Assembly (NCBI RefSeq): GCF_021209385.1
Contig: NZ_JAJOIL010000037.1
Span: 124,001 to 188,000, forward strand
Direction: 5' to 3'
DNA from: Seleniivibrio sp.
GTDB lineage: Bacteria > Chrysiogenota > Deferribacteres > Deferribacterales > Geovibrionaceae
Length of the DNA stretch: 64,000 nucleotides
Made by a program: the position numbers and the translations under genes
The notes under the pieces: model-generated
Told to the model about the DNA's origin: nothing
The model's database searches: none
Seen by the model: the letters and a program-made list of their open reading frames with translations, nothing else
In this document: one piece after another, positions 1 through 64,000 of the stretch
Layout of the letters: every line of letters starts with the position of its first letter
Numbering within the stretch: the stretch's first letter is position 1

Positions 1-1
1 C

Positions 2-238
2 CATATCGCGTTCGAGTGTGCATACCTGAACTATCTCTGTGCGGCATCAGCGGCAGCTGAAGATTCCACTGTCGAAAAAGAGGAGATAATCTCATTTCTC
101 AAAGAACACCCCTCGACATGGGTGGAGGAATTTACTGACAATATGATCGAAAACTCCGTTACGGATTTTTATAAAGGAATTGCACAAATGCTGAGAGGCG
201 CAATTAAAGAAGCGCTGACCGGTTTGTCCTGTAGGTGA
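2..238 (+). CDS. TorD/DmsD-family redox-enzyme chaperone (C-terminal part)
   Basis: This is the 3' end of a gene that begins before the window; frame 2 is open from base 2 to TGA at 236-238, giving about 78 residues. The pattern H-x-AFE-x-x-Y near the start, an alpha-helical middle with FLKEH and W-x-x-x-F, and a later FYKGIA match the C-terminal helices of the TorD/DmsD/NarJ-like chaperones. These cytoplasmic proteins assist cofactor loading and Tat export of molybdenum enzymes. The partner enzyme would lie upstream, outside the window. The family call rests on a partial sequence. Confidence 0.6.
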   Translation, partial: HIAFECAYLNYLCAASAAAEDSTVEKEEIISFLKEHPSTWVEEFTDNMIENSVTDFYKGIAQMLRGAIKEALTGLSCR

Positions 239-244
239 TGGAAT

Positions 245-270
245 AAAGGGCGGTTCGCATGCCGCCCTTT
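245..270. terminator. hairpin after the TorD-like gene
   Basis: A perfect 9-bp stem, AAAGGGCGG / CCGCCCTTT, with an 8-base loop lies 6 bases after the TorD-like stop. No clear T-run follows on the + strand, so it may work as a weak terminator or a transcript-stabilising hairpin. Confidence 0.6.
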
Positions 271-299
271 GAAAAAAACTACAGGAAATCATGTAGTTC

Positions 300-430
300 A
301 TTACCTTCGCTTTACCTAGCAAATGTTAAAAATGTTTTAGTACGTCATACCTGAGAGTCAGCATCAGGATTGTCAGCGGCGCCGCTAAGGGGACTAGCCT
401 TTGGGGGGAACGGCAGCCGCTGATACTTTT
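300..430. other. structured intergenic segment ending in a hairpin and T-run
   Basis: No gene is seen here. A 7-bp inverted repeat TCAGCGG (373-379) / CCGCTGA (417-423) encloses a second small hairpin AAGG/CCTT and is followed on the + strand by TAC and a run of seven T. This looks like the end of a short + strand transcript, either a small RNA or a terminator. I compared it by eye with common riboswitch cores (fluoride, yybP-ykoY, TPP) and found no convincing match. Confidence 0.35.
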
Positions 431-431
431 T

Positions 432-833
432 TTATTTATTCTTAAGGATATCCCTGATTTCTGTAAGAAGGATTTCCTCTTTGCCGGGGGCGGGCGGCGC
501 GGCAGGCGCTTCCTCTTCTTTCTTTTTCATGCTGTTCATAGCCTTTATAATCATAAACACCGCAAACGCCATTATCACAAAATCAAGCACTGTCTGAATG
601 AAAGTTCCGTAATTAAGAGTTACAGCCGCCTGTTCGCCCGCCGCCTCTTTCAGAGTTATCGAAAGATCGCTGAAACTGACGTTGCCGAGAAGAAGACCGA
701 TGGGCGGCATAAGTACGTCGGCAACAAAGCTGGAAACTATCTTTCCGAAAGCACCACCTATTATGATACCCACAGCCATATCAACTACGTTGCCGCGCAT
801 GGCAAATTTTCTGAATTCCTGCATGATAGACAT
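432..833 (-). CDS. mscL: large-conductance mechanosensitive channel MscL
   Basis: The 133-residue product has the MscL layout: a short amphipathic N-terminus ([12 protein letters not shown]), a first membrane helix with [17 protein letters not shown], the MPPIGLLLG stretch, a periplasmic loop, a second membrane helix near residues 78-98 and a charged C-terminal helix. MscL opens in the inner membrane under osmotic downshock. AGGAG lies 7 bases before the chosen ATG. The Ala/Pro-rich linker before the C-terminal helix is a little longer than usual. It appears to be a single-gene unit. Confidence 0.96.
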
Positions 834-915
834 AACACACTCCTATATGGTAAGTATTATCTTATTGTACCATATGAAAAAGTGTCTGATCAAATCTCAG
901 AAGTGCTGATTGAAA

Positions 916-2073
916 CTAATCACACTGAGCGGCATCTCCGGCAACCTGACCGCTGCTCAGTATGAAATAGATGGAAGATGCGAGACCCAAAAGACCTGAA
1001 ATGACAAAGATATTACCGGCACCCAAAAGTTTGAACAATATGCCGTTAACAAGGGGGCTGACAGAAAAACCAAGCCCCATCACAGCGTTAAAAAGACATA
1101 CTGTTCTTCCGGTGCGTCCCTCCGGCGAACTTTCCAGAAGAAGTGCAGAACCTGCCGGCTGTGAAACAGCGCCTGCTATGCCGCTGACAGTTATCACAAC
1201 CAGTATCGAAGCCATATCGGACGCGAGCGGCAGACAAAGGTATGCCAGCGAAGCCGCGGCTCCCCCTGCGAATATCATATTATGCTTTCTGAAAACGTCC
1301 GAAAGCCTGCCTGTGAATATCAGAAACGACGCCATGATAAGCGGCGGTATCCCCACCGCGAAACCAATATGAGACGCTGAAAAGCCTTCCGCATGCATAA
1401 AAAGAGGCAGATACATGCATATTGCAGATATGCCCCATGCCTTAAAAAATATGTACACCAGAAGCCCGTTGAGGGAGGAATTGGCGGCGGGCGATTCGTC
1501 GGTGACCCTGTGCTGTTTTGCGGCATTACACGTATCAGGGCATCTTGAGAACAGGAGGAACAAAAGTAAAGACAGCGCACAGCACGCGGCTATAACCGCA
1601 AAAACTCCGGTCTTACCAGACAGATCAAGCAGAAAACCTCCCGCAAGAGGTCCCGCCGCCAACGCCAGATAAAATGATATGTCGAACTGTCCGATACGTC
1701 TGCCGAGTTTTGAATATCCTGCATCCGAAGATATGAGGCAGAGCAGAACCGGACGGAAAAAGGCACATGCCCCGCCCTGCAATATGCGCGCGGCAAGGAT
1801 GATCGTTTTATTATCTGAAAAAATGAAAAGGGCGGACACCAGTGAGTACAAAACCAGAGAGAACAGCAGTATTCTTTCTGATCCCACTCTGTCCAGCATC
1901 CGCCCGGCAAAAGGAGAAAATATGATTTTGGAGGCGGAATAGAAAACGAAGGCAAGGCTTAAAAATATACCGCTGCCGATCGTGTCTTTAAAAATGACTG
2001 AAAAAAGACCGTCGCTGACAGAAAAGCCAAGCGTTATCAAAAAATTTATAAGAAAAAGGATGACCGCCCTCAT
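916..2073 (-). CDS. MFS transporter of module A
   Basis: This 385-residue protein has about 12 hydrophobic helices and the typical MFS loop motif after helix 2 (GRMLDRVGSERIL). It is a clear paralogue of the MFS proteins encoded at 9384-10547 and 14773-15936: they share the SDxxFS start, FSPF-x-G, RILQG and FRPV. It lies 73 bp after the module A porin on the same strand, with GGAG before the ATG. In each module an MFS gene follows an OprD-like porin, so it probably moves the electron-acceptor substrate, its product or an inducer across the inner membrane. The substrate cannot be told from sequence. Confidence 0.85.
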   Translation of the reverse strand: MRAVILFLINFLITLGFSVSDGLFSVIFKDTIGSGIFLSLAFVFYSASKIIFSPFAGRMLDRVGSERILLFSLVLYSLVSALFIFSDNKTIILAARILQGGACAFFRPVLLCLISSDAGYSKLGRRIGQFDISFYLALAAGPLAGGFLLDLSGKTGVFAVIAACCALSLLLFLLFSRCPDTCNAAKQHRVTDESPAANSSLNGLLVYIFFKAWGISAICMYLPLFMHAEGFSASHIGFAVGIPPLIMASFLIFTGRLSDVFRKHNMIFAGGAAASLAYLCLPLASDMASILVVITVSGIAGAVSQPAGSALLLESSPEGRTGRTVCLFNAVMGLGFSVSPLVNGILFKLLGAGNIFVISGLLGLASSIYFILSSGQVAGDAAQCD

Positions 2074-2089
2074 ACAATCTCCGTGAAAA

Positions 2090-2112
2090 GGGCGGATGAG
2101 CTGTATCCGCCC
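2090..2112 (-). terminator. intercistronic hairpin between porin and MFS gene (module A)
   Basis: The inverted repeat GGGCGGAT / ATCCGCCC has an 8-bp stem and 7-base loop and lies between the porin stop and the MFS start, without a clear T-run. It probably acts as a partial terminator or RNA-stability element that leaves the MFS message lower than the porin message. Similar hairpins lie at the same place in modules B and C. Confidence 0.55.
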
Positions 2113-2145
2113 CGTAAAGAGTTCCCTCCTCCCCTATTTGGAGGC

Positions 2146-3387
2146 TTATTTACCTGCTAAGGCAAAAGAATATTTCAGATATATCCTTGTGTCCGTGTAA
2201 TCATCCGAATCTTTGTTGTCTATTACAGCGTATCTGGCTCTGATGCTGAATCCGTCCAGAATACCGCCGAAGTTTTTACCGAAGTTGTATTGAACGTTGT
2301 AGTCCATTTCGTCTGCATCAGTTGATTTCCCGCCGATTTCAGGCGCATTATAGACACCGTAGAACACATATGCCGAAAGTCCTTTTACACCAAGCTGTCC
2401 GAAGTCATAACCGACCATAGCAGCTATAGCCTCTTCCTCTGCATACTGTGAGGCAAGTACCTGCTGGTTTATGACACGGCTGTCACCCCAAGGCGTCAGC
2501 AGGCTTGTGTCGCCTGTTTTCGCATAGAAACCCGTCAGGGAAACGCCGTATGCGGATGCACCGGCAACCAGACCTATCTGGTCGCTGTCAAGCTCGCCGC
2601 CAAGTTCGTCGCCTTTTGATTTCTGTTTGAAATAGGTTGGTGAAATACTGAATTTATATTCGCCTATCTGTTTTGCCGCCGTAAATTTATAATATGTCAT
2701 GTCCATGACATCGGACATACTGTATACCCATCCCTCAACAGACGCATCAAGCGCGCTGACTGGAAGTTTATATTTCGCGCCGCCTATGAGCATGGGGTTG
2801 TTATCGTCTGCTGCACTGCTGACAGATTCCGACATATCCATATAGTCGTCGTCCGCCCAGCCCATGTATCCTGTGATGTAATATCCCTGAAGCTCAAGAT
2901 TGTTTATGCTCTTGTTGCTGACGGACACACCTTTATATGATTTGGGAAGAAGGCGGATATCGTTTCCGTTCATATAGGGGGTGTTGAGCATCTGACCGCC
3001 ATATCTTACGGTGGTATCAAACCACTCGCCCTGAACGTATGCCTCCTGTATTCTGGTGACGCTGTCGTGGTTGCCGCTGCCGTCTTTAGGCAGAAGTCCG
3101 TAAACAGCCTTGCTGTCACTGCTTCCGGTATCGTTGGCAGTTGCGAATGTCAGCCCGAAGCTGATACCTTTAAGCGCGGCGGATTTGTAGCCGAACAGCC
3201 CGCCGGTTGCATAGTCCTCCCTTTCCGTCTGATCACCGTCGAAGTCCCGGTCATAATAGAATGACCTGAGTTCACCACTGACACTGCCCTGACTGAACAT
3301 ATCTTTAAGATTGTCAGCCGCAAAGCATGTGGAGGTTGTCAGGATGGCAAGAGAACCGATTAAAACCGGTATTTTTCTGAAGTACAT
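2146..3387 (-). CDS. OprD-like outer-membrane porin of module A
   Basis: The product is about 413 residues from the chosen ATG at 3387, with a Sec signal peptide ending near CFA-A and then N-L-K-D-M-F. The body alternates polar and aromatic residues in the manner of beta strands and resembles the OprD family of small-solute porins, including LLPKSYKG, YYITGYMGWADD and a C-terminal strand ending in aliphatic residues. The longer reading frame back to 3444 is rejected because it would run through the sigma-54 promoter at 3425-3440, while AAGGAG stands just before 3387. Paralogues are encoded at 10739-11980 and 16039-17271. It is inferred to admit the acceptor for the module A reductase. Confidence 0.85.
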   Translation of the reverse strand: MYFRKIPVLIGSLAILTTSTCFAADNLKDMFSQGSVSGELRSFYYDRDFDGDQTEREDYATGGLFGYKSAALKGISFGLTFATANDTGSSDSKAVYGLLPKDGSGNHDSVTRIQEAYVQGEWFDTTVRYGGQMLNTPYMNGNDIRLLPKSYKGVSVSNKSINNLELQGYYITGYMGWADDDYMDMSESVSSAADDNNPMLIGGAKYKLPVSALDASVEGWVYSMSDVMDMTYYKFTAAKQIGEYKFSISPTYFKQKSKGDELGGELDSDQIGLVAGASAYGVSLTGFYAKTGDTSLLTPWGDSRVINQQVLASQYAEEEAIAAMVGYDFGQLGVKGLSAYVFYGVYNAPEIGGKSTDADEMDYNVQYNFGKNFGGILDGFSIRARYAVIDNKDSDDYTDTRIYLKYSFALAGK

Positions 3388-3424
3388 GGCACTCTCCTTA
3401 AGTAAGAAATATGCAAAATCTATA

Positions 3425-3440
3425 CTCAAGAAGCATGCCA
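3425..3440 (-). promoter_or_regulatory. sigma-54 promoter for the module A porin
   Basis: Read on the - strand, this is TGGCAT-N5-TTGAG, close to the -24/-12 consensus TGGCAC-N5-TTGCW; only GC to GA at -12 and the last base of the -24 box differ. It lies about 40 bases before the porin ATG and has the same TTGAG ending as the promoter of the module A flavoprotein at 6934-6949. Confidence 0.7.
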
Positions 3441-3487
3441 TCATGTTCGTAACAGATAAGACATTGTCAATAAATACAATATTCAGA

Positions 3488-3531
3488 GAGACACATTATT
3501 ATCCATTGTTTTGACGATACAGTATGTCTCA
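3488..3531. promoter_or_regulatory. candidate activator half-sites before the porin promoter
   Basis: GAGACAC (3488-3494) and TGTCTCA (3525-3531) match the two halves of the perfect palindrome at 6833-6849. They sit about 50-90 bases upstream of the -24 box, a usual place for a sigma-54 enhancer site. Assignment to the neighbouring activator is inferred. Confidence 0.45.
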
Positions 3532-3542
3532 CCGGAAGTGTC

Positions 3543-6500
3543 TTAGTACTCTATATTGTATTCCTGTAATTTTCTGTAGAGTGTCGCTCTGCCCATTTTC
3601 AGGATGCGCGCCGCTTTTGCTTTGTAACCTTTCGCCTCGTCCAGCGCCTTGATTATCATCTCCCTCTCTTCGTCGGACGTTTGCGGTCTGCTCCCTGCAA
3701 AATCCGCCGGCAGGTTATTTCTGGTCAGGAAAGACGTTCCAGCCATAAGGCAGGCGTATTCCATAACATGTTCCAGCTCACGCACATTGCCCGGCCAGTC
3801 GTGTTCAGACAGCATCTTTTTTACATCGTCCGCCATATCCACGATATTCTTGCCGAGTTTGCGGTTGAATCTCTCTATGAACGAAGACGCCAGCGGGATT
3901 ATATCCTCTTTTCTGTCCCTCAGGGGCGGCACATTCAAAGTAACGACTTTAAGCCTGTAATAGAGGTCTTCGCGAAACTGCCCCTTCGCCACCATATCCC
4001 TTAGGTCTCTGTTTGTGGCAGCTATGACCCGCACGTCAACTTTAACAGGTTCGTTCTTTCCTATTATCTCAACTTCCTTCTCCTGTAATACCCGAAGAAG
4101 GCGCACCTGAACGTTTGACGAGATATCCCCTATCTCGTCAAGGAATATCGTCCCACCGTCCGCCGCTTCAAATTTACCTGTTTTATCTTTATAAGCCCCT
4201 GTGAAAGCTCCTTTGACATGCCCGAAAAGCTCGCTTTCGAGCAGGTTTTCCGGTATTGCAGAGCAGTTCAGCTTTATGAAAGGTCTGTCCTTGCGCTTAC
4301 CCGCTTCATGGATTCCGCAGGCAACAAGCTCTTTTCCCGTACCGCTCTCACCCAGTATCAAAACGGTGGATTCCACATCCGCCAGAGAACGCATCATCCC
4401 GAAAAGATTCATCATATTTGCGCTCTTGCCTATCATATTGTCAAAACCGCTTTTAACGGCAGTCTGAATAGAAACCGTCTCATCGGACACAACCACAAGG
4501 ACACCGAAATTCTTTCCGTCGTTATCCAGCAGAGGAGTTATGTTCAGCCGGAGCTGTCGTGTATGGTCATCTTTTGAATATTCCGCCATGACGGTATGCA
4601 TAGGGTTGCCTGTTTTTGATGCTTTTTTAACGGGAAATATCAGTGTTGATGCAAAGAATTCGTTTATGTTTTCCATAGGCTTGCCAATATCTTCGTTTCC
4701 AAGCCCGAAAAGATCTCCCGCACTGTTGTTGAAACAGGTCATACACCCGTTTTTGTCAAACGAAAGGATGCCCTCCGAAACGCTCTTGATGATCGCCTCC
4801 ATATGTCTGACATATTTCGTTATTTCAGTTTTTATTGCCATGCGGCTGAGTTCTTCGTTCCTCTTCATTTTGCTGGTTATGTCGGTTCCTACTATCATAT
4901 ATCCCGACACGCCGTGTTCCTTATACGAAAGGATATTGATATGCCAGAGGTAATGGTATACGTTGCCGAAGATTATCAGGTCAGACTCTGCCTCTACCCT
5001 CTGATCTTTCGGATTGGCTTTAAGCTGTTCAGCTATGCGCTCTTTGCTGACATTGAGATAGCCAAGCACCGATGAACCGCCTGAACAAGTAAGAAGTGAG
5101 TACGCCTTTTCGTTGTACTCTATGATATTGAATTCCTCATCGGTGAGAACTATCGGGGCGTTTGAATTTTTAATAAGTACGCGATATTTGCGCTCATTGA
5201 GAACAAGTTTTTCCTCGGCGGTTCTGGCGTTGGTTATGTCTGTATATGCACCGCGCATACCGATGAAACTGTCGTTATCGAATATCCCTTTGCAGTTATT
5301 GCTCAGCCACCTGATACAGCCGTCTTTGCGGATTATCCTTATATCTGTCTTAAATGCTTCATGGGACAATCTGGCGGATTGTTCAGCTTTCAGCCATTTC
5401 TCATAATCGTCCGGATGGATAAGCTTTTCATAGAAAAAAGGATAATCAGAAAGCTCCTCTTTTGAATAACCCGTTATCTCTTCCGCGGCAGGGGAAATAT
5501 ATATCAGCCTTCCGTGATCGTTCACCCAGTATACCCAATCAGTTGAAAAGTCGCAGACGGTCTGCAAAATGTCGTTACTGCTCTTAAGCTCCTGCCTGCT
5601 GCTGTTTATCTGCATAAGCAGTCTGTTAATGGCGTTGGCGGTTTCCATCACCTCATCGTTGGAATCCACCTTTATAAGTCCTTCACTTTCGGGATCATGT
5701 AAAAGACTGTCGACTTGCTGTTTCAGAGAAACAAGAGGAGTTATAAGATTTCTGACAACGAATGAAAGCATGAAGAAAACAATGAACGCTCCCGCTATAA
5801 CAAAGAAGATAAGGGTTGATTCCGCCATGTATATGTGCTTGAAGATATTGTCGGATCTGTAATTTGCTATAACTGTCCAGCCTGCCACGGGAACTCTGCT
5901 AAAAGAAGACTGAATCACCTGTTTTTTCCCGTCCTTATACTCTATGCTTCCAGAACCTTGCTTGATCATATCCCAAATGATCGGGTTCTCTATGACATCA
6001 GCCTTACCGGATATCTTGCTCCTGTCCGGATGCATTATAACGTTTGAGTTTGCATCGACCAGATATATCCAGCCGTCGTTGTTAAGGTGACTGAATTCAT
6101 TGTTGTTAAATATATTTTTCCTGTACAGGTTCACTGAACCGGTTATGATTCCTTTCAAATGTCCGTCAACGATGACCGGTGCGGCAATGACAACCATCGG
6201 ATCTGTGAGCTTTGTACTGGCAGTGGCTCTAAGCGGTGCGGAGATGTATAGTTTATGCGTCTTCATCGGCACTTTGATATAATCGCGCCAGATAAAACTC
6301 ATCATTATCCTTTCGGGGCTGTTATCACCGGATTCCGCAAGGAGTTGTCCGTTCTCATTGAACAGCATAATGTTGTCGTCAAACACCGAATTAAGCGAGA
6401 TATGCTTCTTGATGTAGTTGTCTGCGGACGCATGGTCTTTAAAGCTGTCTTGAGTTATACTGTCCGCCGAACTTTTAAGAACTCTTGTCAGAATTATCAG

Positions 6501-6677
6501 CTTAGTGTTTATCTCGTCAGCAAGTTTTGCCACAAGCTCATACTGCTGTGCCTGAACAGATTTTTTTGCATTATATTTAAAATACCAGATACCCATATAA
6601 GTAAATGCTGGGAAAATAAGAAAAAATATAAGTAATACGCTGAAAATGAATTTCGTTTTAAGGCTTCTCATTTGCAT
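3543..6677 (-). CDS. membrane-bound sigma-54 activator with dCache and PAS sensor domains
   Basis: About 1044 residues. The order is a membrane helix near 9-31, an extracytoplasmic dCache-like region to about 290, a second helix near 290-315, HAMP, three PAS-like domains (about 370-490, 500-620, 630-745), a sigma-54 AAA+ domain and a Fis-type HTH at the end (AKAARILKMGRATLYRKL). The AAA+ domain shows GESGTGKE, the sigma-54 contact loop GAFTGA, Walker B FLDEIG and the R-finger region. A sensor, HAMP and AAA+ output in one chain means it may read a periplasmic ligand and activate transcription directly from the membrane. The start is set at ATG 6677, 9 bases after AAGGA; TTG at 6686 touches the SD. 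It lies between the porin and the divergent flavoprotein, both with -24/-12 promoters. Confidence 0.92.
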   Translation of the reverse strand: MQMRSLKTKFIFSVLLIFFLIFPAFTYMGIWYFKYNAKKSVQAQQYELVAKLADEINTKLIILTRVLKSSADSITQDSFKDHASADNYIKKHISLNSVFDDNIMLFNENGQLLAESGDNSPERIMMSFIWRDYIKVPMKTHKLYISAPLRATASTKLTDPMVVIAAPVIVDGHLKGIITGSVNLYRKNIFNNNEFSHLNNDGWIYLVDANSNVIMHPDRSKISGKADVIENPIIWDMIKQGSGSIEYKDGKKQVIQSSFSRVPVAGWTVIANYRSDNIFKHIYMAESTLIFFVIAGAFIVFFMLSFVVRNLITPLVSLKQQVDSLLHDPESEGLIKVDSNDEVMETANAINRLLMQINSSRQELKSSNDILQTVCDFSTDWVYWVNDHGRLIYISPAAEEITGYSKEELSDYPFFYEKLIHPDDYEKWLKAEQSARLSHEAFKTDIRIIRKDGCIRWLSNNCKGIFDNDSFIGMRGAYTDITNARTAEEKLVLNERKYRVLIKNSNAPIVLTDEEFNIIEYNEKAYSLLTCSGGSSVLGYLNVSKERIAEQLKANPKDQRVEAESDLIIFGNVYHYLWHINILSYKEHGVSGYMIVGTDITSKMKRNEELSRMAIKTEITKYVRHMEAIIKSVSEGILSFDKNGCMTCFNNSAGDLFGLGNEDIGKPMENINEFFASTLIFPVKKASKTGNPMHTVMAEYSKDDHTRQLRLNITPLLDNDGKNFGVLVVVSDETVSIQTAVKSGFDNMIGKSANMMNLFGMMRSLADVESTVLILGESGTGKELVACGIHEAGKRKDRPFIKLNCSAIPENLLESELFGHVKGAFTGAYKDKTGKFEAADGGTIFLDEIGDISSNVQVRLLRVLQEKEVEIIGKNEPVKVDVRVIAATNRDLRDMVAKGQFREDLYYRLKVVTLNVPPLRDRKEDIIPLASSFIERFNRKLGKNIVDMADDVKKMLSEHDWPGNVRELEHVMEYACLMAGTSFLTRNNLPADFAGSRPQTSDEEREMIIKALDEAKGYKAKAARILKMGRATLYRKLQEYNIEY

Positions 6678-6832
6678 GGCATACAATCCTTATGTCGGAC
6701 TACTTTTTTTTAATGATCAAGTATATCACGTCCGAAAATCATATTCCACAACATTAATCATGTTAAACCATTATTGATAAAGCTAAATTGTATCATAATG
6801 CCCGACATTCGGTCGTTTTGAAACACTATTTA

Positions 6833-6849
6833 TGAGACACAGTGTCTCA
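6833..6849. promoter_or_regulatory. palindromic enhancer site candidate for module A
   Basis: TGAGACAC-A-GTGTCTCA is a perfect 8+1+8 palindrome about 85-100 bases upstream of the -24 box of the flavoprotein gene. Both of its halves recur separately before the porin promoter, so it is the best candidate binding site for the Fis-type HTH of the activator encoded at 3543-6677. Confidence 0.6.
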
Positions 6850-6933
6850 CGAAACTTAACAAGACAGCCATAAGAATCTGTTCTGTGACCATAACAGTTT
6901 AATAACAATCAAAAATCTAATACCCATACTTTA

Positions 6934-6949
6934 TGGCACGCTAATTGAG
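6934..6949 (+). promoter_or_regulatory. sigma-54 promoter of the module A flavoprotein-cytochrome operon
   Basis: TGGCAC-N5-TTGAG matches the -24/-12 consensus except for GA in place of GC at -12. It lies about 78 bases before the ATG at 7027, and AAGGAGG precedes that ATG. Confidence 0.75.
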
Positions 6950-7026
6950 TAATAGACGTTATGACAGACCCCGGATATTCAATAATTTTCCGTGGAGTCT
7001 CGTATTAATTTTTTAAGGAGGAAGCA

Positions 7027-8595
7027 ATGAGATTGCTTAACAAGGTTATCATGGTGTGCGCTCTGCTCGCATTCGCAGTTCCAAATGCGTTTGCTGTGCA
7101 AAAGCTGACGGCAGACATTGTTGTTGTCGGAGGCGGCTTTTCCGGTCTTTCCGCAGCGCTGACAGCCGTGCGTGAAGGCGCTTCGGTGGTCGTTTTTGAA
7201 AAACTGCCCGGTCTTGGCGGTGCAGGTAACTATCCCGAAGGCTCAACAGGTGTCGGCACAAAAATGCAGGCAAGAGCAGGATATGACACAAGCGTTGACA
7301 AAGTATTCAGCGCTGCGATAGATTTCCACCACTGGCGCGCAAACGCAGCGGTTATCAGAACTCTGCTTGAAAACTCCGGCGAAACCATCGACCGAATCGA
7401 AGATATGGGTGTTGAGTTCAAAGGTATCAAAACAACTTTCCCCGAAGAAAAATCTCTCCATGTGTGGCACTGCTACAAACACAACGGAGCAAGCGTTGTA
7501 AGAGCCATGCAGAAAGAAATTTATGCTAAGGGCGGAAAGATATTCCTTGAAACTCCCGTTACAAAGCTTATGACTGATAAATCAGGACGCGTCATCGGCG
7601 TTTACGCCACAGACACTGCATACGGCGAAAAATATGAAGTTAAAGCAAAAGGCGGCGTAATCCTTGCCACAGGCGGATTTGAAAGCAACAAAAAAATGCT
7701 CGCTCAATATGTTACAGACAGCAGCGGCGAAGGCATGTATGAACCCATCTTCTACAGAGGCCCCGTTCTTGACGGACGCGAAGGCGACGGTATCAATATG
7801 GCAAAAGCTGTCGGCGCAGGTCTTGCAGGTATGCAGACTGTCGCAGGGAACAGCCCCTATCTTGATGACAAACACCTTCCGCTGATATTCCAATTCAACG
7901 GTTCCGACTCCCTGAAACAAACAAGAGCGGCTCTCAGCCAGCCTTTCCTCTGGGTAAACCAAACAGGCGACCGTTTTTATAACGAATCACAGGGTTCAAG
8001 TTTCACAAACGTTTACAACGCCATGACATCTAACGGCGGCGTTATGTACAGCATCTTTGACGAAAGCATGAAACAAAGAATGATCAGCAGCGGTCCGTTG
8101 ATCCCCTTCAACGCAATTGTTGTAGTAGGTCAGAAAATGACAGAGCTCGATCAAGGTATCCAGACAGGTATCGAACAGGGTTACGCTTTCAAAGCAAACA
8201 CTCTTGAAGAACTCGCTAAAAAGATCGGCGTCGATGTCAGCCACCTTAAAAAAAGTGTTGCCAGTGTAAACAAATACGCTGCCGACAAAAAAGACCCCGA
8301 ATGGGGACGCAAACCTGAACACATCATCGCTTTTCAGGATCAGGGACCTTACTACGCTCTGAAAGGCATCCGTGCATTCTTCCTTACACTCGGCGGAGTT
8401 AAGATCAATACCGAGTTTCAGGCTCTCACAACTCACGGCAAACCCATCAAAGGTCTGTATGTAACAGGTCAGGACATGGGCGGACTTTACGACAGCTCAT
8501 ATGACCTGCTCGTTGAAGGTTCTGCAAGCGGTTTCGCACTCACATCAGGCAGACTGGCAGCACAGAACATAATCAAAAACGAATTAGGAAGATAA
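7027..8595 (+). CDS. periplasmic FAD-dependent reductase of module A (FAD_binding_2, FccA-like)
   Basis: 522 residues: a Sec signal peptide (about 1-23, ending AFA), the Rossmann motif VVGGGFSG near 33-40, ATGGFE near 215, the capping domain, DRFYNE near 317, LTLGG near 457 and a C-terminal FAD-binding GLYDSSYDLLVEG region. This is the flavoprotein part of the fumarate reductase FccA/urocanate reductase superfamily without fused heme or FMN domains; the next gene supplies the hemes. The TTRD motif that holds the catalytic Arg in FccA after RFxNE is absent, and the His before TxGG is missing, so fumarate is an unlikely substrate. It probably reduces an unsaturated organic acid or related acceptor in the periplasm. 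Confidence 0.88.
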   Translation: MRLLNKVIMVCALLAFAVPNAFAVQKLTADIVVVGGGFSGLSAALTAVREGASVVVFEKLPGLGGAGNYPEGSTGVGTKMQARAGYDTSVDKVFSAAIDFHHWRANAAVIRTLLENSGETIDRIEDMGVEFKGIKTTFPEEKSLHVWHCYKHNGASVVRAMQKEIYAKGGKIFLETPVTKLMTDKSGRVIGVYATDTAYGEKYEVKAKGGVILATGGFESNKKMLAQYVTDSSGEGMYEPIFYRGPVLDGREGDGINMAKAVGAGLAGMQTVAGNSPYLDDKHLPLIFQFNGSDSLKQTRAALSQPFLWVNQTGDRFYNESQGSSFTNVYNAMTSNGGVMYSIFDESMKQRMISSGPLIPFNAIVVVGQKMTELDQGIQTGIEQGYAFKANTLEELAKKIGVDVSHLKKSVASVNKYAADKKDPEWGRKPEHIIAFQDQGPYYALKGIRAFFLTLGGVKINTEFQALTTHGKPIKGLYVTGQDMGGLYDSSYDLLVEGSASGFALTSGRLAAQNIIKNELGR

Positions 8596-8606
8596 GGAGC
8601 AGCATA

Positions 8607-8996
8607 ATGTCCAGAAAATTTCATATAATAACAACAGCCTTTTTCGCTGTATGCCTGTTCTTCGCTTTCGCAGGTGTTTCATCTGCCGCCGGCAAAGAGA
8701 TCGTGTCCACACTCAAACACAAAGAGGCAGGACTTAAATGCATCGACTGCCACGGGACAAACAAACCCACAAAGATGCCCCACCACAGTGCGTGCATCAA
8801 ATGCCACGACTCAGGCAACGGAAACTATACAGGTGAAATGCGCACCTATATCAACTCCGGCAAAGAAAGACAGTTCAACATGCACGATTCCCACCAGGGA
8901 CCGGTCAGATGTACAGTGTGCCACACCGTACACAAAGCACCTAAAGAGAAAATGCACTGCAACTGGTGCCACCAGATAGAAGTTAAGGTTAAATAA
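8607..8996 (+). CDS. small tetraheme cytochrome c of module A
   Basis: 129 residues with a Sec signal peptide (to about 27) and four CxxCH motifs (CIDCH, CIKCH, CTVCH, CNWCH), plus further His residues for bis-His ligation, including the PHH pair before the second motif. Size and spacing resemble the tetraheme domain of Shewanella flavocytochrome c and the small tetraheme cytochromes. It begins 11 bases after the flavoprotein stop with AAGGAG before the ATG, so the two are co-transcribed and the cytochrome is the likely electron donor to the flavoprotein. A bidirectional terminator follows. Confidence 0.92.
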   Translation: MSRKFHIITTAFFAVCLFFAFAGVSSAAGKEIVSTLKHKEAGLKCIDCHGTNKPTKMPHHSACIKCHDSGNGNYTGEMRTYINSGKERQFNMHDSHQGPVRCTVCHTVHKAPKEKMHCNWCHQIEVKVK

Positions 8997-9009
8997 GTAA
9001 CCTCATTAA

Positions 9010-9037
9010 AAAAGCGGGACAATTTCGTCCCGCTTTT
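9010..9037. terminator. bidirectional terminator
   Basis: Stem AAAAGCGGGAC / GTCCCGCTTTT with a 6-base loop has A-run and T-run flanks on both sides. It serves both the module A cytochrome (+) and the convergent small gene at 9041-9289 (-). Confidence 0.9.
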
Positions 9038-9040
9038 TAT

Positions 9041-9289
9041 TTAATCACAGCCGCATGTGGGGCTTAGAGTTCCGTCACAACAGAGCGCCCGCCCACCGGA
9101 GCATCCGCACACACCGCCGTGGTGCGAACAGCAACCTCGCCTGAAATCCTCATTTTTCTTCTTTTGCGGCAATATATTTTCTTTTTGATAGTTAAATGCA
9201 AAGAGCGGCTTTTCATATTCCGCCTTTTTTTCCTGAGCAAAAACAGTCAATGAAAACGAAATACAAAATATAACAAGTGAAACACGCAC
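9041..9289 (-). CDS. small secreted Cys/Gly-rich protein
   Basis: 82 residues with a signal peptide (cleavage near FA-Q) and a C-terminal motif of the form CC-S-HHGGVCGC-x-GG-x-x-x-CCDGT-x-SPTCGC. Small secreted or periplasmic proteins with this H-G-G-V...C-x-DGT-x-SP-x-C pattern are widespread and have no settled function. The seven Cys and two His could bind metal or form disulfides. It converges on the module A operon and shares its terminator; no functional tie is visible. Confidence 0.7.
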   Translation of the reverse strand: MRVSLVIFCISFSLTVFAQEKKAEYEKPLFAFNYQKENILPQKKKNEDFRRGCCSHHGGVCGCSGGRALCCDGTLSPTCGCD

Positions 9290-9383
9290 CGTACACCTCT
9301 TATTGCAATATTGTTAATATTATCACAATAAGATGATTTAAGGATTGTATCAGAATAAGATTTATATAGCTCAAAAGGATATA

Positions 9384-10547
9384 TCAGACGTCAGCTTCCA
9401 CCGGGGAAAACGATATCATGAGATATGAACTGACAAGCATGGCAAGCATGGCGGAAACACCGGCAAAGTAAAATACAAACCGGATACCCAGAAAAGAATG
9501 AATCAGAGAACCCGCAAAAGGTGCAACGGCAAACCCCAGATTAAGAGCTCCGTTAAAAACTCCCGCTGTTTTTCCAAGTCCCATACGTTCACCCTCTTCT
9601 ATCAGAAGAGCTGAACAGGCTGGCTGTGACATAGCACTGAAAACACCCACCAGACCGCATATCAGAAGAATACCGTAATAGCTTTCAACCAACGGCAGAA
9701 AAACCAGAAGCATACCAGTATAAAGACCGCCGGAAATTATCATCAGATTTTTCGGATATCTGTCTGCCAGAACTCCCATAGGGCGAAGAAAAACTATCAT
9801 CACAATGGTGGACAAAGACATTACAATGCCTGTGCGGAACGGCGAAAGCCCCATTGTTTGTTCAAGATAGATAGGCAGAAAGATGCACAGAGCCGATATC
9901 GTGAAAGCCCTCCCGAAGATAAACGCCAGAAGTGCCGCAACTACAGGATTTTTTATAACATCTGAAAAAGAGGTACCGTCTTCATCAGAACTAACCCTCT
10001 CCACCGCATCCAGAGCATACAGAACGGACGCAGCAAACGCCGATATGCAGAGAGCAGACAGGAGCAGAAAAAGCCCACTGAAGCCGAAAGTATCCCTTAT
10101 GATACCTCCAAGGAGAGGTCCGGCGGCGGTTGCCGCATAAAAAGATATATCGAACGCACCCATTGAAGACGCCCTGCGCGTGCGGGGAGCAAGACTCCCC
10201 GCGGAGGCAAGTATCACAGGTCTGAACATAGCGGCTGCCAGACCCTGCAGGATACGCAGAGCTGTTACTATAAGGAGGTCGTTGAAAAAAACATATGAAA
10301 GCGCGATAATAGAATAGACTGCGGTTGACGCCATTATCATTCTTCCGCTTCCTATTTTATCGCAAAGCATCCCCGTAAAAGGGCTGAAAAATATCTTCGC
10401 CGCAAAATAACCCCCTACAGCAAAGGCAAACATCAACCCTCTTGCGCCGATGCTTCCGGCATAGAGTGAGAAATATGCATCGGATACGGCAAATCCAAGA
10501 GAAACAGCAAGATTTATAATAAACAGAATTTTAAGTCTGTAGTCCAT
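9384..10547 (-). CDS. MFS transporter of module B (recent copy of the module C gene)
   Basis: 387 residues with about 12 helices and the MFS loop signature (GMLCDKIGSGRMI). It differs from the protein encoded at 14773-15936 at only three residues, all in the last 50 or so (F/L, H/L, V/I). It is the last gene of the reverse-strand run flavoprotein-cytochrome-porin-MFS, with GGAGG before the ATG. The DNA shows it came from, or was overwritten by, the module C copy (see the 1.3-kb repeat). Substrate unknown; by context, transport of the acceptor, product or inducer. Confidence 0.88.
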   Translation of the reverse strand: MDYRLKILFIINLAVSLGFAVSDAYFSLYAGSIGARGLMFAFAVGGYFAAKIFFSPFTGMLCDKIGSGRMIMASTAVYSIIALSYVFFNDLLIVTALRILQGLAAAMFRPVILASAGSLAPRTRRASSMGAFDISFYAATAAGPLLGGIIRDTFGFSGLFLLLSALCISAFAASVLYALDAVERVSSDEDGTSFSDVIKNPVVAALLAFIFGRAFTISALCIFLPIYLEQTMGLSPFRTGIVMSLSTIVMIVFLRPMGVLADRYPKNLMIISGGLYTGMLLVFLPLVESYYGILLICGLVGVFSAMSQPACSALLIEEGERMGLGKTAGVFNGALNLGFAVAPFAGSLIHSFLGIRFVFYFAGVSAMLAMLVSSYLMISFSPVEADV

Positions 10548-10567
10548 TTCCGCCTCCGGTAAATGGA

Positions 10568-10594
10568 AAGGCGGGGTTCGGGGTTCCCCGCCTT
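10568..10594 (-). terminator. hairpin carried with the duplicated MFS gene
   Basis: Stem AAGGCGGGG / CCCCGCCTT with a 9-base loop. In module C (15957-15983) the same hairpin lies between the porin and MFS genes. Here it travels with the repeat and lies behind a second hairpin. Confidence 0.6.
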
Positions 10595-10649
10595 AGCCAG
10601 TGGTTCTTTCGCGTGTACTACATTGGAGGATAAAGGAAAAACTCTCTCT

Positions 10650-10696
10650 CTACTTCTTTGCCCCACCGAAAGCAAATTTATACGTTACATAAAAAC
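10650..10696 (-). pseudogene. 3' remnant of the module C porin gene
   Basis: These 47 bases are identical to the last 16 codons (FYVTYKFAFGGAKK and stop) of the porin at 16039-17271, but no porin reading frame continues upstream. The complete module B porin lies further upstream, behind its own hairpin. The scrap marks module C as donor and module B as recipient of the duplicated segment. Confidence 0.9.
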
Positions 10697-10699
10697 ATC

Positions 10700-10725
10700 A
10701 TGCGGCAGATAACCATCTGCCGCAT
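10700..10725 (-). terminator. hairpin after the module B porin
   Basis: A perfect 11-bp stem, ATGCGGCAGAT / ATCTGCCGCAT, with a 4-base loop lies 14 bases after the porin stop. It is probably the original end, or a strong attenuator, of the flavoprotein-cytochrome-porin transcript. Confidence 0.75.
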
Positions 10726-10738
10726 AAAAGGAGGCTGT

Positions 10739-11980
10739 TTAACTGTTCTTGCCAAATTTGAAACTGTATATCAGACGCAGTCTGAGTTCTTTTGCATCTT
10801 CAGCGCCGTCATAATTGATATCAGCCAATCCTGCCTCAAGACTGAGACCGTCCAAAGCCCCATTAAAGTTTTTGCCGAACTTATACTGGAGGTTATAGTC
10901 TGTCTCAACTGCATCAGGAGTTGCGCTGCTTCCGCTGTCAGGAGTATCGTAAACGGTATACCAAACATATGCGGAAAGACCGGTCAGACCGATTTTTGTG
11001 AGATCATATCCCACAAGAACACCGTATGCGTCCTCTTCAGCTCTGTTTCCGGAGACCATATACTGCTGCATAATGACCTTTCCAAAACCCCATGGAGTAA
11101 ACAGAGCATCATCACCGGTTTTAGAATAATATGCTTTGAGGTCTATTCCGTTAAAATTGACACCTGTCTGAAATCCGTATTGATATGTGTCCAGTTTGCC
11201 TGCAAGATCATCCCCCGCAGAATCCTGTTTCAGATATGAAGGTATGAATGAAACATTCACATCATTGATTGTTTTGGAGAGATTCACAATTGCCATCTGT
11301 GAGTTGAATACATCATCCATATGATATACCCATCCCTCTATACCAAGATTCACGGATTCAGTCGGAACATGATATTTTGCGCCGCCGATAAGAAGCGGAT
11401 TTTCATCATCAGAATCAGTTACAGAGCTCATTATAGGCATATAGTCACTGTCGTTCCAGTTTGAATAGCCTGTGATGTAATAAGCGTCCAGCTCAAGGTT
11501 ATCGATGCTTTTATTGGCGATTGAAAGACCTTTATAAGTTTTCGGGAGCAGACGGCAATAGTCCATGTTCATGATGGGCGTATAAATTTCCTGAGCGCCG
11601 TATTTGAATGTCGTGTCAAAATAATCGCCCTGAATATAATACTCCATCATTTTTGTATAGCTCTTATGTTCGCTGGCAGTACTTTCATCAAGCAGACCAT
11701 AATTGCCCTTGTTGTCATCGCTCAGAAAGTTATTCGCAGTGGCAAAAGTCAATCCGAGACTGATTCCGTGAAGCGGAGCTGTTTTATAGTAAACAAACCC
11801 GCCTATTACATTGTCACCAAGGTCGCGGCTTGAACCCTCATTATCATAAGTATATGAAAATGCCCTGATCTGACCGTGTACGGAACCTTCCGAAAACATA
11901 TCAGCAATGCTGTCTGCGGCATAAGCCTGTGCGGCAAACAAAGACACCACTGTAAAAGTTAATAAACTTCTAAGTTTCAT
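10739..11980 (-). CDS. OprD-like outer-membrane porin of module B
   Basis: 413 residues with a Sec signal peptide (AAQAYA-A) and then SIADMF, as in its paralogues. It shares with the module A and C porins LLPKTYKGLS, NKSIDNLEL-x-AYYITGY, TPWG-x-x-x-VI-QQ and a beta-rich pattern ending in a terminal strand, YSFKFGKNS. The ORF opens 12 bases after the ATTCTCCTTTT complement (AAGGAG SD). It follows the cytochrome by 18 bases on the same strand. It likely forms the outer-membrane entry for the module B acceptor. Its divergence from the other two porins, against the near identity of the MFS genes, suggests the porin carries module specificity. Confidence 0.85.
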   Translation of the reverse strand: MKLRSLLTFTVVSLFAAQAYAADSIADMFSEGSVHGQIRAFSYTYDNEGSSRDLGDNVIGGFVYYKTAPLHGISLGLTFATANNFLSDDNKGNYGLLDESTASEHKSYTKMMEYYIQGDYFDTTFKYGAQEIYTPIMNMDYCRLLPKTYKGLSIANKSIDNLELDAYYITGYSNWNDSDYMPIMSSVTDSDDENPLLIGGAKYHVPTESVNLGIEGWVYHMDDVFNSQMAIVNLSKTINDVNVSFIPSYLKQDSAGDDLAGKLDTYQYGFQTGVNFNGIDLKAYYSKTGDDALFTPWGFGKVIMQQYMVSGNRAEEDAYGVLVGYDLTKIGLTGLSAYVWYTVYDTPDSGSSATPDAVETDYNLQYKFGKNFNGALDGLSLEAGLADINYDGAEDAKELRLRLIYSFKFGKNS

Positions 11981-11998
11981 AATATTCTCCTTTTAAAC

Positions 11999-12379
11999 TT
12001 AAGGGAGTACCAAACCAAAAGTGTGGCATCTTTTTTCACATGTTGTAGTAGCTGCTTTTTCGTGTCCTTTGTGACACTCGGTACATTCAACATTGCCAAG
12101 GTGAGATTTATGGGGGTTCAGGTTACTGAGGTAGGTTCCGTCACCCTTTTTCTCTGTTTTTTTCGCCATGCCTTCATATCCGTCGTGGCAGGAGAGGCAA
12201 GTATCTACCTTGACAGGAGCTTTTTCTTCTCCGATGGCATGACAGTCTGTACATGCAACTCCCTGTTTCAGGTGTTTTTGAGCAAGCAATTCGTTATTTT
12301 GAGCCGCTGCAAACGCAATTACAGGCACTATGCATATCACAAAGATCATGCTTATTATTTTTCTGGATATTTGTTTCAT
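11999..12379 (-). CDS. small tetraheme cytochrome c of module B, one CX3CH site
   Basis: 126 residues with a signal peptide (to about AFA-A). Three canonical heme sites are present (CTDCH, CLSCH, CTECH); the fourth position has CEKRCH, one residue longer than CxxCH. Spacing and the order of extra His residues (HLKQG, NPHKSHLG) match the module C cytochrome, where the fourth site is normal CASCH. The enlarged motif follows a run of A in the DNA but is in frame, so it is not a frameshift. It is inferred to carry electrons to the flavoprotein encoded directly upstream, 24 bases away. Confidence 0.9.
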   Translation of the reverse strand: MKQISRKIISMIFVICIVPVIAFAAAQNNELLAQKHLKQGVACTDCHAIGEEKAPVKVDTCLSCHDGYEGMAKKTEKKGDGTYLSNLNPHKSHLGNVECTECHKGHEKAATTTCEKRCHTFGLVLP

Positions 12380-12403
12380 TTTATTACCCTCTTGTCTGCA
12401 CTG

Positions 12404-13945
12404 TTATTTTTTCAGAGATTTGACATATGCAGAGCTGTTTTCACCCGCAAGCTTCCCTGAAACAACAGCAAAACCTGCTGTCAAACCTTCAACGGTCATA
12501 TAGCTGTCTGAATAGAGACCGCCTGCAACGTTGCCCACAGCATAAAGACCTTTAACCGGGTTCATATCGTTGTCAACAGCCTCAAGTTTCTCGTTAACTC
12601 TGATGCCGCCGATGGTAGTAAGGTTATATGCGGTAACTTCAAGTGCATAGAAGGGACTTTTAGACACAGGATAAAGAAGATCAGCCTTCGGTTTACCGAA
12701 CTGTTCGTCCACACCTGTTTTTACATATCTGTTGTAATCTGCGACCTGTTTCACAAAATCGTCTTTATGAAATCCGGCTTTTGCGGCAAGTTCTTCGAGC
12801 GTGTTGCCTTTAAAGACAATTCCTTCTTTCATAGCTGCTTCCAGATCTTTCTGGAGATTAGGAATAGGACCATTTTCCAGACCGGGGATATTTCTGATAT
12901 TTGCGAATGAATCAATCATGCCTGTTTTTGATGTCATGAATTTATTGAGCATAGCCTGGTCAAAAACCACGAAACCACTTCCGCCAACGGGAACAAGTGC
13001 GTTCGCTACATATGCGTTGTCGTAAACATGATGTTCGTTGTAATAACGCTGACCAGTTTTATCCAGCCAAAGAATGGGCACATGGATAAGGGATTCAAGT
13101 TTCGGCATAAAAACAGATTCTTTATTGGTGCCTTTTTCAACAATACCTGTACCGTGATACTCGGTTACGGTTTCGTGATATTTTGCAGCGCCTGCATCCC
13201 ATGCCATTTTCAGACCGTCGCCGTCATTATAAAGCCAGCCCATGGGGTGTCCTACTATTCCCATATCATCCATCATTTTCTGATTGCCGAGAAATCCTCC
13301 GGTGGCAACAATAGCAACTTTGGTTTTAAAAGAATATTTTGTACCGTCATCACCGACAGCTTCAACGCCGCATACAGCACCGTTAGCGTCAGTTAAGATT
13401 TTTGAACCTGTAGTTCTGAGCAGAACTGTTCCGCCTGCTTTTTCAAAAGAAGCACCGATTGCTTTAACTCCCTGATTACTGTTCCATCTGTGATAAATGA
13501 TCGGTTTTTCAGCATCATGTGCAAACTGCTGCGGCATATCGGGCAGCCATATTTTTGCACCGTTTTTCATAAGCCAATCAATGGTTTCAGCAGAGTGTTC
13601 AACAGTTGTTCTCGCCAGTCTGGCATTAAAAAACAAATGCGTGTAATCTTCCATCTGCTTAAATACCTCTAAAGGAGTAATCTTCATATTACGCGCTCTT
13701 TGGAGAGAGGTGTTGACACCCATCATACCGGAAGAAAACTGTGAAGCTCCCAGTTCTCTGGCTTTTTCAATCAAAAGCACTTTGGATCCGGATTGAGCGG
13801 CAGAAAGAGCCGCTGCCGCACCCGAAGCTCCGCCGCCGATAACGACAACATCATAGCTTTGCTGGACTGTTCCGGTTGCGGCAAAACACAGAGATGAAAC
13901 CATTAGAAGAACAAAAGACATAAGAAACGTTTTAATTTTGCCCAT
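12404..13945 (-). CDS. periplasmic FAD-dependent reductase of module B
   Basis: 513 residues: Sec signal peptide (to about CFA-A), VVIGGGASG near 34-42, IVATGGFLG near 212, QRYYNE near 309, LTTIGG near 455 and GLYSDSYMTVEG near 483. It belongs to the FAD_binding_2/FccA-like flavoproteins and has no fused heme or FMN-binding domain. The residues after RYYNE (HHVYD) lack the TRD of fumarate and urocanate reductases, and Asn-Leu-Thr replaces the usual His near T-x-GG. First gene of the module B operon; TetR-type operators lie just upstream. The substrate is unknown, possibly an enoate, enone or similar. Confidence 0.88.
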   Translation of the reverse strand: MGKIKTFLMSFVLLMVSSLCFAATGTVQQSYDVVVIGGGASGAAAALSAAQSGSKVLLIEKARELGASQFSSGMMGVNTSLQRARNMKITPLEVFKQMEDYTHLFFNARLARTTVEHSAETIDWLMKNGAKIWLPDMPQQFAHDAEKPIIYHRWNSNQGVKAIGASFEKAGGTVLLRTTGSKILTDANGAVCGVEAVGDDGTKYSFKTKVAIVATGGFLGNQKMMDDMGIVGHPMGWLYNDGDGLKMAWDAGAAKYHETVTEYHGTGIVEKGTNKESVFMPKLESLIHVPILWLDKTGQRYYNEHHVYDNAYVANALVPVGGSGFVVFDQAMLNKFMTSKTGMIDSFANIRNIPGLENGPIPNLQKDLEAAMKEGIVFKGNTLEELAAKAGFHKDDFVKQVADYNRYVKTGVDEQFGKPKADLLYPVSKSPFYALEVTAYNLTTIGGIRVNEKLEAVDNDMNPVKGLYAVGNVAGGLYSDSYMTVEGLTAGFAVVSGKLAGENSSAYVKSLKK

Positions 13946-13966
13946 AATAAATCTCCTTTAATATTT

Positions 13967-13982
13967 TAGAATGAACGTTCAC
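13967..13982. promoter_or_regulatory. TetR-type operator candidate, site 1
   Basis: TAGAATGAACGTTCAC contains the palindrome GTGAACGTTCA(T)-like core (TGAACGTTCA) and lies about 22 bases before the flavoprotein start, probably over its promoter. It is repeated at 14066-14081 between the same divergent genes. Confidence 0.6.
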
Positions 13983-14065
13983 ACTTTTTTAATACTCAAA
14001 CAAAGTCATGTTGTCAATATATTATTTATTATAAACTGGCAAATAAGCGTTATTACAGGAGAAAT

Positions 14066-14081
14066 TAGAATGAACATTTAC
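14066..14081. promoter_or_regulatory. TetR-type operator candidate, site 2
   Basis: TAGAATGAACATTTAC differs from site 1 at two positions and, like it, is followed by a T-rich stretch. It stands 92 bases before the TetR gene, so it could give autoregulation. Confidence 0.55.
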
Positions 14082-14172
14082 TTTTTTTATAAATCAATAT
14101 TCAGATGTATATATCTCATATACAAAAACCCTATTTATTGACTAAAAAAAGCTTTTCAGGTAGTATAAGGTC

Positions 14173-14766
14173 ATGAAAGAAAAGAAAATATCGCTCACAA
14201 AAGAAAAACGTGATGCGTTAAAAAAAACAAAAATTATTGAAGCTGCCAGAAAATGCGTTGCATACAAAGGTTTCCATGCAACCAGCATGAATGAAATAGC
14301 AAAATGTGCAAATATGAGTGTCGGTCATATTTATCACTATTTCGATAATAAGAATGAAATTATAAACGGTATAGTCGAACACTCAACCCAAGAACATCTC
14401 CAATGGATTGCTTCAACTGCACTGAGAAGAGATATCGCATGCTTTCACATTGAATATTTTAAAGAGAAATTCGTTAATGATCACGAAGAAAGAGCACTTT
14501 TACTGGAAATACACGCGGAAGCAGCAAGAAATACCGTTGTAGCGGAAATGCTTACAAACGCTGACATCTTATACAGAAACCTTGCACTGCTTGCCGTAAA
14601 ACCGGTATTCCCCAATGTCCCCGAAGATGAGCTGAAAGCGAGAATCGAGCTTATGGCGAATATATCTGAAAGCTTTCTTATGAGAAGTATTAAAAAACCA
14701 AGTGCCGACAGTGCCAAAGTGGATGAACTTCTCCGGCATGTTATTGATCAGATATGGACAGAATAA
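14173..14766 (+). CDS. TetR-family regulator of module B
   Basis: 197 residues. The N-terminal TetR HTH is clear: IIEAARKCVAYKGFHATSMNEIAK...VGHIYHYFDNKNEII. The C-terminal helices form the ligand domain. It is divergent from the module B operon with two 16-base operator-like sites in the 227-base gap. It ends 6 bases before the stop of the convergent module C MFS gene. The usual TetR mode suggests it represses the operon until the acceptor or a derivative binds. Confidence 0.9.
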   Translation: MKEKKISLTKEKRDALKKTKIIEAARKCVAYKGFHATSMNEIAKCANMSVGHIYHYFDNKNEIINGIVEHSTQEHLQWIASTALRRDIACFHIEYFKEKFVNDHEERALLLEIHAEAARNTVVAEMLTNADILYRNLALLAVKPVFPNVPEDELKARIELMANISESFLMRSIKKPSADSAKVDELLRHVIDQIWTE

Positions 14767-14772
14767 TGAAAA

Positions 14773-15936
14773 CTATATATCAGCTTCCACCGGGGAAAAC
14801 GATATCATGAGATACGAACTGACAAGCATGGCGAGCATAGCGGAAACACCGGCAAAGTAAAATACGAAACGAATACCCAGAAAAGAAAGGATCAGAGAAC
14901 CCGCCAAAGGTGCAACGGCAAAGCCCAGATTGAGTGCTCCGTTAAAAACTCCAGCTGTTTTACCAAGCCCCATACGTTCACCCTCTTCTATCAGAAGAGC
15001 TGAACAGGCTGGCTGTGACATAGCACTGAAAACACCCACCAGACCGCATATCAGAAGAATACCGTAATAGCTTTCAACCAACGGCAGAAAAACCAGAAGC
15101 ATACCAGTATAAAGACCGCCGGAAATTATCATCAGATTTTTCGGATATCTGTCTGCCAGAACTCCCATAGGGCGAAGAAAAACTATCATCACAATGGTGG
15201 ACAAAGACATTACAATGCCTGTGCGGAACGGCGAAAGCCCCATTGTTTGTTCAAGATAGATAGGCAGAAAGATGCACAGAGCCGATATCGTGAAAGCCCT
15301 CCCGAAGATAAACGCCAGAAGTGCCGCAACTACAGGATTTTTTATAACATCTGAAAAAGAGGTACCGTCTTCATCAGAACTAACCCTCTCCACCGCATCC
15401 AGAGCATACAGAACGGACGCAGCAAACGCCGATATGCAGAGAGCAGACAGGAGCAGAAAAAGCCCACTGAAGCCGAAAGTATCCCTTATGATACCTCCAA
15501 GGAGAGGTCCGGCGGCGGTTGCCGCATAAAAAGATATATCGAACGCACCCATTGAAGACGCCCTGCGCGTGCGGGGAGCAAGACTCCCCGCGGAGGCAAG
15601 TATCACAGGTCTGAACATAGCGGCTGCCAGACCCTGCAGGATACGCAGAGCTGTTACTATAAGGAGGTCGTTGAAAAAAACATATGAAAGCGCGATAATA
15701 GAATAGACTGCGGTTGACGCCATTATCATTCTTCCGCTTCCTATTTTATCGCAAAGCATCCCCGTAAAAGGGCTGAAAAATATCTTCGCCGCAAAATAAC
15801 CCCCTACAGCAAAGGCAAACATCAACCCTCTTGCGCCGATGCTTCCGGCATAGAGTGAGAAATATGCATCGGATACGGCAAATCCAAGAGAAACAGCAAG
15901 ATTTATAATAAACAGAATTTTAAGTCTGTAGTCCAT
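14773..15936 (-). CDS. MFS transporter of module C
   Basis: 387 residues, 12 helices; near-identical to the protein encoded at 9384-10547 and a more distant paralogue of the one encoded at 916-2073. It is the last gene of the reverse-strand order cytochrome-flavoprotein-porin-MFS, with GGAGG before the ATG and a hairpin between it and the porin. Module C appears to be the source copy because the porin 3' end that travels in the repeat is complete only here. Confidence 0.88.
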   Translation of the reverse strand: MDYRLKILFIINLAVSLGFAVSDAYFSLYAGSIGARGLMFAFAVGGYFAAKIFFSPFTGMLCDKIGSGRMIMASTAVYSIIALSYVFFNDLLIVTALRILQGLAAAMFRPVILASAGSLAPRTRRASSMGAFDISFYAATAAGPLLGGIIRDTFGFSGLFLLLSALCISAFAASVLYALDAVERVSSDEDGTSFSDVIKNPVVAALLAFIFGRAFTISALCIFLPIYLEQTMGLSPFRTGIVMSLSTIVMIVFLRPMGVLADRYPKNLMIISGGLYTGMLLVFLPLVESYYGILLICGLVGVFSAMSQPACSALLIEEGERMGLGKTAGVFNGALNLGFAVAPLAGSLILSFLGIRFVFYFAGVSAMLAMLVSSYLMISFSPVEADI

Positions 15937-16085
15937 TTCCGCCTCCGGTAAATGGAAAGGCGGGGTTCGGGGTTCCCCGCCTTAGCCAGTGGTTCTTTCG
16001 CGTGTACTACATTGGAGGATAAAGGAAAAACTCTCTCTCTACTTCTTTGCCCCACCGAAAGCAAATTTATACGTTACATAAAAAC
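14780..16085. repeat. 1.3-kb duplicated segment, copy 2 (likely donor)
   Basis: Partner of 9391-10696. At its upstream end the identity stops inside the porin gene (base 16085), which here continues as an intact reading frame. At its other end the copies diverge gradually within the last 190 bases of the MFS gene. Confidence 0.93.
15957..15983 (-). terminator. hairpin between porin and MFS gene (module C)
   Basis: Stem AAGGCGGGG / CCCCGCCTT, identical to 10568-10594. It probably gives partial termination after the porin. Confidence 0.6.
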
Positions 16086-17271
16086 GTGTATCATCATAAT
16101 CTTCGCCGTCATCGACATCGACCATGGCATATCTGGTTCTGAGTCCCAGACCGTCAAGAGCGCCGGAAAAAGCATACTGGATGCTGAAATCTGTCTCTTT
16201 CATGTCGGCAGATGCATTGGAACCTGATTCGGGTGTATCATATACAGCGTGGAATACATAAGCGCTGAGACCTTTAACGCCGAGCGTACCGAAATCATAA
16301 TTGATCTTGCCCGCATAAGCTTTTTCTTCTGCTCTGCCGGATGCAAGTATCTGCTGAATTATGACCTTAGTGTCGCCCCACGGAACAAGCAGATCGTCGT
16401 CGCCTGTTTTCGCGTAGAACCCTGTGATGTCAAAGCCTTTGAACTTAACACCTGCATTGAAACCATATTGATCCGTATCAAGTTCACCTGCAAGCTCATC
16501 ACCCTGTGACCTCTGATCAAGGACAGTCGGCGATACATATACAGTCACGCCGCCAAAGTCTTTGGATACGGAGGCATTCAGGTAAGTTTCATTAAAGATA
16601 TCGGGCATATTGTAATGCCAAGCCTGAACACTGGACTTAACAGAATCTACGGGTATGTTGTACTGAGCGCCGAAAACAAGAACCGGTTTATCGTCGTCAA
16701 TAGAAGAAGAAATAGATTTGGAAGCTGAAATAAATTCGTCGTCAGCCCATCCCATATAATCTGTTATGTAGTAAGCCGAAAGGGTAAGGTTATCCACTGA
16801 TTTGTTCTCAATGGTCAAACCTTTATAAGTTTTCGGAAGCATACGGATGTCGTGCTTGTTCATGAATGGAGTGTTAAGCTCCTGAGCACCGTATTTGATC
16901 TTTGTGTTGAACCAGTCGCCCTGAATATAATATTCCTGCATGCGGGTAAAACCTTCATGGTCACCGTCGGCTCCTCTCTGGAGCAGTCCGTATACAACAT
17001 CGTCGTCATCGCTGTACATATCGCGGGCAACGGCAAAAGTAGCGCCGAAGCTTACGCCTTTCAGGTCGCCTGTGTGCAGATAAAGAAGACCGCCGATGGC
17101 GTTGTCTCTTCTTGTTGTGGTGTCCTCATCAAAGTCCCTTTTAAAATCAAGCATTCTGATCTCGCCTTTTCCGTAACTCTGGGCAAACATATCCTTAAGG
17201 TTGTCCGCCGCAAAAGAAGTTGATGTAAGACCGAGTGCGAGAGCTGCTGCTATAGCTATCTTGCGTTTCAT
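16039..17271 (-). CDS. OprD-like outer-membrane porin of module C
   Basis: About 410 residues from ATG 17271, which has GGAGG six bases ahead; the longer frame to 17358 would run back through a hairpin and is rejected. Sec signal peptide ending SFA-A, then DNLKDMF as in the module A porin. Shared blocks: RMLPKTYKGLT, YYITDYMGWADDEF, VPWGDTKVI-QQ, and the terminal strand FYVTYKFAF. It lies 58 bases after the flavoprotein. Expected role: passive uptake of the module C acceptor through the outer membrane. Confidence 0.86.
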   Translation of the reverse strand: MKRKIAIAAALALGLTSTSFAADNLKDMFAQSYGKGEIRMLDFKRDFDEDTTTRRDNAIGGLLYLHTGDLKGVSFGATFAVARDMYSDDDDVVYGLLQRGADGDHEGFTRMQEYYIQGDWFNTKIKYGAQELNTPFMNKHDIRMLPKTYKGLTIENKSVDNLTLSAYYITDYMGWADDEFISASKSISSSIDDDKPVLVFGAQYNIPVDSVKSSVQAWHYNMPDIFNETYLNASVSKDFGGVTVYVSPTVLDQRSQGDELAGELDTDQYGFNAGVKFKGFDITGFYAKTGDDDLLVPWGDTKVIIQQILASGRAEEKAYAGKINYDFGTLGVKGLSAYVFHAVYDTPESGSNASADMKETDFSIQYAFSGALDGLGLRTRYAMVDVDDGEDYDDTRFYVTYKFAFGGAKK

Positions 17272-17296
17272 GTTTCCTCCTGACAAAGTCGTAAAA

Positions 17297-17323
17297 GGTG
17301 TCCGGCGTTTTTCACCGGACACC
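17297..17323 (-). terminator. intercistronic hairpin, flavoprotein to porin (module C)
   Basis: A perfect 9-bp stem, GGTGTCCGG / CCGGACACC, with a 9-base loop lies between the flavoprotein stop and the porin SD. It has no T-run, so a role in mRNA processing or stability is as likely as termination. Confidence 0.55.
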
Positions 17324-17329
17324 GTGTCA

Positions 17330-18859
17330 TTATTTACCTTTAACGTATTTAGCGGCATTTTCAGCAGCTATACGTCCTGAGTTGATGGCAAAACCGAATG
17401 TTCCGCCGCCAAGTTTCAGGTCATAGCTGTCGCCATACATACCGCCTGCGTCAAGACCGCCCGCATAGAGACCGGAAATTACCTCGCCGTCAACATCAAC
17501 AACTTCAGCTTTTTCGTTGATCTTAACACCGCCGAGTGTTCCCAGCGCTCTGGGGTGGAGCTTTGTCACATAGAAGGGAGCTTTTGATACTGAACGCAGA
17601 TATCTTGCGTTTTTGTGGTAAAGGTCGTCTTTGTGCATATCAGCCGCTTTATTGATGTCCGCAACTGTCTTTTTCAGAATTGCAGGATCAGCACCGATAG
17701 CTTTGGCAACCTCTTCGATTGTGTTGCATTTGAAAACGTTGCCATTCTTTTTGGCGAGTTCTTTATTGAATTCGTCATCAAGTTTGTCAAGTTTTGTTCC
17801 GTAAATTACCCATTCACCAAGGGGCATATCTATACCCTGATTGATGAACATCTGTCTTGAGTTGTCATCATAGATAGAGTAAGCGGTACCGCCTATTCTT
17901 TCCAGAGAGTTACCTGATTGAGGCCACTCTGTTATGTTTGACTCGTCAGTATATCTGTGACCTTTGGGGTCTACGAAAAGATAGGGCTGAACTGCCGCAG
18001 CGATAAGCTGTGATGCGGGGTGGAAACCTGCCAGACCGGGTCTGTATGACTGCATTACGTCAACGCCCTCTTCTGCTGCGCCTGCTTTCCATGCCATCTG
18101 GATACCGTCGCCCATTTTGCCTATCTGACCGATGAAGATCATTTCAGGATATCTGGAATATTTCTTCATCATCTCTTTGTTGTTCGCATATCCGCCGCTT
18201 GATATAAGAACGGCTTTAGCGTTAACTATTACCTTTTCGCCATCTTTTGTGGAACCGATGACTCCGGCAACTTTACCATCTTTTTTGATGATATCGTTTG
18301 CAGGTGTTTCAAGAAGAAGTGTACCGCCGTTGTTCACAAAAGTTTTTGTGAGAGCCATCATAACGGCTTTTCCATGGTGGTATGTTTTTCCGTCCTGTTC
18401 ATAGTCACCGACAACGTGCCATGTAAGGGGACCGCCGAAGCCGCCGACACCTATATATTCATACTGGATGCCGAACTGTTTCAGCCATTCGATGGTTTCA
18501 GCGGATTTGTTTACAAATGCACTGACCAGAGGAGCGTTTGCTCTCCAGTGGCTGTAGTCCATGATTGTTTTGAATGCGAACTCTTTTGAAACGTCGATAC
18601 CCTGCCTGATCTGAAGGCTGCTTTCAGCCGCGAAAAGACCTTCGGCAAAGTTACCTGTTCCGCCTGTTATTGCCTGTTTTTCCATGACAACAACTTTAAG
18701 ACCGAGCTGCTGAGCCTGAACAGCAGAGCTGAGACCTGTTGCACCGCCGCCGACGATGACGTAGTCTACATTGTAGACCTTGTCGGCATACGCGGGCATA
18801 CACATGACCAATGCAATGAAGAAAGTTAAGATTGCTTTGATTGATAAAAGACGGTTCAT
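17330..18859 (-). CDS. periplasmic FAD-dependent reductase of module C
   Basis: 509 residues: Sec signal peptide (to about AYA-D), VIVGGGATG near 34-42, ISSGGYAN near 222, HRYTDE near 309, LGTLGG near 456 and a FAD-binding GGMYGDSYDLKLGGG tail. It is closest to the module A flavoprotein: both have DYSHWRAN/DFHHWRAN and SAETIEWL-like blocks. The TTRD catalytic motif of fumarate reductase is absent (SNITE instead). It follows the cytochrome by 103 bases; the gap contains a perfect inverted repeat. Electrons would come from the cytochrome encoded at 18963-19304. Confidence 0.88.
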   Translation of the reverse strand: MNRLLSIKAILTFFIALVMCMPAYADKVYNVDYVIVGGGATGLSSAVQAQQLGLKVVVMEKQAITGGTGNFAEGLFAAESSLQIRQGIDVSKEFAFKTIMDYSHWRANAPLVSAFVNKSAETIEWLKQFGIQYEYIGVGGFGGPLTWHVVGDYEQDGKTYHHGKAVMMALTKTFVNNGGTLLLETPANDIIKKDGKVAGVIGSTKDGEKVIVNAKAVLISSGGYANNKEMMKKYSRYPEMIFIGQIGKMGDGIQMAWKAGAAEEGVDVMQSYRPGLAGFHPASQLIAAAVQPYLFVDPKGHRYTDESNITEWPQSGNSLERIGGTAYSIYDDNSRQMFINQGIDMPLGEWVIYGTKLDKLDDEFNKELAKKNGNVFKCNTIEEVAKAIGADPAILKKTVADINKAADMHKDDLYHKNARYLRSVSKAPFYVTKLHPRALGTLGGVKINEKAEVVDVDGEVISGLYAGGLDAGGMYGDSYDLKLGGGTFGFAINSGRIAAENAAKYVKGK

Positions 18860-18880
18860 TGTGTTACCTCACTTTATATT

Positions 18881-18898
18881 TTGTGTCCTTTGACACAA
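18881..18898. promoter_or_regulatory. inverted repeat in the cytochrome-flavoprotein gap of module C
   Basis: TTGTGTC-N4-GACACAA, a perfect 7+4+7 repeat, lies about 22 bases upstream of the flavoprotein ATG. It may be a protein-binding site giving a second promoter, or an RNA hairpin that controls flavoprotein translation. Confidence 0.5.
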
Positions 18899-18962
18899 GC
18901 TCACGTGTTAAACTGCCTGAAAAAAAATAGTCTCCCCCCTCTTTGTCCTCAAAGGACGGCTG

Positions 18963-19304
18963 TCATGGTACGATCAGCTCAAAGTTGTGACATGAAGCAC
19001 AAACCAGCTGTGATTGGGCGTGAATTTTGTGGCAGTCTCTGCAATCCACTTCGCCGAGATGCGAATCGTGCGGATTAACCTCTCCTCCTTTGGTAAGCTC
19101 TTTCACTTCCGCATAGCCGCCGTGGCACTCTTTGCAGGAGGTCACAGGAGCGGGTTTGTCGGGAGTATCAGTTTTGTGGCAGTCGGCACATGCCACGGCA
19201 GCCTCTTTGTGCTTGCCCTTAAGCTCATTTGCGTTGGCTGTGAAAACCAGCGCAAGAGCAGCCGCGAAGATAAAAACAAAAATGAATAAGTTAGAAGATC
19301 TCAT
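18963..19304 (-). CDS. small tetraheme cytochrome c of module C
   Basis: 113 residues, with a signal peptide (to about ANA-N) and four canonical heme sites: CADCH, CKECH, CRDCH, CASCH. The NPHDSHLGEVDC block with its His residues recurs in the module B and D cytochromes. Here the cytochrome gene precedes the flavoprotein, the reverse of modules A, B and D. First gene of the operon; the gap before it (19305-19529) holds FadR-type operator candidates. Predicted role: periplasmic electron carrier to the module C reductase. Confidence 0.92.
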   Translation of the reverse strand: MRSSNLFIFVFIFAAALALVFTANANELKGKHKEAAVACADCHKTDTPDKPAPVTSCKECHGGYAEVKELTKGGEVNPHDSHLGEVDCRDCHKIHAQSQLVCASCHNFELIVP

Positions 19305-19346
19305 TTCGCTTCTCCATTAAGATGAAATATATAACTATCATATGTC

Positions 19347-19410
19347 AAATGTATAACATTTAAAAAAGGCGTCGTCAATTCAAATGTCATATATTTTATA
19401 TAATACATTT
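19347..19410. promoter_or_regulatory. operator candidates for the FadR-type regulator of module C
   Basis: AAATGT-ATA-ACATTT (19347-19361) is a perfect palindrome. The same half-sites recur further apart as AAATGT (19382-19387) and ACATTT (19405-19410). Both lie between the divergent cytochrome and GntR genes. Four matching half-sites in 64 bases suggest cooperative binding, but the region is AT-rich, so chance is not excluded. Confidence 0.5.
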
Positions 19411-19529
19411 AAATATTAATGATTGAACGATTTCGCTTGAAAAACTCTTGAACTTATTTTAAAATTTTTGTTCTCATAATCAGTAATATGTATTATTAAT
19501 ATGATTGTCCTAATTTATTGGAGATTGTA

Positions 19530-20261
19530 GTGCCGACATTTACTCCTATTAAACAAGTAAAGGCTTCAGACGAAGTTTATAACCAATTGAAAGAAGCCAT
19601 TTTGACAGAGCAATACAAAGCCGGAGACAAGCTCCCTTCAGAAAGGGAACTTATTGAAATGTTTCAGGTCAGCCGTACCGTTGTCCGTGAAGCTATCAAA
19701 GTTCTCGAGGCAAACTCTTTCGTCGAAATTAAGCAGGGTTCAACAGGCGGGGCTTTCGTTCGACATATCACTTTTGAAAGGCTCAGCAATGCATGTTTCG
19801 ACCTTTTCATGTCCGGAAAAATGTCACTTCCGGAAATAGCTCAGGCAAGGATACTCATAGAACCGGCAGCCGCAAAACTTGCTGTCCGCAACTGTACCGA
19901 CGCAGACCTTGATAAAATAAAACAGATAGTAGAATCTGAACACACCTTATCCGGCGAAAACGACGACATGGTTTACAACCGTTCCCATCTACACTATCTC
20001 ATAGCGGAACTCACAGGAAACAGATTCCTTGAAGCCATTATAAAATCTCTCGCTATCCTCGTCCGCGAGGTAACGAAAGATCTGCAGCCCTCTTTCCACC
20101 CTGACAAAGTTCACCCGGCAGGCATGCACGACGAACTTCTGAGAGCTTTTCTTGACAGGAACGATGAAGCAGTTTTTAAAGCCATGCATGATCACCTTCA
20201 TGAATTCAGAGACAGGCTCATTGCGGCGGAAGAGAATTTCAGAACGCATTACTCCAAGTAA
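19530..20261 (+). CDS. FadR-subfamily GntR regulator of module C
   Basis: About 243 residues. An N-terminal winged HTH (YNQLKEAIL...GDKLPSERELIEMFQVSRTVVREAIKVLE) is followed by an all-helical FCD ligand domain with Asp/His residues able to bind metal and a carboxylate. GTG at 19530 is chosen because GGAG lies 6 bases ahead; the TTG at 19518 lacks an SD. FCD regulators usually sense small organic acids, which fits control of a reductase for an organic-acid acceptor. It is divergent from the module C operon, with the AlaX-like gene 5 bases downstream. Confidence 0.9.
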   Translation: MPTFTPIKQVKASDEVYNQLKEAILTEQYKAGDKLPSERELIEMFQVSRTVVREAIKVLEANSFVEIKQGSTGGAFVRHITFERLSNACFDLFMSGKMSLPEIAQARILIEPAAAKLAVRNCTDADLDKIKQIVESEHTLSGENDDMVYNRSHLHYLIAELTGNRFLEAIIKSLAILVREVTKDLQPSFHPDKVHPAGMHDELLRAFLDRNDEAVFKAMHDHLHEFRDRLIAAEENFRTHYSK

Positions 20262-20266
20262 CAGCT

Positions 20267-20911
20267 ATGCCGGTTGAAAAACTATTCTGGAAAGACCCCT
20301 ATCTTACAAAATGCACAGGACTGATCATGTCTGTGGATGGCGACAGGATAACACTCAGCCATACCGTCGCTTATGCTTTCGAGGGCGGACAACAGTCCGA
20401 CATCGGAACAATAGGCGGATTTGAGATATTGCAGGCGGAACGGGACGGTTTTGAGATATTTTATACACTTCCGCAGAACCATACACTCTGCCTTGGCGAC
20501 AACGTTGAAGTGTGCATAGACTGGGAAAAGCGATACAGGATCATGAAACTGCACTTTGCTGCGGAACTGGTTCTTGAGCTTGTTTATCAGAACTTCGGAC
20601 ACCCTGAAAAAATCGGCGCTAATATAACTTATGACAAAGCGCGTGTGGATTTCATGTGGGATGGCAACATTTCATCAACTTTTGAGTTTCTGAATGATGA
20701 ACTGGCAAAGATGATCACGGCGGATCATAAAATAATCTGTGATTTTGACGACGTTAAGAACGAACACCGTTTCTGGCGTATAGACGGCTTCGCGCAGGTT
20801 CCATGCGGCGGAACTCATATCAGAAGCACAAAGGAGATAGGCGGGCTGACCCTTAAACGTGTCAACCCCGGCAAAGGCAAAGAACGTATTGAAATATATC
20901 TTGCTGATTAA
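20267..20911 (+). CDS. AlaX-like alanyl-tRNA editing protein
   Basis: 214 residues resembling the editing half of alanyl-tRNA synthetase. One metal-site half appears as KLHFAAEL (an H-x-x-x-E in place of HxxxH) and the other as CGGTHIRST (C-x-x-x-H). AlaX proteins hydrolyse Ser-tRNA(Ala) or Gly-tRNA(Ala) in trans. The second His of the first motif appears replaced, so activity may be altered. The ATG is 5 bases after the GntR stop, so the two are probably co-transcribed although a functional tie is not obvious. Its stop overlaps the stop of the convergent lipoprotein gene. Confidence 0.85.
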   Translation: MPVEKLFWKDPYLTKCTGLIMSVDGDRITLSHTVAYAFEGGQQSDIGTIGGFEILQAERDGFEIFYTLPQNHTLCLGDNVEVCIDWEKRYRIMKLHFAAELVLELVYQNFGHPEKIGANITYDKARVDFMWDGNISSTFEFLNDELAKMITADHKIICDFDDVKNEHRFWRIDGFAQVPCGGTHIRSTKEIGGLTLKRVNPGKGKERIEIYLAD

Positions 20912-21249
20912 TTACCTTTAGGAGCCTCTTCTTTATCTTTAGAGGCGCCGTTCATCATCTTTTTCATGTTATCCATAAGACCGACAACGACCTGTTTGTA
21001 ATCTTTGAACATATTGACCAGAGTGTCGTAGCTTTCACCAAGCTGTTTTGACTGTCTCTGTGAGCGTTCAAGCGCCTCTTTTGTTTCGCTGAGCTCTTTT
21101 TCCAGCTTTGCAATACGCTCGGAATCACTCTTCTGCTGAATCTCCAGCGCTTCCAGTCTCGTCTGGTCAGCAGGGGCAACAGAAGCGGTCTGGGCGCCGC
21201 ATCCTGCCACAAGTGCGGCAAATATCAGGGCAGCTATATATTTTTTCAT
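20908..21249 (-). CDS. small coiled-coil lipoprotein
   Basis: 113 residues with a lipoprotein signal (LVAGC, modified Cys about residue 17) and a long Glu/Lys/Leu-rich coiled coil (about 27-75). The tail contains YDTLVNMFKDY and ends in a charged stretch. GGAG lies 8 bases before the ATG. Function unknown; an outer-membrane-anchored oligomer similar in style to Lpp is possible but not shown. Confidence 0.7.
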   Translation of the reverse strand: MKKYIAALIFAALVAGCGAQTASVAPADQTRLEALEIQQKSDSERIAKLEKELSETKEALERSQRQSKQLGESYDTLVNMFKDYKQVVVGLMDNMKKMMNGASKDKEEAPKGN

Positions 21250-21331
21250 ATCAATATCTCCGTATATGGTTTATGGTAATCTATCACTGGGGAAAATGTA
21301 TATCAAGCGCAAGTTTGAATATGTTTAGTTA

Positions 21332-21360
21332 TTGACATCAGAAAGTCTTTCTGATAGTCT
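21332..21360 (+). promoter_or_regulatory. rpsT promoter with a palindromic spacer
   Basis: TTGACA (21332-21337) is a perfect -35 box. The 17-base spacer is itself a perfect palindrome, TCAGAAAG-T-CTTTCTGA (21338-21354). A weak -10 (TAGTCT) follows, about 35 bases before the rpsT GTG. Confidence 0.5.
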
Positions 21361-21394
21361 TATCCGCTCATAAGAATAAATAGAGGTGAATGAC

Positions 21395-21665
21395 GTGGCT
21401 CACACAATTTCTGCACTGAAAAGAATCCGTCAGAGCGAAAAAAGAAATCTTAGAAACAAGTCATACAAGTCTAAAATGAGAACTATGGTTAAAAAAGTTT
21501 GCCGCCGCTGCTCAAACAGGCGACGCACAAACTTCTGAAGCAGCTTTCAAAGCCGCTACTGCAACTATAGCTTCTATCGGATCTAAAGGCGTTATCCACA
21601 AAAACCAAGTGGCTCGCCGTCAGTCCAGACTTGCTAAGAAGCTTAACGCTCTTAAAACTGCTTAA
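21395..21665 (+). CDS. rpsT: 30S ribosomal protein S20, with a +1 frameshift as given
   Basis: The reading frame starts at GTG 21395 (AGAGGTGA ahead) as V-A-H-T-I-S-A-L-K-R-I-R-Q, a clear S20 start, and runs to about base 21500. It then shifts one base and continues as AAAQTGDAQTSEAAF... to K-T-A and TAA at 21663-21665. Removing one T from the TTT at 21498-21500 restores an 89-residue protein of normal S20 length. S20 binds 16S rRNA in the small subunit. A broken rpsT would impair growth, so a base-calling error is the simplest explanation. A strong terminator follows. Confidence 0.9.
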
Positions 21666-21689
21666 TAGCTTTATCAAACAAGTTATGCA

Positions 21690-21719
21690 AAGCCGAAATT
21701 CCGTGAAGGATTTCGGCTT
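21690..21719 (+). terminator. rpsT terminator
   Basis: Stem AAGCCGAAAT / ATTTCGGCTT with a 10-base loop, followed by a T-run. Confidence 0.9.
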
Positions 21720-21734
21720 TTTTGCGTTGCGCGT

Positions 21735-22634
21735 ATGAAAATAGCGGCTGTTAAAACAGGTGCCATAGGCGACCTTATCCAGATAACCCCAGCCCTTGCA
21801 GCTCTACGCAAAAAATATCCAGAAAGCGAAATCTCTCTCATCTGCGGCGCAGAATACGCCCATGTGCTGAAAAAGCATAAGTTGATAGACAACATAGTTA
21901 CTTTCAGCTCCAAAAGGCTTTACAGCCAGCTCATGCCTTTTGAAGCCCTGCATATCGCCAGCCTGCTCAGTCAATTTGACAAAGCATATATATTCCATAC
22001 AGACCAGAAGTGGCACTTTCTGGCAAAAATATCAGGCACTGACTGCGCCTGTTCAGCGAAAAAATCAGGCACGTCAAGGCATCTATGGCATCTTAAAACT
22101 GTCGGCATGGGATATGATTTCGGGTACTCATTTCAGCCGGAAGAATCAACATCTGAACTGCCAGAAAAACCATACATAGCTATTTCAGCTGGCGGAGGCA
22201 AAAATTTCCGCAGGTATACCCCACAAAAGATATGGGACAAACAGGCGGAACTGGCACTCAGAATAGCGAATGAAACGGATTATTGCGTAGCTCTGCTGGG
22301 AATTGAAGAGGAAAAGCTGAACGTCAGCCATCCTAAAATTTATGATTATACAGGCAGAACAAGCCTTTCAGACTGTTTTCACATAATCAGCAGAGCCGAA
22401 AGATATATAGGCTACGACAGCGGGCTTACACACCTTGCCGCATGCACACAAACGCCGATAACGGCTCTGTTCGGTGCCACAGACCCGAAAGAGTGTATGC
22501 CGCCTGTTCGAGGCAGAATAATAATGTCGCACCTGCCATGCGCCCCATGCGAAAAGGACGGAAAACACGCCTGCAAAAAAAATCTCTGCATGCAGGAGAT
22601 CAGCGTTGAAAATGTTTTTGAAACGATAAGATAA
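21735..22634 (+). CDS. glycosyltransferase family 9 (heptosyltransferase-like)
   Basis: 299 residues. The N-terminal IAAVKTGAIGDLIQITPALAALRKKYP and the C-terminal YIGYDSGLTHLAACTQTPITALFGATDP are the two signatures of GT9 ADP-heptose:LPS heptosyltransferases (WaaC/WaaF/WaaQ type). It probably adds a heptose or related sugar to the lipopolysaccharide core at the inner membrane. It is somewhat short for the family, and the C-terminal Cys-rich stretch (CAPCEKDGKHACKKNLC) resembles that of several GT9 members. It starts 15 bases after the rpsT terminator, without a clear SD. Confidence 0.88.
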   Translation: MKIAAVKTGAIGDLIQITPALAALRKKYPESEISLICGAEYAHVLKKHKLIDNIVTFSSKRLYSQLMPFEALHIASLLSQFDKAYIFHTDQKWHFLAKISGTDCACSAKKSGTSRHLWHLKTVGMGYDFGYSFQPEESTSELPEKPYIAISAGGGKNFRRYTPQKIWDKQAELALRIANETDYCVALLGIEEEKLNVSHPKIYDYTGRTSLSDCFHIISRAERYIGYDSGLTHLAACTQTPITALFGATDPKECMPPVRGRIIMSHLPCAPCEKDGKHACKKNLCMQEISVENVFETIR

Positions 22635-22732
22635 AGGATCTGCCGAAACAGAGCCTTCATTTAAGCCTACGTTCTGCTGTCGCAGACCTGATATACAAAA
22701 TATGTGATTTGCATAACATTCACATCTATACG

Positions 22733-23170
22733 CTATTTCACTTCAATACGGTCTTTGTGGTACAGGACGTTAGTGCGTATCCAGTATACGTTGCCGCCTG
22801 TGTAGCCGCAGCCGCCGTTAGCCGCTGAATCAGTAAGATTCTGATAAGACTCCTGAGCGCGGGGTCCGGGACATATGAGTACGACAATCTTATCTTTCGG
22901 TATCAAAGACAAAGCCTTTTCACATCCGCCGTCTTCATAGAAAACGTCAGGGTCAAGATGACCTATAGTGTCAGTATGCTGTTTATTATAAAATGAAATT
23001 GGGCGGGCATCCATAAAGACAACGTTGTCAGTATTACCATTTTTCAGAATATCCATGACCCATCTTTTTGAAACAGAGCCCTCCTGCTCGCCTTTTTCAA
23101 CATCCTGAACCGTGCCTGCATAAACTGCAAAAGAAAAGAGCATCAGAAGAACAGATATTATTTGTTTCAT
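22733..23170 (-). CDS. periplasmic rhodanese-like protein
   Basis: 145 residues with a Sec signal peptide (VYA-G) and a single rhodanese fold: VVFMDARPISFYNKQHTDTIGH, then VVLICPGPRAQESYQ. The Cys in the loop fits a sulfur-transfer site, but the loop is CPGPRA rather than the usual C-R-x-G-x-R, so the substrate may differ. Two extra Cys (EDGGC and NGGCGY) flank the core. Stand-alone gene; role in sulfur or selenium transfer is only a guess. Confidence 0.75.
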   Translation of the reverse strand: MKQIISVLLMLFSFAVYAGTVQDVEKGEQEGSVSKRWVMDILKNGNTDNVVFMDARPISFYNKQHTDTIGHLDPDVFYEDGGCEKALSLIPKDKIVVLICPGPRAQESYQNLTDSAANGGCGYTGGNVYWIRTNVLYHKDRIEVK

Positions 23171-23399
23171 CAGAGCACCTGCAAATAAATATTTGATTAT
23201 ATTATAATGGATATATCATTTAAGCATTTCAATCAAAAAATAGGATGGCTTGTAACCCTCCCATACAATAGTTCCAAAAAATAGCCAGAGTTCTTACATA
23301 TACAAAACGCACTATTTCACATATTATTGCAATTTATTGACATTATTACGCATTTTATTTCATATTGACACACGCAACAACGCCATCTATATTACTTTC

Positions 23400-23735
23400 A
23401 TGAACTACTACAACCTAACTGACAAAGCCATTGTAAATGAAATTGGAGAAAGACTCAAAACTGCTCGCATCAACAGAAACATGTCACAGGACACCCTTGC
23501 CGCGAAGTCCGGCATATCATTGCGCACACTCCAGAATATAGAATCCGGAAACACATCATCCAAGATAAGTAACATCATAGCCATAATGCGAACGCTTGAG
23601 ATGCTTGACCAGCTCGACAACTTTATCCCAACACAGCTTGTAAGCCCCATAGCGTTAGCTGAGATGAAGGGTAAACAGAGACAAAGAGCGTCAAAACAGA
23701 AAAAAACAGCAAAACAGGATGAATCCGAATGGTAA
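23400..23735 (+). CDS. HipB-type antitoxin (HTH, Xre family)
   Basis: About 111 residues from ATG 23400 (the frame extends upstream to 23337 without an SD). The HTH core runs from IGERLKTARINRNMSQDTLAAKSGISLRTLQNIESGNTSSKI. A basic tail follows. It overlaps the next gene by the ATGGTAA junction, so the pair is translationally coupled. By analogy with HipB it represses the operon and neutralises the kinase. Confidence 0.88.
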   Translation: MNYYNLTDKAIVNEIGERLKTARINRNMSQDTLAAKSGISLRTLQNIESGNTSSKISNIIAIMRTLEMLDQLDNFIPTQLVSPIALAEMKGKQRQRASKQKKTAKQDESEW

Positions 23736-25006
23736 ACATCGCTACAGTTAATTTATGGAACAAAAGAATAGGCGCGGTGTCATGGGATGCCGACAGACAG
23801 GTTGCTCTGTTTCAATATTATCCTGACTTTGCGAACAACAGCGTTCGCGAACCATCACCTATTACAATGCCCGCAAACGGAGCGCAGAACACAATATACC
23901 AATTCCAGGCATTACCAAAAGACACGTTTCAAGGGCTGCCCGGAATGCTTGCGGACTCTTTGCCGGATAAGTTCGGAAACACAATCCTTGATGAATGGTT
24001 AAGCAGAACCGGCAGAACAAAAGCCGACATGAACCCAGTAGAAAAACTTTGCTATATAGGCAACAGAGGCATGGGTGCTCTGGAGTATTCCCCTGCCCTG
24101 CACGAACGTTCCAACGCTGCAAAAATAGATATCGAAGAGATGACAGCTCTTGTCGCAAATATCCTGTCAAGACGCGAACAACTGAAAACTTCCGCTGATT
24201 CAGCAGAAATGATGAAAGATATTCTTGCCATAGGGACTTCCGCAGGTGGTGCGAGAGCCAAGGCTGTGATAGCCGTAAACGACAAGACCGGAGAAATCAT
24301 ATCCGGACAGGTTGCAGTTCCTGAAGGTTTTACCCACACACTGCTTAAATTCGATGGTGTTGACCAATCCATCAGCCCGCAAGGATTAGGTCGTATAGAA
24401 TATGCATATTACAAAATGGCTCTGGACTGCGGTATCGTTATGTCAGAGTGCCGTCTGCTCGAAATAGGCAACCATGCACATTTCATGACAAAGCGTTTCG
24501 ACAGACAAGGCAACAAAAAGCTACATATGCAGTCTTTGTGCGGACTTGCCCATTTCGACTTCAATAATCCGACCGCCTACTCATATGAGGATGCTTTTCA
24601 GGTAATGAGAAGTCTGCGCTTGCCATATGGCGATGCGGAGCAGATGTTCAGGAGAATGGTGTTTAACGTACTGACATATAACAGAGACGATCACACCAAA
24701 AACATAGCTTTCCTGATGAACGAACAGGGGCAGTGGTCTTTAGCTCCGGCATTCGACATGACATTCAGTTATAAGCCAGACAGCATATGGGTCAGCAGAC
24801 ACCAGATGTCTGTAAACGGCAAACGAGACAACATCACAGAAACTGACATACTCGCAATCGCAAACACAATGAATATCAAAAAACCGAAGGCTATTTTTGA
24901 ACAAATACAAAGCGTAGTCATAAACTGGCTGGATTATGCAAAAGACACTGGAGTCTCTGGACCTGCGACACAGGAAATCTTCAAATTTATTAAATCCAAG
25001 GATTAA
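23729..25006 (+). CDS. HipA-family Ser/Thr kinase toxin
   Basis: 425 residues. The kinase core shows the ATP-loop region GTSAGGARAKA near 170 and the catalytic stretch NRDDHTKNIAF near 315, then AFDMTFS with the metal-binding Asp. In E. coli HipA phosphorylates glutamyl-tRNA synthetase and induces persistence; the target here is not known. Catalytic motifs are intact, so an active toxin is likely. IS21-like terminal repeats lie 75 bases downstream, consistent with an accessory locus. Confidence 0.9.
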   Translation: MVNIATVNLWNKRIGAVSWDADRQVALFQYYPDFANNSVREPSPITMPANGAQNTIYQFQALPKDTFQGLPGMLADSLPDKFGNTILDEWLSRTGRTKADMNPVEKLCYIGNRGMGALEYSPALHERSNAAKIDIEEMTALVANILSRREQLKTSADSAEMMKDILAIGTSAGGARAKAVIAVNDKTGEIISGQVAVPEGFTHTLLKFDGVDQSISPQGLGRIEYAYYKMALDCGIVMSECRLLEIGNHAHFMTKRFDRQGNKKLHMQSLCGLAHFDFNNPTAYSYEDAFQVMRSLRLPYGDAEQMFRRMVFNVLTYNRDDHTKNIAFLMNEQGQWSLAPAFDMTFSYKPDSIWVSRHQMSVNGKRDNITETDILAIANTMNIKKPKAIFEQIQSVVINWLDYAKDTGVSGPATQEIFKFIKSKD

Positions 25007-25080
25007 GGATGACCGCATTATTATAAATACGCAGTTCTAGTCATATTCTTTGATGCTTTCCAAATTATATAAAACTCAAA

Positions 25081-25140
25081 CTGTCAAACTAAATAGAAAA
25101 TTGTCAGACTAATTAGAAAAATGTCGAACTTGATTAGAAA
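25081..25140. repeat. three tandem ~20-base repeats, IS21-like terminus
   Basis: Units begin at 25081, 25101 and 25121 and share TGTC-R-R-ACT...TAGAAA. The reverse complement, TTTCTAATYA...GACA repeated, resembles the multiple terminal repeats of IS21-family elements where the transposase binds. No istA or istB is present nearby, so this would be a solitary end or a relic. The family link is from memory of end sequences, not a search. Confidence 0.5.
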
Positions 25141-25166
25141 GGTACAAAAGACTCTGAAAATAGGAC

Positions 25167-25188
25167 GGGGGTGCATCATCACACCCCC
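25167..25188 (-). terminator. terminator of the gene at 25249-25650
   Basis: Stem GGGGGTG / CACCCCC with an 8-base loop. On the - strand it is followed by CCGTCCTATTTT. Placed about 60 bases after the stop. Confidence 0.6.
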
Positions 25189-25248
25189 AGGACAGTATTT
25201 CGTGAACAAGTCACGCTTTCGACGCCGTGTTTAAAGACATACGCGAGG

Positions 25249-25650
25249 TCAAACGACAGTAAATCTCCAGAGGAGCTGCCTGATACGCTCGCAAAACCGT
25301 CTGTCATAGCCGTTTGCAGACATAAGACTCAGGCGGTTCAGTCTGTATCGAACATAATCTTTGAAACTGCATTTGTTTTCTGCGAGAAACCTTTGCTTCT
25401 GGTCTGCGAACATTCCTGAAGCCGCCATCATCGGCAGTGTGATTATCTGGAAGTAAATAAAGTCCATCTCTCTGTTTGAAATGGAATCGTCGCTTGCCAG
25501 ATCAACCAGCATATCCATCGCTTTTTCGGGCAGAGCTTCGGGGAAGTCGTAAACCCTGTCTAAAATCCTTTCCTCGGGTGCAGCCACATGAATGTCGAAT
25601 CCGTATTCAACTCCGTGACCGTTCACCTTTGTTGCTGCAAGTTGTGCCAT
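25249..25650 (-). CDS. hypothetical protein, 133 residues
   Basis: I do not recognise this protein. It has no signal peptide. The middle is helical (ALPEKAMDMLVDLASDDSISNREMDFIYFQIITLPMMAASGMFADQ) and the C-terminus is Arg-rich. It is a likely soluble cytoplasmic protein. It lies between the hipBA locus and the metE riboswitch, and its codon use looks like the neighbours. Confidence 0.6.
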   Translation of the reverse strand: MAQLAATKVNGHGVEYGFDIHVAAPEERILDRVYDFPEALPEKAMDMLVDLASDDSISNREMDFIYFQIITLPMMAASGMFADQKQRFLAENKCSFKDYVRYRLNRLSLMSANGYDRRFCERIRQLLWRFTVV

Positions 25651-25811
25651 TTTCTTGCCCCCGATATTTGTTACGAATAATACATATCAAAACGCATGCC
25701 AAAAAAATGGTCAAAAAACAGGCAAAATATGGAGTAAATTACCCCCTTTTATAAACGGAAGGAAAAAACTGCCGGAAAAATTTTCTTTTGATTTTTTAAA
25801 TTAAAGAGGAT

Positions 25812-25990
25812 ATAAACTTTAACACACACAGAACGGGAAACGGAAGACGGTGAAAATCCGTCGCGGACGCGCCGCTGTAACCGGCATATATCCCGCCTCT
25901 GTCCACTGATAAAATCGGGAAGGACAAGGCACAGAGGGAGCCGGAAGCCAGAAGACGACCCGGATCTGTAAGGAGCCGGACTGTCTCGCG
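25812..25990 (+). ncRNA. cobalamin (adenosylcobalamin-class) riboswitch
   Basis: The conserved core is visible: ACGGGAAACGGAAGACGGTG and AAATCC, then GCGCCGCTGTAACCGGC, CACTG, CGGGAAGG and the B12-box region GCCGGAAGCCAGAAGAC. It lies about 110 bases before metE. Two hairpins follow in the expression platform: CTGTCT/AGACAG (25981-26000) and GCAGAAAAC/GTTTTCTGC (26005-26030). The second has no T-run, so control is more likely at translation initiation than by termination. Expected effect: cobalamin shuts off the B12-independent methionine synthase. Confidence 0.93.
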
Positions 25991-26095
25991 TTACAGACAG
26001 ATACGCAGAAAACTATATAACGTTTTCTGCCGTTCTTCATATGCGGCACAATTTGTCCTGCTCTTTTTCAAAATATTTTGAAAGGAGCGTTTCAA

Positions 26096-28315
26096 ATGCT
26101 ATCACACATCCTCGGTTTCCCATCCATCGGTTCCGAAAGAGAACTGAAATTCGCCCTCGAAGATTTCTGGGCGGGCAAAAAGTCACTAACTGAACTTGAA
26201 AAAACAGCAGAAAAACTGAAGCTGGAATCTTTCAGAATCCAAAAGGAAGCCGGACTGTCTTATGTCACGACAGGAGATTTTTCCTTTTACGATAGGATGC
26301 TGGATACCACACTTATGCTGGGCATGCTGCCCAGACGCTACACATTCAACAACCTGAGCAAAATGGAGTCATACTTCGCCATGGCTCGCGGAGATGCTCT
26401 GCGGAACTTCCAAGCCCTCCCTATGAAAAAATGGTTCAACACAAACTATCATTATATAGTTCCTGAACCCGACGTTAAATTCCGTCAGGAACCTGATTTC
26501 ACTCAACTGACATCCGGTGTTGTTTTGGCTATCAAACACAGATACAGACCGAAAGCTGCGCTTATCGGTCCGGCTACGTTTCTGGCACTATCAAACCCTG
26601 TATGGATAAAAAACAAATGGGAACTGATGGATGAGCTGGCTGAAATATACTGCGCTGCAATAAAACACCTGCCTGCGGAGTGTTCTTTTATCCAGATAGA
26701 GGAACCGATTCTCAGCACAGAGATGGAAAAGGAAGCATGGCTGTCGTTTATCCCTGCTCACAGAAAAATAAAAGATGCGGCATCAGACAGAAAACTGATG
26801 CTGACAACATACTTCGGCGACCCCCTCTTAAACGCGACGCCGATATATGATTCCGGGTATGATGTGATCCATCTGGACATGACGAGCTTAAAACATGACC
26901 TGAAGGATTATATCAGCGAGCTGCCCGCTCATATGTCGGTGTCCGCCGGAGTTGTTAACGGACGAAATATCTGGAAAACGGATATGGACAAAGCAAAAGG
27001 CATACTGGACATGCTGTCGAATAAGTTGGGCGAAGACAGGGTTCTATGTGCATCATCATGCTCGCTCCTCCATTGTCCTGCAGATATAAGAAATGAACAC
27101 AAACTGGATGAAAAACTGAAAAATAAAATGGCATTTGCAGTGCAGAAATGCTATGAGGTCGCGTCATTACCGACACATAAGGCAGCCGAAACAGATTTTT
27201 CAACATCAACATCGGCTGTCAGAACAGAAATAACATCTGACAGAAGTCCTTATGCCATCAGAAAAACGATTCAGGCGGAAAAGCTCAACCTCCCTCTCCT
27301 GCCTACCACAACAATAGGCTCTTTCCCCCAGACACAACAGATAAGGAGCCTTAGAAGGAAGCTCAAAAACGGCGAAATTAATGAGGACGCTTACGAAAGC
27401 GCAATAAAACAGGAGATATATGCGAATATTCAGCATCAGCTTAAGCTGGGTATTGACGTACTTGTTCACGGAGAACCGGAAAGGAACGACATGGCTGAAT
27501 ATTTCGGTGAAAATCTCGACGGTTTCTGTTTTCTTGAAAACGGCTGGGTACAGAGTTTCGGCAGCAGATGCGTAAAACCTCCTGTTATTTACGGCGATGT
27601 TAAACGCACAAAACCAATAACTCTGAAATGGACAAAATATGCAGCATCACTCACGGATAAACCTATGAAAGCGATACTCACAGGACCTGTCACCATCGCC
27701 AAGTGGAGTTTTATGCGCGAAGATATGCCGCAGGAAACCGTTTGGGAGCAGATAGCAATTGCCTTGCGGGAAGAATCTCTTGAGCTTGAAGAAGCGGGTA
27801 TACCAATAATACAGATAGATGAACCTGCGTTTGTAGAGGCAATGCCGCTGGATAAAAATATTCAGGAGCAGTATTTCGACGATGCCGTGAGATGTTTCAG
27901 GCTGATAACATCTGCCTTAAAGGACAGCACGCAGGTACATACGCACATGTGCTACAGCGAGTTCGACAGTATAATGCCCCATATAAAAAGATTGGATGCC
28001 GACGTTATAAGCATTGAAGCAGGCAGAAGCGGCATGGGTGTTTTGAACAGCTTCAAGCGCAACGGCTACGAAAGCGGTATAGGTGCCGGTCTGTATGATA
28101 TCCACAGCAGCCGCATCCCCACAGCAACAGAGCTTTCGGTCAGTATAGAGCGAATACTCAGGTATATTTCAGCCGAACAGGTGTGGATAAACCCCGACTG
28201 CGGACTTAAAACAAGAGGATGGGGAGAAACATTGTCTGCATTACAGAACATGGTAACAGCCGCCATCTTAATGCGGGGAAGAATAGAAAAAAATGACGAA
28301 AAAGCTATAGGATAA
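26096..28315 (+). CDS. metE: cobalamin-independent methionine synthase
   Basis: 739 residues with the two similar MetE halves. The C-terminal half shows TTTIGSFPQT near 404, HGEPERNDMAEYFGE near 458, IQIDEPAF near 568, the zinc-site HMCYSEF near 622 and NPDCGLKTRGW near 699. It transfers the methyl group of 5-methyl-tetrahydrofolate to homocysteine without B12. ATG 26096 is chosen, with AAAGGAG ahead; the TTG at 26078 precedes the SD. Control by the cobalamin riboswitch implies that the organism also has or imports B12 and a metH. Confidence 0.96.
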   Translation: MLSHILGFPSIGSERELKFALEDFWAGKKSLTELEKTAEKLKLESFRIQKEAGLSYVTTGDFSFYDRMLDTTLMLGMLPRRYTFNNLSKMESYFAMARGDALRNFQALPMKKWFNTNYHYIVPEPDVKFRQEPDFTQLTSGVVLAIKHRYRPKAALIGPATFLALSNPVWIKNKWELMDELAEIYCAAIKHLPAECSFIQIEEPILSTEMEKEAWLSFIPAHRKIKDAASDRKLMLTTYFGDPLLNATPIYDSGYDVIHLDMTSLKHDLKDYISELPAHMSVSAGVVNGRNIWKTDMDKAKGILDMLSNKLGEDRVLCASSCSLLHCPADIRNEHKLDEKLKNKMAFAVQKCYEVASLPTHKAAETDFSTSTSAVRTEITSDRSPYAIRKTIQAEKLNLPLLPTTTIGSFPQTQQIRSLRRKLKNGEINEDAYESAIKQEIYANIQHQLKLGIDVLVHGEPERNDMAEYFGENLDGFCFLENGWVQSFGSRCVKPPVIYGDVKRTKPITLKWTKYAASLTDKPMKAILTGPVTIAKWSFMREDMPQETVWEQIAIALREESLELEEAGIPIIQIDEPAFVEAMPLDKNIQEQYFDDAVRCFRLITSALKDSTQVHTHMCYSEFDSIMPHIKRLDADVISIEAGRSGMGVLNSFKRNGYESGIGAGLYDIHSSRIPTATELSVSIERILRYISAEQVWINPDCGLKTRGWGETLSALQNMVTAAILMRGRIEKNDEKAIG

Positions 28316-28324
28316 ACAGAAAAA

Positions 28325-28342
28325 GCCGCCGGAAACGGCGGC
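28325..28342. terminator. metE terminator, shared with the convergent gene
   Basis: GCCGCC-N6-GGCGGC stem preceded by an A-run. It lies between metE and the convergent gene at 28349-28807. Confidence 0.7.
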
Positions 28343-28348
28343 TTCATA

Positions 28349-28807
28349 TTACAATCTGTCGGAAATACCGCCGCCCATATCGGCTACATGGAAGCCTTTC
28401 TGTTCAAGTTGAGCCATGTATATCATATTAATGAACAGGTACCCGCTCCGGTTTACCATATCCCTGAAAAAGCTGTTCACATGGCGGTGCTCAAAACAGT
28501 CGAACATATCAAGCTGGCTGTGACTGCACCCGCATATGCTGTTCAGCGCACGCACAAGCCCCGATTTATATTTTGCGTTTGGTTTGATATAGGTTTCAAA
28601 AGCATCCGCAAGATGCTCGAAGCAGGCTTTCTGGGTTTCGTTCAGTTCTCCACTGCTGTTTCTCAGAACACATATGGAATCTGCAAGCAGGAGGCATTTC
28701 TGTTTGATACGTCTGTTCTCAAGCAGAATGCCCACAACAAACCACACCCCGAAAAGAAGAAGTGTCGCACCGATTCCCGCCAATGTACAAACTGTACTGA
28801 ACTGCAT
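28349..28807 (-). CDS. hypothetical membrane-anchored protein
   Basis: 152 residues. One N-terminal membrane helix (about 7-28) is followed by a soluble helical domain with Cys at several positions (GCSHSQLDMFDCFEHRH). Not recognised. Its ATG overlaps the TGA of the upstream 64-residue gene, so the two are translationally coupled and may form a pair. Confidence 0.55.
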   Translation of the reverse strand: MQFSTVCTLAGIGATLLLFGVWFVVGILLENRRIKQKCLLLADSICVLRNSSGELNETQKACFEHLADAFETYIKPNAKYKSGLVRALNSICGCSHSQLDMFDCFEHRHVNSFFRDMVNRSGYLFINMIYMAQLEQKGFHVADMGGGISDRL

Positions 28808-29001
28808 CAGATCTTTGCTCCGCCGCCAAAAGAAATGGATTTCTTCATAACTTCTTCCATCCCTTTAACGACCTTTTTCAGCCTTCCCACATGCTCGTCT
28901 GCCTGAACGCCGTGGCGTTCGCAGCTTTTTATTACGAGATGCAGTTCCCTGATTCGATCCTGAAAGTCAGTAAAGTTTTCCGTACCTTCTTTAACCGCCA
29001 T
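28807..29001 (-). CDS. small coiled-coil hypothetical protein
   Basis: 64 residues, helical (TDFQDRIRELHLVIKSCERHGVQADEHV...MEEVMKKS), with no signal peptide and no known domain recognised. It overlaps the start of the membrane protein at 28349-28807 by ATGA-type coupling. Confidence 0.55.
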   Translation of the reverse strand: MAVKEGTENFTDFQDRIRELHLVIKSCERHGVQADEHVGRLKKVVKGMEEVMKKSISFGGGAKI

Positions 29002-29066
29002 CTGATCCTCTCCGAATATTTGCTGATAGAGTATAATTCGGAAGCAGACGGCATTACTTTAACGTT

Positions 29067-29363
29067 TTACTTGAGCTTATTCATCACGGAATCGACTTTC
29101 GTATTTAGCCCCAAAGACTTATTTTTTCTGTAATCAATCTTCACGGAAATTGATATTCTTTCGCACTCATCCTGAGCCTCAACCGCCCTGTTTATGACCG
29201 CGAACACCTCGTCGAGCTTTTCCCCTTCGATAACAGTACCCATAGGGGTCAGCTGCCAGCTCAGTCCGCTGTCTTTGATAACCTGCACAGACTTTGCAAC
29301 AAATTTTGAAACACTCTCGCCCTCGCCCAGCGGGGTGATTGAAACGAACGCCATAGCACTCAT
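29067..29363 (-). CDS. MTH1187-family thiamine-binding protein
   Basis: 98 residues matching the Thiamine_BP (YkoF/MTH1187) family: AFVSITPLGEGESVSKFV near the start, WQLTPMGTVIEGEKLDEVF in the middle, and a ferredoxin-like beta-alpha pattern. Members bind thiamine or its pyrimidine moiety and are often single genes. It is divergent from the gene at 29434. Confidence 0.85.
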   Translation of the reverse strand: MSAMAFVSITPLGEGESVSKFVAKSVQVIKDSGLSWQLTPMGTVIEGEKLDEVFAVINRAVEAQDECERISISVKIDYRKNKSLGLNTKVDSVMNKLK

Positions 29364-29433
29364 CGTCTCTCTCCTTATTGACTGTTCTGTAACTTAGTAT
29401 AAGATGGCAATACTTAAACTCAAGGAAATTGGA

Positions 29434-30324
29434 ATGGCAGAAAGAAAAAACGTAACGGTGAATTTTTACAGGCTGGAATCCGCAGTGGACACCTTTTATC
29501 AGGATATGGATTTCAAGCTGGACGCTCTGTCCGCCGGCGGCATGGACTTCGGCTTTTTCGACGGAAAAAGCTGTGAATTGATGTTCAAAATATTTGAACC
29601 GATAACAGTGTCCGACCGCAAGCTTTATATAGTCAGTCTCATAAAGGAAAAGATCTTCCTCCCCGTGTGGTTCAACCGCGAAGGTGTTGTTCAGGAGGCT
29701 CCCACAGAGGGCGGAAGTCTCGGAGACGTAAGCTATGCTCTCGTCGACCCTGAAAAGCAGGCGCTTCTGACGCTTTCCGGCGGCTTCGGTCCGTCCGCAT
29801 CCGCTTTCTCCGACTTTGCCCGCTGGCTCACAGGCGACAGCGCCGCAGGTGCCTGCCCCATCTTTATCAACAGCGCATACGATCAGGTGACCAACTGGGA
29901 AATCTTCCGCAAGCTGAACCTCTCCATAGAGGCGCCAGCATCGGACTTTGTGGGCAACGTTCTGGACAGCGAAATAGGCGAGAATTTCAAAATGCTCGAA
30001 ACTCTTTCTGGGCTGAAAATAGATATCTCCGTATCCATGGGGCATGGCAAGGGAAGTCTGCACAAGGATGCCGTAAAGAACTTCATCCGTTCTGTGATGG
30101 AAGAGAACTACGCAGGAAAGCTTAAAATAATGGGTAAGAGTTTCGAGGAACAGCAAACAGCGGAGCTTGACCTCTACAACGCCAGATTAAAGCATAAAAC
30201 AGAAATCGTCATAGCAGGAACGCACATAGCGCCCGACGAGGCAAAAGCAACTCTTTACGAAGCGTACCAGCTTCATCTTGACGACATCGACGCCGCCTAT
30301 AAAGATTTTTCCGACGAAGAATAA
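29434..30324 (+). CDS. hypothetical protein, about 296 residues
   Basis: No family recognised with confidence. No signal peptide or membrane helix. The N-terminus (NVTVNFYRLES) and YIVSLIKEKIFLPVWFN suggest a mixed alpha/beta fold. A second half contains LKIDISVSMGHGKGSLHKDAVKNFIRS, and it ends in a helical, acidic tail. The ATG at 29434 is preferred, with AAGGA eight bases ahead; 29404 lacks an SD. Its 3' end overlaps the convergent gene at 30297-31655 by 28 bases. Confidence 0.55.
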   Translation: MAERKNVTVNFYRLESAVDTFYQDMDFKLDALSAGGMDFGFFDGKSCELMFKIFEPITVSDRKLYIVSLIKEKIFLPVWFNREGVVQEAPTEGGSLGDVSYALVDPEKQALLTLSGGFGPSASAFSDFARWLTGDSAAGACPIFINSAYDQVTNWEIFRKLNLSIEAPASDFVGNVLDSEIGENFKMLETLSGLKIDISVSMGHGKGSLHKDAVKNFIRSVMEENYAGKLKIMGKSFEEQQTAELDLYNARLKHKTEIVIAGTHIAPDEAKATLYEAYQLHLDDIDAAYKDFSDEE

Positions 30325-31655
30325 TATTCAATGATATCCATGAACGCCTGTGAAACAACGCGGGCGTTCTCTTTTTCTATAGCAAGCGGATTCATATCCG
30401 CAGAATCAACACACCCCGCGTATGAATTTGCAGTGATATCCGCCAGAAACTCCGCCAAAGCATGTTCGTCATATTTCACAGACATAGCCTCAGCAAGTAT
30501 ATTCCTGATGTCCTCCACACTTCTGCATCTGAAAACAGTTGGCAAATCACAGAAAAACACATCGGAAAAGACCACCGACCCAACACCGACGAACGCCGCC
30601 TCATAACATGCAGTACCGGACACCGAAACAACAGCTTTCGCGTTTTTTATCAGTTCCATACCGTCTGCATACGGAGAGATATTCACCACGTTCGGAAGTT
30701 TTGCTGTTTCGCGGAAGAAGCTGAAATGCCGACATCCCAACCCTGCCGGGTGTTCGCGTACCGCAACGACCATACCGTGGGGCAGTGAACGTGCAACACT
30801 TCGCACAAGTTCAAGCTGGTTCTGCCAGAATCCGCCCAGAATATCCAGAGACGCTTCCGGTGAAACATGCAGGGGCATGTACACAAAATCCGCTTCCGGC
30901 ATGGTTTGCATTGCGTCAAAACCGGACATTTTTATATTCACAGCTCTTTTAACACGCTCTGCCGTCAGACCGAAAACGCTCTGTTCGGTCTCGTCCTTTG
31001 CCGTTTTGTTCAGGAACCTGCCCAAGTGTCTGAAAAAACCGTAAAAATTTCTATTTGAAAATAGCTTATATTGAAAAGGAACTTGCGGTACACTGAATTC
31101 CGCCGGAACAGGCAAAGATTTTTCCGCCCTGTTCAGCCGTATCAGTTTATCCTGAAATATACCGCTGAAAAATCCGAACCTGCCCTCTGGTATCCGAACA
31201 CTGTGCGGTACGATGAATTTTGCGCCTGCATATTCGCATGCGGAGCAGGCAGCAAGTTCATAAGCCCACGTTGCTTCTGAGAAAACAATATCTATTTTGT
31301 TGTCGGTTATAAACTTTGAAACGCTTTTGAAAACACCGCAAAGGTATCCGTAAGCCCCTTTCACGCGCTTTTTGCTAAGCAGTCTGTCGCTCATTATCAT
31401 ATGAGCGGCAGTTACCCTGCTGAACTTCTCCATAGCACAAAGCGCATCGGCGTCATATGATCGGTCGATTTCCGCAAGGTCAAGGATCCTGCCTCGGTCA
31501 AACCCCATATCCGTCAGATATTTTATGCGGTATTTCGCGCCCGGCATAATGAAATAAACGTCAGCGCCCTGTTCCGTCAGATTTTTGGCAATATGCGCAA
31601 AGGTGACGGAACGGGAGTGACTGCCAGTAAAAGCAACACGAAAAGAATTCATCAA
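30297..31655 (-). CDS. capsule/surface polysaccharide synthesis glycosyltransferase-like protein
   Basis: 452 residues. Two Rossmann-like halves typical of GT-B transferases: VAFTGSHSRSVTFAHIAKNL at the start and VVAVREHPAG...NVVNISPYADGMELIKNAKAVVSVSGTACYEAAFVG toward the end. The latter block is the signature seen in KpsS/KpsC-type and other Capsule_synth proteins. It probably makes or transfers a surface sugar; donor and acceptor are unknown. It is followed upstream by the small gene at 31682-32074 on the same strand. Confidence 0.7.
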   Translation of the reverse strand: MMNSFRVAFTGSHSRSVTFAHIAKNLTEQGADVYFIMPGAKYRIKYLTDMGFDRGRILDLAEIDRSYDADALCAMEKFSRVTAAHMIMSDRLLSKKRVKGAYGYLCGVFKSVSKFITDNKIDIVFSEATWAYELAACSACEYAGAKFIVPHSVRIPEGRFGFFSGIFQDKLIRLNRAEKSLPVPAEFSVPQVPFQYKLFSNRNFYGFFRHLGRFLNKTAKDETEQSVFGLTAERVKRAVNIKMSGFDAMQTMPEADFVYMPLHVSPEASLDILGGFWQNQLELVRSVARSLPHGMVVAVREHPAGLGCRHFSFFRETAKLPNVVNISPYADGMELIKNAKAVVSVSGTACYEAAFVGVGSVVFSDVFFCDLPTVFRCRSVEDIRNILAEAMSVKYDEHALAEFLADITANSYAGCVDSADMNPLAIEKENARVVSQAFMDIIEYYSSSEKSL

Positions 31656-31681
31656 GCATCCTGAGTTAATGAGAGAAGCTA

Positions 31682-32074
31682 TCAGATCCCCATGTTGGAT
31701 TTCACAATGTCCACAATGTTATCTGTAACAGATGCAAGCTCTGCGTCATCGTCCTCCGGAACTGCGCATACAAAAATACTGAATCCCAGATTGTTGTTAA
31801 GAAACATTTTTATATCTGAAAGACCGGGAACGGCTCCTGATTCATCGCCGTAAGAAGGAAGGATCAGAACGTCGCTTCCGCTGTATTTATCAAGCTGAGC
31901 AACATCTTTTATGGATTTCTGCAATATCCCCGATACAAAAGTGAGTTTCCCGTCTTCGGTGAACATCACTCTGGTTCTCTTGGTTTGCCCCAGTTTGTTC
32001 TTTATCTGCGCCATCGCCTTAAGTGCTGCTGCTGTTGACGGCACAGACATAACTACGGCAAGCTTCTTCATCAC
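31682..32074 (-). CDS. hypothetical protein, 130 residues
   Basis: Not recognised. It looks like a soluble alpha/beta protein (LAVVMSVPSTAAALKAMAQIKNKLG at the start; DVLILPSYGDESGAVPGLSDIKMFL in the middle). Same strand as the capsule-type gene 26 bases downstream, hence possibly co-transcribed. Confidence 0.5.
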   Translation of the reverse strand: MMKKLAVVMSVPSTAAALKAMAQIKNKLGQTKRTRVMFTEDGKLTFVSGILQKSIKDVAQLDKYSGSDVLILPSYGDESGAVPGLSDIKMFLNNNLGFSIFVCAVPEDDDAELASVTDNIVDIVKSNMGI

Positions 32075-32141
32075 TGTCTCCTCTAATTTCGGGAGACTTT
32101 ACCCCCGAAACCCGTGTTAATATATCCACTATTCGTGTGCA

Positions 32142-34031
32142 TCACGGATGCCCCTTAAAATAACGAAGCCCGATGTTCAAAAGCTTCTGGACATGTCCCA
32201 GAGCCTTCTTCAGCCTTTCCCTGTTATAAAGGGAAAGCTCATCGGGATTAATATATTTATTTACATGAACGCCCGTTGCGGCTTTCTCCACCTGACTTTT
32301 CAGAATGATGTCGACAACCGTTTCATACGCTTCCAGCGTATGCAGGTAAAGCTCCTCGCTGATGACATTCATACGGCGCAGGGTCTTCATCCTTTCCACG
32401 GTGTTCAGATCGTTCAATCCGTGTTTGAGCGTGAAAGCTCTAATCACATCAACTATAAACGCAGACGCGGAGGATTTCAAGTTTATTTCTCCCTTGTGTT
32501 TTCCGTCTTTTTCACCTATGAACTTTCCAAACATGGAAAGCGGTATCCTGAGACCGCTGTCACGCTCAAGCATCTGTATCAGAAATATCGGACTGTTGTT
32601 AATATTCTGGTTAATATGATTGCGGAGTTCCCAGACAAGTTTCTCGTCTCCGGCGAACCCGTCGAAGTCAAAAATTATAGATGACCACATTATTCCTATT
32701 GATCCGGGATTCGATACCCATCGGGATATCTTAAGTTTCCAATCGGAAATGCGCAGCGACATATCAGGATTTGTAACCATCACCTTTCCGCGGCATTTTT
32801 CATATCCGACATACTCAAGTGCATCTGAATATTTTGCACCGAATTTTATAAACATGGCGATCTCTTCATCGGTCACAGAGTCGTCAAAGATAAATCCGTT
32901 GTCCTGATCAGGATCAAGCGCCATCTCCCTCCGTCCGCCTGAACCCATTATCATGAGCGTGTGACGTACTTTCGTCAGGTCAAATCCGGTTTCTTTATAA
33001 TATTCTTCGCCGCAAAGCCTGTATATCTTGCGCTGTATGTTAAGATGCACGGAAGAGAGAACCGGCAGTATGTCATAGCTCACCCTGGAATTTTCCATGA
33101 GGGAGGCGGCAACAGAATACATGTCCGAATATGCCTTTTTAAGTTCATCCAGAGTCTCCAGCTTATCCACATACGTAACGAACACATTAATATTATGAAA
33201 CAGCATCTTTGAAATATCATTGTTGGAAAGTATCCCGACGGGGCTGTTTGCGCTGACAACAACAACATAGTCAGCACGGGTGTGCTGCATCTGCGCAAGC
33301 GCCTCCACAAGCGGATATTCCGCTGGAAGTGCCACGGGATTGCGTTCCATATATTTTCCCGCGGATATATCTGTAGGATTGTTCTGCATATCGGGAATAA
33401 ATCTCTGCACAATATGCTTGGATGTCAGAAGTCCTTTTAAAACGTTTTCGTCATCAACGATAACGATAGCGCCGACATTCGCCTCTGCCATAAGCTTTGA
33501 TGCCTCAAGAACGGAAGCGGAAGAGTTAACTGCAAGCACTGGCGAGGACATGTAGCTTCCAAGCGGTTTATAGGTTGTCGAAGCAACAGACCAGCTCGCC
33601 CTCCCCTCAAGTTCCGCATTGCGTTCGGAAACAAGGCTGTGGAATGAGCTGCGGAACTCCGGAACATCCTCCATCAGTTTATAGACATAAAGCTCCGGCA
33701 TAAAAAGCATAAGACAGGCGGTGTCAGCATATGCGGTCACTCTGTATGTGGATTTCCCCACAAAAGTGGACACACCGATAACCCCTCCGCTGTCTATTAT
33801 CACTTCGCGGCTGCCCCCGTCTGTCATACGGACTCTTCCGTTTAAAAGGATATAAAGCCCTTTATGATATGATTCACCTTTTTTAAAGAGTGCTTCGGAA
33901 GCATCAGCCGTAACAGACTCGCATTTCATTATCGCGTTTTTTAGTCTTTCTTTCGGAACAGAAGAAAAAAACGGCAATTTCGCCGCTGTATCAACTATTT
34001 CCTGAATCGATGAAATTTCGGAATACTGCAT
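32142..34031 (-). CDS. cNMP-binding, CBS and DUF294 nucleotidyltransferase-like regulator
   Basis: About 629 residues. Order: cyclic-nucleotide-binding fold (about 30-120, LFKKGESYHKGLYILLNGRVRM), a pair of CBS domains (about 155-285), a DUF294 nucleotidyltransferase-like domain (GSGGRREMALDPDQDNGFIF near 365) and a C-terminal DUF294_C helical domain. This layout resembles GlnD/GlnE-like signal proteins and often stands next to acetate symporter genes, as it does here (divergent from 34551). ATG 34031 has GGAG five bases ahead; ATG 34061 has none. It may sense nucleotides to regulate carbon uptake. Confidence 0.88.
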   Translation of the reverse strand: MQYSEISSIQEIVDTAAKLPFFSSVPKERLKNAIMKCESVTADASEALFKKGESYHKGLYILLNGRVRMTDGGSREVIIDSGGVIGVSTFVGKSTYRVTAYADTACLMLFMPELYVYKLMEDVPEFRSSFHSLVSERNAELEGRASWSVASTTYKPLGSYMSSPVLAVNSSASVLEASKLMAEANVGAIVIVDDENVLKGLLTSKHIVQRFIPDMQNNPTDISAGKYMERNPVALPAEYPLVEALAQMQHTRADYVVVVSANSPVGILSNNDISKMLFHNINVFVTYVDKLETLDELKKAYSDMYSVAASLMENSRVSYDILPVLSSVHLNIQRKIYRLCGEEYYKETGFDLTKVRHTLMIMGSGGRREMALDPDQDNGFIFDDSVTDEEIAMFIKFGAKYSDALEYVGYEKCRGKVMVTNPDMSLRISDWKLKISRWVSNPGSIGIMWSSIIFDFDGFAGDEKLVWELRNHINQNINNSPIFLIQMLERDSGLRIPLSMFGKFIGEKDGKHKGEINLKSSASAFIVDVIRAFTLKHGLNDLNTVERMKTLRRMNVISEELYLHTLEAYETVVDIILKSQVEKAATGVHVNKYINPDELSLYNRERLKKALGHVQKLLNIGLRYFKGHP

Positions 34032-34550
34032 ATTCACTCCGCACAGACCTATGTTAAACATATGAATATCTGCATGAGTTAATTATACATCATTTCAACA
34101 GGAAGTAAAATAAATATTGTTTCACTATTATAGAACATCGTGATATTATTGTTCGCCATTTATTGATATTTATAAGCGAAGATTAACCCGTTGCTGAAAA
34201 ACAAGGATTTTTCAGAACAATGAATACTGTATACAATCCATAGCAGCGGATTACGGCTTTTTTAAAGCCTTTTCACCCTGCACCGAAATATAACACCCCG
34301 AACCTTGTAACTACACGAATTATACTGTTATCTATAAGCATATTACAAGAAAACATCCATACAACATTCATCTCTGAAATTTATCATCACAAAACCAATT
34401 AGAAAATTATTTTAATTTCGCTTCATTTTTATTGTTGATTATAATTAAAAAGTGTTTTATATTCGTGCCATGGTTAACAGGGTAAAAAACATGTTAACCG
34501 TGTTTTCTATGACTTAACACCTTTGCAGATTTTTATCAGGAGGAGCAAAA
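34032..34550. other. long intergenic region before the acetate symporter operon
   Basis: 519 AT-rich bases with no gene seen. Notable structures: the hairpin CTGAAAAA/TTTTTCAG (34194-34215); a short hairpin GGCTTT/AAAGCC followed by TTTTC (34255-34274), which could end a short transcript; and the inverted repeat GGTTAACA-N12-TGTTAACC (34472-34499), about 50 bases before the first ATG, a plausible operator. No clear -24/-12 site is seen. Confidence 0.5.
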
Positions 34551-34844
34551 ATGACTGCTAGAGACTTTACGAACTCTGAAAAGTTCAAAGACTTAGTCAG
34601 AACACGCTGGACATTCAGCTTTATAATGCTGGCGATCCTGTTCGTGATCTACTACGGCTACATTTTCCTTGTAGCATTGCACCGTGATTTCCTGGCCGTT
34701 ATGGTCGGCAGGAACATCACCGTAGGTATCGTTCTCTGCACAGCCGTTATCATCGGTTCGTGGCTGCTTACGCTTATATATGTTGCGTGGGCGAACAAAG
34801 TGTATGACAAAAAAGTTGAGTCTTTGAAACAAGACTTGCAGTAA
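34551..34844 (+). CDS. DUF485 small membrane protein (symporter partner)
   Basis: 97 residues with two membrane helices (about 25-45 and 58-82) and the DUF485/YjcH layout ending in a charged helix. It stands 18 bases before the ActP-like symporter, as in the yjcH-actP pair of E. coli. Presumed accessory subunit. AGGAGG precedes the ATG. Confidence 0.9.
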   Translation: MTARDFTNSEKFKDLVRTRWTFSFIMLAILFVIYYGYIFLVALHRDFLAVMVGRNITVGIVLCTAVIIGSWLLTLIYVAWANKVYDKKVESLKQDLQ

Positions 34845-34862
34845 CAGAACAAGGAGAACACT

Positions 34863-36404
34863 ATGCAATCAACACTCGGTCAACCTAACGGCACCGCCAT
34901 TCTCTTCTTTGTTCTGGTGGTTATTTTCACTCTGATAATAACCTACTTCGCGGCAAAGAAGACAAAAACTACAAGTGAGTTCTATGCTGCCGGACGCAGC
35001 GTTACAGGTTTCCAGAACGGTCTGGCTCTCGCAGGCGACTATATGTCTGCGGCGTCTTTCCTCGGTATCTCCGGTATGGTCGCTCTCAGCGGTTATGACG
35101 GCGCTATATACGCAGTGGGCTGGCTTGTCGGATGGCCCGCACTTATGTTCCTTATCGCAGAACCTCTGCGTAACCTCGGAAAATTCACCTTTGCAGATGT
35201 TGTGGCATCCAGACTTAAATCAGGTCCCATCCGCATAGCCTCAGCTGTCGGCGGTCTGCTCGTTGTCCTTTGCTATACAATCGCTCAGATGGTTGGTTCC
35301 GGTAAACTTATCCAGCTCATGTTCGGCATGCCTTATGAAATGGCAGAGATCATAGTGGGCGTGGTTATGCTTCTTTATGTTCTTTTCGGCGGTATGCTTG
35401 CGACAACATGGGTACAGATCATCAAAGCCGTACTCCTTGTTTTCGGTGTAACCGTCCTTACAGTGCTTGCTCTGGCAAAGTTCGACTTCAGCCTCAGCAA
35501 CCTCTATACAGAAGTTGTTACAATGTATCCCGCAGACAACATGCTTAACCCCGGCGGACTTGTCACAAGTCCTCTGGACGCTCTTTCACTTGGTCTTGCA
35601 CTGATGTTCGGTCTGCTCGGTCTGCCGCACATCCTTATGAGATTCTTCACAGTGCCGGATGCTAAAGAAGCAAGAAAATCTGTTGCATACGCAACAACTT
35701 TCATAGGCTATTTCTATATAGTTATCCCGATTGTTGGTTTTGCTGCTGCTGTTCTCATAGGCAAAGAGACTATAAAAGGTATTGACGCAGGCGGTAACAT
35801 GGCTGCTCCCGCACTGGCTGAAATGCTCGGCGGAACACCCTTCCTTGGTTTCATCGCGGCGGTTGCGTTCGCTACCATTCTGGCGGTTGTTGCCGGTCTG
35901 ACACTGGCTGCATCGTCTGCCATGAGCCACGACATCTATGTAAGCGTGTTCAAGAAAGGACATGCAACAGAGGATGAGCAGGTTAAGGTTGCGAGAATAT
36001 CCGTTGTTATCTTCGGTATTCTGGCTGTCGGTCTTGGTATACTTTTCAAAGACCAGAACGTTGCGTTCCTCGTGGGTCTGGCATTCGCCATAGCTGCAAG
36101 TGCAAACTTCCCTGCACTGTTTCTTTCCATACTCTGGAAAAAGATGTCAACACAGGGTGCAGTATGGTCGATCCTTGTGGGCGGTATCACTGCAACAGTG
36201 CTTATCATCCTCAGCCCCACAGTATGGGTTAAAGTTCTCCACAACGAAGTTGCCATCTTCCCCATGAAGAACCCCGCAGTGTTCTCTATGACAGCGGCTT
36301 TCATCGTGGCAATAGTGGTTTCACTCCTCACCCCCGAGCCTGAAGCTCAGGAAAAATTTGAAGATGACAAGATCAGAACATATCTTGGAATCGGTGCAGA
36401 ATAA
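34863..36404 (+). CDS. actP: acetate-type sodium:solute symporter (SSS family)
   Basis: 513 residues with about 13 helices. TSEFYAAGRSVTGFQNGLALAGDYMSAASFLGISG near the N-terminus and LPHILMRFFTVPDAKEARKSV in the middle are strong ActP/SSS signatures. It imports acetate or a similar short monocarboxylate with Na+. Operon with the DUF485 gene; a terminator follows at 36430. An acetate importer fits an organism that oxidises acetate anaerobically. Confidence 0.93.
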   Translation: MQSTLGQPNGTAILFFVLVVIFTLIITYFAAKKTKTTSEFYAAGRSVTGFQNGLALAGDYMSAASFLGISGMVALSGYDGAIYAVGWLVGWPALMFLIAEPLRNLGKFTFADVVASRLKSGPIRIASAVGGLLVVLCYTIAQMVGSGKLIQLMFGMPYEMAEIIVGVVMLLYVLFGGMLATTWVQIIKAVLLVFGVTVLTVLALAKFDFSLSNLYTEVVTMYPADNMLNPGGLVTSPLDALSLGLALMFGLLGLPHILMRFFTVPDAKEARKSVAYATTFIGYFYIVIPIVGFAAAVLIGKETIKGIDAGGNMAAPALAEMLGGTPFLGFIAAVAFATILAVVAGLTLAASSAMSHDIYVSVFKKGHATEDEQVKVARISVVIFGILAVGLGILFKDQNVAFLVGLAFAIAASANFPALFLSILWKKMSTQGAVWSILVGGITATVLIILSPTVWVKVLHNEVAIFPMKNPAVFSMTAAFIVAIVVSLLTPEPEAQEKFEDDKIRTYLGIGAE

Positions 36405-36429
36405 GACATTACTTTCACTGCAACCATAA

Positions 36430-36451
36430 AAAGGGGAGCCTGGCTCCCCTT
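36430..36451 (+). terminator. terminator of the symporter operon
   Basis: AAGGGGAGCC-T-GGCTCCCCTT stem flanked by A- and T-rich sequence, ending ATTTTTG. Confidence 0.9.
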
Positions 36452-36596
36452 TATTTTTGCCAAAAAACAGTAAGAAAATCAGACTGCGCATCAGCTGTTA
36501 CGGCTTCCCCACATAAACATGTTTAATCTTCGCGAGGGTTTACCCGAAGCGATCTAAGTATATGCAACAAGCCGATAAAAAAACCTAAGTTTACTT

Positions 36597-37337
36597 TTAT
36601 TTTTGTCCGCTGATATAAAGAATTCTATAGGTGACAGGAACTTTTTCGTTTTCACCGAAAAGCTCAGGATAGAGTTCAAGAAATTTTTTATAGGATGCCT
36701 TTGAGGTCAGTGAGTCCCTGCCGCTAAAGGTTGCACCTGTGCCTTTCTGCTTTTTCAGAAACTCCGAGACACTGTCAAAATGCAGAACGTACTCACACAC
36801 CTCTTTGTTAACAGACACTCCGCAATCTTCAAATATTTTCGCAAATACATCCTCATCCGGCAGAGTATAAACAGAGCCGAAGCCTGTCATCTGGTTGAGA
36901 ATGGACATCTCAACGAACGTCCCCTCCACGAAAACAGAGAAAGCGAATTTACCGCCATTTTTCAGACATTTCAGCATATCGGGGATGCTCTTTTGCGGAC
37001 TCTGAAACCATTGAAGAGCGGATGAACCTGTTATAAGTGAAAACTCTCCAATCACAGGCAGGCATTCACCGTCGCCGCAGATATAATGATTCTCAGGGAA
37101 ATTCTTTTTTGCTTTGGCAAGAAGAGCATCTGCAATATCCACACAGAAAGCGCCTCCGCATTTTTCATTCAGCAGCTTAGTGAATATGCCTGTGCCTGTT
37201 CCTATCTCAAGTATTCTGTCCTGACTGCCTTCCGGCAGAAGCTCTGCAAGGTGTTCTGCAACAATACGCTGTATGTCGCACGAGCTGTCGTATGATTCCG
37301 AAGAGAAACAGAATGCATGCTTGATGTGTATCTTCAT
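36597..37337 (-). CDS. bioC: malonyl-ACP O-methyltransferase
   Basis: About 246 residues; class I SAM methyltransferase with the SAM loop ILEIGTGTGIFTKLL near 47 and CGDGECLPV, then GSSALQWF, a block typical of BioC. BioC methylates malonyl-ACP to disguise it for pimelate synthesis. The start is ATG 37337, whose ATGA overlaps the stop of the upstream esterase gene; the longer frame to 37382 lies inside that gene. Last gene of the bioF-bioH-like-bioC run. Confidence 0.9.
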   Translation of the reverse strand: MKIHIKHAFCFSSESYDSSCDIQRIVAEHLAELLPEGSQDRILEIGTGTGIFTKLLNEKCGGAFCVDIADALLAKAKKNFPENHYICGDGECLPVIGEFSLITGSSALQWFQSPQKSIPDMLKCLKNGGKFAFSVFVEGTFVEMSILNQMTGFGSVYTLPDEDVFAKIFEDCGVSVNKEVCEYVLHFDSVSEFLKKQKGTGATFSGRDSLTSKASYKKFLELYPELFGENEKVPVTYRILYISGQK

Positions 37338-37898
37338 ATCAGATATTCCGAAATTATCTCCGGCGGCACAAAATGACCGCACGCAACCGGAACAAATAAA
37401 GAGGAAAACTTGTTCGCCACCGCCATACCCGAAGACACGTTAACAACCCCATCGTCTACACCGTGTATAACTGTCATTTCAGGTCTGTGCTGCTGTATGC
37501 CCTCTCCGCTTTCAAGCAGATATTCAAGACCTTTTACAAGCATCTGATAATCAGGTATTTTTGGCAATTCTGTTTCAGGACAGCCGCAGGCGGCGAGAAA
37601 ATCCTTTATGACCGTTTCCGGTGTTGCACGGAATTTTTTTTATCATGAGTTTCAGCACCCGTTCAGAGGTGTAATCGGTGAACCTGATGAACGGCGAGAC
37701 CAGAACTATATTTTCAAAGTTAAGCTTATCGGCTTTCAGCGCGAGGTTTGAACCGGTTGACCAGCAGACGAGATTTCTGCCTGACAGCTTTTCAAAGTCG
37801 ATCTCATCTATGAACGGCACTTTAAAATCAAACCTGTCGGCAAAATTGCCGAACAGTTCGGGAAACCCGCACCAGCCTGATACAAAAACGTCTTTCAT
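37334..37898 (-). pseudogene. pimeloyl-ACP methyl ester esterase (BioH-like), frameshifted as given
   Basis: Two reading frames join into one alpha/beta hydrolase of 187 residues if one base is removed from the T8 run at 37634-37641 (A8 on the coding strand). The first part holds the nucleophile elbow CWSTGSN; the second holds VIHGVDDGVV (acid) and ACGHFVP (His). This completes a Ser-Asp-His triad. The gene overlaps bioF (ATGA) and bioC (ATGA) at its ends, as expected in a coupled biotin operon. It is short, like the BioG/BioV/BioK-type alternatives to BioH, and which subtype it is cannot be told. The A8 run could be a sequence error or a phase-variable tract. Confidence 0.8.
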
Positions 37899-39052
37899 AT
37901 CCCGCTCGCTCTAAGCGCCCTGAATGCGTCAAGAATACGTTCCTGCTCGTCCATAACGTCAAGCCGCATGGTAAGCCTCAGCCGCGCCGTGTTCACGGGA
38001 ACGGTGGGCGGTCGTATGGCACCGACATAGATGCCCTTTTCCATCAGAAAATCTTTCGCCAGAAGAACCCGCTCGTTTTCGCCGAGGATAATGGGGATTA
38101 TCTGCGTTACGCTGAGTCCTGTGTCAAATCCCATAGAACGCAGGGAACTGCGGATGCTGTCTGAAAAATCAAGCAGTCTGTAACCTATGTCGTGGTTATC
38201 CCGAACGTAGTTGACAGACGCCAGATTCGCCGCAACCACAGCGGGAGGAAGTGATGTGGAATAGATAAACGAGCGCCCTTTGTTGCGCAGATAATCTATG
38301 ATATCCGCATCTGCGGCAACATATGCGCCGAACGAGCCGAAAGCCTTGCTGAAAGTACCCATATGCACATCAACCGAAGCTTCAAGCCCCGCCTCGTGTG
38401 CATAGCCGCTGCCGCGTCCGAAGATGCCCGAAGCGTGAGCCTCGTCTATAACCGTCAGCGCCCCGTACTGTTTCGCCAGCTCAACAATATCCCGCAGGCG
38501 GCACACATCACCGTCCATACTGAACACAGTGTCGGTGGCTATTATCTTGTCTTTTATATCCTTGTGCTTTTCAAGCAGAGATTCAAGATCTGCCATGTCG
38601 TTATGTTTATAGCGGATGTGTTTTGCGCCGCTCAGCTGTATGCCGTCTATTATGCTGGCATGGTTCAATTTATCGGAAAAGACGATAGTGTTTCTATCTG
38701 CCAGAGCAGAAAATATCGCCAGATTAGCCGCATAACCGCTGTTAAAAACAAGCGCATTCTCAGTCTGTTTAAACAATGCTATCCTGTGTTCCAGTTCATC
38801 GTATATGCTGTAGTTCCCTGTCACTATGCGGGAAGCGCCGCTGGTGGTGCCAAGCTTCATCACAGCCTCTGCGGACGCCTCGCGTATCGCCTCAACTTCC
38901 GACAGCCCCAGATAGTTGTTTGAAGCAAGATTCAGGTATTTTATTCCATCAACGTTAACGAACTTACCGGCGCCCTCGCTTATGTCGGGCATAGTGCGGA
39001 AAAGATTTTGCTCCTTCAGTTCGTTCAGTTTTTTCTTGATTTTATCTCTCAT
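37895..39052 (-). CDS. bioF: 8-amino-7-oxononanoate synthase
   Basis: 385 residues; PLP-dependent alpha-oxoamine synthase. Visible are NNYLGLS near 43, GTTSGASRIVTGN near 72, DEAHASGIFGRGSG near 203 and the PLP lysine stretch GTFSKAFGSFG near 234. It condenses pimeloyl-ACP with alanine, the first ring-forming step of biotin synthesis. Its 3' end overlaps the esterase start by four bases. Divergent from bioA with only 50 bases between; no BirA-type operator is visible there. Confidence 0.95.
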   Translation of the reverse strand: MRDKIKKKLNELKEQNLFRTMPDISEGAGKFVNVDGIKYLNLASNNYLGLSEVEAIREASAEAVMKLGTTSGASRIVTGNYSIYDELEHRIALFKQTENALVFNSGYAANLAIFSALADRNTIVFSDKLNHASIIDGIQLSGAKHIRYKHNDMADLESLLEKHKDIKDKIIATDTVFSMDGDVCRLRDIVELAKQYGALTVIDEAHASGIFGRGSGYAHEAGLEASVDVHMGTFSKAFGSFGAYVAADADIIDYLRNKGRSFIYSTSLPPAVVAANLASVNYVRDNHDIGYRLLDFSDSIRSSLRSMGFDTGLSVTQIIPIILGENERVLLAKDFLMEKGIYVGAIRPPTVPVNTARLRLTMRLDVMDEQERILDAFRALRASGI

Positions 39053-39102
39053 GGGGAAATAATATCAGAGGCACAAGCCCTGTCAATGAATAAGGAAGAA
39101 TC

Positions 39103-40428
39103 ATGAAAGTTAACACGCCCATATGGCATCCCTGCACACAGATGAAAGATCACGAGACCTACCCTATAATAAAAATTGAAAAGGGAGAAGGCATCTATCT
39201 CATAGACGACAAAGGCAAAAGATACATAGACGCCGTTTCCTCATGGTGGGTGAACCTCTTCGGACATAATAACCCGAGGCTCAAAAAGGCGATATCCGAC
39301 CAGATGGACAAGATAGAACACGTTATATTCGCCGGCATAACGCACACTCCGGCACAAATCCTAGCCGACGATCTGGTAAAACTCACGCCGGAAAAGCTGA
39401 CAAAAGTATTCTTCGCAGATATAGGTTCTGCAGCGGTGGAATCTGCCATGAAACTGAGCTACGGCTACAGATACAACACAGGAAATCCCAAGAAGAACAG
39501 ATACATATACCTTGACGCCGGATACCACGGCGAAACCCTCGGCGCACTTTCGGTATGCGGCGAAGAGCTTTATACGGAGCTTTTCGGCGATATAATGATG
39601 GAGAACGTGCGTGTTCAGGGTCCCGACTGCTTCAGATGCCCGTTCGAAAAAGAGCGCACTTCATGTAATGCCGAATGTTTCTGTCACATGGAAAAGGCAA
39701 TGGCGGAGCATCACGAACATATTACCGCCGTGATACTGGAACCTCTTCTCCAATGCGCAGGCGGATTTAAGATGTACCCGCCCGTGTATCTGAAAAAACT
39801 TGTTCAGGCGGCGGCACATTACGACATACACACCATATTCGATGAGATAGCCTGCGGGTTCGGCAGAACGGGAACAATGTTCGCTCTGGAACAGGCTGAC
39901 GTATGTCCTGATTTCCTCTGCCTCTCAAAAGGCATAACATCCGGTTATCTGCCTCTCAGCGTCGTCATGACCCACGACGGCATTTATGACGCGTTCTACG
40001 ACGAATACACCACGCTTAAAGCGTTTCTCCACAGCCACAGCTACACAGGCAACCCGCTTGCATGCGCGGCAGGGGTCGAAACCATGAAGATATTCCGCGA
40101 GGACAGAGTTGTTGAGAACAACGGTAAAAAATTCCCCGTGATGCATGAATATCTTGATAAAAAATTCAGCGGCAAACCACATGTGGGCGAGGTGCGGCAT
40201 CTCGGCTGCGTCTCCGCCGTGGAACTTGTCAAAGACACAAAAACAAAAGAAAAATTTGACTGGAAAGCCAGAACCGGATTTCAGATATTCAGAAAAGCTA
40301 TTGAAAAAGGCGCATATCTGCGTAATCTGGGTGATGTGATATACTTTATGACACCATATGTCATAACCGAAGACGAAATGGTGAAACTTGTCGACATAGC
40401 TTATGAATCCGTTTACGAGGTGCTGTGA
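39103..40428 (+). CDS. bioA: adenosylmethionine-8-amino-7-oxononanoate aminotransferase
   Basis: 441 residues; class III aminotransferase. WHPCTQMKDH at the start, DAVSSWWVNLFGHNNP near 46, GYHGETLGALS and FDEIACGFGRTG near 246 with the PLP lysine in LSKGIT near 276 identify BioA. It makes 7,8-diaminopelargonate, with SAM as amino donor. It overlaps bioD by four bases (ATGA). Confidence 0.95.
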   Translation: MKVNTPIWHPCTQMKDHETYPIIKIEKGEGIYLIDDKGKRYIDAVSSWWVNLFGHNNPRLKKAISDQMDKIEHVIFAGITHTPAQILADDLVKLTPEKLTKVFFADIGSAAVESAMKLSYGYRYNTGNPKKNRYIYLDAGYHGETLGALSVCGEELYTELFGDIMMENVRVQGPDCFRCPFEKERTSCNAECFCHMEKAMAEHHEHITAVILEPLLQCAGGFKMYPPVYLKKLVQAAAHYDIHTIFDEIACGFGRTGTMFALEQADVCPDFLCLSKGITSGYLPLSVVMTHDGIYDAFYDEYTTLKAFLHSHSYTGNPLACAAGVETMKIFREDRVVENNGKKFPVMHEYLDKKFSGKPHVGEVRHLGCVSAVELVKDTKTKEKFDWKARTGFQIFRKAIEKGAYLRNLGDVIYFMTPYVITEDEMVKLVDIAYESVYEVL

Positions 40429-41030
40429 TGAGAAAATTGTTCATATCGGGAACCGACACTGGAATAGGAAAAACACATTACTGCGGACTGCTCTGCAAAT
40501 ATCTGCTGGAAAAAGGCGATTCCGTCTGTTATGTGAAACCCGTACAGACAGGATATCCAGAAGACGACGACAGACAGACCGTGATAGACATGTCGGGACT
40601 GAAACCGGAACACGCGTATACTCTCAACACGGCGAAATTCCCTGCCGCTCCATATCTGGCGTTCGACGATTTCCCATACGAGAACACCATAAAAAAGATA
40701 AACGAGATAAAAGGTTTCGACTGGCTGATAGTTGAAAGCGCCGGCGGTCTCATGGTTCCTCTGGACGAGGGGTACATGAACTTTGACATAGCAAAGGACT
40801 GCGGACTTGAAACCGTGATAGTGGTTCCCAGCCAGCTCGGATGCATTAATCACGCCATGCTGAACTATTATTTTCTGGATAAAGAGAATCTGCCGTTCGC
40901 AGGATTTGCGGTGAACAACCACTTTGCGGCGGCAAAATCGGATAAATTCAACATCTCTATACTGAACGACCTGACGGACAATGCCGTCAGGTCTGTGTTC
41001 AGCGATGTTATGGAATTTGCAGAGTTTTAA
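40425..41030 (+). CDS. bioD: dethiobiotin synthetase
   Basis: 201 residues; P-loop synthetase with GTDTGIGKTHYC at residues 8-19, KPVQTGYPEDD near 38 and VESAGGLMVPLDEG near 104. It carboxylates diaminopelargonate in an ATP-dependent reaction. Translationally coupled to bioA. bioB is not in the window. Confidence 0.95.
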   Translation: MMRKLFISGTDTGIGKTHYCGLLCKYLLEKGDSVCYVKPVQTGYPEDDDRQTVIDMSGLKPEHAYTLNTAKFPAAPYLAFDDFPYENTIKKINEIKGFDWLIVESAGGLMVPLDEGYMNFDIAKDCGLETVIVVPSQLGCINHAMLNYYFLDKENLPFAGFAVNNHFAAAKSDKFNISILNDLTDNAVRSVFSDVMEFAEF

Positions 41031-41097
41031 ATCATAGACTGTATAAGCCAGCCAAAGCTTTTGCGCAGATTATGGGTCTTCGCAGGAGCTTATCGTA

Positions 41098-41541
41098 TTA
41101 AAGAAGCGACTGTACGCCGTTTCTGGAAGCGATTGAGATGAACCCGCCTGAAAGCTGCTGGTTCGCCTCTTTCACCTTTTCGTACACGTCTTCAAGCTCT
41201 TTGTTGCTGAAAGACTGCATTGCGCCCTGAAGCTCTTCCATGGCGCTTTTGTCATATGTGCCAAGGAATTTCTCACGCGCATTGCCCTTTATATAGTTAA
41301 GAAGAGAATCGCTCTCCGTTGTACCGGAAGACTGAACGTAGTCCTCAAGAACGGAGAGTGCTTTTGCAGAAATATCAACTGTATCAGCAAAACCCGTTGG
41401 CTGTGAATCTTCGCTTTCGCCAAAGAAGCTTCTAAGTGCAACAATGCTGTCGACATTTGAACTTTTAGTTGAAGACGTAGAGGATGTTTCGTTTTTATTT
41501 GTAAGATCCTGCGTCGGGTAATATTTTCCTGAGATTATCAT
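41098..41541 (-). CDS. hypothetical protein, Ser/Thr-rich N-terminus
   Basis: 147 residues, no signal peptide. An extended Ser/Thr/Asn-rich N-terminus (to about 30) leads to a helical domain (ISAKALSVLEDYVQ and MEELQGAMQSFSNKELEDVYEKVKEANQQL). I do not recognise the family. It lies between bioD and the midA end of the large reverse operon. Confidence 0.5.
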   Translation of the reverse strand: MIISGKYYPTQDLTNKNETSSTSSTKSSNVDSIVALRSFFGESEDSQPTGFADTVDISAKALSVLEDYVQSSGTTESDSLLNYIKGNAREKFLGTYDKSAMEELQGAMQSFSNKELEDVYEKVKEANQQLSGGFISIASRNGVQSLL

Positions 41542-41596
41542 CTTAGCCCCCTGTAAACTTTGTTCTGAGGACTAATAAGCATATGTCGTGCCAGTT

Positions 41597-42730
41597 TTAG
41601 GAGGAAAAAACTTTCCCCATCTCGTCAAGCACCTCGCGTGCTGAGCGGGTATATTTGAAATCAGGTGTTATATCAACGTTTTTACCCTGTACAAACACCT
41701 GAAAATTAGTCCCGAAACCACCCTCCGGCATGATGAGTGCCTTAACAGACTGCTTTTGCAGGTCGGTCTTGCAGGCGGAAATCTCTTCCAGTATGCCGGA
41801 CTGAACCAGATAAAGCCATTGGGGCATATATGCAAGGGGCCGAAGCCCTTTCTCTGAGCCGTAAAGGGAGAGGGAGGTGAAATCCACGAACGCGGTGATG
41901 TCCTGATAGCCTATCCGCTCAAAGAAATCGTTGTTCTGTGTGTGGCGGTAATAACAGGTGACGGTTCCGTCCCGTCTGTATGACTGGTAAAGCATGGGAG
42001 CTTCAAATCCGTAGTCGATTGTAACGACAACAGCCTTTTTAAGCTTATCAGCAAGCGCCTGCACCCATGATTTGAGATCGAGATTTATATCAACTATCTG
42101 GGTTTCAACAACTTTCAGATTGATAGCGTCAAGAAACTCTTTCAGCTTGGGAGTTGACAGTTCGTCTGGGAAAAAGCGGAGTTTGCCGTCCACTTCTTTG
42201 ACATAAAGCTCTTTAAGCTCGTCGTTCATGCGTATGACGCGGTGAACAGGAAAAGCGTCCACAAGCTCGTTGCTGTAAAACACACCGGAAAAATTGTCCA
42301 GTTCTTCAAATGTCTTCCAGACTGCCTTTCCTTTATGTTCTTGCTCGATAAGCTCGCGCTGACGGTTTATCAGATAGCCGCTCTTTTCTATTATCGTGTA
42401 TGACAGTGAATCATAGATATCTTTTTCGTTCCCTTTCAGATAGTTGAGGATGTCGTTGGCAAGCATTCCGCTTCCCGCGCCCATCTCACAGAAGGAATTT
42501 TCAAGTCCCAGAGTTTTTATCATGTAAACAAAGGATTTCGCCAGTGTGCGCCCGAATGATTCGGATGCGTTGACGGACGTGTAAAAACTTCCCTGCTGTC
42601 CGAAAGGGTTCTCTCTCTGATAGTATCCCATCCCCTCTTTATAAAGGGCAATGTCCATAAATTCAGCAAAGGTTATCTGTCCTTTTTCACGGACAAGGTT
42701 CTCAACGTAGGTTTGAAGACTTGTATCCAC
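41597..42730 (-). CDS. NDUFAF7/MidA-family SAM-dependent methyltransferase
   Basis: 377 residues. ITFAEFMDIALYKEGMGYYQR at the N-terminus, a FCEMGAGSGMLANDIL SAM-binding loop near 100, SNELVDAFPVHRV near 167 and VTIDYG near 237 match the MidA family. The human member methylates an arginine of a complex I subunit; bacterial targets are unknown. Its start touches the stop of tonB, so it is the last gene of the surE-TPR-ExbBD-TonB operon. Confidence 0.88.
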   Translation of the reverse strand: MDTSLQTYVENLVREKGQITFAEFMDIALYKEGMGYYQRENPFGQQGSFYTSVNASESFGRTLAKSFVYMIKTLGLENSFCEMGAGSGMLANDILNYLKGNEKDIYDSLSYTIIEKSGYLINRQRELIEQEHKGKAVWKTFEELDNFSGVFYSNELVDAFPVHRVIRMNDELKELYVKEVDGKLRFFPDELSTPKLKEFLDAINLKVVETQIVDINLDLKSWVQALADKLKKAVVVTIDYGFEAPMLYQSYRRDGTVTCYYRHTQNNDFFERIGYQDITAFVDFTSLSLYGSEKGLRPLAYMPQWLYLVQSGILEEISACKTDLQKQSVKALIMPEGGFGTNFQVFVQGKNVDITPDFKYTRSAREVLDEMGKVFSS

Positions 42731-43467
42731 TATCTCACTCTGAAGTATAATGTTATTTCCGCAGATTCCGCATCTGCGTTCAGAACGGCATTAAACTTCA
42801 ATTTACGCACAAAGTCAATGGCAAGCCTTTCTATATTAGAATCTGTTCTGTTTAACAGAACTATCGAGTATGTGTTTCCGCCGCGGTCAACTTTAAATTC
42901 CACGCGGACATTGGTGTTTGATGTAAGGGAAAAAGACGGTTTTTCAGGAGTGTAAACCAGCTTTCTGTTGCCGCCGAGGTTTTTGATTTTAAAGAAATCG
43001 CTGGCGTCCTGACTTCCGGCGGTCTTTCCGGTCGATTGTTCACCCGCAGACTGTTTTTCCGAACGGTGATATTTTTCCGCCTCGGACGCTATTTCGCTTT
43101 TCAGAGACTCTTCCGCCTGAGAGTTACCGGATTTCACCTCTGAATTGAAATTCAGTTTAGGCATGGTTATCTTCGTAAGATCTTCAGTGGACATTTTGGG
43201 GATCTCTATTTCAGGGATAGTGGCGCTGGGTGCAGGAATAACGTTACCCGCTATGCTCTGCCCCTCTTCCGCAGCCCCCTTGTCCGCTTCTGCGGTCTCC
43301 GGTATTTCCGGCTGAATCTCCTCCACTTTCGGAGCGGGAGGAACTATCTCCACGTCGATTATTTTGCTTTGAGGTTTTTCCGCCTTCGACATATGAAGCC
43401 CGTGCACGTTCACAATAATGAGAATATGCACCAGCAGAGACAGAAGGAGAAAGAGTGTAAATCTCAA
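42730..43467 (-). CDS. tonB: TonB-like energy transducer
   Basis: 245 residues: an N-terminal membrane helix (about 4-22), a Pro/Glu/Lys-rich periplasmic spacer and a C-terminal TonB-type domain (VEFKVDRGGNTYSIVLLNRTDSNIERLAIDFVRKLKFN). With the ExbB and ExbD genes directly upstream it should pass proton-motive force to the outer membrane. No TonB-dependent receptor is in the window. The upstream neighbour is a large TPR protein, so a Tol-like or envelope role is possible. Confidence 0.85.
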   Translation of the reverse strand: MRFTLFLLLSLLVHILIIVNVHGLHMSKAEKPQSKIIDVEIVPPAPKVEEIQPEIPETAEADKGAAEEGQSIAGNVIPAPSATIPEIEIPKMSTEDLTKITMPKLNFNSEVKSGNSQAEESLKSEIASEAEKYHRSEKQSAGEQSTGKTAGSQDASDFFKIKNLGGNRKLVYTPEKPSFSLTSNTNVRVEFKVDRGGNTYSIVLLNRTDSNIERLAIDFVRKLKFNAVLNADAESAEITLYFRVR

Positions 43468-43470
43468 ATG

Positions 43471-43872
43471 TTACTCCTGTTCCTCAACAGCTATCGCAAA
43501 TTTAGTGTATCCCGCCTTGCGGCTGGCATCCATAACAGTCACGACATTCCCGTGTGAAACCTCTTTATCCGCCTCAATTATGACTGTTGCATCAGGAGCG
43601 GTCTTCTTGAACTCTTCAAGAAGAGATTCAACACCTGTTATCTGAACAGCGTTGTCGTTAACGGTGACCACGCCGTCTTTTGTCATGACGATGCGGATGT
43701 TTTCAACGAGGGGCTTTTCGTCCCCTTTTGCCGCGGGAAGGTTCACATCTATGGAGTTTGTGAAGTTGAACGACGTTGACACCATCAAGAATATCAGAAG
43801 TATGAATACGATATCTATCAACGGCGTAACGTTGATCTCAGGGTGTTTCTTTTCGTCTCTGGAGAATTTCAT
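43471..43872 (-). CDS. exbD: ExbD/TolR-family protein
   Basis: 133 residues: NVTPLIDIVFILLIFLMVSTSF holds the single membrane helix with the conserved proton-carrying Asp, followed by a periplasmic domain. Starts directly at the end of exbB. Confidence 0.93.
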   Translation of the reverse strand: MKFSRDEKKHPEINVTPLIDIVFILLIFLMVSTSFNFTNSIDVNLPAAKGDEKPLVENIRIVMTKDGVVTVNDNAVQITGVESLLEEFKKTAPDATVIIEADKEVSHGNVVTVMDASRKAGYTKFAIAVEEQE

Positions 43873-44490
43873 TTAGTCCTCTTTAACGACTGCGTTCATT
43901 ATCCTGCTTGCGGATTTTTCAAGCTCCCCTGTGATGCGTTCGCTTCTGAAACGAACGAAATAGTAGAACGCCATAGTGGGGATAGCCACGCAAAGACCTG
44001 CAGCTGTTGTGATAAGCGCTTCCGCGATACCTTCCGCAAGAGGCTGTGCATTTCCTGCGCCGTATGTTGCCAGAGCCATGAAGGTCTTTATCATACCGAA
44101 CACCGTACCGAGGAAACCCAGCATGGGGGCGATTGTGGATACTGCCTGAAGTGTCGGCAGGAATCTTTCAAGACGTTTCGCCTGAAATCTGCCTGATTCC
44201 TCAGCGGTTTCCGCAAGCCTTGCAAAGGGCAGATTCAGGTTTTTAAGGATATCGGCGGCAATGATGGATATTGACGATTTGTTCTCTGCACACATTGTCT
44301 TCGCAGCCTCAATGTCCTTATTGTTCAGCTTTTCCATCAGCCTGTCCATGAAATCTTTGGGGACAAAGTTCGATTCACGGAGGCTCACAAGCCTTTCCAG
44401 GAACACGGCAAGAGCAATGACCGAGAGCAGAATAATGGGATACATCAGCACCCCGCCCTTTTGCATCAGCTCCATATTGAACTCGAACAT
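43873..44490 (-). CDS. exbB: ExbB/TolQ/MotA-family proton channel protein
   Basis: 205 residues with three helices; the conserved block LQAVSTIAPMLGFLGTVFGMIKTF (helix 2) and AEALITTAAGLCVAIPTMAFY (helix 3) are typical. Forms the inner-membrane proton channel with ExbD. Confidence 0.93.
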   Translation of the reverse strand: MFEFNMELMQKGGVLMYPIILLSVIALAVFLERLVSLRESNFVPKDFMDRLMEKLNNKDIEAAKTMCAENKSSISIIAADILKNLNLPFARLAETAEESGRFQAKRLERFLPTLQAVSTIAPMLGFLGTVFGMIKTFMALATYGAGNAQPLAEGIAEALITTAAGLCVAIPTMAFYYFVRFRSERITGELEKSASRIMNAVVKED

Positions 44491-44503
44491 AAATATCCTC
44501 CTG

Positions 44504-47155
44504 TTATTTTGTACCTTTAATTTTTTTACGCATTATCTCCGCCTCGTCCTTTCTGCCCAGATTGTCGTAGGCATCTGCTGCCTTATCAAGGCTCTTATCG
44601 GCATATTTTGAGTTCGGATAAAGGTAATAACCTTTAAGCAGTGTCGCGGCGGAAGTTTCATATTCGCGCGCACCGTACTGCGCCGTTCCGCTGTAATAGT
44701 ATGCCAGAGGCAAAACAGCGGGGTTGGCATCCTTTACAAGCCCGTCCAGAAGAGCTTTTTCTCCTGTCAGCTGCGAAGCGGATAGCATTGAGAAATATTT
44801 CTCAAGCCCTTTAACATATATATCGGTATCTCTGTTTCTGAAAAACAGAACGGCCGGTTTCAGGTCTTTCGGGTTGCTCTCAAGATCGACAAGTTTGGCA
44901 TAGCTTAGTTCCCTGTACCTGTCGGAATTCTTTGCAAGGTCTTCAAATATGACCTTTGCGTCGTCGGGTTTCGATGTCTGGAGGCACTCGCCCTTAAGGA
45001 AAAGCCCTTCGTCGCTTCGTCCGCCCTTCTGCATCATCTGGGCATCCTCAAGGCACTGCTCAAGTCTGCCTGTGTCGCGGAAAAGCTGTCCGCGCAGAAG
45101 GTACGCATCGCGTTTATATGGTGAAACATCATAATTATCAAAGAAATGATTAAGAAGCATGGTGGCTAGTCTGGTATCTTTAGTGTCCAGCGCCATCTTA
45201 GCCGCCTGCAAAACAAGGAAATCTTTTCTGTCGAACTGCTGGCGAACCTGAGTTATCTCACGCGCCGCATCGTCAAACCTCTTGTCGTCCTTCATTGCCG
45301 AATAGCATGTCAGAATCCCATACCATGCGTCAAAGCTATGAAGCCCGCTGTCCACAAGACTTCTGAACCCTGCAAGCGCTTCCTGATAACGTCCCAGAGA
45401 GAACAGTGCCTTCGAGCGTACAAGTCTGTATCTGTCCTTGTTGCCGTCGGTAAGCTTAAGCACCTGCTGATACTGCCCGGCAAGCATCATATTATCCAGA
45501 TAGGCATCCATGAACCGTTCGTCTTTGGAGTGCCTGTTGAAAACGTCTCCTGCGGATGAACTGTCGCCGAGTTTCAGATAGGTGAGCATAAGCAGAAGAT
45601 CGCTCTGAACGTCTTTGGGCGATATAGGCTTAAGCTGTGCCAGAGCGTCTTTGTAGTTCTTTTTGTTGTATTGTATGGATGCCCGGACGAACGCCGCGTC
45701 GTTTCCTTTAACACCGTCAACACTGCTCCATGCAGAATTGAGGTCTTTCTTATCTATAAATATCTTTCCCTTGAGCACACGGCAGTAGTCCGTCGCGCAG
45801 GGTTGCAGAAGCATCAGCGCATCGTCGGCACGCCCGTCCAGATAGTATATCTGACCAAGCATATATCTTGTCACCATAAGCTTCTGTTCGTCCTGTGAAA
45901 GCTCCATGAACCGCAGAAAATATCTCTGTGCTCTGTGGGGGTCTATGGACGAATAGGCAAGCCCTCTGTAATAGTAAGCTGTGTTTATCAGGTCGCGGTT
46001 GAATATGATACCGTCAATCTGGCGGATAGCATTCATCTCATCGCCTTTTGAAAGGTACCAGATACCTCTGTAAAACTTATTGTAGTCGTTGTTTATCTTG
46101 CTCTCGAACACGAACTTGTCCATGAAGGAAAGATCTATGAATGGGAAATTTCTGCCGATGTAAAAGAAGAAGATGTTCAGCCTGTCCTCGTCGGAATCAA
46201 GTGCGGCTAAAACCTTTTCAGCCTCTTTATGGTTCCCCTCGGCAACGGCAATCTTACCGTAGATAACGTTCTTCATGTTGTTGTCGGGGATACTGTTATA
46301 GCTGTTTACGGCACATTTGACATCGCCGCGGACAAGGCAGGAATCAGCAAGGAGAGCCATTGTGTTGTTTCCGGCGTTCTCCCTGTTTGCTATTACCTCG
46401 TCAAACTTACCAAGGCTGTATTCAGCGGTTATAAGAAAATCGTAGAATCTTTTGTCCTTAGAAGTTATCTCGCTGTGAGCGTTGAAGGTGGAAATCACCC
46501 TTTCATATCTCTGGAGTTGTAAAAGGCTGTAAAGCCAGCCGTAAAGAGAATAAGGAGTTACGGTTTTCAGACCGGAGGCGAAAATATCCGCCTCTTCGTA
46601 AAGCCTTGTTTCAAGATAATACTGCATTATCCTGTCGGAAGCCGCTCCGGCGAACGTGCTTTCGCCGTATGCAACGCCCTTCATTATATCCATCGCTTTG
46701 CTTATGGAACCTGTCTCAAGGAGCGCAAACGCATAAACAAGATTGACCTCCTGTTCATACTGAGTTTTTGCTATTTTCGGATAATATTTTTCATAAGACT
46801 GGATAACGGACAGATACTGTTTGTCCAGATAGCCTTTTACGATATTGTTGCGATAGGCTTTTTCGCCCACGAAAACTGAGGACAGAGATGTACCGAAGCT
46901 TCCCGAATACATCCCGCCAGGGTCGGCAGACTGGTATTCTTTGGAATCCACCTGCTTAAGTTCAAAGCTTTCCTGCTTTAAATAGCTGTCAAATCCTGAT
47001 TGAACACTGAACGAAACGGACACTTGCTTAAAAGAGGGACGGATAGAAAATCCCGTCAGCTCCTGACCTGTAAAGGCGAAGTCCGGCAGACTTACAGCAG
47101 CCTGCGCTGCAGAGTTCAACACAAAAAGAGCTATTATCGCAGTAAGTTTTTTCAT
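44504..47155 (-). CDS. large TPR-repeat periplasmic protein
   Basis: 883 residues with a Sec signal peptide (AQA-A) and many TPR-like helix pairs along the whole chain (for example the YYYRGLAYSSIDPHRAQRYF and LFSLGRYQEALAGFRSL types). It lies 13 bases before exbB. TPR proteins with ExbB/ExbD/TonB in one operon are known in other Gram-negative groups. It probably works as a scaffold in the periplasm or with outer-membrane partners. Substrate or complex unknown. Confidence 0.8.
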   Translation of the reverse strand: MKKLTAIIALFVLNSAAQAAVSLPDFAFTGQELTGFSIRPSFKQVSVSFSVQSGFDSYLKQESFELKQVDSKEYQSADPGGMYSGSFGTSLSSVFVGEKAYRNNIVKGYLDKQYLSVIQSYEKYYPKIAKTQYEQEVNLVYAFALLETGSISKAMDIMKGVAYGESTFAGAASDRIMQYYLETRLYEEADIFASGLKTVTPYSLYGWLYSLLQLQRYERVISTFNAHSEITSKDKRFYDFLITAEYSLGKFDEVIANRENAGNNTMALLADSCLVRGDVKCAVNSYNSIPDNNMKNVIYGKIAVAEGNHKEAEKVLAALDSDEDRLNIFFFYIGRNFPFIDLSFMDKFVFESKINNDYNKFYRGIWYLSKGDEMNAIRQIDGIIFNRDLINTAYYYRGLAYSSIDPHRAQRYFLRFMELSQDEQKLMVTRYMLGQIYYLDGRADDALMLLQPCATDYCRVLKGKIFIDKKDLNSAWSSVDGVKGNDAAFVRASIQYNKKNYKDALAQLKPISPKDVQSDLLLMLTYLKLGDSSSAGDVFNRHSKDERFMDAYLDNMMLAGQYQQVLKLTDGNKDRYRLVRSKALFSLGRYQEALAGFRSLVDSGLHSFDAWYGILTCYSAMKDDKRFDDAAREITQVRQQFDRKDFLVLQAAKMALDTKDTRLATMLLNHFFDNYDVSPYKRDAYLLRGQLFRDTGRLEQCLEDAQMMQKGGRSDEGLFLKGECLQTSKPDDAKVIFEDLAKNSDRYRELSYAKLVDLESNPKDLKPAVLFFRNRDTDIYVKGLEKYFSMLSASQLTGEKALLDGLVKDANPAVLPLAYYYSGTAQYGAREYETSAATLLKGYYLYPNSKYADKSLDKAADAYDNLGRKDEAEIMRKKIKGTK

Positions 47156-47168
47156 TTACCCTTTTTTA

Positions 47169-47300
47169 TCAGTTGCTTTGCTGCTGTGACTGATCCGGCG
47201 AGGTAGGGTTTGAGTCGGAACATCCGCCCTCGCATCCTACGATTCCGCTGAAAGCGGAAACCAGAAGCACAGCAAGTATGAATTTCTTAACTGAATTCAC
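47169..47300 (-). CDS. 43-residue lipoprotein coupled to surE
   Basis: GTG 47298-47300 opens a 43-codon frame that overlaps the last codons of surE and ends at TGA 47169-47171. The product has a hydrophobic signal (KKFILAVLLVSAFSG) and the lipobox IVGC, then a short Cys- and Ser/Gln-rich tail (EGGCSDSNPTSPDQ). GGGAG lies six bases ahead. It sits between surE and the TPR gene on the same strand, 13 bases before the latter. Too small to place in a family. It could be a lipoprotein accessory of the TonB/TPR system. Confidence 0.7.
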   Translation of the reverse strand: MNSVKKFILAVLLVSAFSGIVGCEGGCSDSNPTSPDQSQQQSN

Positions 47301-48054
47301 CTTCGTCTCCCTTTTCTTTCAAATGTTTATACATCTTATGATCTGTCATGTCAAACATCAGCGGAGTAACGCTGACAAAACCGTTTGAAACAAGGTGGTC
47401 GTCGGAATTTTCGTCCATATCGGACTCCTTCTTCTCACCTGTCAGCCAGTAATAGCTGTAGCCTCTCGGGTCCCGTCTTTTCTCGAAGGTGTCAAGAAAT
47501 TTTGCATTGCCCTGTACGGCAAAGCGCCATCCCTTTATATTCTTCATAGACAAGGCAGGAACGTTTATGTTCAGTACAGTGTTTGCAGGCATATCAGAAT
47601 TGTGCAGATATTTTGCGAAATATGCGCCGACCTGTGCGGCATGGCTGAAATCGAATTTTTCTTTGGTGGCAAGGCTTACCGCTATGGAGCGTATGCCGAG
47701 CATTGCTCCTTCCGTCGCGGCTGACACAGTACCTGAATAGATAACGTTGCTTGCGACGTTTGCGCCGTGGTTGATGCCGGAAACAATGAGGTCGGGAGCT
47801 TCGTCCATTATGTTGGTAAGAGCAATCTTAACGCAGTCGGCAGGGGTGCCTTTTATGCCGTAGCCGAAAAATTCGCCGAATTTAAAGAAATCTGTGACAC
47901 GAAGCGGGTCTGCGATCGTTATTGCATGACCGACGGCTGACTGCTCTGTTATCGGAGCCACAACTGTAACATCAGCAAACTCTTTCAGCGCTTTATACAT
48001 CGCATATATGCCGTCAGAATATATACCGTCGTCATTCGCAAGCAGAATCCGCAT
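47287..48054 (-). CDS. surE: 5'/3'-nucleotidase SurE
   Basis: 255 residues; MRILLANDDGIYSDGI holds the metal-binding Asp pair, then APITEQSAVGHAIT near 35 and VSGINHGANVASNVIYSGTVSAATEGAMLG near 92, all SurE signatures. It dephosphorylates nucleoside monophosphates and is linked to stress survival. First gene of the run to midA. Confidence 0.95.
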   Translation of the reverse strand: MRILLANDDGIYSDGIYAMYKALKEFADVTVVAPITEQSAVGHAITIADPLRVTDFFKFGEFFGYGIKGTPADCVKIALTNIMDEAPDLIVSGINHGANVASNVIYSGTVSAATEGAMLGIRSIAVSLATKEKFDFSHAAQVGAYFAKYLHNSDMPANTVLNINVPALSMKNIKGWRFAVQGNAKFLDTFEKRRDPRGYSYYWLTGEKKESDMDENSDDHLVSNGFVSVTPLMFDMTDHKMYKHLKEKGDEGEFS

Positions 48055-48237
48055 AGTGCCTCCAATCCATTAGTAATAATATTCAGCATATATCAAACAT
48101 AATGATTTATCAAGAAGATAAACGATTGTTTAGTTAAATTTACCCGAAATTTATATTAATATAACAACAGTATGGAAAAAAATGCAGGCGGGAACTGACG
48201 CGGCAGAGCGAAGTATGTCAACGGCAGAACAAAAAAT

Positions 48238-48255
48238 GAGGGGCGGGCGCCCCTC
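48238..48255 (-). terminator. elbB terminator
   Basis: GAGGGGCG / CGCCCCTC stem followed on the - strand by ATTTTTTG. About 20 bases after the elbB stop. Confidence 0.88.
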
Positions 48256-48276
48256 AACTAACCATGATTATTTTTA

Positions 48277-48963
48277 TCAGCACCCTGCCGATAAGTTGCT
48301 ACTGACCATCCCTGACAATGCCTGCATCGTTTTCTTTATCGCCTCGCCCACCTCGGCTATATCTGCCGCCAGCATATAAGCCGGATTAGTGATTATATTG
48401 TGGTGTGCGTCGATGATGACTTCTTTCGCAGGGCTTTCAATATGCTCAGCGCCCATGTCGTTTATAGCCTGCGCTGTTGCTTCTTCGTTGCCTATTGTCA
48501 GCTTAGCCTTGATACCTGAATTTTCCAGAGCTCTCGCCACAACAACAGGAGCGATACAGACAGCGGCAAGAGGCTTCTTCGCATCAACTGTAGCCTTGAT
48601 GAGCCTTTTAACGTCGGGATTGATTGAACATTCCGCTCCGTCGAAAGCGAAGGAAACAAGATTTTTCGCCGCTCCGAAACCGCCCGGAAAAAGCAATGCA
48701 TCAAAATCGTCCACAGTAACTTTGGCTATATCGGTTATATTTCCTCTGGCAATCCTTGCGGATTCCTCCAGAACATTTCGTTTCTGCCCCTCTTCAACCT
48801 TTCCTGTAAGGTGGTTAACGACGTGAGCCTGTTCCACATTCGGAGCCATGATGAGAAGTTCGTTGCCGTATTTTTTAAGGTAATACATAGATAATACTGC
48901 CTCATGTATTTCGGCACCGTCATAAACCCCGCATCCGCTCAGCACTATTCCTATTCTGGGCAT
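48277..48963 (-). CDS. elbB: ElbB-like glyoxalase/GATase1-fold protein
   Basis: 228 residues; DJ-1/PfpI-like fold with RIGIVLSGCGVYDGAEIHEAVL at the start, LLFPGGFGAAKNLVSFAFDG near 90 and the nucleophile stretch AAVCIAPVV near 135. These are ElbB (formerly sigma cross-reacting protein 27A) features; a glyoxalase III-like activity has been reported for the family. It is a single gene with its own terminator. Confidence 0.92.
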   Translation of the reverse strand: MPRIGIVLSGCGVYDGAEIHEAVLSMYYLKKYGNELLIMAPNVEQAHVVNHLTGKVEEGQKRNVLEESARIARGNITDIAKVTVDDFDALLFPGGFGAAKNLVSFAFDGAECSINPDVKRLIKATVDAKKPLAAVCIAPVVVARALENSGIKAKLTIGNEEATAQAINDMGAEHIESPAKEVIIDAHHNIITNPAYMLAADIAEVGEAIKKTMQALSGMVSSNLSAGC

Positions 48964-49028
48964 GGTATCCTCCTATGGTTTATACTGTTAATATTATACT
49001 GTAACAAGGTTTTCTCAATAGGACAAGT

Positions 49029-50183
49029 TTAGTTGGAAAAGCAGATATCTTTGACATCCTCAAGTGAATTGACAGGTACAAGCACGCGGCTTATGGACGG
49101 ATAGTCGGATGTCATGCGGCAGAGCATCTTTATCTGACCTTCGTCAACTTTGCGCGTTTTATCGAAAGATGTTATCTGTAATTTCAGGATTATGCGGCTT
49201 TCATCATCCGTGGCGGCAACAAGGTTCTCAGCCATCTCATAAAGCACATCAACCGCCTCGTCAGTGTCCTTGCGCATCTCTGCAGCTATCTGATCGTGAT
49301 ACCCCATCACGGCGAGATAGTCGAATCCTGCGGCAAGCATGGACTGTATGCTCTGGGAATACCACGACAGACCTTTCGCTCTGTCTATGGGTGTTTCGTA
49401 ATACACGTTGGCGGCAAATTTTATATCCGGATCAACAGCCTTAGCGGAATCCCTCAATTCACCGAAAAAGTCCATAAGTTTCCCGTTCTTCCAGCGCACC
49501 CACGGCAGAAAAGTCTCCGCACAGGCACCCGACACTTTTGTGATTTTATAATCGTTTTGACACCCGAAAAGTGTATCGTAAGTCAGCTTATTACATGTTT
49601 CGCTCTCATACATTTTAACGGCTTCATCTGATGCACCCTCTGAATAGCGCATAATGAAATCATCCTGAAACAGCACGCCGTCAATATCGTATTTCGCAAG
49701 GTCGGCGAACAGTCCTTTCAGAGTTTCGCGTACTACGCTGTCAAATATGGAAGCACCGTAGCCGTCAACAACACCGGCAACAGCAAAAGATTTTTCAATG
49801 TACTCCGGTGTTTTTAGAAAAGTAAGCGAGCGGGTCGCCATCCACGCGTATATTTTAAGCCCGTTCCTTCTGGCGGAAACAACAGCTTCACCAAGCACGT
49901 CCCGCACAACGCACGCTTTGTAAGTTTTAAAATAAACTCCGCTTTTGCAGTCCGTATTTTCATCATTGAAATGATATCTGTCGGAACCGTTGTGGAATAC
50001 GCGCAGAAATACCGTATCGTATCCTTTTGCTTTAAGACCGCTGAAAAAAACGTCAAGATTGCCGTCATAAGCTTTGTCAAGCACGAACACCTGAACGCCG
50101 TTTATTTTTGGATTTTGTTCTGAGGAAAAAGAAAGCCCTGCCGAAAAAAGCAGGGCTGTCATTATCAGAAAGCGTATAAGCAT
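49029..50183 (-). CDS. stand-alone PgaB C-terminal-type glycoside hydrolase
   Basis: 384 residues with a signal peptide (about 1-20). A TIM-barrel-like domain with GVQVFVLDKAYDGN, KIYAWMATRSL and DIDGVLFQDDFIMRY resembles the C-terminal hydrolase domain of PgaB (the LFQDD motif holds acidic catalytic residues). The N-terminal deacetylase domain of PgaB is absent. In PgaB this domain cuts partly deacetylated poly-N-acetylglucosamine. Its start touches the end of the SPOR gene, so the two are coupled. Biofilm matrix turnover is a plausible role; it is inference. Confidence 0.78.
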   Translation of the reverse strand: MLIRFLIMTALLFSAGLSFSSEQNPKINGVQVFVLDKAYDGNLDVFFSGLKAKGYDTVFLRVFHNGSDRYHFNDENTDCKSGVYFKTYKACVVRDVLGEAVVSARRNGLKIYAWMATRSLTFLKTPEYIEKSFAVAGVVDGYGASIFDSVVRETLKGLFADLAKYDIDGVLFQDDFIMRYSEGASDEAVKMYESETCNKLTYDTLFGCQNDYKITKVSGACAETFLPWVRWKNGKLMDFFGELRDSAKAVDPDIKFAANVYYETPIDRAKGLSWYSQSIQSMLAAGFDYLAVMGYHDQIAAEMRKDTDEAVDVLYEMAENLVAATDDESRIILKLQITSFDKTRKVDEGQIKMLCRMTSDYPSISRVLVPVNSLEDVKDICFSN

Positions 50184-51046
50184 TATTTCTTCATTATATC
50201 TGGATTGTATCCGGTTTTAGCTTTTATCTCGTCCGCTCTTGTGAGTGCTTTGTCGTAAGGAAGCGGTGTTCCGCATCTGAGGCGGTACCATACACCCTTT
50301 TCACCCAGATCAACCTGAACAAGCTGAAGATCGTTCACCTTCGGGCTCATCCTCTGGAATTCCTCTTTCGCAAGATCGAGGCTTTTGAAAGATGCAAGCT
50401 GAACGTAAAACTCTCCGGGTTTGTTCGCAACGGCAGCTTTTTTCTCCGCAACTGGTGCAGGTTTTGCCGCGGGTTTAGGAGTTTCAGCTTTAACCGCAGG
50501 CTTTGCAGGTTCGGCTTTAACTGCCGGTTTCGGAACCTCTGCCTTTACAACAGGTTTGGGAGTCTCCGCCTTAACAACAGGTTTTGCCGTCGGCTTAGGC
50601 TCTTCTTTCACAACAGGTTTCGCAGGTTCCGGAGCCTTAACGGGTTCCTCTTTAACAACTGGCTTCGCAGGTTCCGGCTGAGCGGCGGGTTGTGTCGGTT
50701 TTGCAGTATCAACAGGAGGGGAGCTTAAAACAACATCCGGTTTCTCCCCGTCAGGTTTCGGTGCCGCAGGCTGAACAGCCGGAGCAGTTTCCGTCTTGTT
50801 TCCTTCGCCGTCAACAGTAAACGATTTACCGTTGTCAGGATTAGTCATATCCCCGGGAGCAATCTGCTCAGTGGTCTTTGCTTCTTTGCCGGAGCGCTTA
50901 AGCTTGTCCGCAAAAAATGCAACGCCCGTCACAAGCGCCGTGAAGATGATGAAAAATACGATAAACAATACTATTGTGTTACCAAAACTTTTTTTGCCTT
51001 TTTCGGCAGTCTGTTCTGTGTTTTTTTCCTGTTCGCTCACTGTCAC
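50183..51046 (-). CDS. SPOR-domain membrane protein with Pro/Lys repeats
   Basis: 287 residues: a cytoplasmic N-terminus, a membrane helix (about 24-46), a long linker made of repeated KPVVK/KPAVK-A-E-x-P units (about 130-205; DNA repeats at 50430-50690) and a C-terminal SPOR domain (FYVQLASFKSLDLAKEEF). SPOR domains bind denuded glycan strands of peptidoglycan, often at the septum. The repeat may vary in length between strains. Coupled to the PgaB-like gene. Confidence 0.87.
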   Translation of the reverse strand: MTVSEQEKNTEQTAEKGKKSFGNTIVLFIVFFIIFTALVTGVAFFADKLKRSGKEAKTTEQIAPGDMTNPDNGKSFTVDGEGNKTETAPAVQPAAPKPDGEKPDVVLSSPPVDTAKPTQPAAQPEPAKPVVKEEPVKAPEPAKPVVKEEPKPTAKPVVKAETPKPVVKAEVPKPAVKAEPAKPAVKAETPKPAAKPAPVAEKKAAVANKPGEFYVQLASFKSLDLAKEEFQRMSPKVNDLQLVQVDLGEKGVWYRLRCGTPLPYDKALTRADEIKAKTGYNPDIMKK

Positions 51047-51387
51047 ATCCTGTCAGGAGCATCGGCATCCGCAGATGTCCGCTCTCTGTTTTCGTTGTTA
51101 TAATATAAAATGCGCTCCGCGCACACAGTTATAATCGTAAATCATTCGGATTAACTCAAGTTAATCTTTTAAACAATTTGCATCAACGCATATGAAACGA
51201 ACATATGCTATGATATGAAATACGCCTCAAACATCCTTTGTGAAGCAATGACATTTTTCAAAGGTCTTTGTTCATTAAGAGGTAAGCACGAAAATAGTAT
51301 CAGTTAATCTTTTTTAATTCAATACACCATTTTTGGAAAAAAAAGATGCAAACATCAGTTAAAAAGAATATACTTTATAGGTAAAAT
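51047..51387. other. intergenic region upstream of the PAS histidine kinase
   Basis: 341 bases without a gene. It holds one perfect inverted repeat, GCATATG-N7-CATATGC (51188-51208), which could be an operator for either divergent gene; otherwise it is AT-rich. Confidence 0.5.
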
Positions 51388-52506
51388 ATGGACGAATTTA
51401 AGTATAACATGAATATGACAAATCTGTTGAAGGACAAGTTTCCGGTTCTTTACACTGTTTCAGAAACGGTGCATGAAATGCTGTTTATTTTAGACCATGA
51501 ACGCAGAATTGTCTTTTTCAACAGACAATTTGCTGATTTTGCAGAAAATAATCAACTTAACCCCGCAACAGGTTTAAGACCAGGCGATGTTTTCAGATGT
51601 GTCAACGCACTTGAAAACGCCGATGTATGCGGAGCAACAAAGTTCTGCCGTTATTGCGGAGCATATCAGGCGATAACCGCCGCATTGACCGACACGGAAA
51701 GACACATCGAAGAGTGCCGCATCACAGCAGAAAACGGAACTGCTTATGATCTTAAAGTCAGCACCTCCAGAATAACCATCGAAGCGAACGAATTTACCCT
51801 TTTCTGCGTACTGGACACCAGTTCAGAAAACAGAAAGCAGGCTCTCGAAAAGATATTCTTCCACGACATAAACAATCTTGCAGGCGGATTGTCCCTAATA
51901 GTCGATTTTATCGACAGTTATGCGAAAAAAGATGATATTGAGGCTATAAAAGAAACAACCCCTCTGCTGACAGGCGCCATGAGCAGCCTGAACAATGAAC
52001 TGCGCTCAAGCTATATGCTGGCGCTGGCGGAAAAAGACGAGCTGGATCTCAGAGAGGAACCATGCGACATCACGAAAGCACTCGTTTCAGTTGCTTCCTT
52101 TTTCAAAGAGACCACACCGGACAAAAACATAACCTTCGTTATAGAAAACGACAGGGAAGAAACAATCATCAACACCGACGAGAACATCCTTAAACGAGTC
52201 ACTACAAACATGACAAAAAACGCTGTCGAGGCATCGGGAGAAGAAGACACGGTAATAATGGGAAGCAGGGTTACAAACGACAGACTTATCATTTACGTCC
52301 AGAACAATTCTGTAATGAAAGAGGAAACAAAGGCGTCAATTTTTCAGCGTTCATTCTCCACCAAGGGTATGGGTAGGGGACTTGGTACATACAGCATGAG
52401 GCTTCTTACCGAAAGGTATCTGAAAGGAGCCATCTATTTCAGCTCCACCGAGGAAACAGGAACGGTATTTTATATAGAACTGCCTCTCAGCCTTTCAGGT
52501 CGATAA
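51388..52506 (+). CDS. soluble PAS histidine kinase with a Cys-rich sensor
   Basis: 372 residues. A PAS-like domain (about 20-150) contains four Cys in the pattern C-N9-C-N5-C-x-x-C (RCVNALENADVCGATKFCRYCG), then a HisKA-like helix with FFHDINNLAGG (phospho-His about 159) and a HATPase with NMTKNAVEAS, RSFSTKGMGRGLGTYS and a terminal G box. No membrane helix, so it senses inside the cell. The Cys set could bind a metal, an Fe-S cluster or heme, which would suit redox sensing. No response regulator gene lies next to it. It overlaps the convergent flagellar-type gene by 20 bases. Confidence 0.85.
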   Translation: MDEFKYNMNMTNLLKDKFPVLYTVSETVHEMLFILDHERRIVFFNRQFADFAENNQLNPATGLRPGDVFRCVNALENADVCGATKFCRYCGAYQAITAALTDTERHIEECRITAENGTAYDLKVSTSRITIEANEFTLFCVLDTSSENRKQALEKIFFHDINNLAGGLSLIVDFIDSYAKKDDIEAIKETTPLLTGAMSSLNNELRSSYMLALAEKDELDLREEPCDITKALVSVASFFKETTPDKNITFVIENDREETIINTDENILKRVTTNMTKNAVEASGEEDTVIMGSRVTNDRLIIYVQNNSVMKEETKASIFQRSFSTKGMGRGLGTYSMRLLTERYLKGAIYFSSTEETGTVFYIELPLSLSGR

Positions 52507-52771
52507 CTGTTCCGAGCATCTCGTCCTGAGCTTTCAACGCGGCAACGTTAAACTGGAAGGCACGCTTTTCCACAAGCATATCGGTCATCTCTTTTCCGGC
52601 ATCCACACCGGACCACTGTATATCAACCTTGTCCATATTTTCGTCAGCGGCGGCTGTTTCAACGGTTTTATATCCGGGCGTATTTATATTGGCAACGTTG
52701 TTCGCCGTTCTGTCCAGAGCATCAACCTGTGTATTCATGCCGTTAAGGCTGTTATACAATCCTTGTATCAT
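52487..52771 (-). CDS. short flagellar rod/hook-family protein
   Basis: About 94 residues. The N-terminal MIQGLYNSLNGMNTQVDALDRTANNVANINTPGYK is the flg_bb_rod motif and the C-terminus (KEMTDMLVEKRAFQFNVAALKAQDEMLGTVIDLKG) is the flagellar C-terminal helix. It is shorter than FlgB, FlgC and FlgG and stands alone. ATG 52771 is used, with GGGA ahead. It may be a minimal FlgC-like protein or a remnant; other flagellar genes are not in the window. Confidence 0.8.
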   Translation of the reverse strand: MIQGLYNSLNGMNTQVDALDRTANNVANINTPGYKTVETAAADENMDKVDIQWSGVDAGKEMTDMLVEKRAFQFNVAALKAQDEMLGTVIDLKG

Positions 52772-52813
52772 ATGTTCCCTTCTGCTATAATACACTCAAA
52801 TCGGAGGATTTCA

Positions 52814-53233
52814 ATGACCAATCTCACAGATGAACAGCTTAAGGAACTTATTTCAAACGCGAAAACAGTTGCGATAGTGGGCGCATCAAATAAACCCGAA
52901 CGCGCCAGCAACGGAATAATGAAATTTCTGATGAAGAACGGCTATAAATGCGTTCCCGTCAACCCCATAGAAAAAGAGGTTCTGGGTATCCCCACGGTCG
53001 ACTGTGTGGAGGAACTGGATTTTGAACCTGATATCGTGGATATCTTCCGCCAGAGTGCATTTGCCGCAGAAGTCGTCCGCGAGGCAGCCGGAAAAAATGC
53101 AAAGCTCATCTGGCTTCAGGAAGGCGTCGAATCTGAAGAGGCTAAAAAAATAGCAGCCTACGCAAATATTCCCTATGTAGAGGATGAATGCATATTCAAA
53201 GAATATCTGCGTCTGGGGCTTGCAGGAAAATAA
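52814..53233 (+). CDS. CoA-binding domain protein (YccU-like)
   Basis: About 139 residues; Rossmann-type CoA_binding_2 fold with TVAIVGASNKPERASNGIMKFLMKNGYKCVPVNP near 18 and LIWLQEGVESEEAKKIA. ATG 52814 is used, with GGAGG nearby; the frame extends upstream to 52763 without an SD. Function unknown beyond CoA binding. It overlaps the following gene by 46 bases. Confidence 0.88.
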   Translation: MTNLTDEQLKELISNAKTVAIVGASNKPERASNGIMKFLMKNGYKCVPVNPIEKEVLGIPTVDCVEELDFEPDIVDIFRQSAFAAEVVREAAGKNAKLIWLQEGVESEEAKKIAAYANIPYVEDECIFKEYLRLGLAGK

Positions 53234-54021
53234 TACGGACGGCGGTTTTTGCCGCCGCTCTCTTTTTATCTGCCGGTCTGTCATACGCCGAAACACTAAA
53301 AATCGGCATACTGAAAAACGATTATTTTAAAGGCACGGATGAATTGCGCCCGTTTGCAGATTTCATCATGCACAGCGGAAAATACTCCGGATATAAAATA
53401 GTCGAAACAGACAGCCCGCAGGAAACTGCAGATGCCCTGACCAAAGGGCGCATAAATATGGCTCTCCTTTCCATATATCCGTCGGCTATTATACATAGAA
53501 ATCATCAGAATATTCCTGATATGGTGGTTACTGCAAACAACAGCCTATACGTTAAATCGTGCATTTTTGTTCTCAAAGAATCTCCGGTTAAATGGATAAG
53601 CGATCTGAAAAACAAAACCGTCGCTTTCTCTTCCTCATACTCCACAGGCGGCTACTATCTCTCCTATTCCCACATGCGCAAAATGCTTTACGGCGCTCCT
53701 TTCGCCAGTCTTTTCGCAGAGAGCTGGGACGACGTATTCACACAGGTTTTCCTGAAAAAAGCTGACGCGGGAGCAACTCAATATACCGACTATGAAAACG
53801 TCCTGCCCCCGCTTTACAAATCAACCTTTCGTACAATTGCAGAAACAGAAAGTGTTCCGGGGCTGTTCCTTTATATCCGCAACGATAAAAACAAATCTTT
53901 TCTCATCCGCTCATGTCTGGTGTTCGGTAATGAAGAGAAAAACAGGGAATCAGTAATAGACAGCTTATCGCTCATTGATTTTGACTGGAAAAACCTGTTC
54001 AAAAGCCTTCCTGTTCCATAA
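53188..54021 (+). CDS. PhnD-like periplasmic binding protein
   Basis: 277 residues with a signal peptide (RKIIRTAVFAAALFLSAGLSYA) and a type II binding-protein fold: LKIGILKNDYFKGTDELRPFADFI, then SSSYSTGGYYLSYSHMRK. It resembles the phosphate/phosphonate-binding PhnD family that also includes sensors paired with kinases. The start at 53188 lies inside the preceding gene and has AGAGG four bases ahead. No ABC permease is adjacent, so a sensor role is possible. Confidence 0.75.
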   Translation: MHIQRISASGACRKIIRTAVFAAALFLSAGLSYAETLKIGILKNDYFKGTDELRPFADFIMHSGKYSGYKIVETDSPQETADALTKGRINMALLSIYPSAIIHRNHQNIPDMVVTANNSLYVKSCIFVLKESPVKWISDLKNKTVAFSSSYSTGGYYLSYSHMRKMLYGAPFASLFAESWDDVFTQVFLKKADAGATQYTDYENVLPPLYKSTFRTIAETESVPGLFLYIRNDKNKSFLIRSCLVFGNEEKNRESVIDSLSLIDFDWKNLFKSLPVP

Positions 54022-54113
54022 AAAGTACATAATATTTAACATTTTTAAAAAAATATGGACAAAAGCGACCATACTGTTATAATGCATATTCATTAAAACA
54101 GACAAAGGTTCGT

Positions 54114-55268
54114 ATGAAAAAATATATATTTCCAGCAATAGTTTCCGCATTTCTTATAGTCAATTCCGCCTCTGCGGACGAACAACCTAAAAATAACGTA
54201 AGGGGTATTCTGGGACAGACAGGTATAGGTCTTAAAGAAACTCCGGCAAGCCAGCAAACTCAGGAAACAGCTCCTGTTGCAGACCCTGTCAAATGGCAGG
54301 ATAATACAAAATTCTCCAAACAACCCCAAAAACAACAGCAGACAGAGAAGACATCCTCTTCCGATACAAAATGTTATTATGTAACTTCTCAGGTCACGAA
54401 TATCAGAAATAATCCTTCTTTTCTTTCAGAAAGAACCGGAGTCTATAAAAAAGGTAGCTATATCTGCGAAGAAAACCGCATCGGCGAATGGATTGATACA
54501 GGCAAAGGATGGGTAAACACAAAATTCCTCTCCGCAAAAATGCCTGACGACATCGCAAAGCCAGAACAGAAAACCGCCGCCGCAGAGGAAGAGACAAAAA
54601 CCCGCATGACGGAATACAATTACGACAATCCGGTTGGAAATCAGAAAACATCAAAAAACACAAAAACAATAGAGACCGTCAAACCTAAAAATCAGCCGAA
54701 AGCTGAGTATAAATATGTTACCGGCGCAAAAGTGAATATACGCTCCCTTGCAGACCTGAGGGCAGATGTTGTCGGACAATACCAGAAAAACGAAAAAATC
54801 GAAGTTCTTGAAAGCCAGAAAGGATGGATAAGAACCTCAGAAGGCTGGGTCAGCACTGAATATGTCTCTGATAAACCCTCCGGCGGAAAAACAGCAGAAA
54901 AAGAAGCACCTAAAGACAAAATCATCAAATGTATGTACGTTTCATACAGCAAAGCAAATATCAGAAAGACCGCATCAAAAAAATCAAAGCTTGTGGGCAA
55001 TTTCGACAGGGGCGACAAAGTATGCCTCTATGAGATAAACGACGACTGGGGCAGAAGCGACAAAGGCTGGGTAAACCTTGCCAACCTCAAAGATGTAAAA
55101 TGTTTCACTGTCGGCTCCGCCACTCTGAAAGCCCGCAAAAAGCCGGATGCTGGTTCAAAAGTTCTCAAAACCTACAGCAAAGGCGACACCGTCTGCGAAT
55201 ACGACCGCAAATACGGCTGGGTGGACACAGGAAAAGGCTGGGTTGCCGCTGAGTATCTCGAACGCTGA
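54114..55268 (+). CDS. secreted protein with four bacterial SH3 domains
   Basis: 384 residues with a signal peptide (ASA-D), a disordered Gln/Lys-rich linker, and four SH3b repeats starting near residues 85, 200, 285 and 335. Each has a VNIR-like strand, a middle loop and a closing KGW/EGWV motif. Several domains carry a Cys pair. SH3b domains usually bind peptidoglycan or peptides. Function in the envelope is inferred. A strong terminator follows. Confidence 0.82.
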   Translation: MKKYIFPAIVSAFLIVNSASADEQPKNNVRGILGQTGIGLKETPASQQTQETAPVADPVKWQDNTKFSKQPQKQQQTEKTSSSDTKCYYVTSQVTNIRNNPSFLSERTGVYKKGSYICEENRIGEWIDTGKGWVNTKFLSAKMPDDIAKPEQKTAAAEEETKTRMTEYNYDNPVGNQKTSKNTKTIETVKPKNQPKAEYKYVTGAKVNIRSLADLRADVVGQYQKNEKIEVLESQKGWIRTSEGWVSTEYVSDKPSGGKTAEKEAPKDKIIKCMYVSYSKANIRKTASKKSKLVGNFDRGDKVCLYEINDDWGRSDKGWVNLANLKDVKCFTVGSATLKARKKPDAGSKVLKTYSKGDTVCEYDRKYGWVDTGKGWVAAEYLER

Positions 55269-55293
55269 CAATAACAACATCACAAACTTCAAA

Positions 55294-55320
55294 ACCGCCC
55301 TTCGGAAACGATCGGGCGGT
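55294..55320 (+). terminator. terminator of the SH3 gene
   Basis: ACCGCCC / GGGCGGT stem followed by TTTTTTT. Confidence 0.9.
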
Positions 55321-55375
55321 TTTTTTATACCTTTTTAAAGTTTTATATTGACAATCAATATCAATAAATTTAAAT

Positions 55376-55399
55376 ATACCCCATACCCCTATGGGGTAT
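55376..55399. promoter_or_regulatory. CsoR-type operator
   Basis: A palindrome with outer arms ATACCCC (55376-55382) and GGGGTAT (55393-55399) and an ATACCCCTAT core lies 18 bases before the CsoR gene. G/C-tract inverted repeats of this kind are the known binding sites of CsoR/RcnR-like repressors. Confidence 0.75.
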
Positions 55400-55417
55400 A
55401 TGTTAGCGGAGGGCAAT

Positions 55418-55693
55418 ATGCGTCAGTGTATCGACATACCTAAAGTTCAGACAAGACTGAAAAAAATTGAAGGGCAGCTCAGAGGCATTTCCGAAATGGT
55501 TGAAAAGGACGTTCCTTGCGAGGACATCCTTATCCAGATAAACGCCGCGAAAAGCGCCCTGCACAAGGTTGGCAAAATGGTTCTGGAGGGACACCTTCAC
55601 CACTGCGTCTACGACGGAATCAAACACGGCGACGCTGAAAAGACAATCGACGATTTTGCAAAGGCGGTGGAACATTTTTCAAGGATGGGGTAA
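55418..55693 (+). CDS. csoR: CsoR-family copper-sensing repressor
   Basis: About 91 residues; the all-helical CsoR/RcnR fold (TRLKKIEGQLRGISEMVEK). Cys34, His59 and Cys63 have exactly the spacing of the Cu(I) triad of CsoR, and the RcnR N-terminal His pattern is absent. ATG 55418 has GGAGG ahead. The operator just upstream and the P-type ATPase gene 7 bases downstream indicate a copper-induced export operon. Confidence 0.88.
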   Translation: MRQCIDIPKVQTRLKKIEGQLRGISEMVEKDVPCEDILIQINAAKSALHKVGKMVLEGHLHHCVYDGIKHGDAEKTIDDFAKAVEHFSRMG

Positions 55694-55700
55694 GTAACAT

Positions 55701-57566
55701 ATGGCATTTATTAAGGATTTTATTGAAGATGACGAAAAAAGGACAATGCTTTTTCTGGCACTGTCCTTCATATCTCTGATTCTCAGTTTCTTCAAAATTG
55801 TTGACATCCGACCGGACATAGCATGGGTTGCCATAATCCTTTGCGGTCTGCCTATCATCAAAGGAGCCATCATCGGGCTGGTAACTGAATTTGATATAAA
55901 GGCGGACGTTCTGGTTTCTCTGGCTCTCGTGGCATCGGTTATCATCGGGGAGATCTTTGCCGCAGGGGAGATAGCTTTCATCATGGCTCTGGGAGCTATG
56001 CTTGAGGAACGCACGGTGGCGAAAGCACGCGCCGGCATCGAAAAACTCGTTCACCTGACCCCAAGAACGGCAAGGGTCGTAAGGGACGGTCAGGAACACG
56101 TTATTCCGGCGGAAGAAGTGCATGTGGGCGACACTCTGCGCGTTCTGGCGGGCGAAACCATAGCCGTCGACGGGACAATCATCTCCGGTCAAACCTCCGT
56201 GGACCAGTCAGTTATGACCGGTGAATCTCTTCCCGTTGACAAAAGCAAAGGAGACGAGGTTTTCAGCGGTACGGTGAACCAGTTCGGCGCATTCGATATG
56301 CAGGCGGTAAAGGTCGGCGAGGACAGCTCTATCCAGAGAATGATAAGGCTGGTGGAATCTGCGGACGCAGGCAAAGCAAAGATCGTGGGAATGGCGGACA
56401 GATGGGCGACATGGATTGTTGTCATAGCCCTTGTGTCGGCGGCAGGAACATGGTTTTTCACAGGCGAGATAATCCGCGCGGTCACCATTCTTGTTGTTTT
56501 CTGTCCGTGTGCTCTCGTGCTTGCAACACCCACAGCCATTATGGCGGGCATCGGCAACGCAACCAAATACGGCATACTCGTACGCGAAGGCGACGCACTT
56601 GAGAGACTCGCAAAGGTTTCCAGAATAGCCTTTGACAAAACAGGAACACTGACATTCGGCAAGCCGGAAGTCACATATGCCAAAAGCTATCAGGAAGGGC
56701 TGAGCGACGAAGGACTGCTCCGTTTCACTGCGGCGGCTGAACAGCGCTCCGAACACCCGCTGGGCAAAGCAATTACAACACATTATAAAAAAGTTTCCGA
56801 ACACGCCCTGCCCCAGCCGGAGGAGTTTTCGCTTAAGGCAGGAAGAGGCGTTAAGGCTGTTATAGAAGGCTCGCAGATTTTTGCCGGAAATGCTGACATG
56901 ATGGCAGAAAATGGCGTAGAACTGTCGGAAGAGATGCTTGATGACGCGACAAAACACAGAAACGAGGGCTGCACTGTAATTTATGTTGCAAAAGATGGCA
57001 AAGCGGTCGGTTTTGTTGCCCTTTCAGACGTTATCAGACCGGAAACAAGGGAAATAGTCCGCAAACTGCGCGGAATCAACGTTGAAAGTGTACTTCTGAC
57101 AGGTGACCACATGCATGCCGCAAACTTCATTGCGCGGACGGCGGGCATAAATAACGTAAAATTTGATTGTCTGCCGGAAGACAAGATGGAGGCAATTGAT
57201 AAATACCAGAAAGACAACGATATGGTGTGCATGGTAGGCGACGGCATAAACGATGCTCCCGCACTTAAAAAGGCACACGTCGGCGTTGCAATGGGCGGCA
57301 TAGGCAGCGATATCGCGGTTGATGCGGCAGATATAGCGCTGGTGGGCGACGATATCAAAAACATTCCACATCTTATGAAGCTTGCAAAGCGCACGATGGG
57401 TACTATAAAGCTGAATCTGACGCTCTCAATGCTGTTAAATTTCGCGGCGATAATCCTTGCAATGAACGGCACGCTGAACCCAATTATGGGCGCTCTGGTA
57501 CATAACGTGGGTTCGGTTGCGGTTATACTGAATTCGGCTGTGCTTCTTAAGTTCAGGTCGGCATAA
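55701..57566 (+). CDS. heavy-metal P1B-type ATPase (copper-export type)
   Basis: 621 residues with no N-terminal metal-binding domain. Motifs: TGES near 175, CPC in the membrane (VFCPCALVLATP near 268), DKTGTLT near 312, EHPLG near 355 and GDGINDAP near 512. The last helix has VHNVGSVAVILNS rather than the classic CopA M-S-S pattern, so copper specificity rests mainly on the CsoR partner. Zn or Cd remains possible. It exports metal ions from the cytoplasm. Confidence 0.9.
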   Translation: MAFIKDFIEDDEKRTMLFLALSFISLILSFFKIVDIRPDIAWVAIILCGLPIIKGAIIGLVTEFDIKADVLVSLALVASVIIGEIFAAGEIAFIMALGAMLEERTVAKARAGIEKLVHLTPRTARVVRDGQEHVIPAEEVHVGDTLRVLAGETIAVDGTIISGQTSVDQSVMTGESLPVDKSKGDEVFSGTVNQFGAFDMQAVKVGEDSSIQRMIRLVESADAGKAKIVGMADRWATWIVVIALVSAAGTWFFTGEIIRAVTILVVFCPCALVLATPTAIMAGIGNATKYGILVREGDALERLAKVSRIAFDKTGTLTFGKPEVTYAKSYQEGLSDEGLLRFTAAAEQRSEHPLGKAITTHYKKVSEHALPQPEEFSLKAGRGVKAVIEGSQIFAGNADMMAENGVELSEEMLDDATKHRNEGCTVIYVAKDGKAVGFVALSDVIRPETREIVRKLRGINVESVLLTGDHMHAANFIARTAGINNVKFDCLPEDKMEAIDKYQKDNDMVCMVGDGINDAPALKKAHVGVAMGGIGSDIAVDAADIALVGDDIKNIPHLMKLAKRTMGTIKLNLTLSMLLNFAAIILAMNGTLNPIMGALVHNVGSVAVILNSAVLLKFRSA

Positions 57567-57652
57567 ATTTTTATTGTTGATACGAAATAAGTAGCTTGAC
57601 AAGAATTGCATAAAACGGTATAAACCCCCTTACCGCTGATGAAGCGGTGAGA

Positions 57653-57738
57653 GCCGAGGTGGTGGAATTGGTAGACACGCAGGTTTCAGGTACCTGTGGG
57701 AGTTAATCCTGTGGGGGTTCGAGTCCCCCCCCTCGGCA
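57653..57738 (+). tRNA. tRNA-Leu (anticodon CAG)
   Basis: Acceptor GCCGAGG (57653-57659) pairs with CCTCGGC (57731-57737), discriminator A 57738. The D-loop GGAATTGGTAGACA, anticodon stem CAGGT/ACCTG with loop TTCAGGT (CAG), the long variable arm of a type II tRNA, and the T-loop TTCGAGTC are all present. CCA is not encoded. Confidence 0.95.
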
Positions 57739-57741
57739 TAC

Positions 57742-57777
57742 AAAAAAAGCCATACCCTAAAGGGTGTGGCTTTTTTT
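57742..57777 (+). terminator. tRNA-Leu terminator
   Basis: GCCATACCCT / AGGGTGTGGC stem (one G-U pair) within A7 and T7 flanks. Confidence 0.88.
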
Positions 57778-57783
57778 GTATTC

Positions 57784-57928
57784 TGCCTTGGTGGGACTCG
57801 AACGGATGCGAACGCCGACCGGATAGGGAGGATGAGCCGACAGGATGTAGGCGGAAGTGAGCAGGCTGGTCTTTTTGGCTGACTGCACGACGCAGGCAGA
57901 CAAAAAGCGAGTCCCCCCACCGAAGGCA
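57784..57928. repeat. palindromic element with tRNA-like T-arm ends
   Basis: The ends TGCCTTGGTGGGACTCG (57784-57800) and CGAGTCCCCCCACCGAAGGCA (57908-57928, read as two halves around CGAGTCC) are imperfect inverted repeats. Each contains the GAGTCC-type T-arm and a 3' acceptor-like tail resembling the neighbouring tRNA-Leu. The interior is GC-rich and open on the - strand only as a spurious frame. It looks like a tRNA-derived or tRNA-associated repeat rather than a gene. Confidence 0.5.
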
Positions 57929-57990
57929 TAAGAATTGCACAATTTTCATATCCGGTATAATATTACTAAAAATCAACGAATTGGTGAATT

Positions 57991-58903
57991 ATGGCAATAC
58001 CTAGTTATGATCAAATATTATACCCCATGCTTAAATTAGTAGAAGATGGAAGAGAAAGAATATTTAACAATGTAATAGATGAACTTGCGCAGTCAATGAA
58101 AGTGTCTGAAGAAGAACGTACGGTAAGAATGCCAAATCAAAACAGTCACAGAACTGTTTTTGCATATAGGGCAGCTTGGGCAAAAACATATCTCAAAATG
58201 GCTGGCCTAATAAGTTATCCAGAAAGAGGTTCTTTTGTTATAACCAAAAGAGGGAAAAAACTACTTGCTGATGAATCAATTAATGAATTAAATAAACAAA
58301 TATTATCTCAATTTAGAGAATTTGTCGATTTTACTTCAACAAACAGTAATTCCTCAAAAAATGATTCTCAAAAAGAATCTACGCAAACACCTCTTGAGCA
58401 ACTTCAAGAGATAGCAAAAAACATAAAAAATACTTTATCAAAAGAATTGCTTGATAATATTATGCAATGCTCACCATCATATTTTGAGCAAATTGTAATT
58501 GACGTACTATTATCAATGGGCTACGGAGGTTCTTTTGAAGACGCAGGCCTAGCCATAGGTCGTTCAAATGATGGTGGAGTTGATGGTGTAATAAAAGAGG
58601 ATATCCTTGGTTTAGACAAAATTTATATCCAAGCAAAAAAGGTGGAAAAAACCTGTTTCCCCTGCGGATGTAAGGGATTTTTCAGGTGCTCTTTCTGGCC
58701 AGAATGCAACAAAAGGGATTTTTATAACAACATCCGATTTTTCTAATGCTGCAAAAGAATTTGTAACTAAACTTAATAATCAAAAAATTATTCTTATAGA
58801 TGGAAAACAACTGACTTCTTTCATGATAAAATATAATGTTGGGGTATCCACTGTGGATACAATCGAAATAAAAGAAATCAACTCAGACTATTTTGTAATT
58901 TAA
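57991..58903 (+). pseudogene. mrr: Mrr-type restriction endonuclease, frameshifted as given
   Basis: An N-terminal winged-helix Mrr_N domain (about 1-90: YDQILYPMLKLVEDGRERI, WAKTYLKMAGLI) is followed by the Mrr catalytic core (YFEQIVIDVLLSMGYGGS, GRSNDGGVDGVI, YIQAK). After the A6 run at 58635-58640 the frame is one base off. Removing one A restores RWKKPVSPADVRDF, GALSGQNATKGIFITTSDF and the tail to TAA 58901-58903, 303 residues, the family's normal length. Mrr cuts methylated DNA. The AT-rich sequence differs from the neighbours, consistent with horizontal gain beside a tRNA. Confidence 0.85.
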
Positions 58904-59132
58904 ATACTCTCCCTTTATCCTTGTTATTCACACTTGCCATAAAGATGACATAATAATATTCCATGACTTAATTTTACATCTGAAAATATCGGTCTTTTAA
59001 TACCATCGAACTACTCAAAAATATCCGAACTAAAAAGATAAATTTTCTTGTAAACATGCCGAATTATGCACATTTTTCTCACACAAAATTGAATTTTTTT
59101 TTATTTATGGTACAATAACTTGAGGCAGAAAT

Positions 59133-60749
59133 ATGAAAATCCATAAGATAGATTTACGTGATTACATTGACTTCACAGAAACAGAAAAAATCATGAGTGT
59201 CACAGGGGAAAGACTGCTCATGTTTGATGCAATGACGCTTGGACTTCTCAGACGTGAGCTGATCGAAATGTTCGGAGTGTTCGGCGCCAGAAATGTACTT
59301 ACCAGATTTGGGTATGCCCATGGATACAGGATCGGAGAGACACTCAGAGCGCAAGACCCTGAAGCTCTTGAAGTTCTTTGTGCCGGAGCTTCACACCACC
59401 TTCTTTATGGAGCAACATGCACAGTTGACATTGATAGAAAATACCTGCCAAACGGAAATTTTATAATCAAATGCGAGCTCATAAATTCTTATGAAGCAGA
59501 GCAACACCTGCTCCATTTTGGCATTGCCGAAGAGGCGATCTGCTGGACCATCACAGGTTTTGCCAGCGGTTTTGAATCATCGAGAACCGGAATGGAAACT
59601 TATTGTTTCGAGACTGAATGTGTTGGAAAAGGTGACCCTCACTGCATAATGTTGTCAAAGCCCAAGGACGAATGGGATGAAGCAACATTAGCCGAACAGC
59701 TACCTTTTTACGGAATCTCTTCTGCCAATGCGCTTTTGAACGAAATTTCAGATAAACTCCACAAAACACAGGAATCGCTGAAACAGTGCAGAAGCAAATA
59801 TGACTTTAACAACGACTTTTTCCACGGAATCATTGCGCGCAGTAAAAAAATGCAAAATATCATAGATATAGCAAAACGATCATCGCAAGTTGATTCATCC
59901 GTTGTTGTGACAGGTGAAAGCGGCGTCGGTAAAGAAGTTATCTCCAGATTCATACATGATGATTCATCCAGGTCAAAGAAGCCTTTTATAGCAGTCAACT
60001 GCGGTGCATTCTCGGATACTCTTCTGGAAAGTGAGCTTTTCGGTCACGTTAAAGGGTCATTCACAGGAGCCAACAGAGACCACATGGGGCTTTTTGAAGC
60101 TGCAAACGGAGGCACTCTCTTTCTCGATGAAATAGGCGAAACATCACTTCCTATGCAGATAAAGCTTTTAAGAGTTCTGCAGGAAAAAGAAATCAGACGT
60201 GTAGGCGACAATATACCGAGAAAAATTGATGTCCGCATCATAGCCGCAACAAATAAAAATCTGACGCAGGAGGTTGCAGACGGCAACTTCAGAAAAGACC
60301 TTTATTACAGGCTGCGCGTAATTGAAATTGATATCCCCCCTCTTCGCGACCGTCCGGAAGATATCCTGCCATTAGCACATGTTTTTTTAAAAGCTTCCTC
60401 AAAAAGAATGAATAAGACGGTTACAGGAATAAACTCTGAGGCGGCAAAAGCTATCATGGGTTACGAATGGCCCGGCAATGTAAGAGAACTTCAGAATGCA
60501 ATAGAAAGAGCTGTGGCTTTTTCAGATGAAAACTGGATATGCAAAGATAATTTGCCATCTGAATTGCAGAACAGGGCACACATTCCGACTATTGCTTCCA
60601 GTATTATCCCCATGCAGGAAATGGAAAAACAATATCTTCTTGCTGCTCTGGAAGTTATGAACAATGATAAACAGGCGACAGCAGATAAACTTAAGATCGG
60701 GCTTTCAACAATGTATAAAAAACTTAAAGATTACAACATTGATCTTTAA
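59133..60749 (+). CDS. sigma-54 activator with XylR_N/V4R sensor (module D)
   Basis: 538 residues: an XylR_N-like region (about 1-100), a V4R domain with Cys residues in CFETECVGKGDPHCIM (about 150-170), an AAA+ sigma-54 domain (GESGVGKE near 272, GSFTGA in the contact loop in place of GAFTGA, FLDEIG) and a Fis HTH (ATADKLKIGLSTMYKKL). XylR/DmpR relatives bind small aromatics through V4R. The gene is convergent with the module D operon; a -24/-12 promoter stands before the flavoprotein there. An aromatic or phenylacrylate-like ligand is the best guess. Confidence 0.92.
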   Translation: MKIHKIDLRDYIDFTETEKIMSVTGERLLMFDAMTLGLLRRELIEMFGVFGARNVLTRFGYAHGYRIGETLRAQDPEALEVLCAGASHHLLYGATCTVDIDRKYLPNGNFIIKCELINSYEAEQHLLHFGIAEEAICWTITGFASGFESSRTGMETYCFETECVGKGDPHCIMLSKPKDEWDEATLAEQLPFYGISSANALLNEISDKLHKTQESLKQCRSKYDFNNDFFHGIIARSKKMQNIIDIAKRSSQVDSSVVVTGESGVGKEVISRFIHDDSSRSKKPFIAVNCGAFSDTLLESELFGHVKGSFTGANRDHMGLFEAANGGTLFLDEIGETSLPMQIKLLRVLQEKEIRRVGDNIPRKIDVRIIAATNKNLTQEVADGNFRKDLYYRLRVIEIDIPPLRDRPEDILPLAHVFLKASSKRMNKTVTGINSEAAKAIMGYEWPGNVRELQNAIERAVAFSDENWICKDNLPSELQNRAHIPTIASSIIPMQEMEKQYLLAALEVMNNDKQATADKLKIGLSTMYKKLKDYNIDL

Positions 60750-60753
60750 AATA

Positions 60754-60787
60754 AAAAGCGGTCGTGACATGTTGTCAGACCGCTTTT
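60754..60787 (+). terminator. terminator of the V4R regulator gene
   Basis: AAAAGCGGTC / GACCGCTTTT stem, 14-base loop, T-run within the second arm. Confidence 0.85.
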
Positions 60788-60877
60788 GTGTTTTCCAAAT
60801 ATACTCAACACTTATCAACAAAAATCATAAAAAATTAAAGGGGAACACCCCTCCGTTGCTCCCCTAACGTTTACGGT

Positions 60878-61375
60878 CTACTCTGTGACCCAACCTTGCG
60901 GCAGACGTTCTTTCCAGTTTGCTGTGTGACATTCGGCACAGACAAATTTAGATGGTCCATGCATTTTATGACACTCGGAACAGTCAATTTCTCCGAGGTG
61001 TGATTCGTGCGGGTTACGTCCCCATTCCTCTTTGAGATGACTTGTTCTTTCAGCAACTGCCTGATAGCTCTCATGGCATTTCAAACAGAATTCAGCTTCG
61101 TACTGCCTTTGCTCAATTGGATCTGAGTAGTCTTTACTCTTATATCTTTTTTCTTCTTCCTTAACTGTTGCGGCATCACGTTCATGGCAGCTTTCACAGC
61201 CAAGCCCTTGAGCTTTATGTTTTGAAACAAGCAGATTAGGATTATCTGAGTTCTTAACATATGGTTTGATAATGTGACATTTTTTTATGCAGCCATCATC
61301 GGAAGGTGACCCCGCCCATGTCGTAAGACCACAGAAAAGAATAGATAACAATAATAAAACACAGGTAATCTTCAT
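60878..61375 (-). CDS. multiheme cytochrome c of module D (five sites, one CX3CH)
   Basis: About 165 residues from ATG 61375, preferred because GAGG ends six bases ahead; in-frame ATGs also lie at 61378 and 61387. Signal peptide to about WAG. Heme sites: CIKKCH (CX3CH), CESCH, CLKCH, CSECH, CAECH. The NPHESHLGEIDC block matches modules B and C. It is longer than the other three, with the unusual site at its N-terminus. It lies 5-17 bases after the flavoprotein stop (same strand) and probably feeds it. Confidence 0.9.
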   Translation of the reverse strand: MKITCVLLLLSILFCGLTTWAGSPSDDGCIKKCHIIKPYVKNSDNPNLLVSKHKAQGLGCESCHERDAATVKEEEKRYKSKDYSDPIEQRQYEAEFCLKCHESYQAVAERTSHLKEEWGRNPHESHLGEIDCSECHKMHGPSKFVCAECHTANWKERLPQGWVTE

Positions 61376-61391
61376 CATAGTCCTCATAAAA

Positions 61392-63086
61392 TTATATTTT
61401 TATCGAAGGAATAAGTACGTCTGGGTCTTCTCCGGCTGCGAGTATCCCTGCCATTCTGCCGAAAGTTATGCAACGACCGTGACCGATACCGGGGCAAATG
61501 GTAGGATAGTCATTGGCAAAGAATTCGCCCTGTGCAGAACCGACAACATAAAGATTTTTGATGGGCTCTCCCTGTTCAGTCAGAACCTGAAGGCTGGTAT
61601 CAGTACGCAGACCGCCGCACATGGTCAGAATAGTGCTTATCAGTTTACCTGCATAAAAAGGAGGCGTCCCAATTGGGGTAAGAAGCTCTTTTCTCTTACC
61701 ATAGTCAGGGTCGTCCTGCATTTTATAGAGTTCGTTGTAGCGGGCGATTGTAGCCTTAAATTTATCAGCCGGAACATTCATTTTGCGCGCAAGTTCCTCT
61801 ATAGAGTCAGCCACAAGAATTTTTCCATCCTTGATATGTTGTTGCTGAATGGATTTTTCCATCTCAACATCAAAACCTGATCCCCACTTCTGGAATGTCT
61901 GACCATAGAAAAGACCGCCTGCCAATCCTGCATCAAGCTGTTGTTTAACCTGATCAATACCGTATTTGTCATAAACTGTCCAAGCGATACCGCCTGGTTC
62001 AAGTTCTTTGGTACAGCTTTTGGATTGGGTGTTGACGTCTTCATTTTTAAATCTTTCACCCAAGGCGTTAACGTGAAGGAAACCATAGCTTCCGGCTCCT
62101 GCCTCAAGGTGGATAACAGCAGCATGGGGATCATGTCTCTGCATTGCGCCGCCAGCCTGCATAGCCATAACAAGACCGTCACCTGTGTTACACTTATTAG
62201 GGAAATATATCTGAGCATCTGCAAGAAGTGTGAAAGGAGCGAAACATTCTCTCATTTCCAGATTGGATGCATAGTCACCGGTAGCAATAATTACACTTTT
62301 TGCGTTAAATTGAGTGTACTTACCTGCTCTTCCGGCAATAACACCGGATGCTTTACCGGACGCGTCTTTGAGAATACGCACTGCCGGAGTTTTATAGTTG
62401 AAAACGACGCCTTTGGATTTTGCTTCACTCTCCAATGCAGGCACAAGAACAATATTTCCGGCTTCAGTTGCAACGCCGTTCACATATGCAGCATTACCGC
62501 CTTTTTTATAAAAGAAATGCGTAACAGGATATTCGGTATAATCCGGTCCTTTGTAATATCCGTCCCACATAGCTACTTCAAGACCATGTTTAGCGGCTAT
62601 ATCAACTGTCCAGTCCATACATGCGCCACTTTTCCTGCCGAATTCCCAAAGAAGACTTTCTTCAACGCGTCCCTGAGCCCAAGCGATCCAGTCACGGATT
62701 ATCTGACGGTGATCGTTCTCGATACCCATTTTTTTCTGAACTTTGCTGCCAAAAGCTGTAATGTGTCCGCCTCTTGCCGCCCATGTCGCATTTTTATCAA
62801 CGACCTGAACGCTGGCTCCGCATTCCGCTGCAGATAATGCCGCAACTATACCGGAAAGACCGGCTCCGATAACCAGAACATCAGTGTTAACTGTTTTTTT
62901 AATATCTGACTTGGAAATAGGTTTTGCAGGTGCTTCCCAACTCCATTTTCTGGGATCATGAGGAGCTTTCGGGTAAGCCTCACTAACAGAAGGAACGGCT
63001 GCTACAGATATTGCGGCAGCAGCGCCTATCATACTCCCTCTGAGAAAGTCACGTCTGGAAATTGTACCTTTTTTCTTTTCGTCCAT
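61392..63086 (-). CDS. Tat-exported FAD-dependent reductase of module D
   Basis: 564 residues. A twin-arginine signal (SRRDFLRG, residues 10-17) differs from the Sec signals of the other three modules. FAD motifs: VLVIGAGLSG near 70-79, IATGDYASN near 265, ERFKNED near 352, LTMCGGLRTD near 508. The TTRD Arg motif is absent (NTQSK). Same superfamily as fumarate, urocanate and methacrylate-type reductases. The Tat signal implies the folded, FAD-loaded protein is exported. SD AAGGAG before ATG 63086; sigma-54 promoter at 63146. Confidence 0.9.
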   Translation of the reverse strand: MDEKKKGTISRRDFLRGSMIGAAAAISVAAVPSVSEAYPKAPHDPRKWSWEAPAKPISKSDIKKTVNTDVLVIGAGLSGIVAALSAAECGASVQVVDKNATWAARGGHITAFGSKVQKKMGIENDHRQIIRDWIAWAQGRVEESLLWEFGRKSGACMDWTVDIAAKHGLEVAMWDGYYKGPDYTEYPVTHFFYKKGGNAAYVNGVATEAGNIVLVPALESEAKSKGVVFNYKTPAVRILKDASGKASGVIAGRAGKYTQFNAKSVIIATGDYASNLEMRECFAPFTLLADAQIYFPNKCNTGDGLVMAMQAGGAMQRHDPHAAVIHLEAGAGSYGFLHVNALGERFKNEDVNTQSKSCTKELEPGGIAWTVYDKYGIDQVKQQLDAGLAGGLFYGQTFQKWGSGFDVEMEKSIQQQHIKDGKILVADSIEELARKMNVPADKFKATIARYNELYKMQDDPDYGKRKELLTPIGTPPFYAGKLISTILTMCGGLRTDTSLQVLTEQGEPIKNLYVVGSAQGEFFANDYPTICPGIGHGRCITFGRMAGILAAGEDPDVLIPSIKI

Positions 63087-63108
63087 TGCTACTTCTCCTT
63101 ATTTTGTT

Positions 63109-63130
63109 ATCCGGATGTAACTGTCCGGAT
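63109..63130. promoter_or_regulatory. palindrome in the leader of the module D flavoprotein
   Basis: ATCCGGA-N8-TCCGGAT, perfect, between the -24/-12 promoter and the ATG. It is downstream of the expected start point, so it may be an RNA hairpin or a repressor site. Confidence 0.5.
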
Positions 63131-63145
63131 ACTGTTAAAGTAAAA

Positions 63146-63161
63146 AGCAATGCTGGTGCCA
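63146..63161 (-). promoter_or_regulatory. sigma-54 promoter of module D
   Basis: On the - strand TGGCAC-N5-TTGCT, a full match to the -24/-12 consensus, about 60 bases before ATG 63086. Confidence 0.88.
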
Positions 63162-63267
63162 TTTGCGATATGAGGATAAATATCTAATATATAAAGACTT
63201 ACACAAATGAACCCAACCGCTTTTTTCTAAAAATTGGAATACCTTTCTAACTTTGAGAACAATATTC

Positions 63268-63290
63268 AGAGGGGCATTTCACGCCCCTCT
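63268..63290 (-). terminator. hairpin after the module D outer-membrane gene
   Basis: AGAGGGGC / GCCCCTCT stem (8 bp, 7-base loop) 24 bases after the stop of the MetA-type gene; separates it from the flavoprotein promoter. Confidence 0.65.
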
Positions 63291-63313
63291 TTTCATCACA
63301 TGGAGGACTAAAT

Positions 63314-64000
63314 TTAAAACGCTTTAGCGAATGTAACCCACAAAGCGTTTCCTTCGGTGGTATCTTTTGCGTTAAATTCCTTATAAAATTTCACTTTTAC
63401 CTGAGATTTTATTGACGGAATTGCGTAGTTCACTTCAGGACCAATTCCCATAATGCTATCCTTATCGTTTGATGTGGCATCATCACCGTCATCCGCAGTA
63501 ATCTGCCAGTGAGCATAACCGGACACTCCGACATCAAAAAGTCCCACAACTTTACCGACACCCCAGTCAAGACTGAAGTCATCACCATAAGTGACATCAA
63601 GATCTCTGTTTTTAAGGTGCTTCTCATATCTGGTAAGAACAGACACACTCCACTTTTTAGCGGCATCCGGATAATAAGTTCCTCCGGTCGAAAGCATAAT
63701 ATCGTAGTGGTCTTTACCCGTTGAAGAAGGGTCATTTTTGTCATAGGAGCCTGTTGGGAAATACATCGAAAGCCCGAATACATAATCATACTGAGGTCCA
63801 TGCCAACCCAGAACAAAAGGTTCTAAGTTGATGTCGCCAAGCCCAAAACTGGATTCATCTACGCCAAGGTCTGACATTTCTATGTCAACATTAACAAGCG
63901 GAACTATCAGATTCATTCCGTAATCGGCTCCGAGTATCTTTTTGTCCGTGATCCAGACAAAACGGTGTACGTTGGCAACTGTGGTGAGATCAAAGCCGTT
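63314..64000 (-). CDS. MetA-pathway-type outer-membrane protein (partial)
   Basis: Open from base 64000 to the stop at 63314, about 228 residues; the N-terminus is beyond the window. VHRFVWITDKKILGADYGMNLIVPLVN, then YVFGLSMYFPTGSYD, match Phenol_MetA_deg/transporter-like outer-membrane proteins, often near aromatic-compound genes. Alternating beta-strand pattern ends in ALWVTFAKAF. It takes the place of the OprD-like porin in module D and, with the V4R regulator, suggests a hydrophobic or aromatic acceptor. Confidence 0.8.
   Translation of the reverse strand, partial: NGFDLTTVANVHRFVWITDKKILGADYGMNLIVPLVNVDIEMSDLGVDESSFGLGDINLEPFVLGWHGPQYDYVFGLSMYFPTGSYDKNDPSSTGKDHYDIMLSTGGTYYPDAAKKWSVSVLTRYEKHLKNRDLDVTYGDDFSLDWGVGKVVGLFDVGVSGYAHWQITADDGDDATSNDKDSIMGIGPEVNYAIPSIKSQVKVKFYKEFNAKDTTEGNALWVTFAKAF

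Follow-up and report, generated by a model that had tools for sequence, protein, structure and literature searches.

Introduction

The closest described counterparts of the element reported here are the tRNA-linked repeats (TLRs) of E. coli, a set of 22 repeats that includes the tyrT repeats/RttR and is found at ten loci, with one to five repeats per locus, in which 18-19 bp of the 3' end are identical to the upstream tRNA or rRNA gene (PMC8144298). TLRs were first described in 1978 and had no known function before the 2021 work on RrA/B/F, which lie behind 5S rRNA and are made by read-through. RrB binds Hfq and CsrA in vitro, 19 of the 22 TLRs score under 0.01 as CsrB-like RNAs, and deletion of RrA/B/F has modest effects in E. 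coli (PMC8144298). The core motif of CsrA/RsmA is A(N)GGA (PMC4066749).

Here, we describe a real, structured and mobile RNA element of TLR type, present in phyla for which our searches of one open-access library found no earlier description of such an element; the accessible part of PMC8040213 holds no description of it either. The element was analysed starting from the window, by which we mean the whole 64,000-nucleotide stretch of DNA under study, where a first-pass annotation had noted a palindromic tRNA-like sequence between a tRNA-Leu gene and a restriction gene.

Results

An element with two tRNA-derived ends lies behind tRNA-Leu in the window

The plus strand of the window carries a tRNA-Leu(CAG) gene (57653-57738, ARAGORN), the 3' part of which (T54, at 57718, onwards) supplied both ends of the element. 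A terminator-like palindromic hairpin (57738-57781, plus strand) separates this gene from the element itself (57784-57928, plus strand), a structured RNA unit that starts 46 nt behind the tRNA and is closed by helix P1. The left arm (57784-57803), which provides the 5' strand of P1, is an inverted copy of the tRNA T-loop and of the 3' strand of the T-stem, extended towards the acceptor: the tRNA-Leu tail at 57717-57730 matches the left end at 57790-57803 in inverted orientation over 14 nt, at 93%. The right arm (57908-57928), which provides the 3' strand of P1, is a direct copy of the 3' strand of the tRNA T-arm, of which only the first 11 nt (CGAGTCCCCCC) are identical to tRNA-Leu, the remainder having drifted. 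The T-arm-like ends in opposite orientation that had been noted next to the tRNA 3' end are confirmed by these two matches.

Between the two arms, and on the same strand, the predicted fold comprises helix P2 (57806-57864, with 57806-57813 paired to 57857-57864), a small hairpin Pa (57815-57831, two short paired steps around a tandem G.A, with a GNANA-type loop), hairpin P3 (57836-57852, loop AGGAT with a CsrA-type GGA, one pair being broken in the window copy) and hairpin P4 (57870-57907, loop ACGAC in the window copy). The interior of P2 has two G.A positions in 10 of 13 seed copies and T-A pairs in the remaining 3. The order of the parts resembles that of several E. coli repeats: the lysQ and lysV repeats, like the window copy, start with a terminator-like hairpin and an inverted T-arm ahead of the core, and RrB also lies behind a terminator and has an AGGAC hairpin.

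Two minus-strand open reading frames, of 99 and 96 aa, cross the element and run antisense into the tRNA, and neither has a Pfam match at E 0.001; false protein calls, of which the first-pass annotation had warned, are therefore the likely reading of both. The sequence at window 57784-57928 is non-coding and structured.

When the own genome (2.9 Mb, 42 contigs) was searched for the element, a check that had been proposed, copies turned up at two further places, both on contig 10, behind tRNA-Phe and tRNA-Arg(ACG), and each has ends like its own tRNA. Within the genus, a copy follows a complete tRNA-Leu(CAG) in 4 of 5 genomes and a cut-off half of it in the fifth (G003), and a genome of another genus (G006) has a copy behind tRNA-Leu(CAG) too. 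Copies thus occur behind other tRNAs of the own genome and in relatives, and both presence and copy number vary, so that the sequence is neither unique nor constant and the idea of a short repeat family derived from tRNA ends held up.

The fold is maintained by compensatory changes

In an alignment of 14 copies that was not fitted to the model structure (A1), 16 of 22 predicted pairs showed a compensatory change. The alignments A3-A8 were fitted to the model's structure and hence lean to the model; among these, compensatory changes were found in 35 of 37 pairs in A4 (44 distinct rows), in 35 of 37 pairs in A6 (61 distinct rows from the spirochaete phylum), in 32 of 37 pairs in A7 (34 distinct rows from the delta phylum) and in 36 of 37 pairs in the joint set A8 (116 distinct copies). 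Paired cells amounted to 87.2% in A8, compared to 59.6% in shuffles and 30-42% in slid controls, the least regular helices being P2 (75.6% of cells paired) and the lower part of P4 (67.1%). Given this effect size and the slid controls, there is little doubt on the fold despite the model-fitted alignments.

Although the acceptor-like portions of the two arms of the window copy have diverged from tRNA-Leu, they still pair with each other. Together with the covariation, this drift of arms that keep pairing points to selection on the folded form after insertion. Considering the strong covariation of the fold, the copies in the own genome and those behind tRNA-Leu(CAG) in relatives, the match between the element and its tRNA is more than chance.

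The element did not correspond to a known RNA family. An Rfam scan of window 56500-60000 and of eight loci (E up to 1) gave no match above the gathering score over the element, the only matches above that score being tRNA and small SRP RNA; Thr_leader and sX4 matched below their gathering scores, and a known Rfam family was thus ruled out. A candidate name, that of a tRNA-adjacent RNA of Pseudomonas, was discarded as well, the literature search having yielded nothing. REP/BIME and other bacterial palindromic repeats are likewise short, intergenic, palindromic and multi-copy, but the ends of the present element change with the neighbouring tRNA, and its fold is branched instead of being a simple hairpin.

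Copies are found behind many tRNA genes in several phyla

Relatives were searched for using sequence patterns and the covariance models R1, R2 and R3. R1, which was built from 13 copies, had matches at E 0.01 or better in 18 of 59 genomes including the own one, 16 of them strong and two weak. One pattern scan of a species-genome collection returned 19 stretches, which came from Deferribacterota (including Mucispirillum), Spirochaetes, one delta-proteobacterium and one planctomycete. The models R2 and R3 detected copies in 38 of 296 spirochaete-phylum genomes (E 1e-6), in 28 of 345 genomes of the phylum of the delta-proteobacterial MAG (E 1e-5) and in 5 of 294 genomes of the planctomycete's phylum (E 1e-5), these three counts including the already-known genomes on which the searches were centred. 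Copy numbers from the three phylum searches are lower bounds, few candidates having been scored per genome. Viral contigs scanned with one pattern gave no match, and the window copy had no nucleotide match in phages or plasmids, nor in E. coli genomes using blastn.

The sample used below consists of 184 copies (56, 32, 65 and 31 kept from 70, 59, 65 and 34 matches, respectively), in which near-identical copies from close relatives are counted separately. From the 70-match set, 14 matches that were weak, cut off or from G062 (a delta-proteobacterial MAG) were dropped; from the 59-match set, 23 matches from G062 and 4 duplicate or cut-off matches were dropped, and the single G062 copy at a tRNA was kept.

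TLRs follow a tRNA or rRNA gene in the same orientation. Likewise, 124 of the 184 copies have a tRNA or tmRNA gene of the same strand ending no more than 100 nt upstream, and these genes comprise tRNAs of 30 anticodons plus tmRNA. The other 60 have no tRNA or tmRNA with a TTCRA loop within 100 nt and were left out of the end statistics. Among the first 153 copies, a tRNA lies within 100 nt for 95 and at 100-700 nt for 28 more, most of which are later array units, and 30 have no complete tRNA within 700 nt. Eight copies lacking a tRNA within 100 nt lie behind tmRNA (six of them within 100 nt) and a number of others follow cut-off tRNA 3' halves; at L044, L069 and L073, no tRNA tail was found upstream in the stretch examined. 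The elements at L096, L080, L028 and L040 follow a truncated tRNA 3' half, which resembles the distal end of integrated islands; the element may be displaced outwards by islands that target the same tRNA genes.

Again like TLRs, of which one to several units occur per locus, the element, with a unit size of 125-145 nt, forms tandem arrays (L096, L098, L024, L209, L237 and L245). In three copies (L094 1512-1700, L060 5562-5787 and L018 1361-1700), the loop of Pa or P3 contains about 65-110 nt of extra sequence. At L014, L075, L178 and contig 104 of G070, a draft contig terminates within the element or next to it; arrays may break assemblies, in which case copy numbers of the element may be underestimated.

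Differences from E. coli TLRs are that the element occurs in other phyla, that it is also found behind tmRNA and that it has a common 37-pair fold with Pa, P3 and P4. Eleven stretches of E. coli K-12 were read, in which tail copies follow tyrT, tyrV, argQ, argZ, argV and six lys tRNAs, and RrB follows 5S; some downstream tRNA-Gly genes and one argZ repeat (recounted from argY) were excluded from this list by eye. In 44 kb of E. coli tRNA/rRNA loci, the two highest-scoring of the 42 matches listed for the broad model R3 were RrB, at 15.0 bits (E 0.04), and a tyrT repeat, at 13.5 bits (E 0.11). The highest R2 score fell on a non-TLR stretch (18.1 bits, E 0.0034), followed by RrB over one hairpin (13.3 bits, E 0.092), so that scores of such size also arise by chance. 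The weak and non-significant R2 and R3 scores of E. coli TLRs may suggest common descent with them, and we therefore file the element as TLR-type by its architecture, which is the same in both.

Hairpins P3 and P4 carry CsrA-type loops in most copies

Loops were counted in 195 distinct rows, including those of G062, and only loops of 3-9 nt were considered. The P3 loop contains GGA in 165 of 182 readable copies, CGA in 15 and neither in 2; the P4 loop contains GGA in 119 of 169 readable copies, CGA in 32 and neither in 18. Both loops have GGA in 107 of 162 copies, one of the two in 47 and none in 8. The CGA loops contradict the view that every copy is a CsrA site, and because of them only a graded CsrA claim is retained. 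Of the 66 genomes known at that point to carry the element, 32 were tested for csrA, and the gene was detected in 30; G064 and G284 have the element and no csrA match (genome completeness not given). GGA in hairpin loops is a feature that the element shares with the CsrB/CsrC and RsmY/RsmZ RNAs (PMC4066749; PMC8144298), from which it differs by having about two such loops per unit instead of many and by being tied to tRNA genes.

The element moves between tRNA genes

At tRNA-Arg(ACG), the element is present in the own genome (G000), and the tRNA is bare in the sister genomes G001-G004. Past the second tail, G000 has the same flank as G004, and the gene downstream, of Schlafen/AlbA_2 type in G000, has a start like that of the gene found there in G001 (both read by eye). 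What was inserted therefore comprised a copy of the tail together with a terminator of its own, the left arm and the core, and the original tail now lies on the distal side. At tRNA-Leu(CAA), reading by eye found G001 and G003 occupied, apparent remnants in G000 and G002, and none in G004.

Cores were compared in the 58 elements that had both a counterpart at a different tRNA of the same genome and one at the same tRNA of another genome: 40 of these are closer to a core at a different tRNA within their own genome, and 18 are closer to one at the same tRNA elsewhere. For example, in the spirochaete G281 (one contig of 4.06 Mb), the identity between each of the cores at tRNA-Met, tRNA-Arg(TCG) and tRNA-Glu and its closest counterpart at another tRNA of that genome is 0.76-0.77, while the left arms of these copies reproduce 18, 13 and 16 nt of the adjoining tRNA, respectively. 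In G263, the cores of the Leu(CAA) and Met copies are 0.88 identical and their ends differ, although the Leu copy has a degenerate left arm. Considering the empty site and the similar cores at different tRNAs of one genome, the element therefore moves, and we infer that its ends are rewritten by target duplication with tail copying.

The genome of G062 has 38 model matches (loci L155-L174). Among 18 copies examined there, 17 have no tRNA upstream, many of these sharing a repeated flank of their own, and one lies at tRNA-Pro with matching ends; the G062 copies look like an amplified, tRNA-independent offshoot.

Such mobility is also what would be expected from the strongest rival to the regulatory reading discussed below, namely a selfish mobile element that has no host role. 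Some enzyme would then recognise the folded RNA (or a folded DNA strand), and tRNA T-loops would be safe landing sites because insertion leaves the tRNA intact; to our knowledge, no enzyme is associated with the element. The empty sites at tRNA-Arg, the 40 to 18 split of core matches and the patchy presence of the element (18/59, 38/296, 28/345 and 5/294 genomes) all speak for this possibility, as does G062, which looks selfish rather than regulatory. It fits less well with the copy numbers outside G062, where at most 11 copies per genome are seen among the matches listed (lower bounds), with the GGA loops kept across phyla, and with a copy lying behind tRNA-Leu(CAG) in most genomes of the genus (four of five) and in a genome of another genus. 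We thus take a purely selfish element to be a serious possibility, albeit not the probable one.

The ends of the element follow the neighbouring tRNA

The 3' end of a TLR repeats the 3' end of the upstream gene, and the same is true here: over the 124 copies next to a tRNA or tmRNA, the right end matches its own tRNA from C56 to the tRNA 3' end, with values of 0.73-0.98 over positions 57-73, versus 0.26-0.95 for tRNAs with other anticodons. For the left arm, agreement with its own tRNA extends from position 54 to about position 65 and drops towards chance thereafter. Its values over positions 57-62 are 0.94-0.98 for the own tRNA versus 0.33-0.98 for tRNAs with other anticodons (position 59, 0.94 versus 0.33; position 64, 0.69 versus 0.26), the own tail being somewhat favoured since the left anchor was picked by its best match to that tail. 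In a separate comparison, 68 of 95 right ends were closer to their own tRNA than to every other-anticodon tRNA in the set, and 27 were not.

An exact 12-nt tail copy is present in 76 of the 124 copies and lacking in 48. Of these 76, 65 have a direct repeat beginning precisely at C56. The repeat ends directly after position 73 in 18 copies and up to five positions further on in 23; in 11 it is already broken before that point, and in 24 it extends beyond those five positions. This precise start, and a break at the tRNA 3' end or within five positions after it in 41 of the 76, could also suit a module for tRNA 3'-end processing or back-up, in which the second tail with P1 would be a cleavage site for a tRNA 3' nuclease or a spare tRNA 3' end, and the authors of the E. 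coli work did propose the repeated 18 bp of RrB as a processing site (PMC8144298). Such a module leaves the conserved P2-P4 part unexplained, however, and the acceptor part of the right tail in the window has drifted from the tRNA together with the left arm, so that we consider this explanation improbable.

The neighbouring mrr gene shows no link to the element

The restriction gene that the first-pass annotation placed next to the element is real, as it encodes Mrr_N and part of Mrr_cat (Pfam; window 57991-58905), although its frame is broken inside the catalytic domain: frame 1 ends at 58746 and the rest lies in frame 2. This mrr gene is thus either a pseudogene or affected by a sequencing error. 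No mrr match was found around the element copies in the stretches from G001-G004 and G006. In G002 and G004, a P-type ATPase gene, tRNA-Leu and the element are found together, with no mrr match in the approximately 1.5 kb examined beyond the element, so that an island scar tied to mrr is rejected and a link between the two finds no support. The more general proposal of an integration event stands in so far as the tRNA-Arg copy is an insertion into a tRNA that is bare in G001-G004, what was inserted being the element itself.

Accessory or defence-like genes (type I restriction-modification, Schlafen AlbA_2 and mrr) lie beyond all three copies of the own genome (L005 2618-5787, L005 9690-11012 and window 57991-58746).

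A genomic-island integration scar, that is, an attachment-site duplication linked to mrr, could account for these accessory genes and for the copies behind cut-off tRNA 3' halves, as found at island ends, but it is largely refuted and most improbable, given that G002 and G004 have the element here and no mrr in the stretch examined, that an attachment duplication yields neither an inverted arm nor a covarying fold, and that related cores are found behind tRNAs of 30 anticodons and tmRNA.

Discussion

The reading that we favour, to which we give a probability of roughly one half, is that of a TLR-type mobile unit that would act as a CsrA-titrating RNA through tRNA read-through and would insert into T-loops with ends derived from its target. 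To the observed architecture, covarying fold, tail matching, tandem arrays and insertion at a new tRNA, this reading adds a predicted role, and the likeliest one appears to be that of a CsrA-binding RNA made by tRNA read-through and carried on a mobile chassis.

The unit sits directly behind a tRNA, which retains a complete 3' end of its own, and the element is closed by a duplicate of positions 56-73. According to this model, RNA polymerase would read through the first terminator, for which E. coli RrB is a precedent, and in the folded transcript the duplicated tRNA tail would close P1. CsrA would then bind to the GGA loops of P3 and P4, and the RNA may titrate CsrA in proportion to the transcription of the tRNA. 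Points against this role are that known sponges such as CsrB have many more sites, that some copies have CGA in place of GGA, as in P4 of the window copy, or lack GGA in both loops, that G064 and G284 have no csrA match, and that most E. coli TLRs score low as CsrB-like RNAs, with modest effects of deleting RrA/B/F. As for its spread, the unit would insert in the T-loop just before C56 and take the sequences of its ends from the target.

More broadly, and as a possibility that we regard as doubtful, the element may belong to a cross-phylum family of mobile RNAs that land in the T-loop of a tRNA or tmRNA, rewrite both ends according to the target and carry portable, predicted CsrA-binding loops. 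Such a family would be selfish and would tap growth-linked tRNA transcription to tune the Csr system or to hide behind it.

The window locus illustrates the false protein calls that such units can produce. With a fold defined by covariation and with CsrA-type loops conserved across phyla, the question of what TLRs do becomes testable, and the same family makes it possible to test how a sequence moves between tRNA genes while its ends follow the target.
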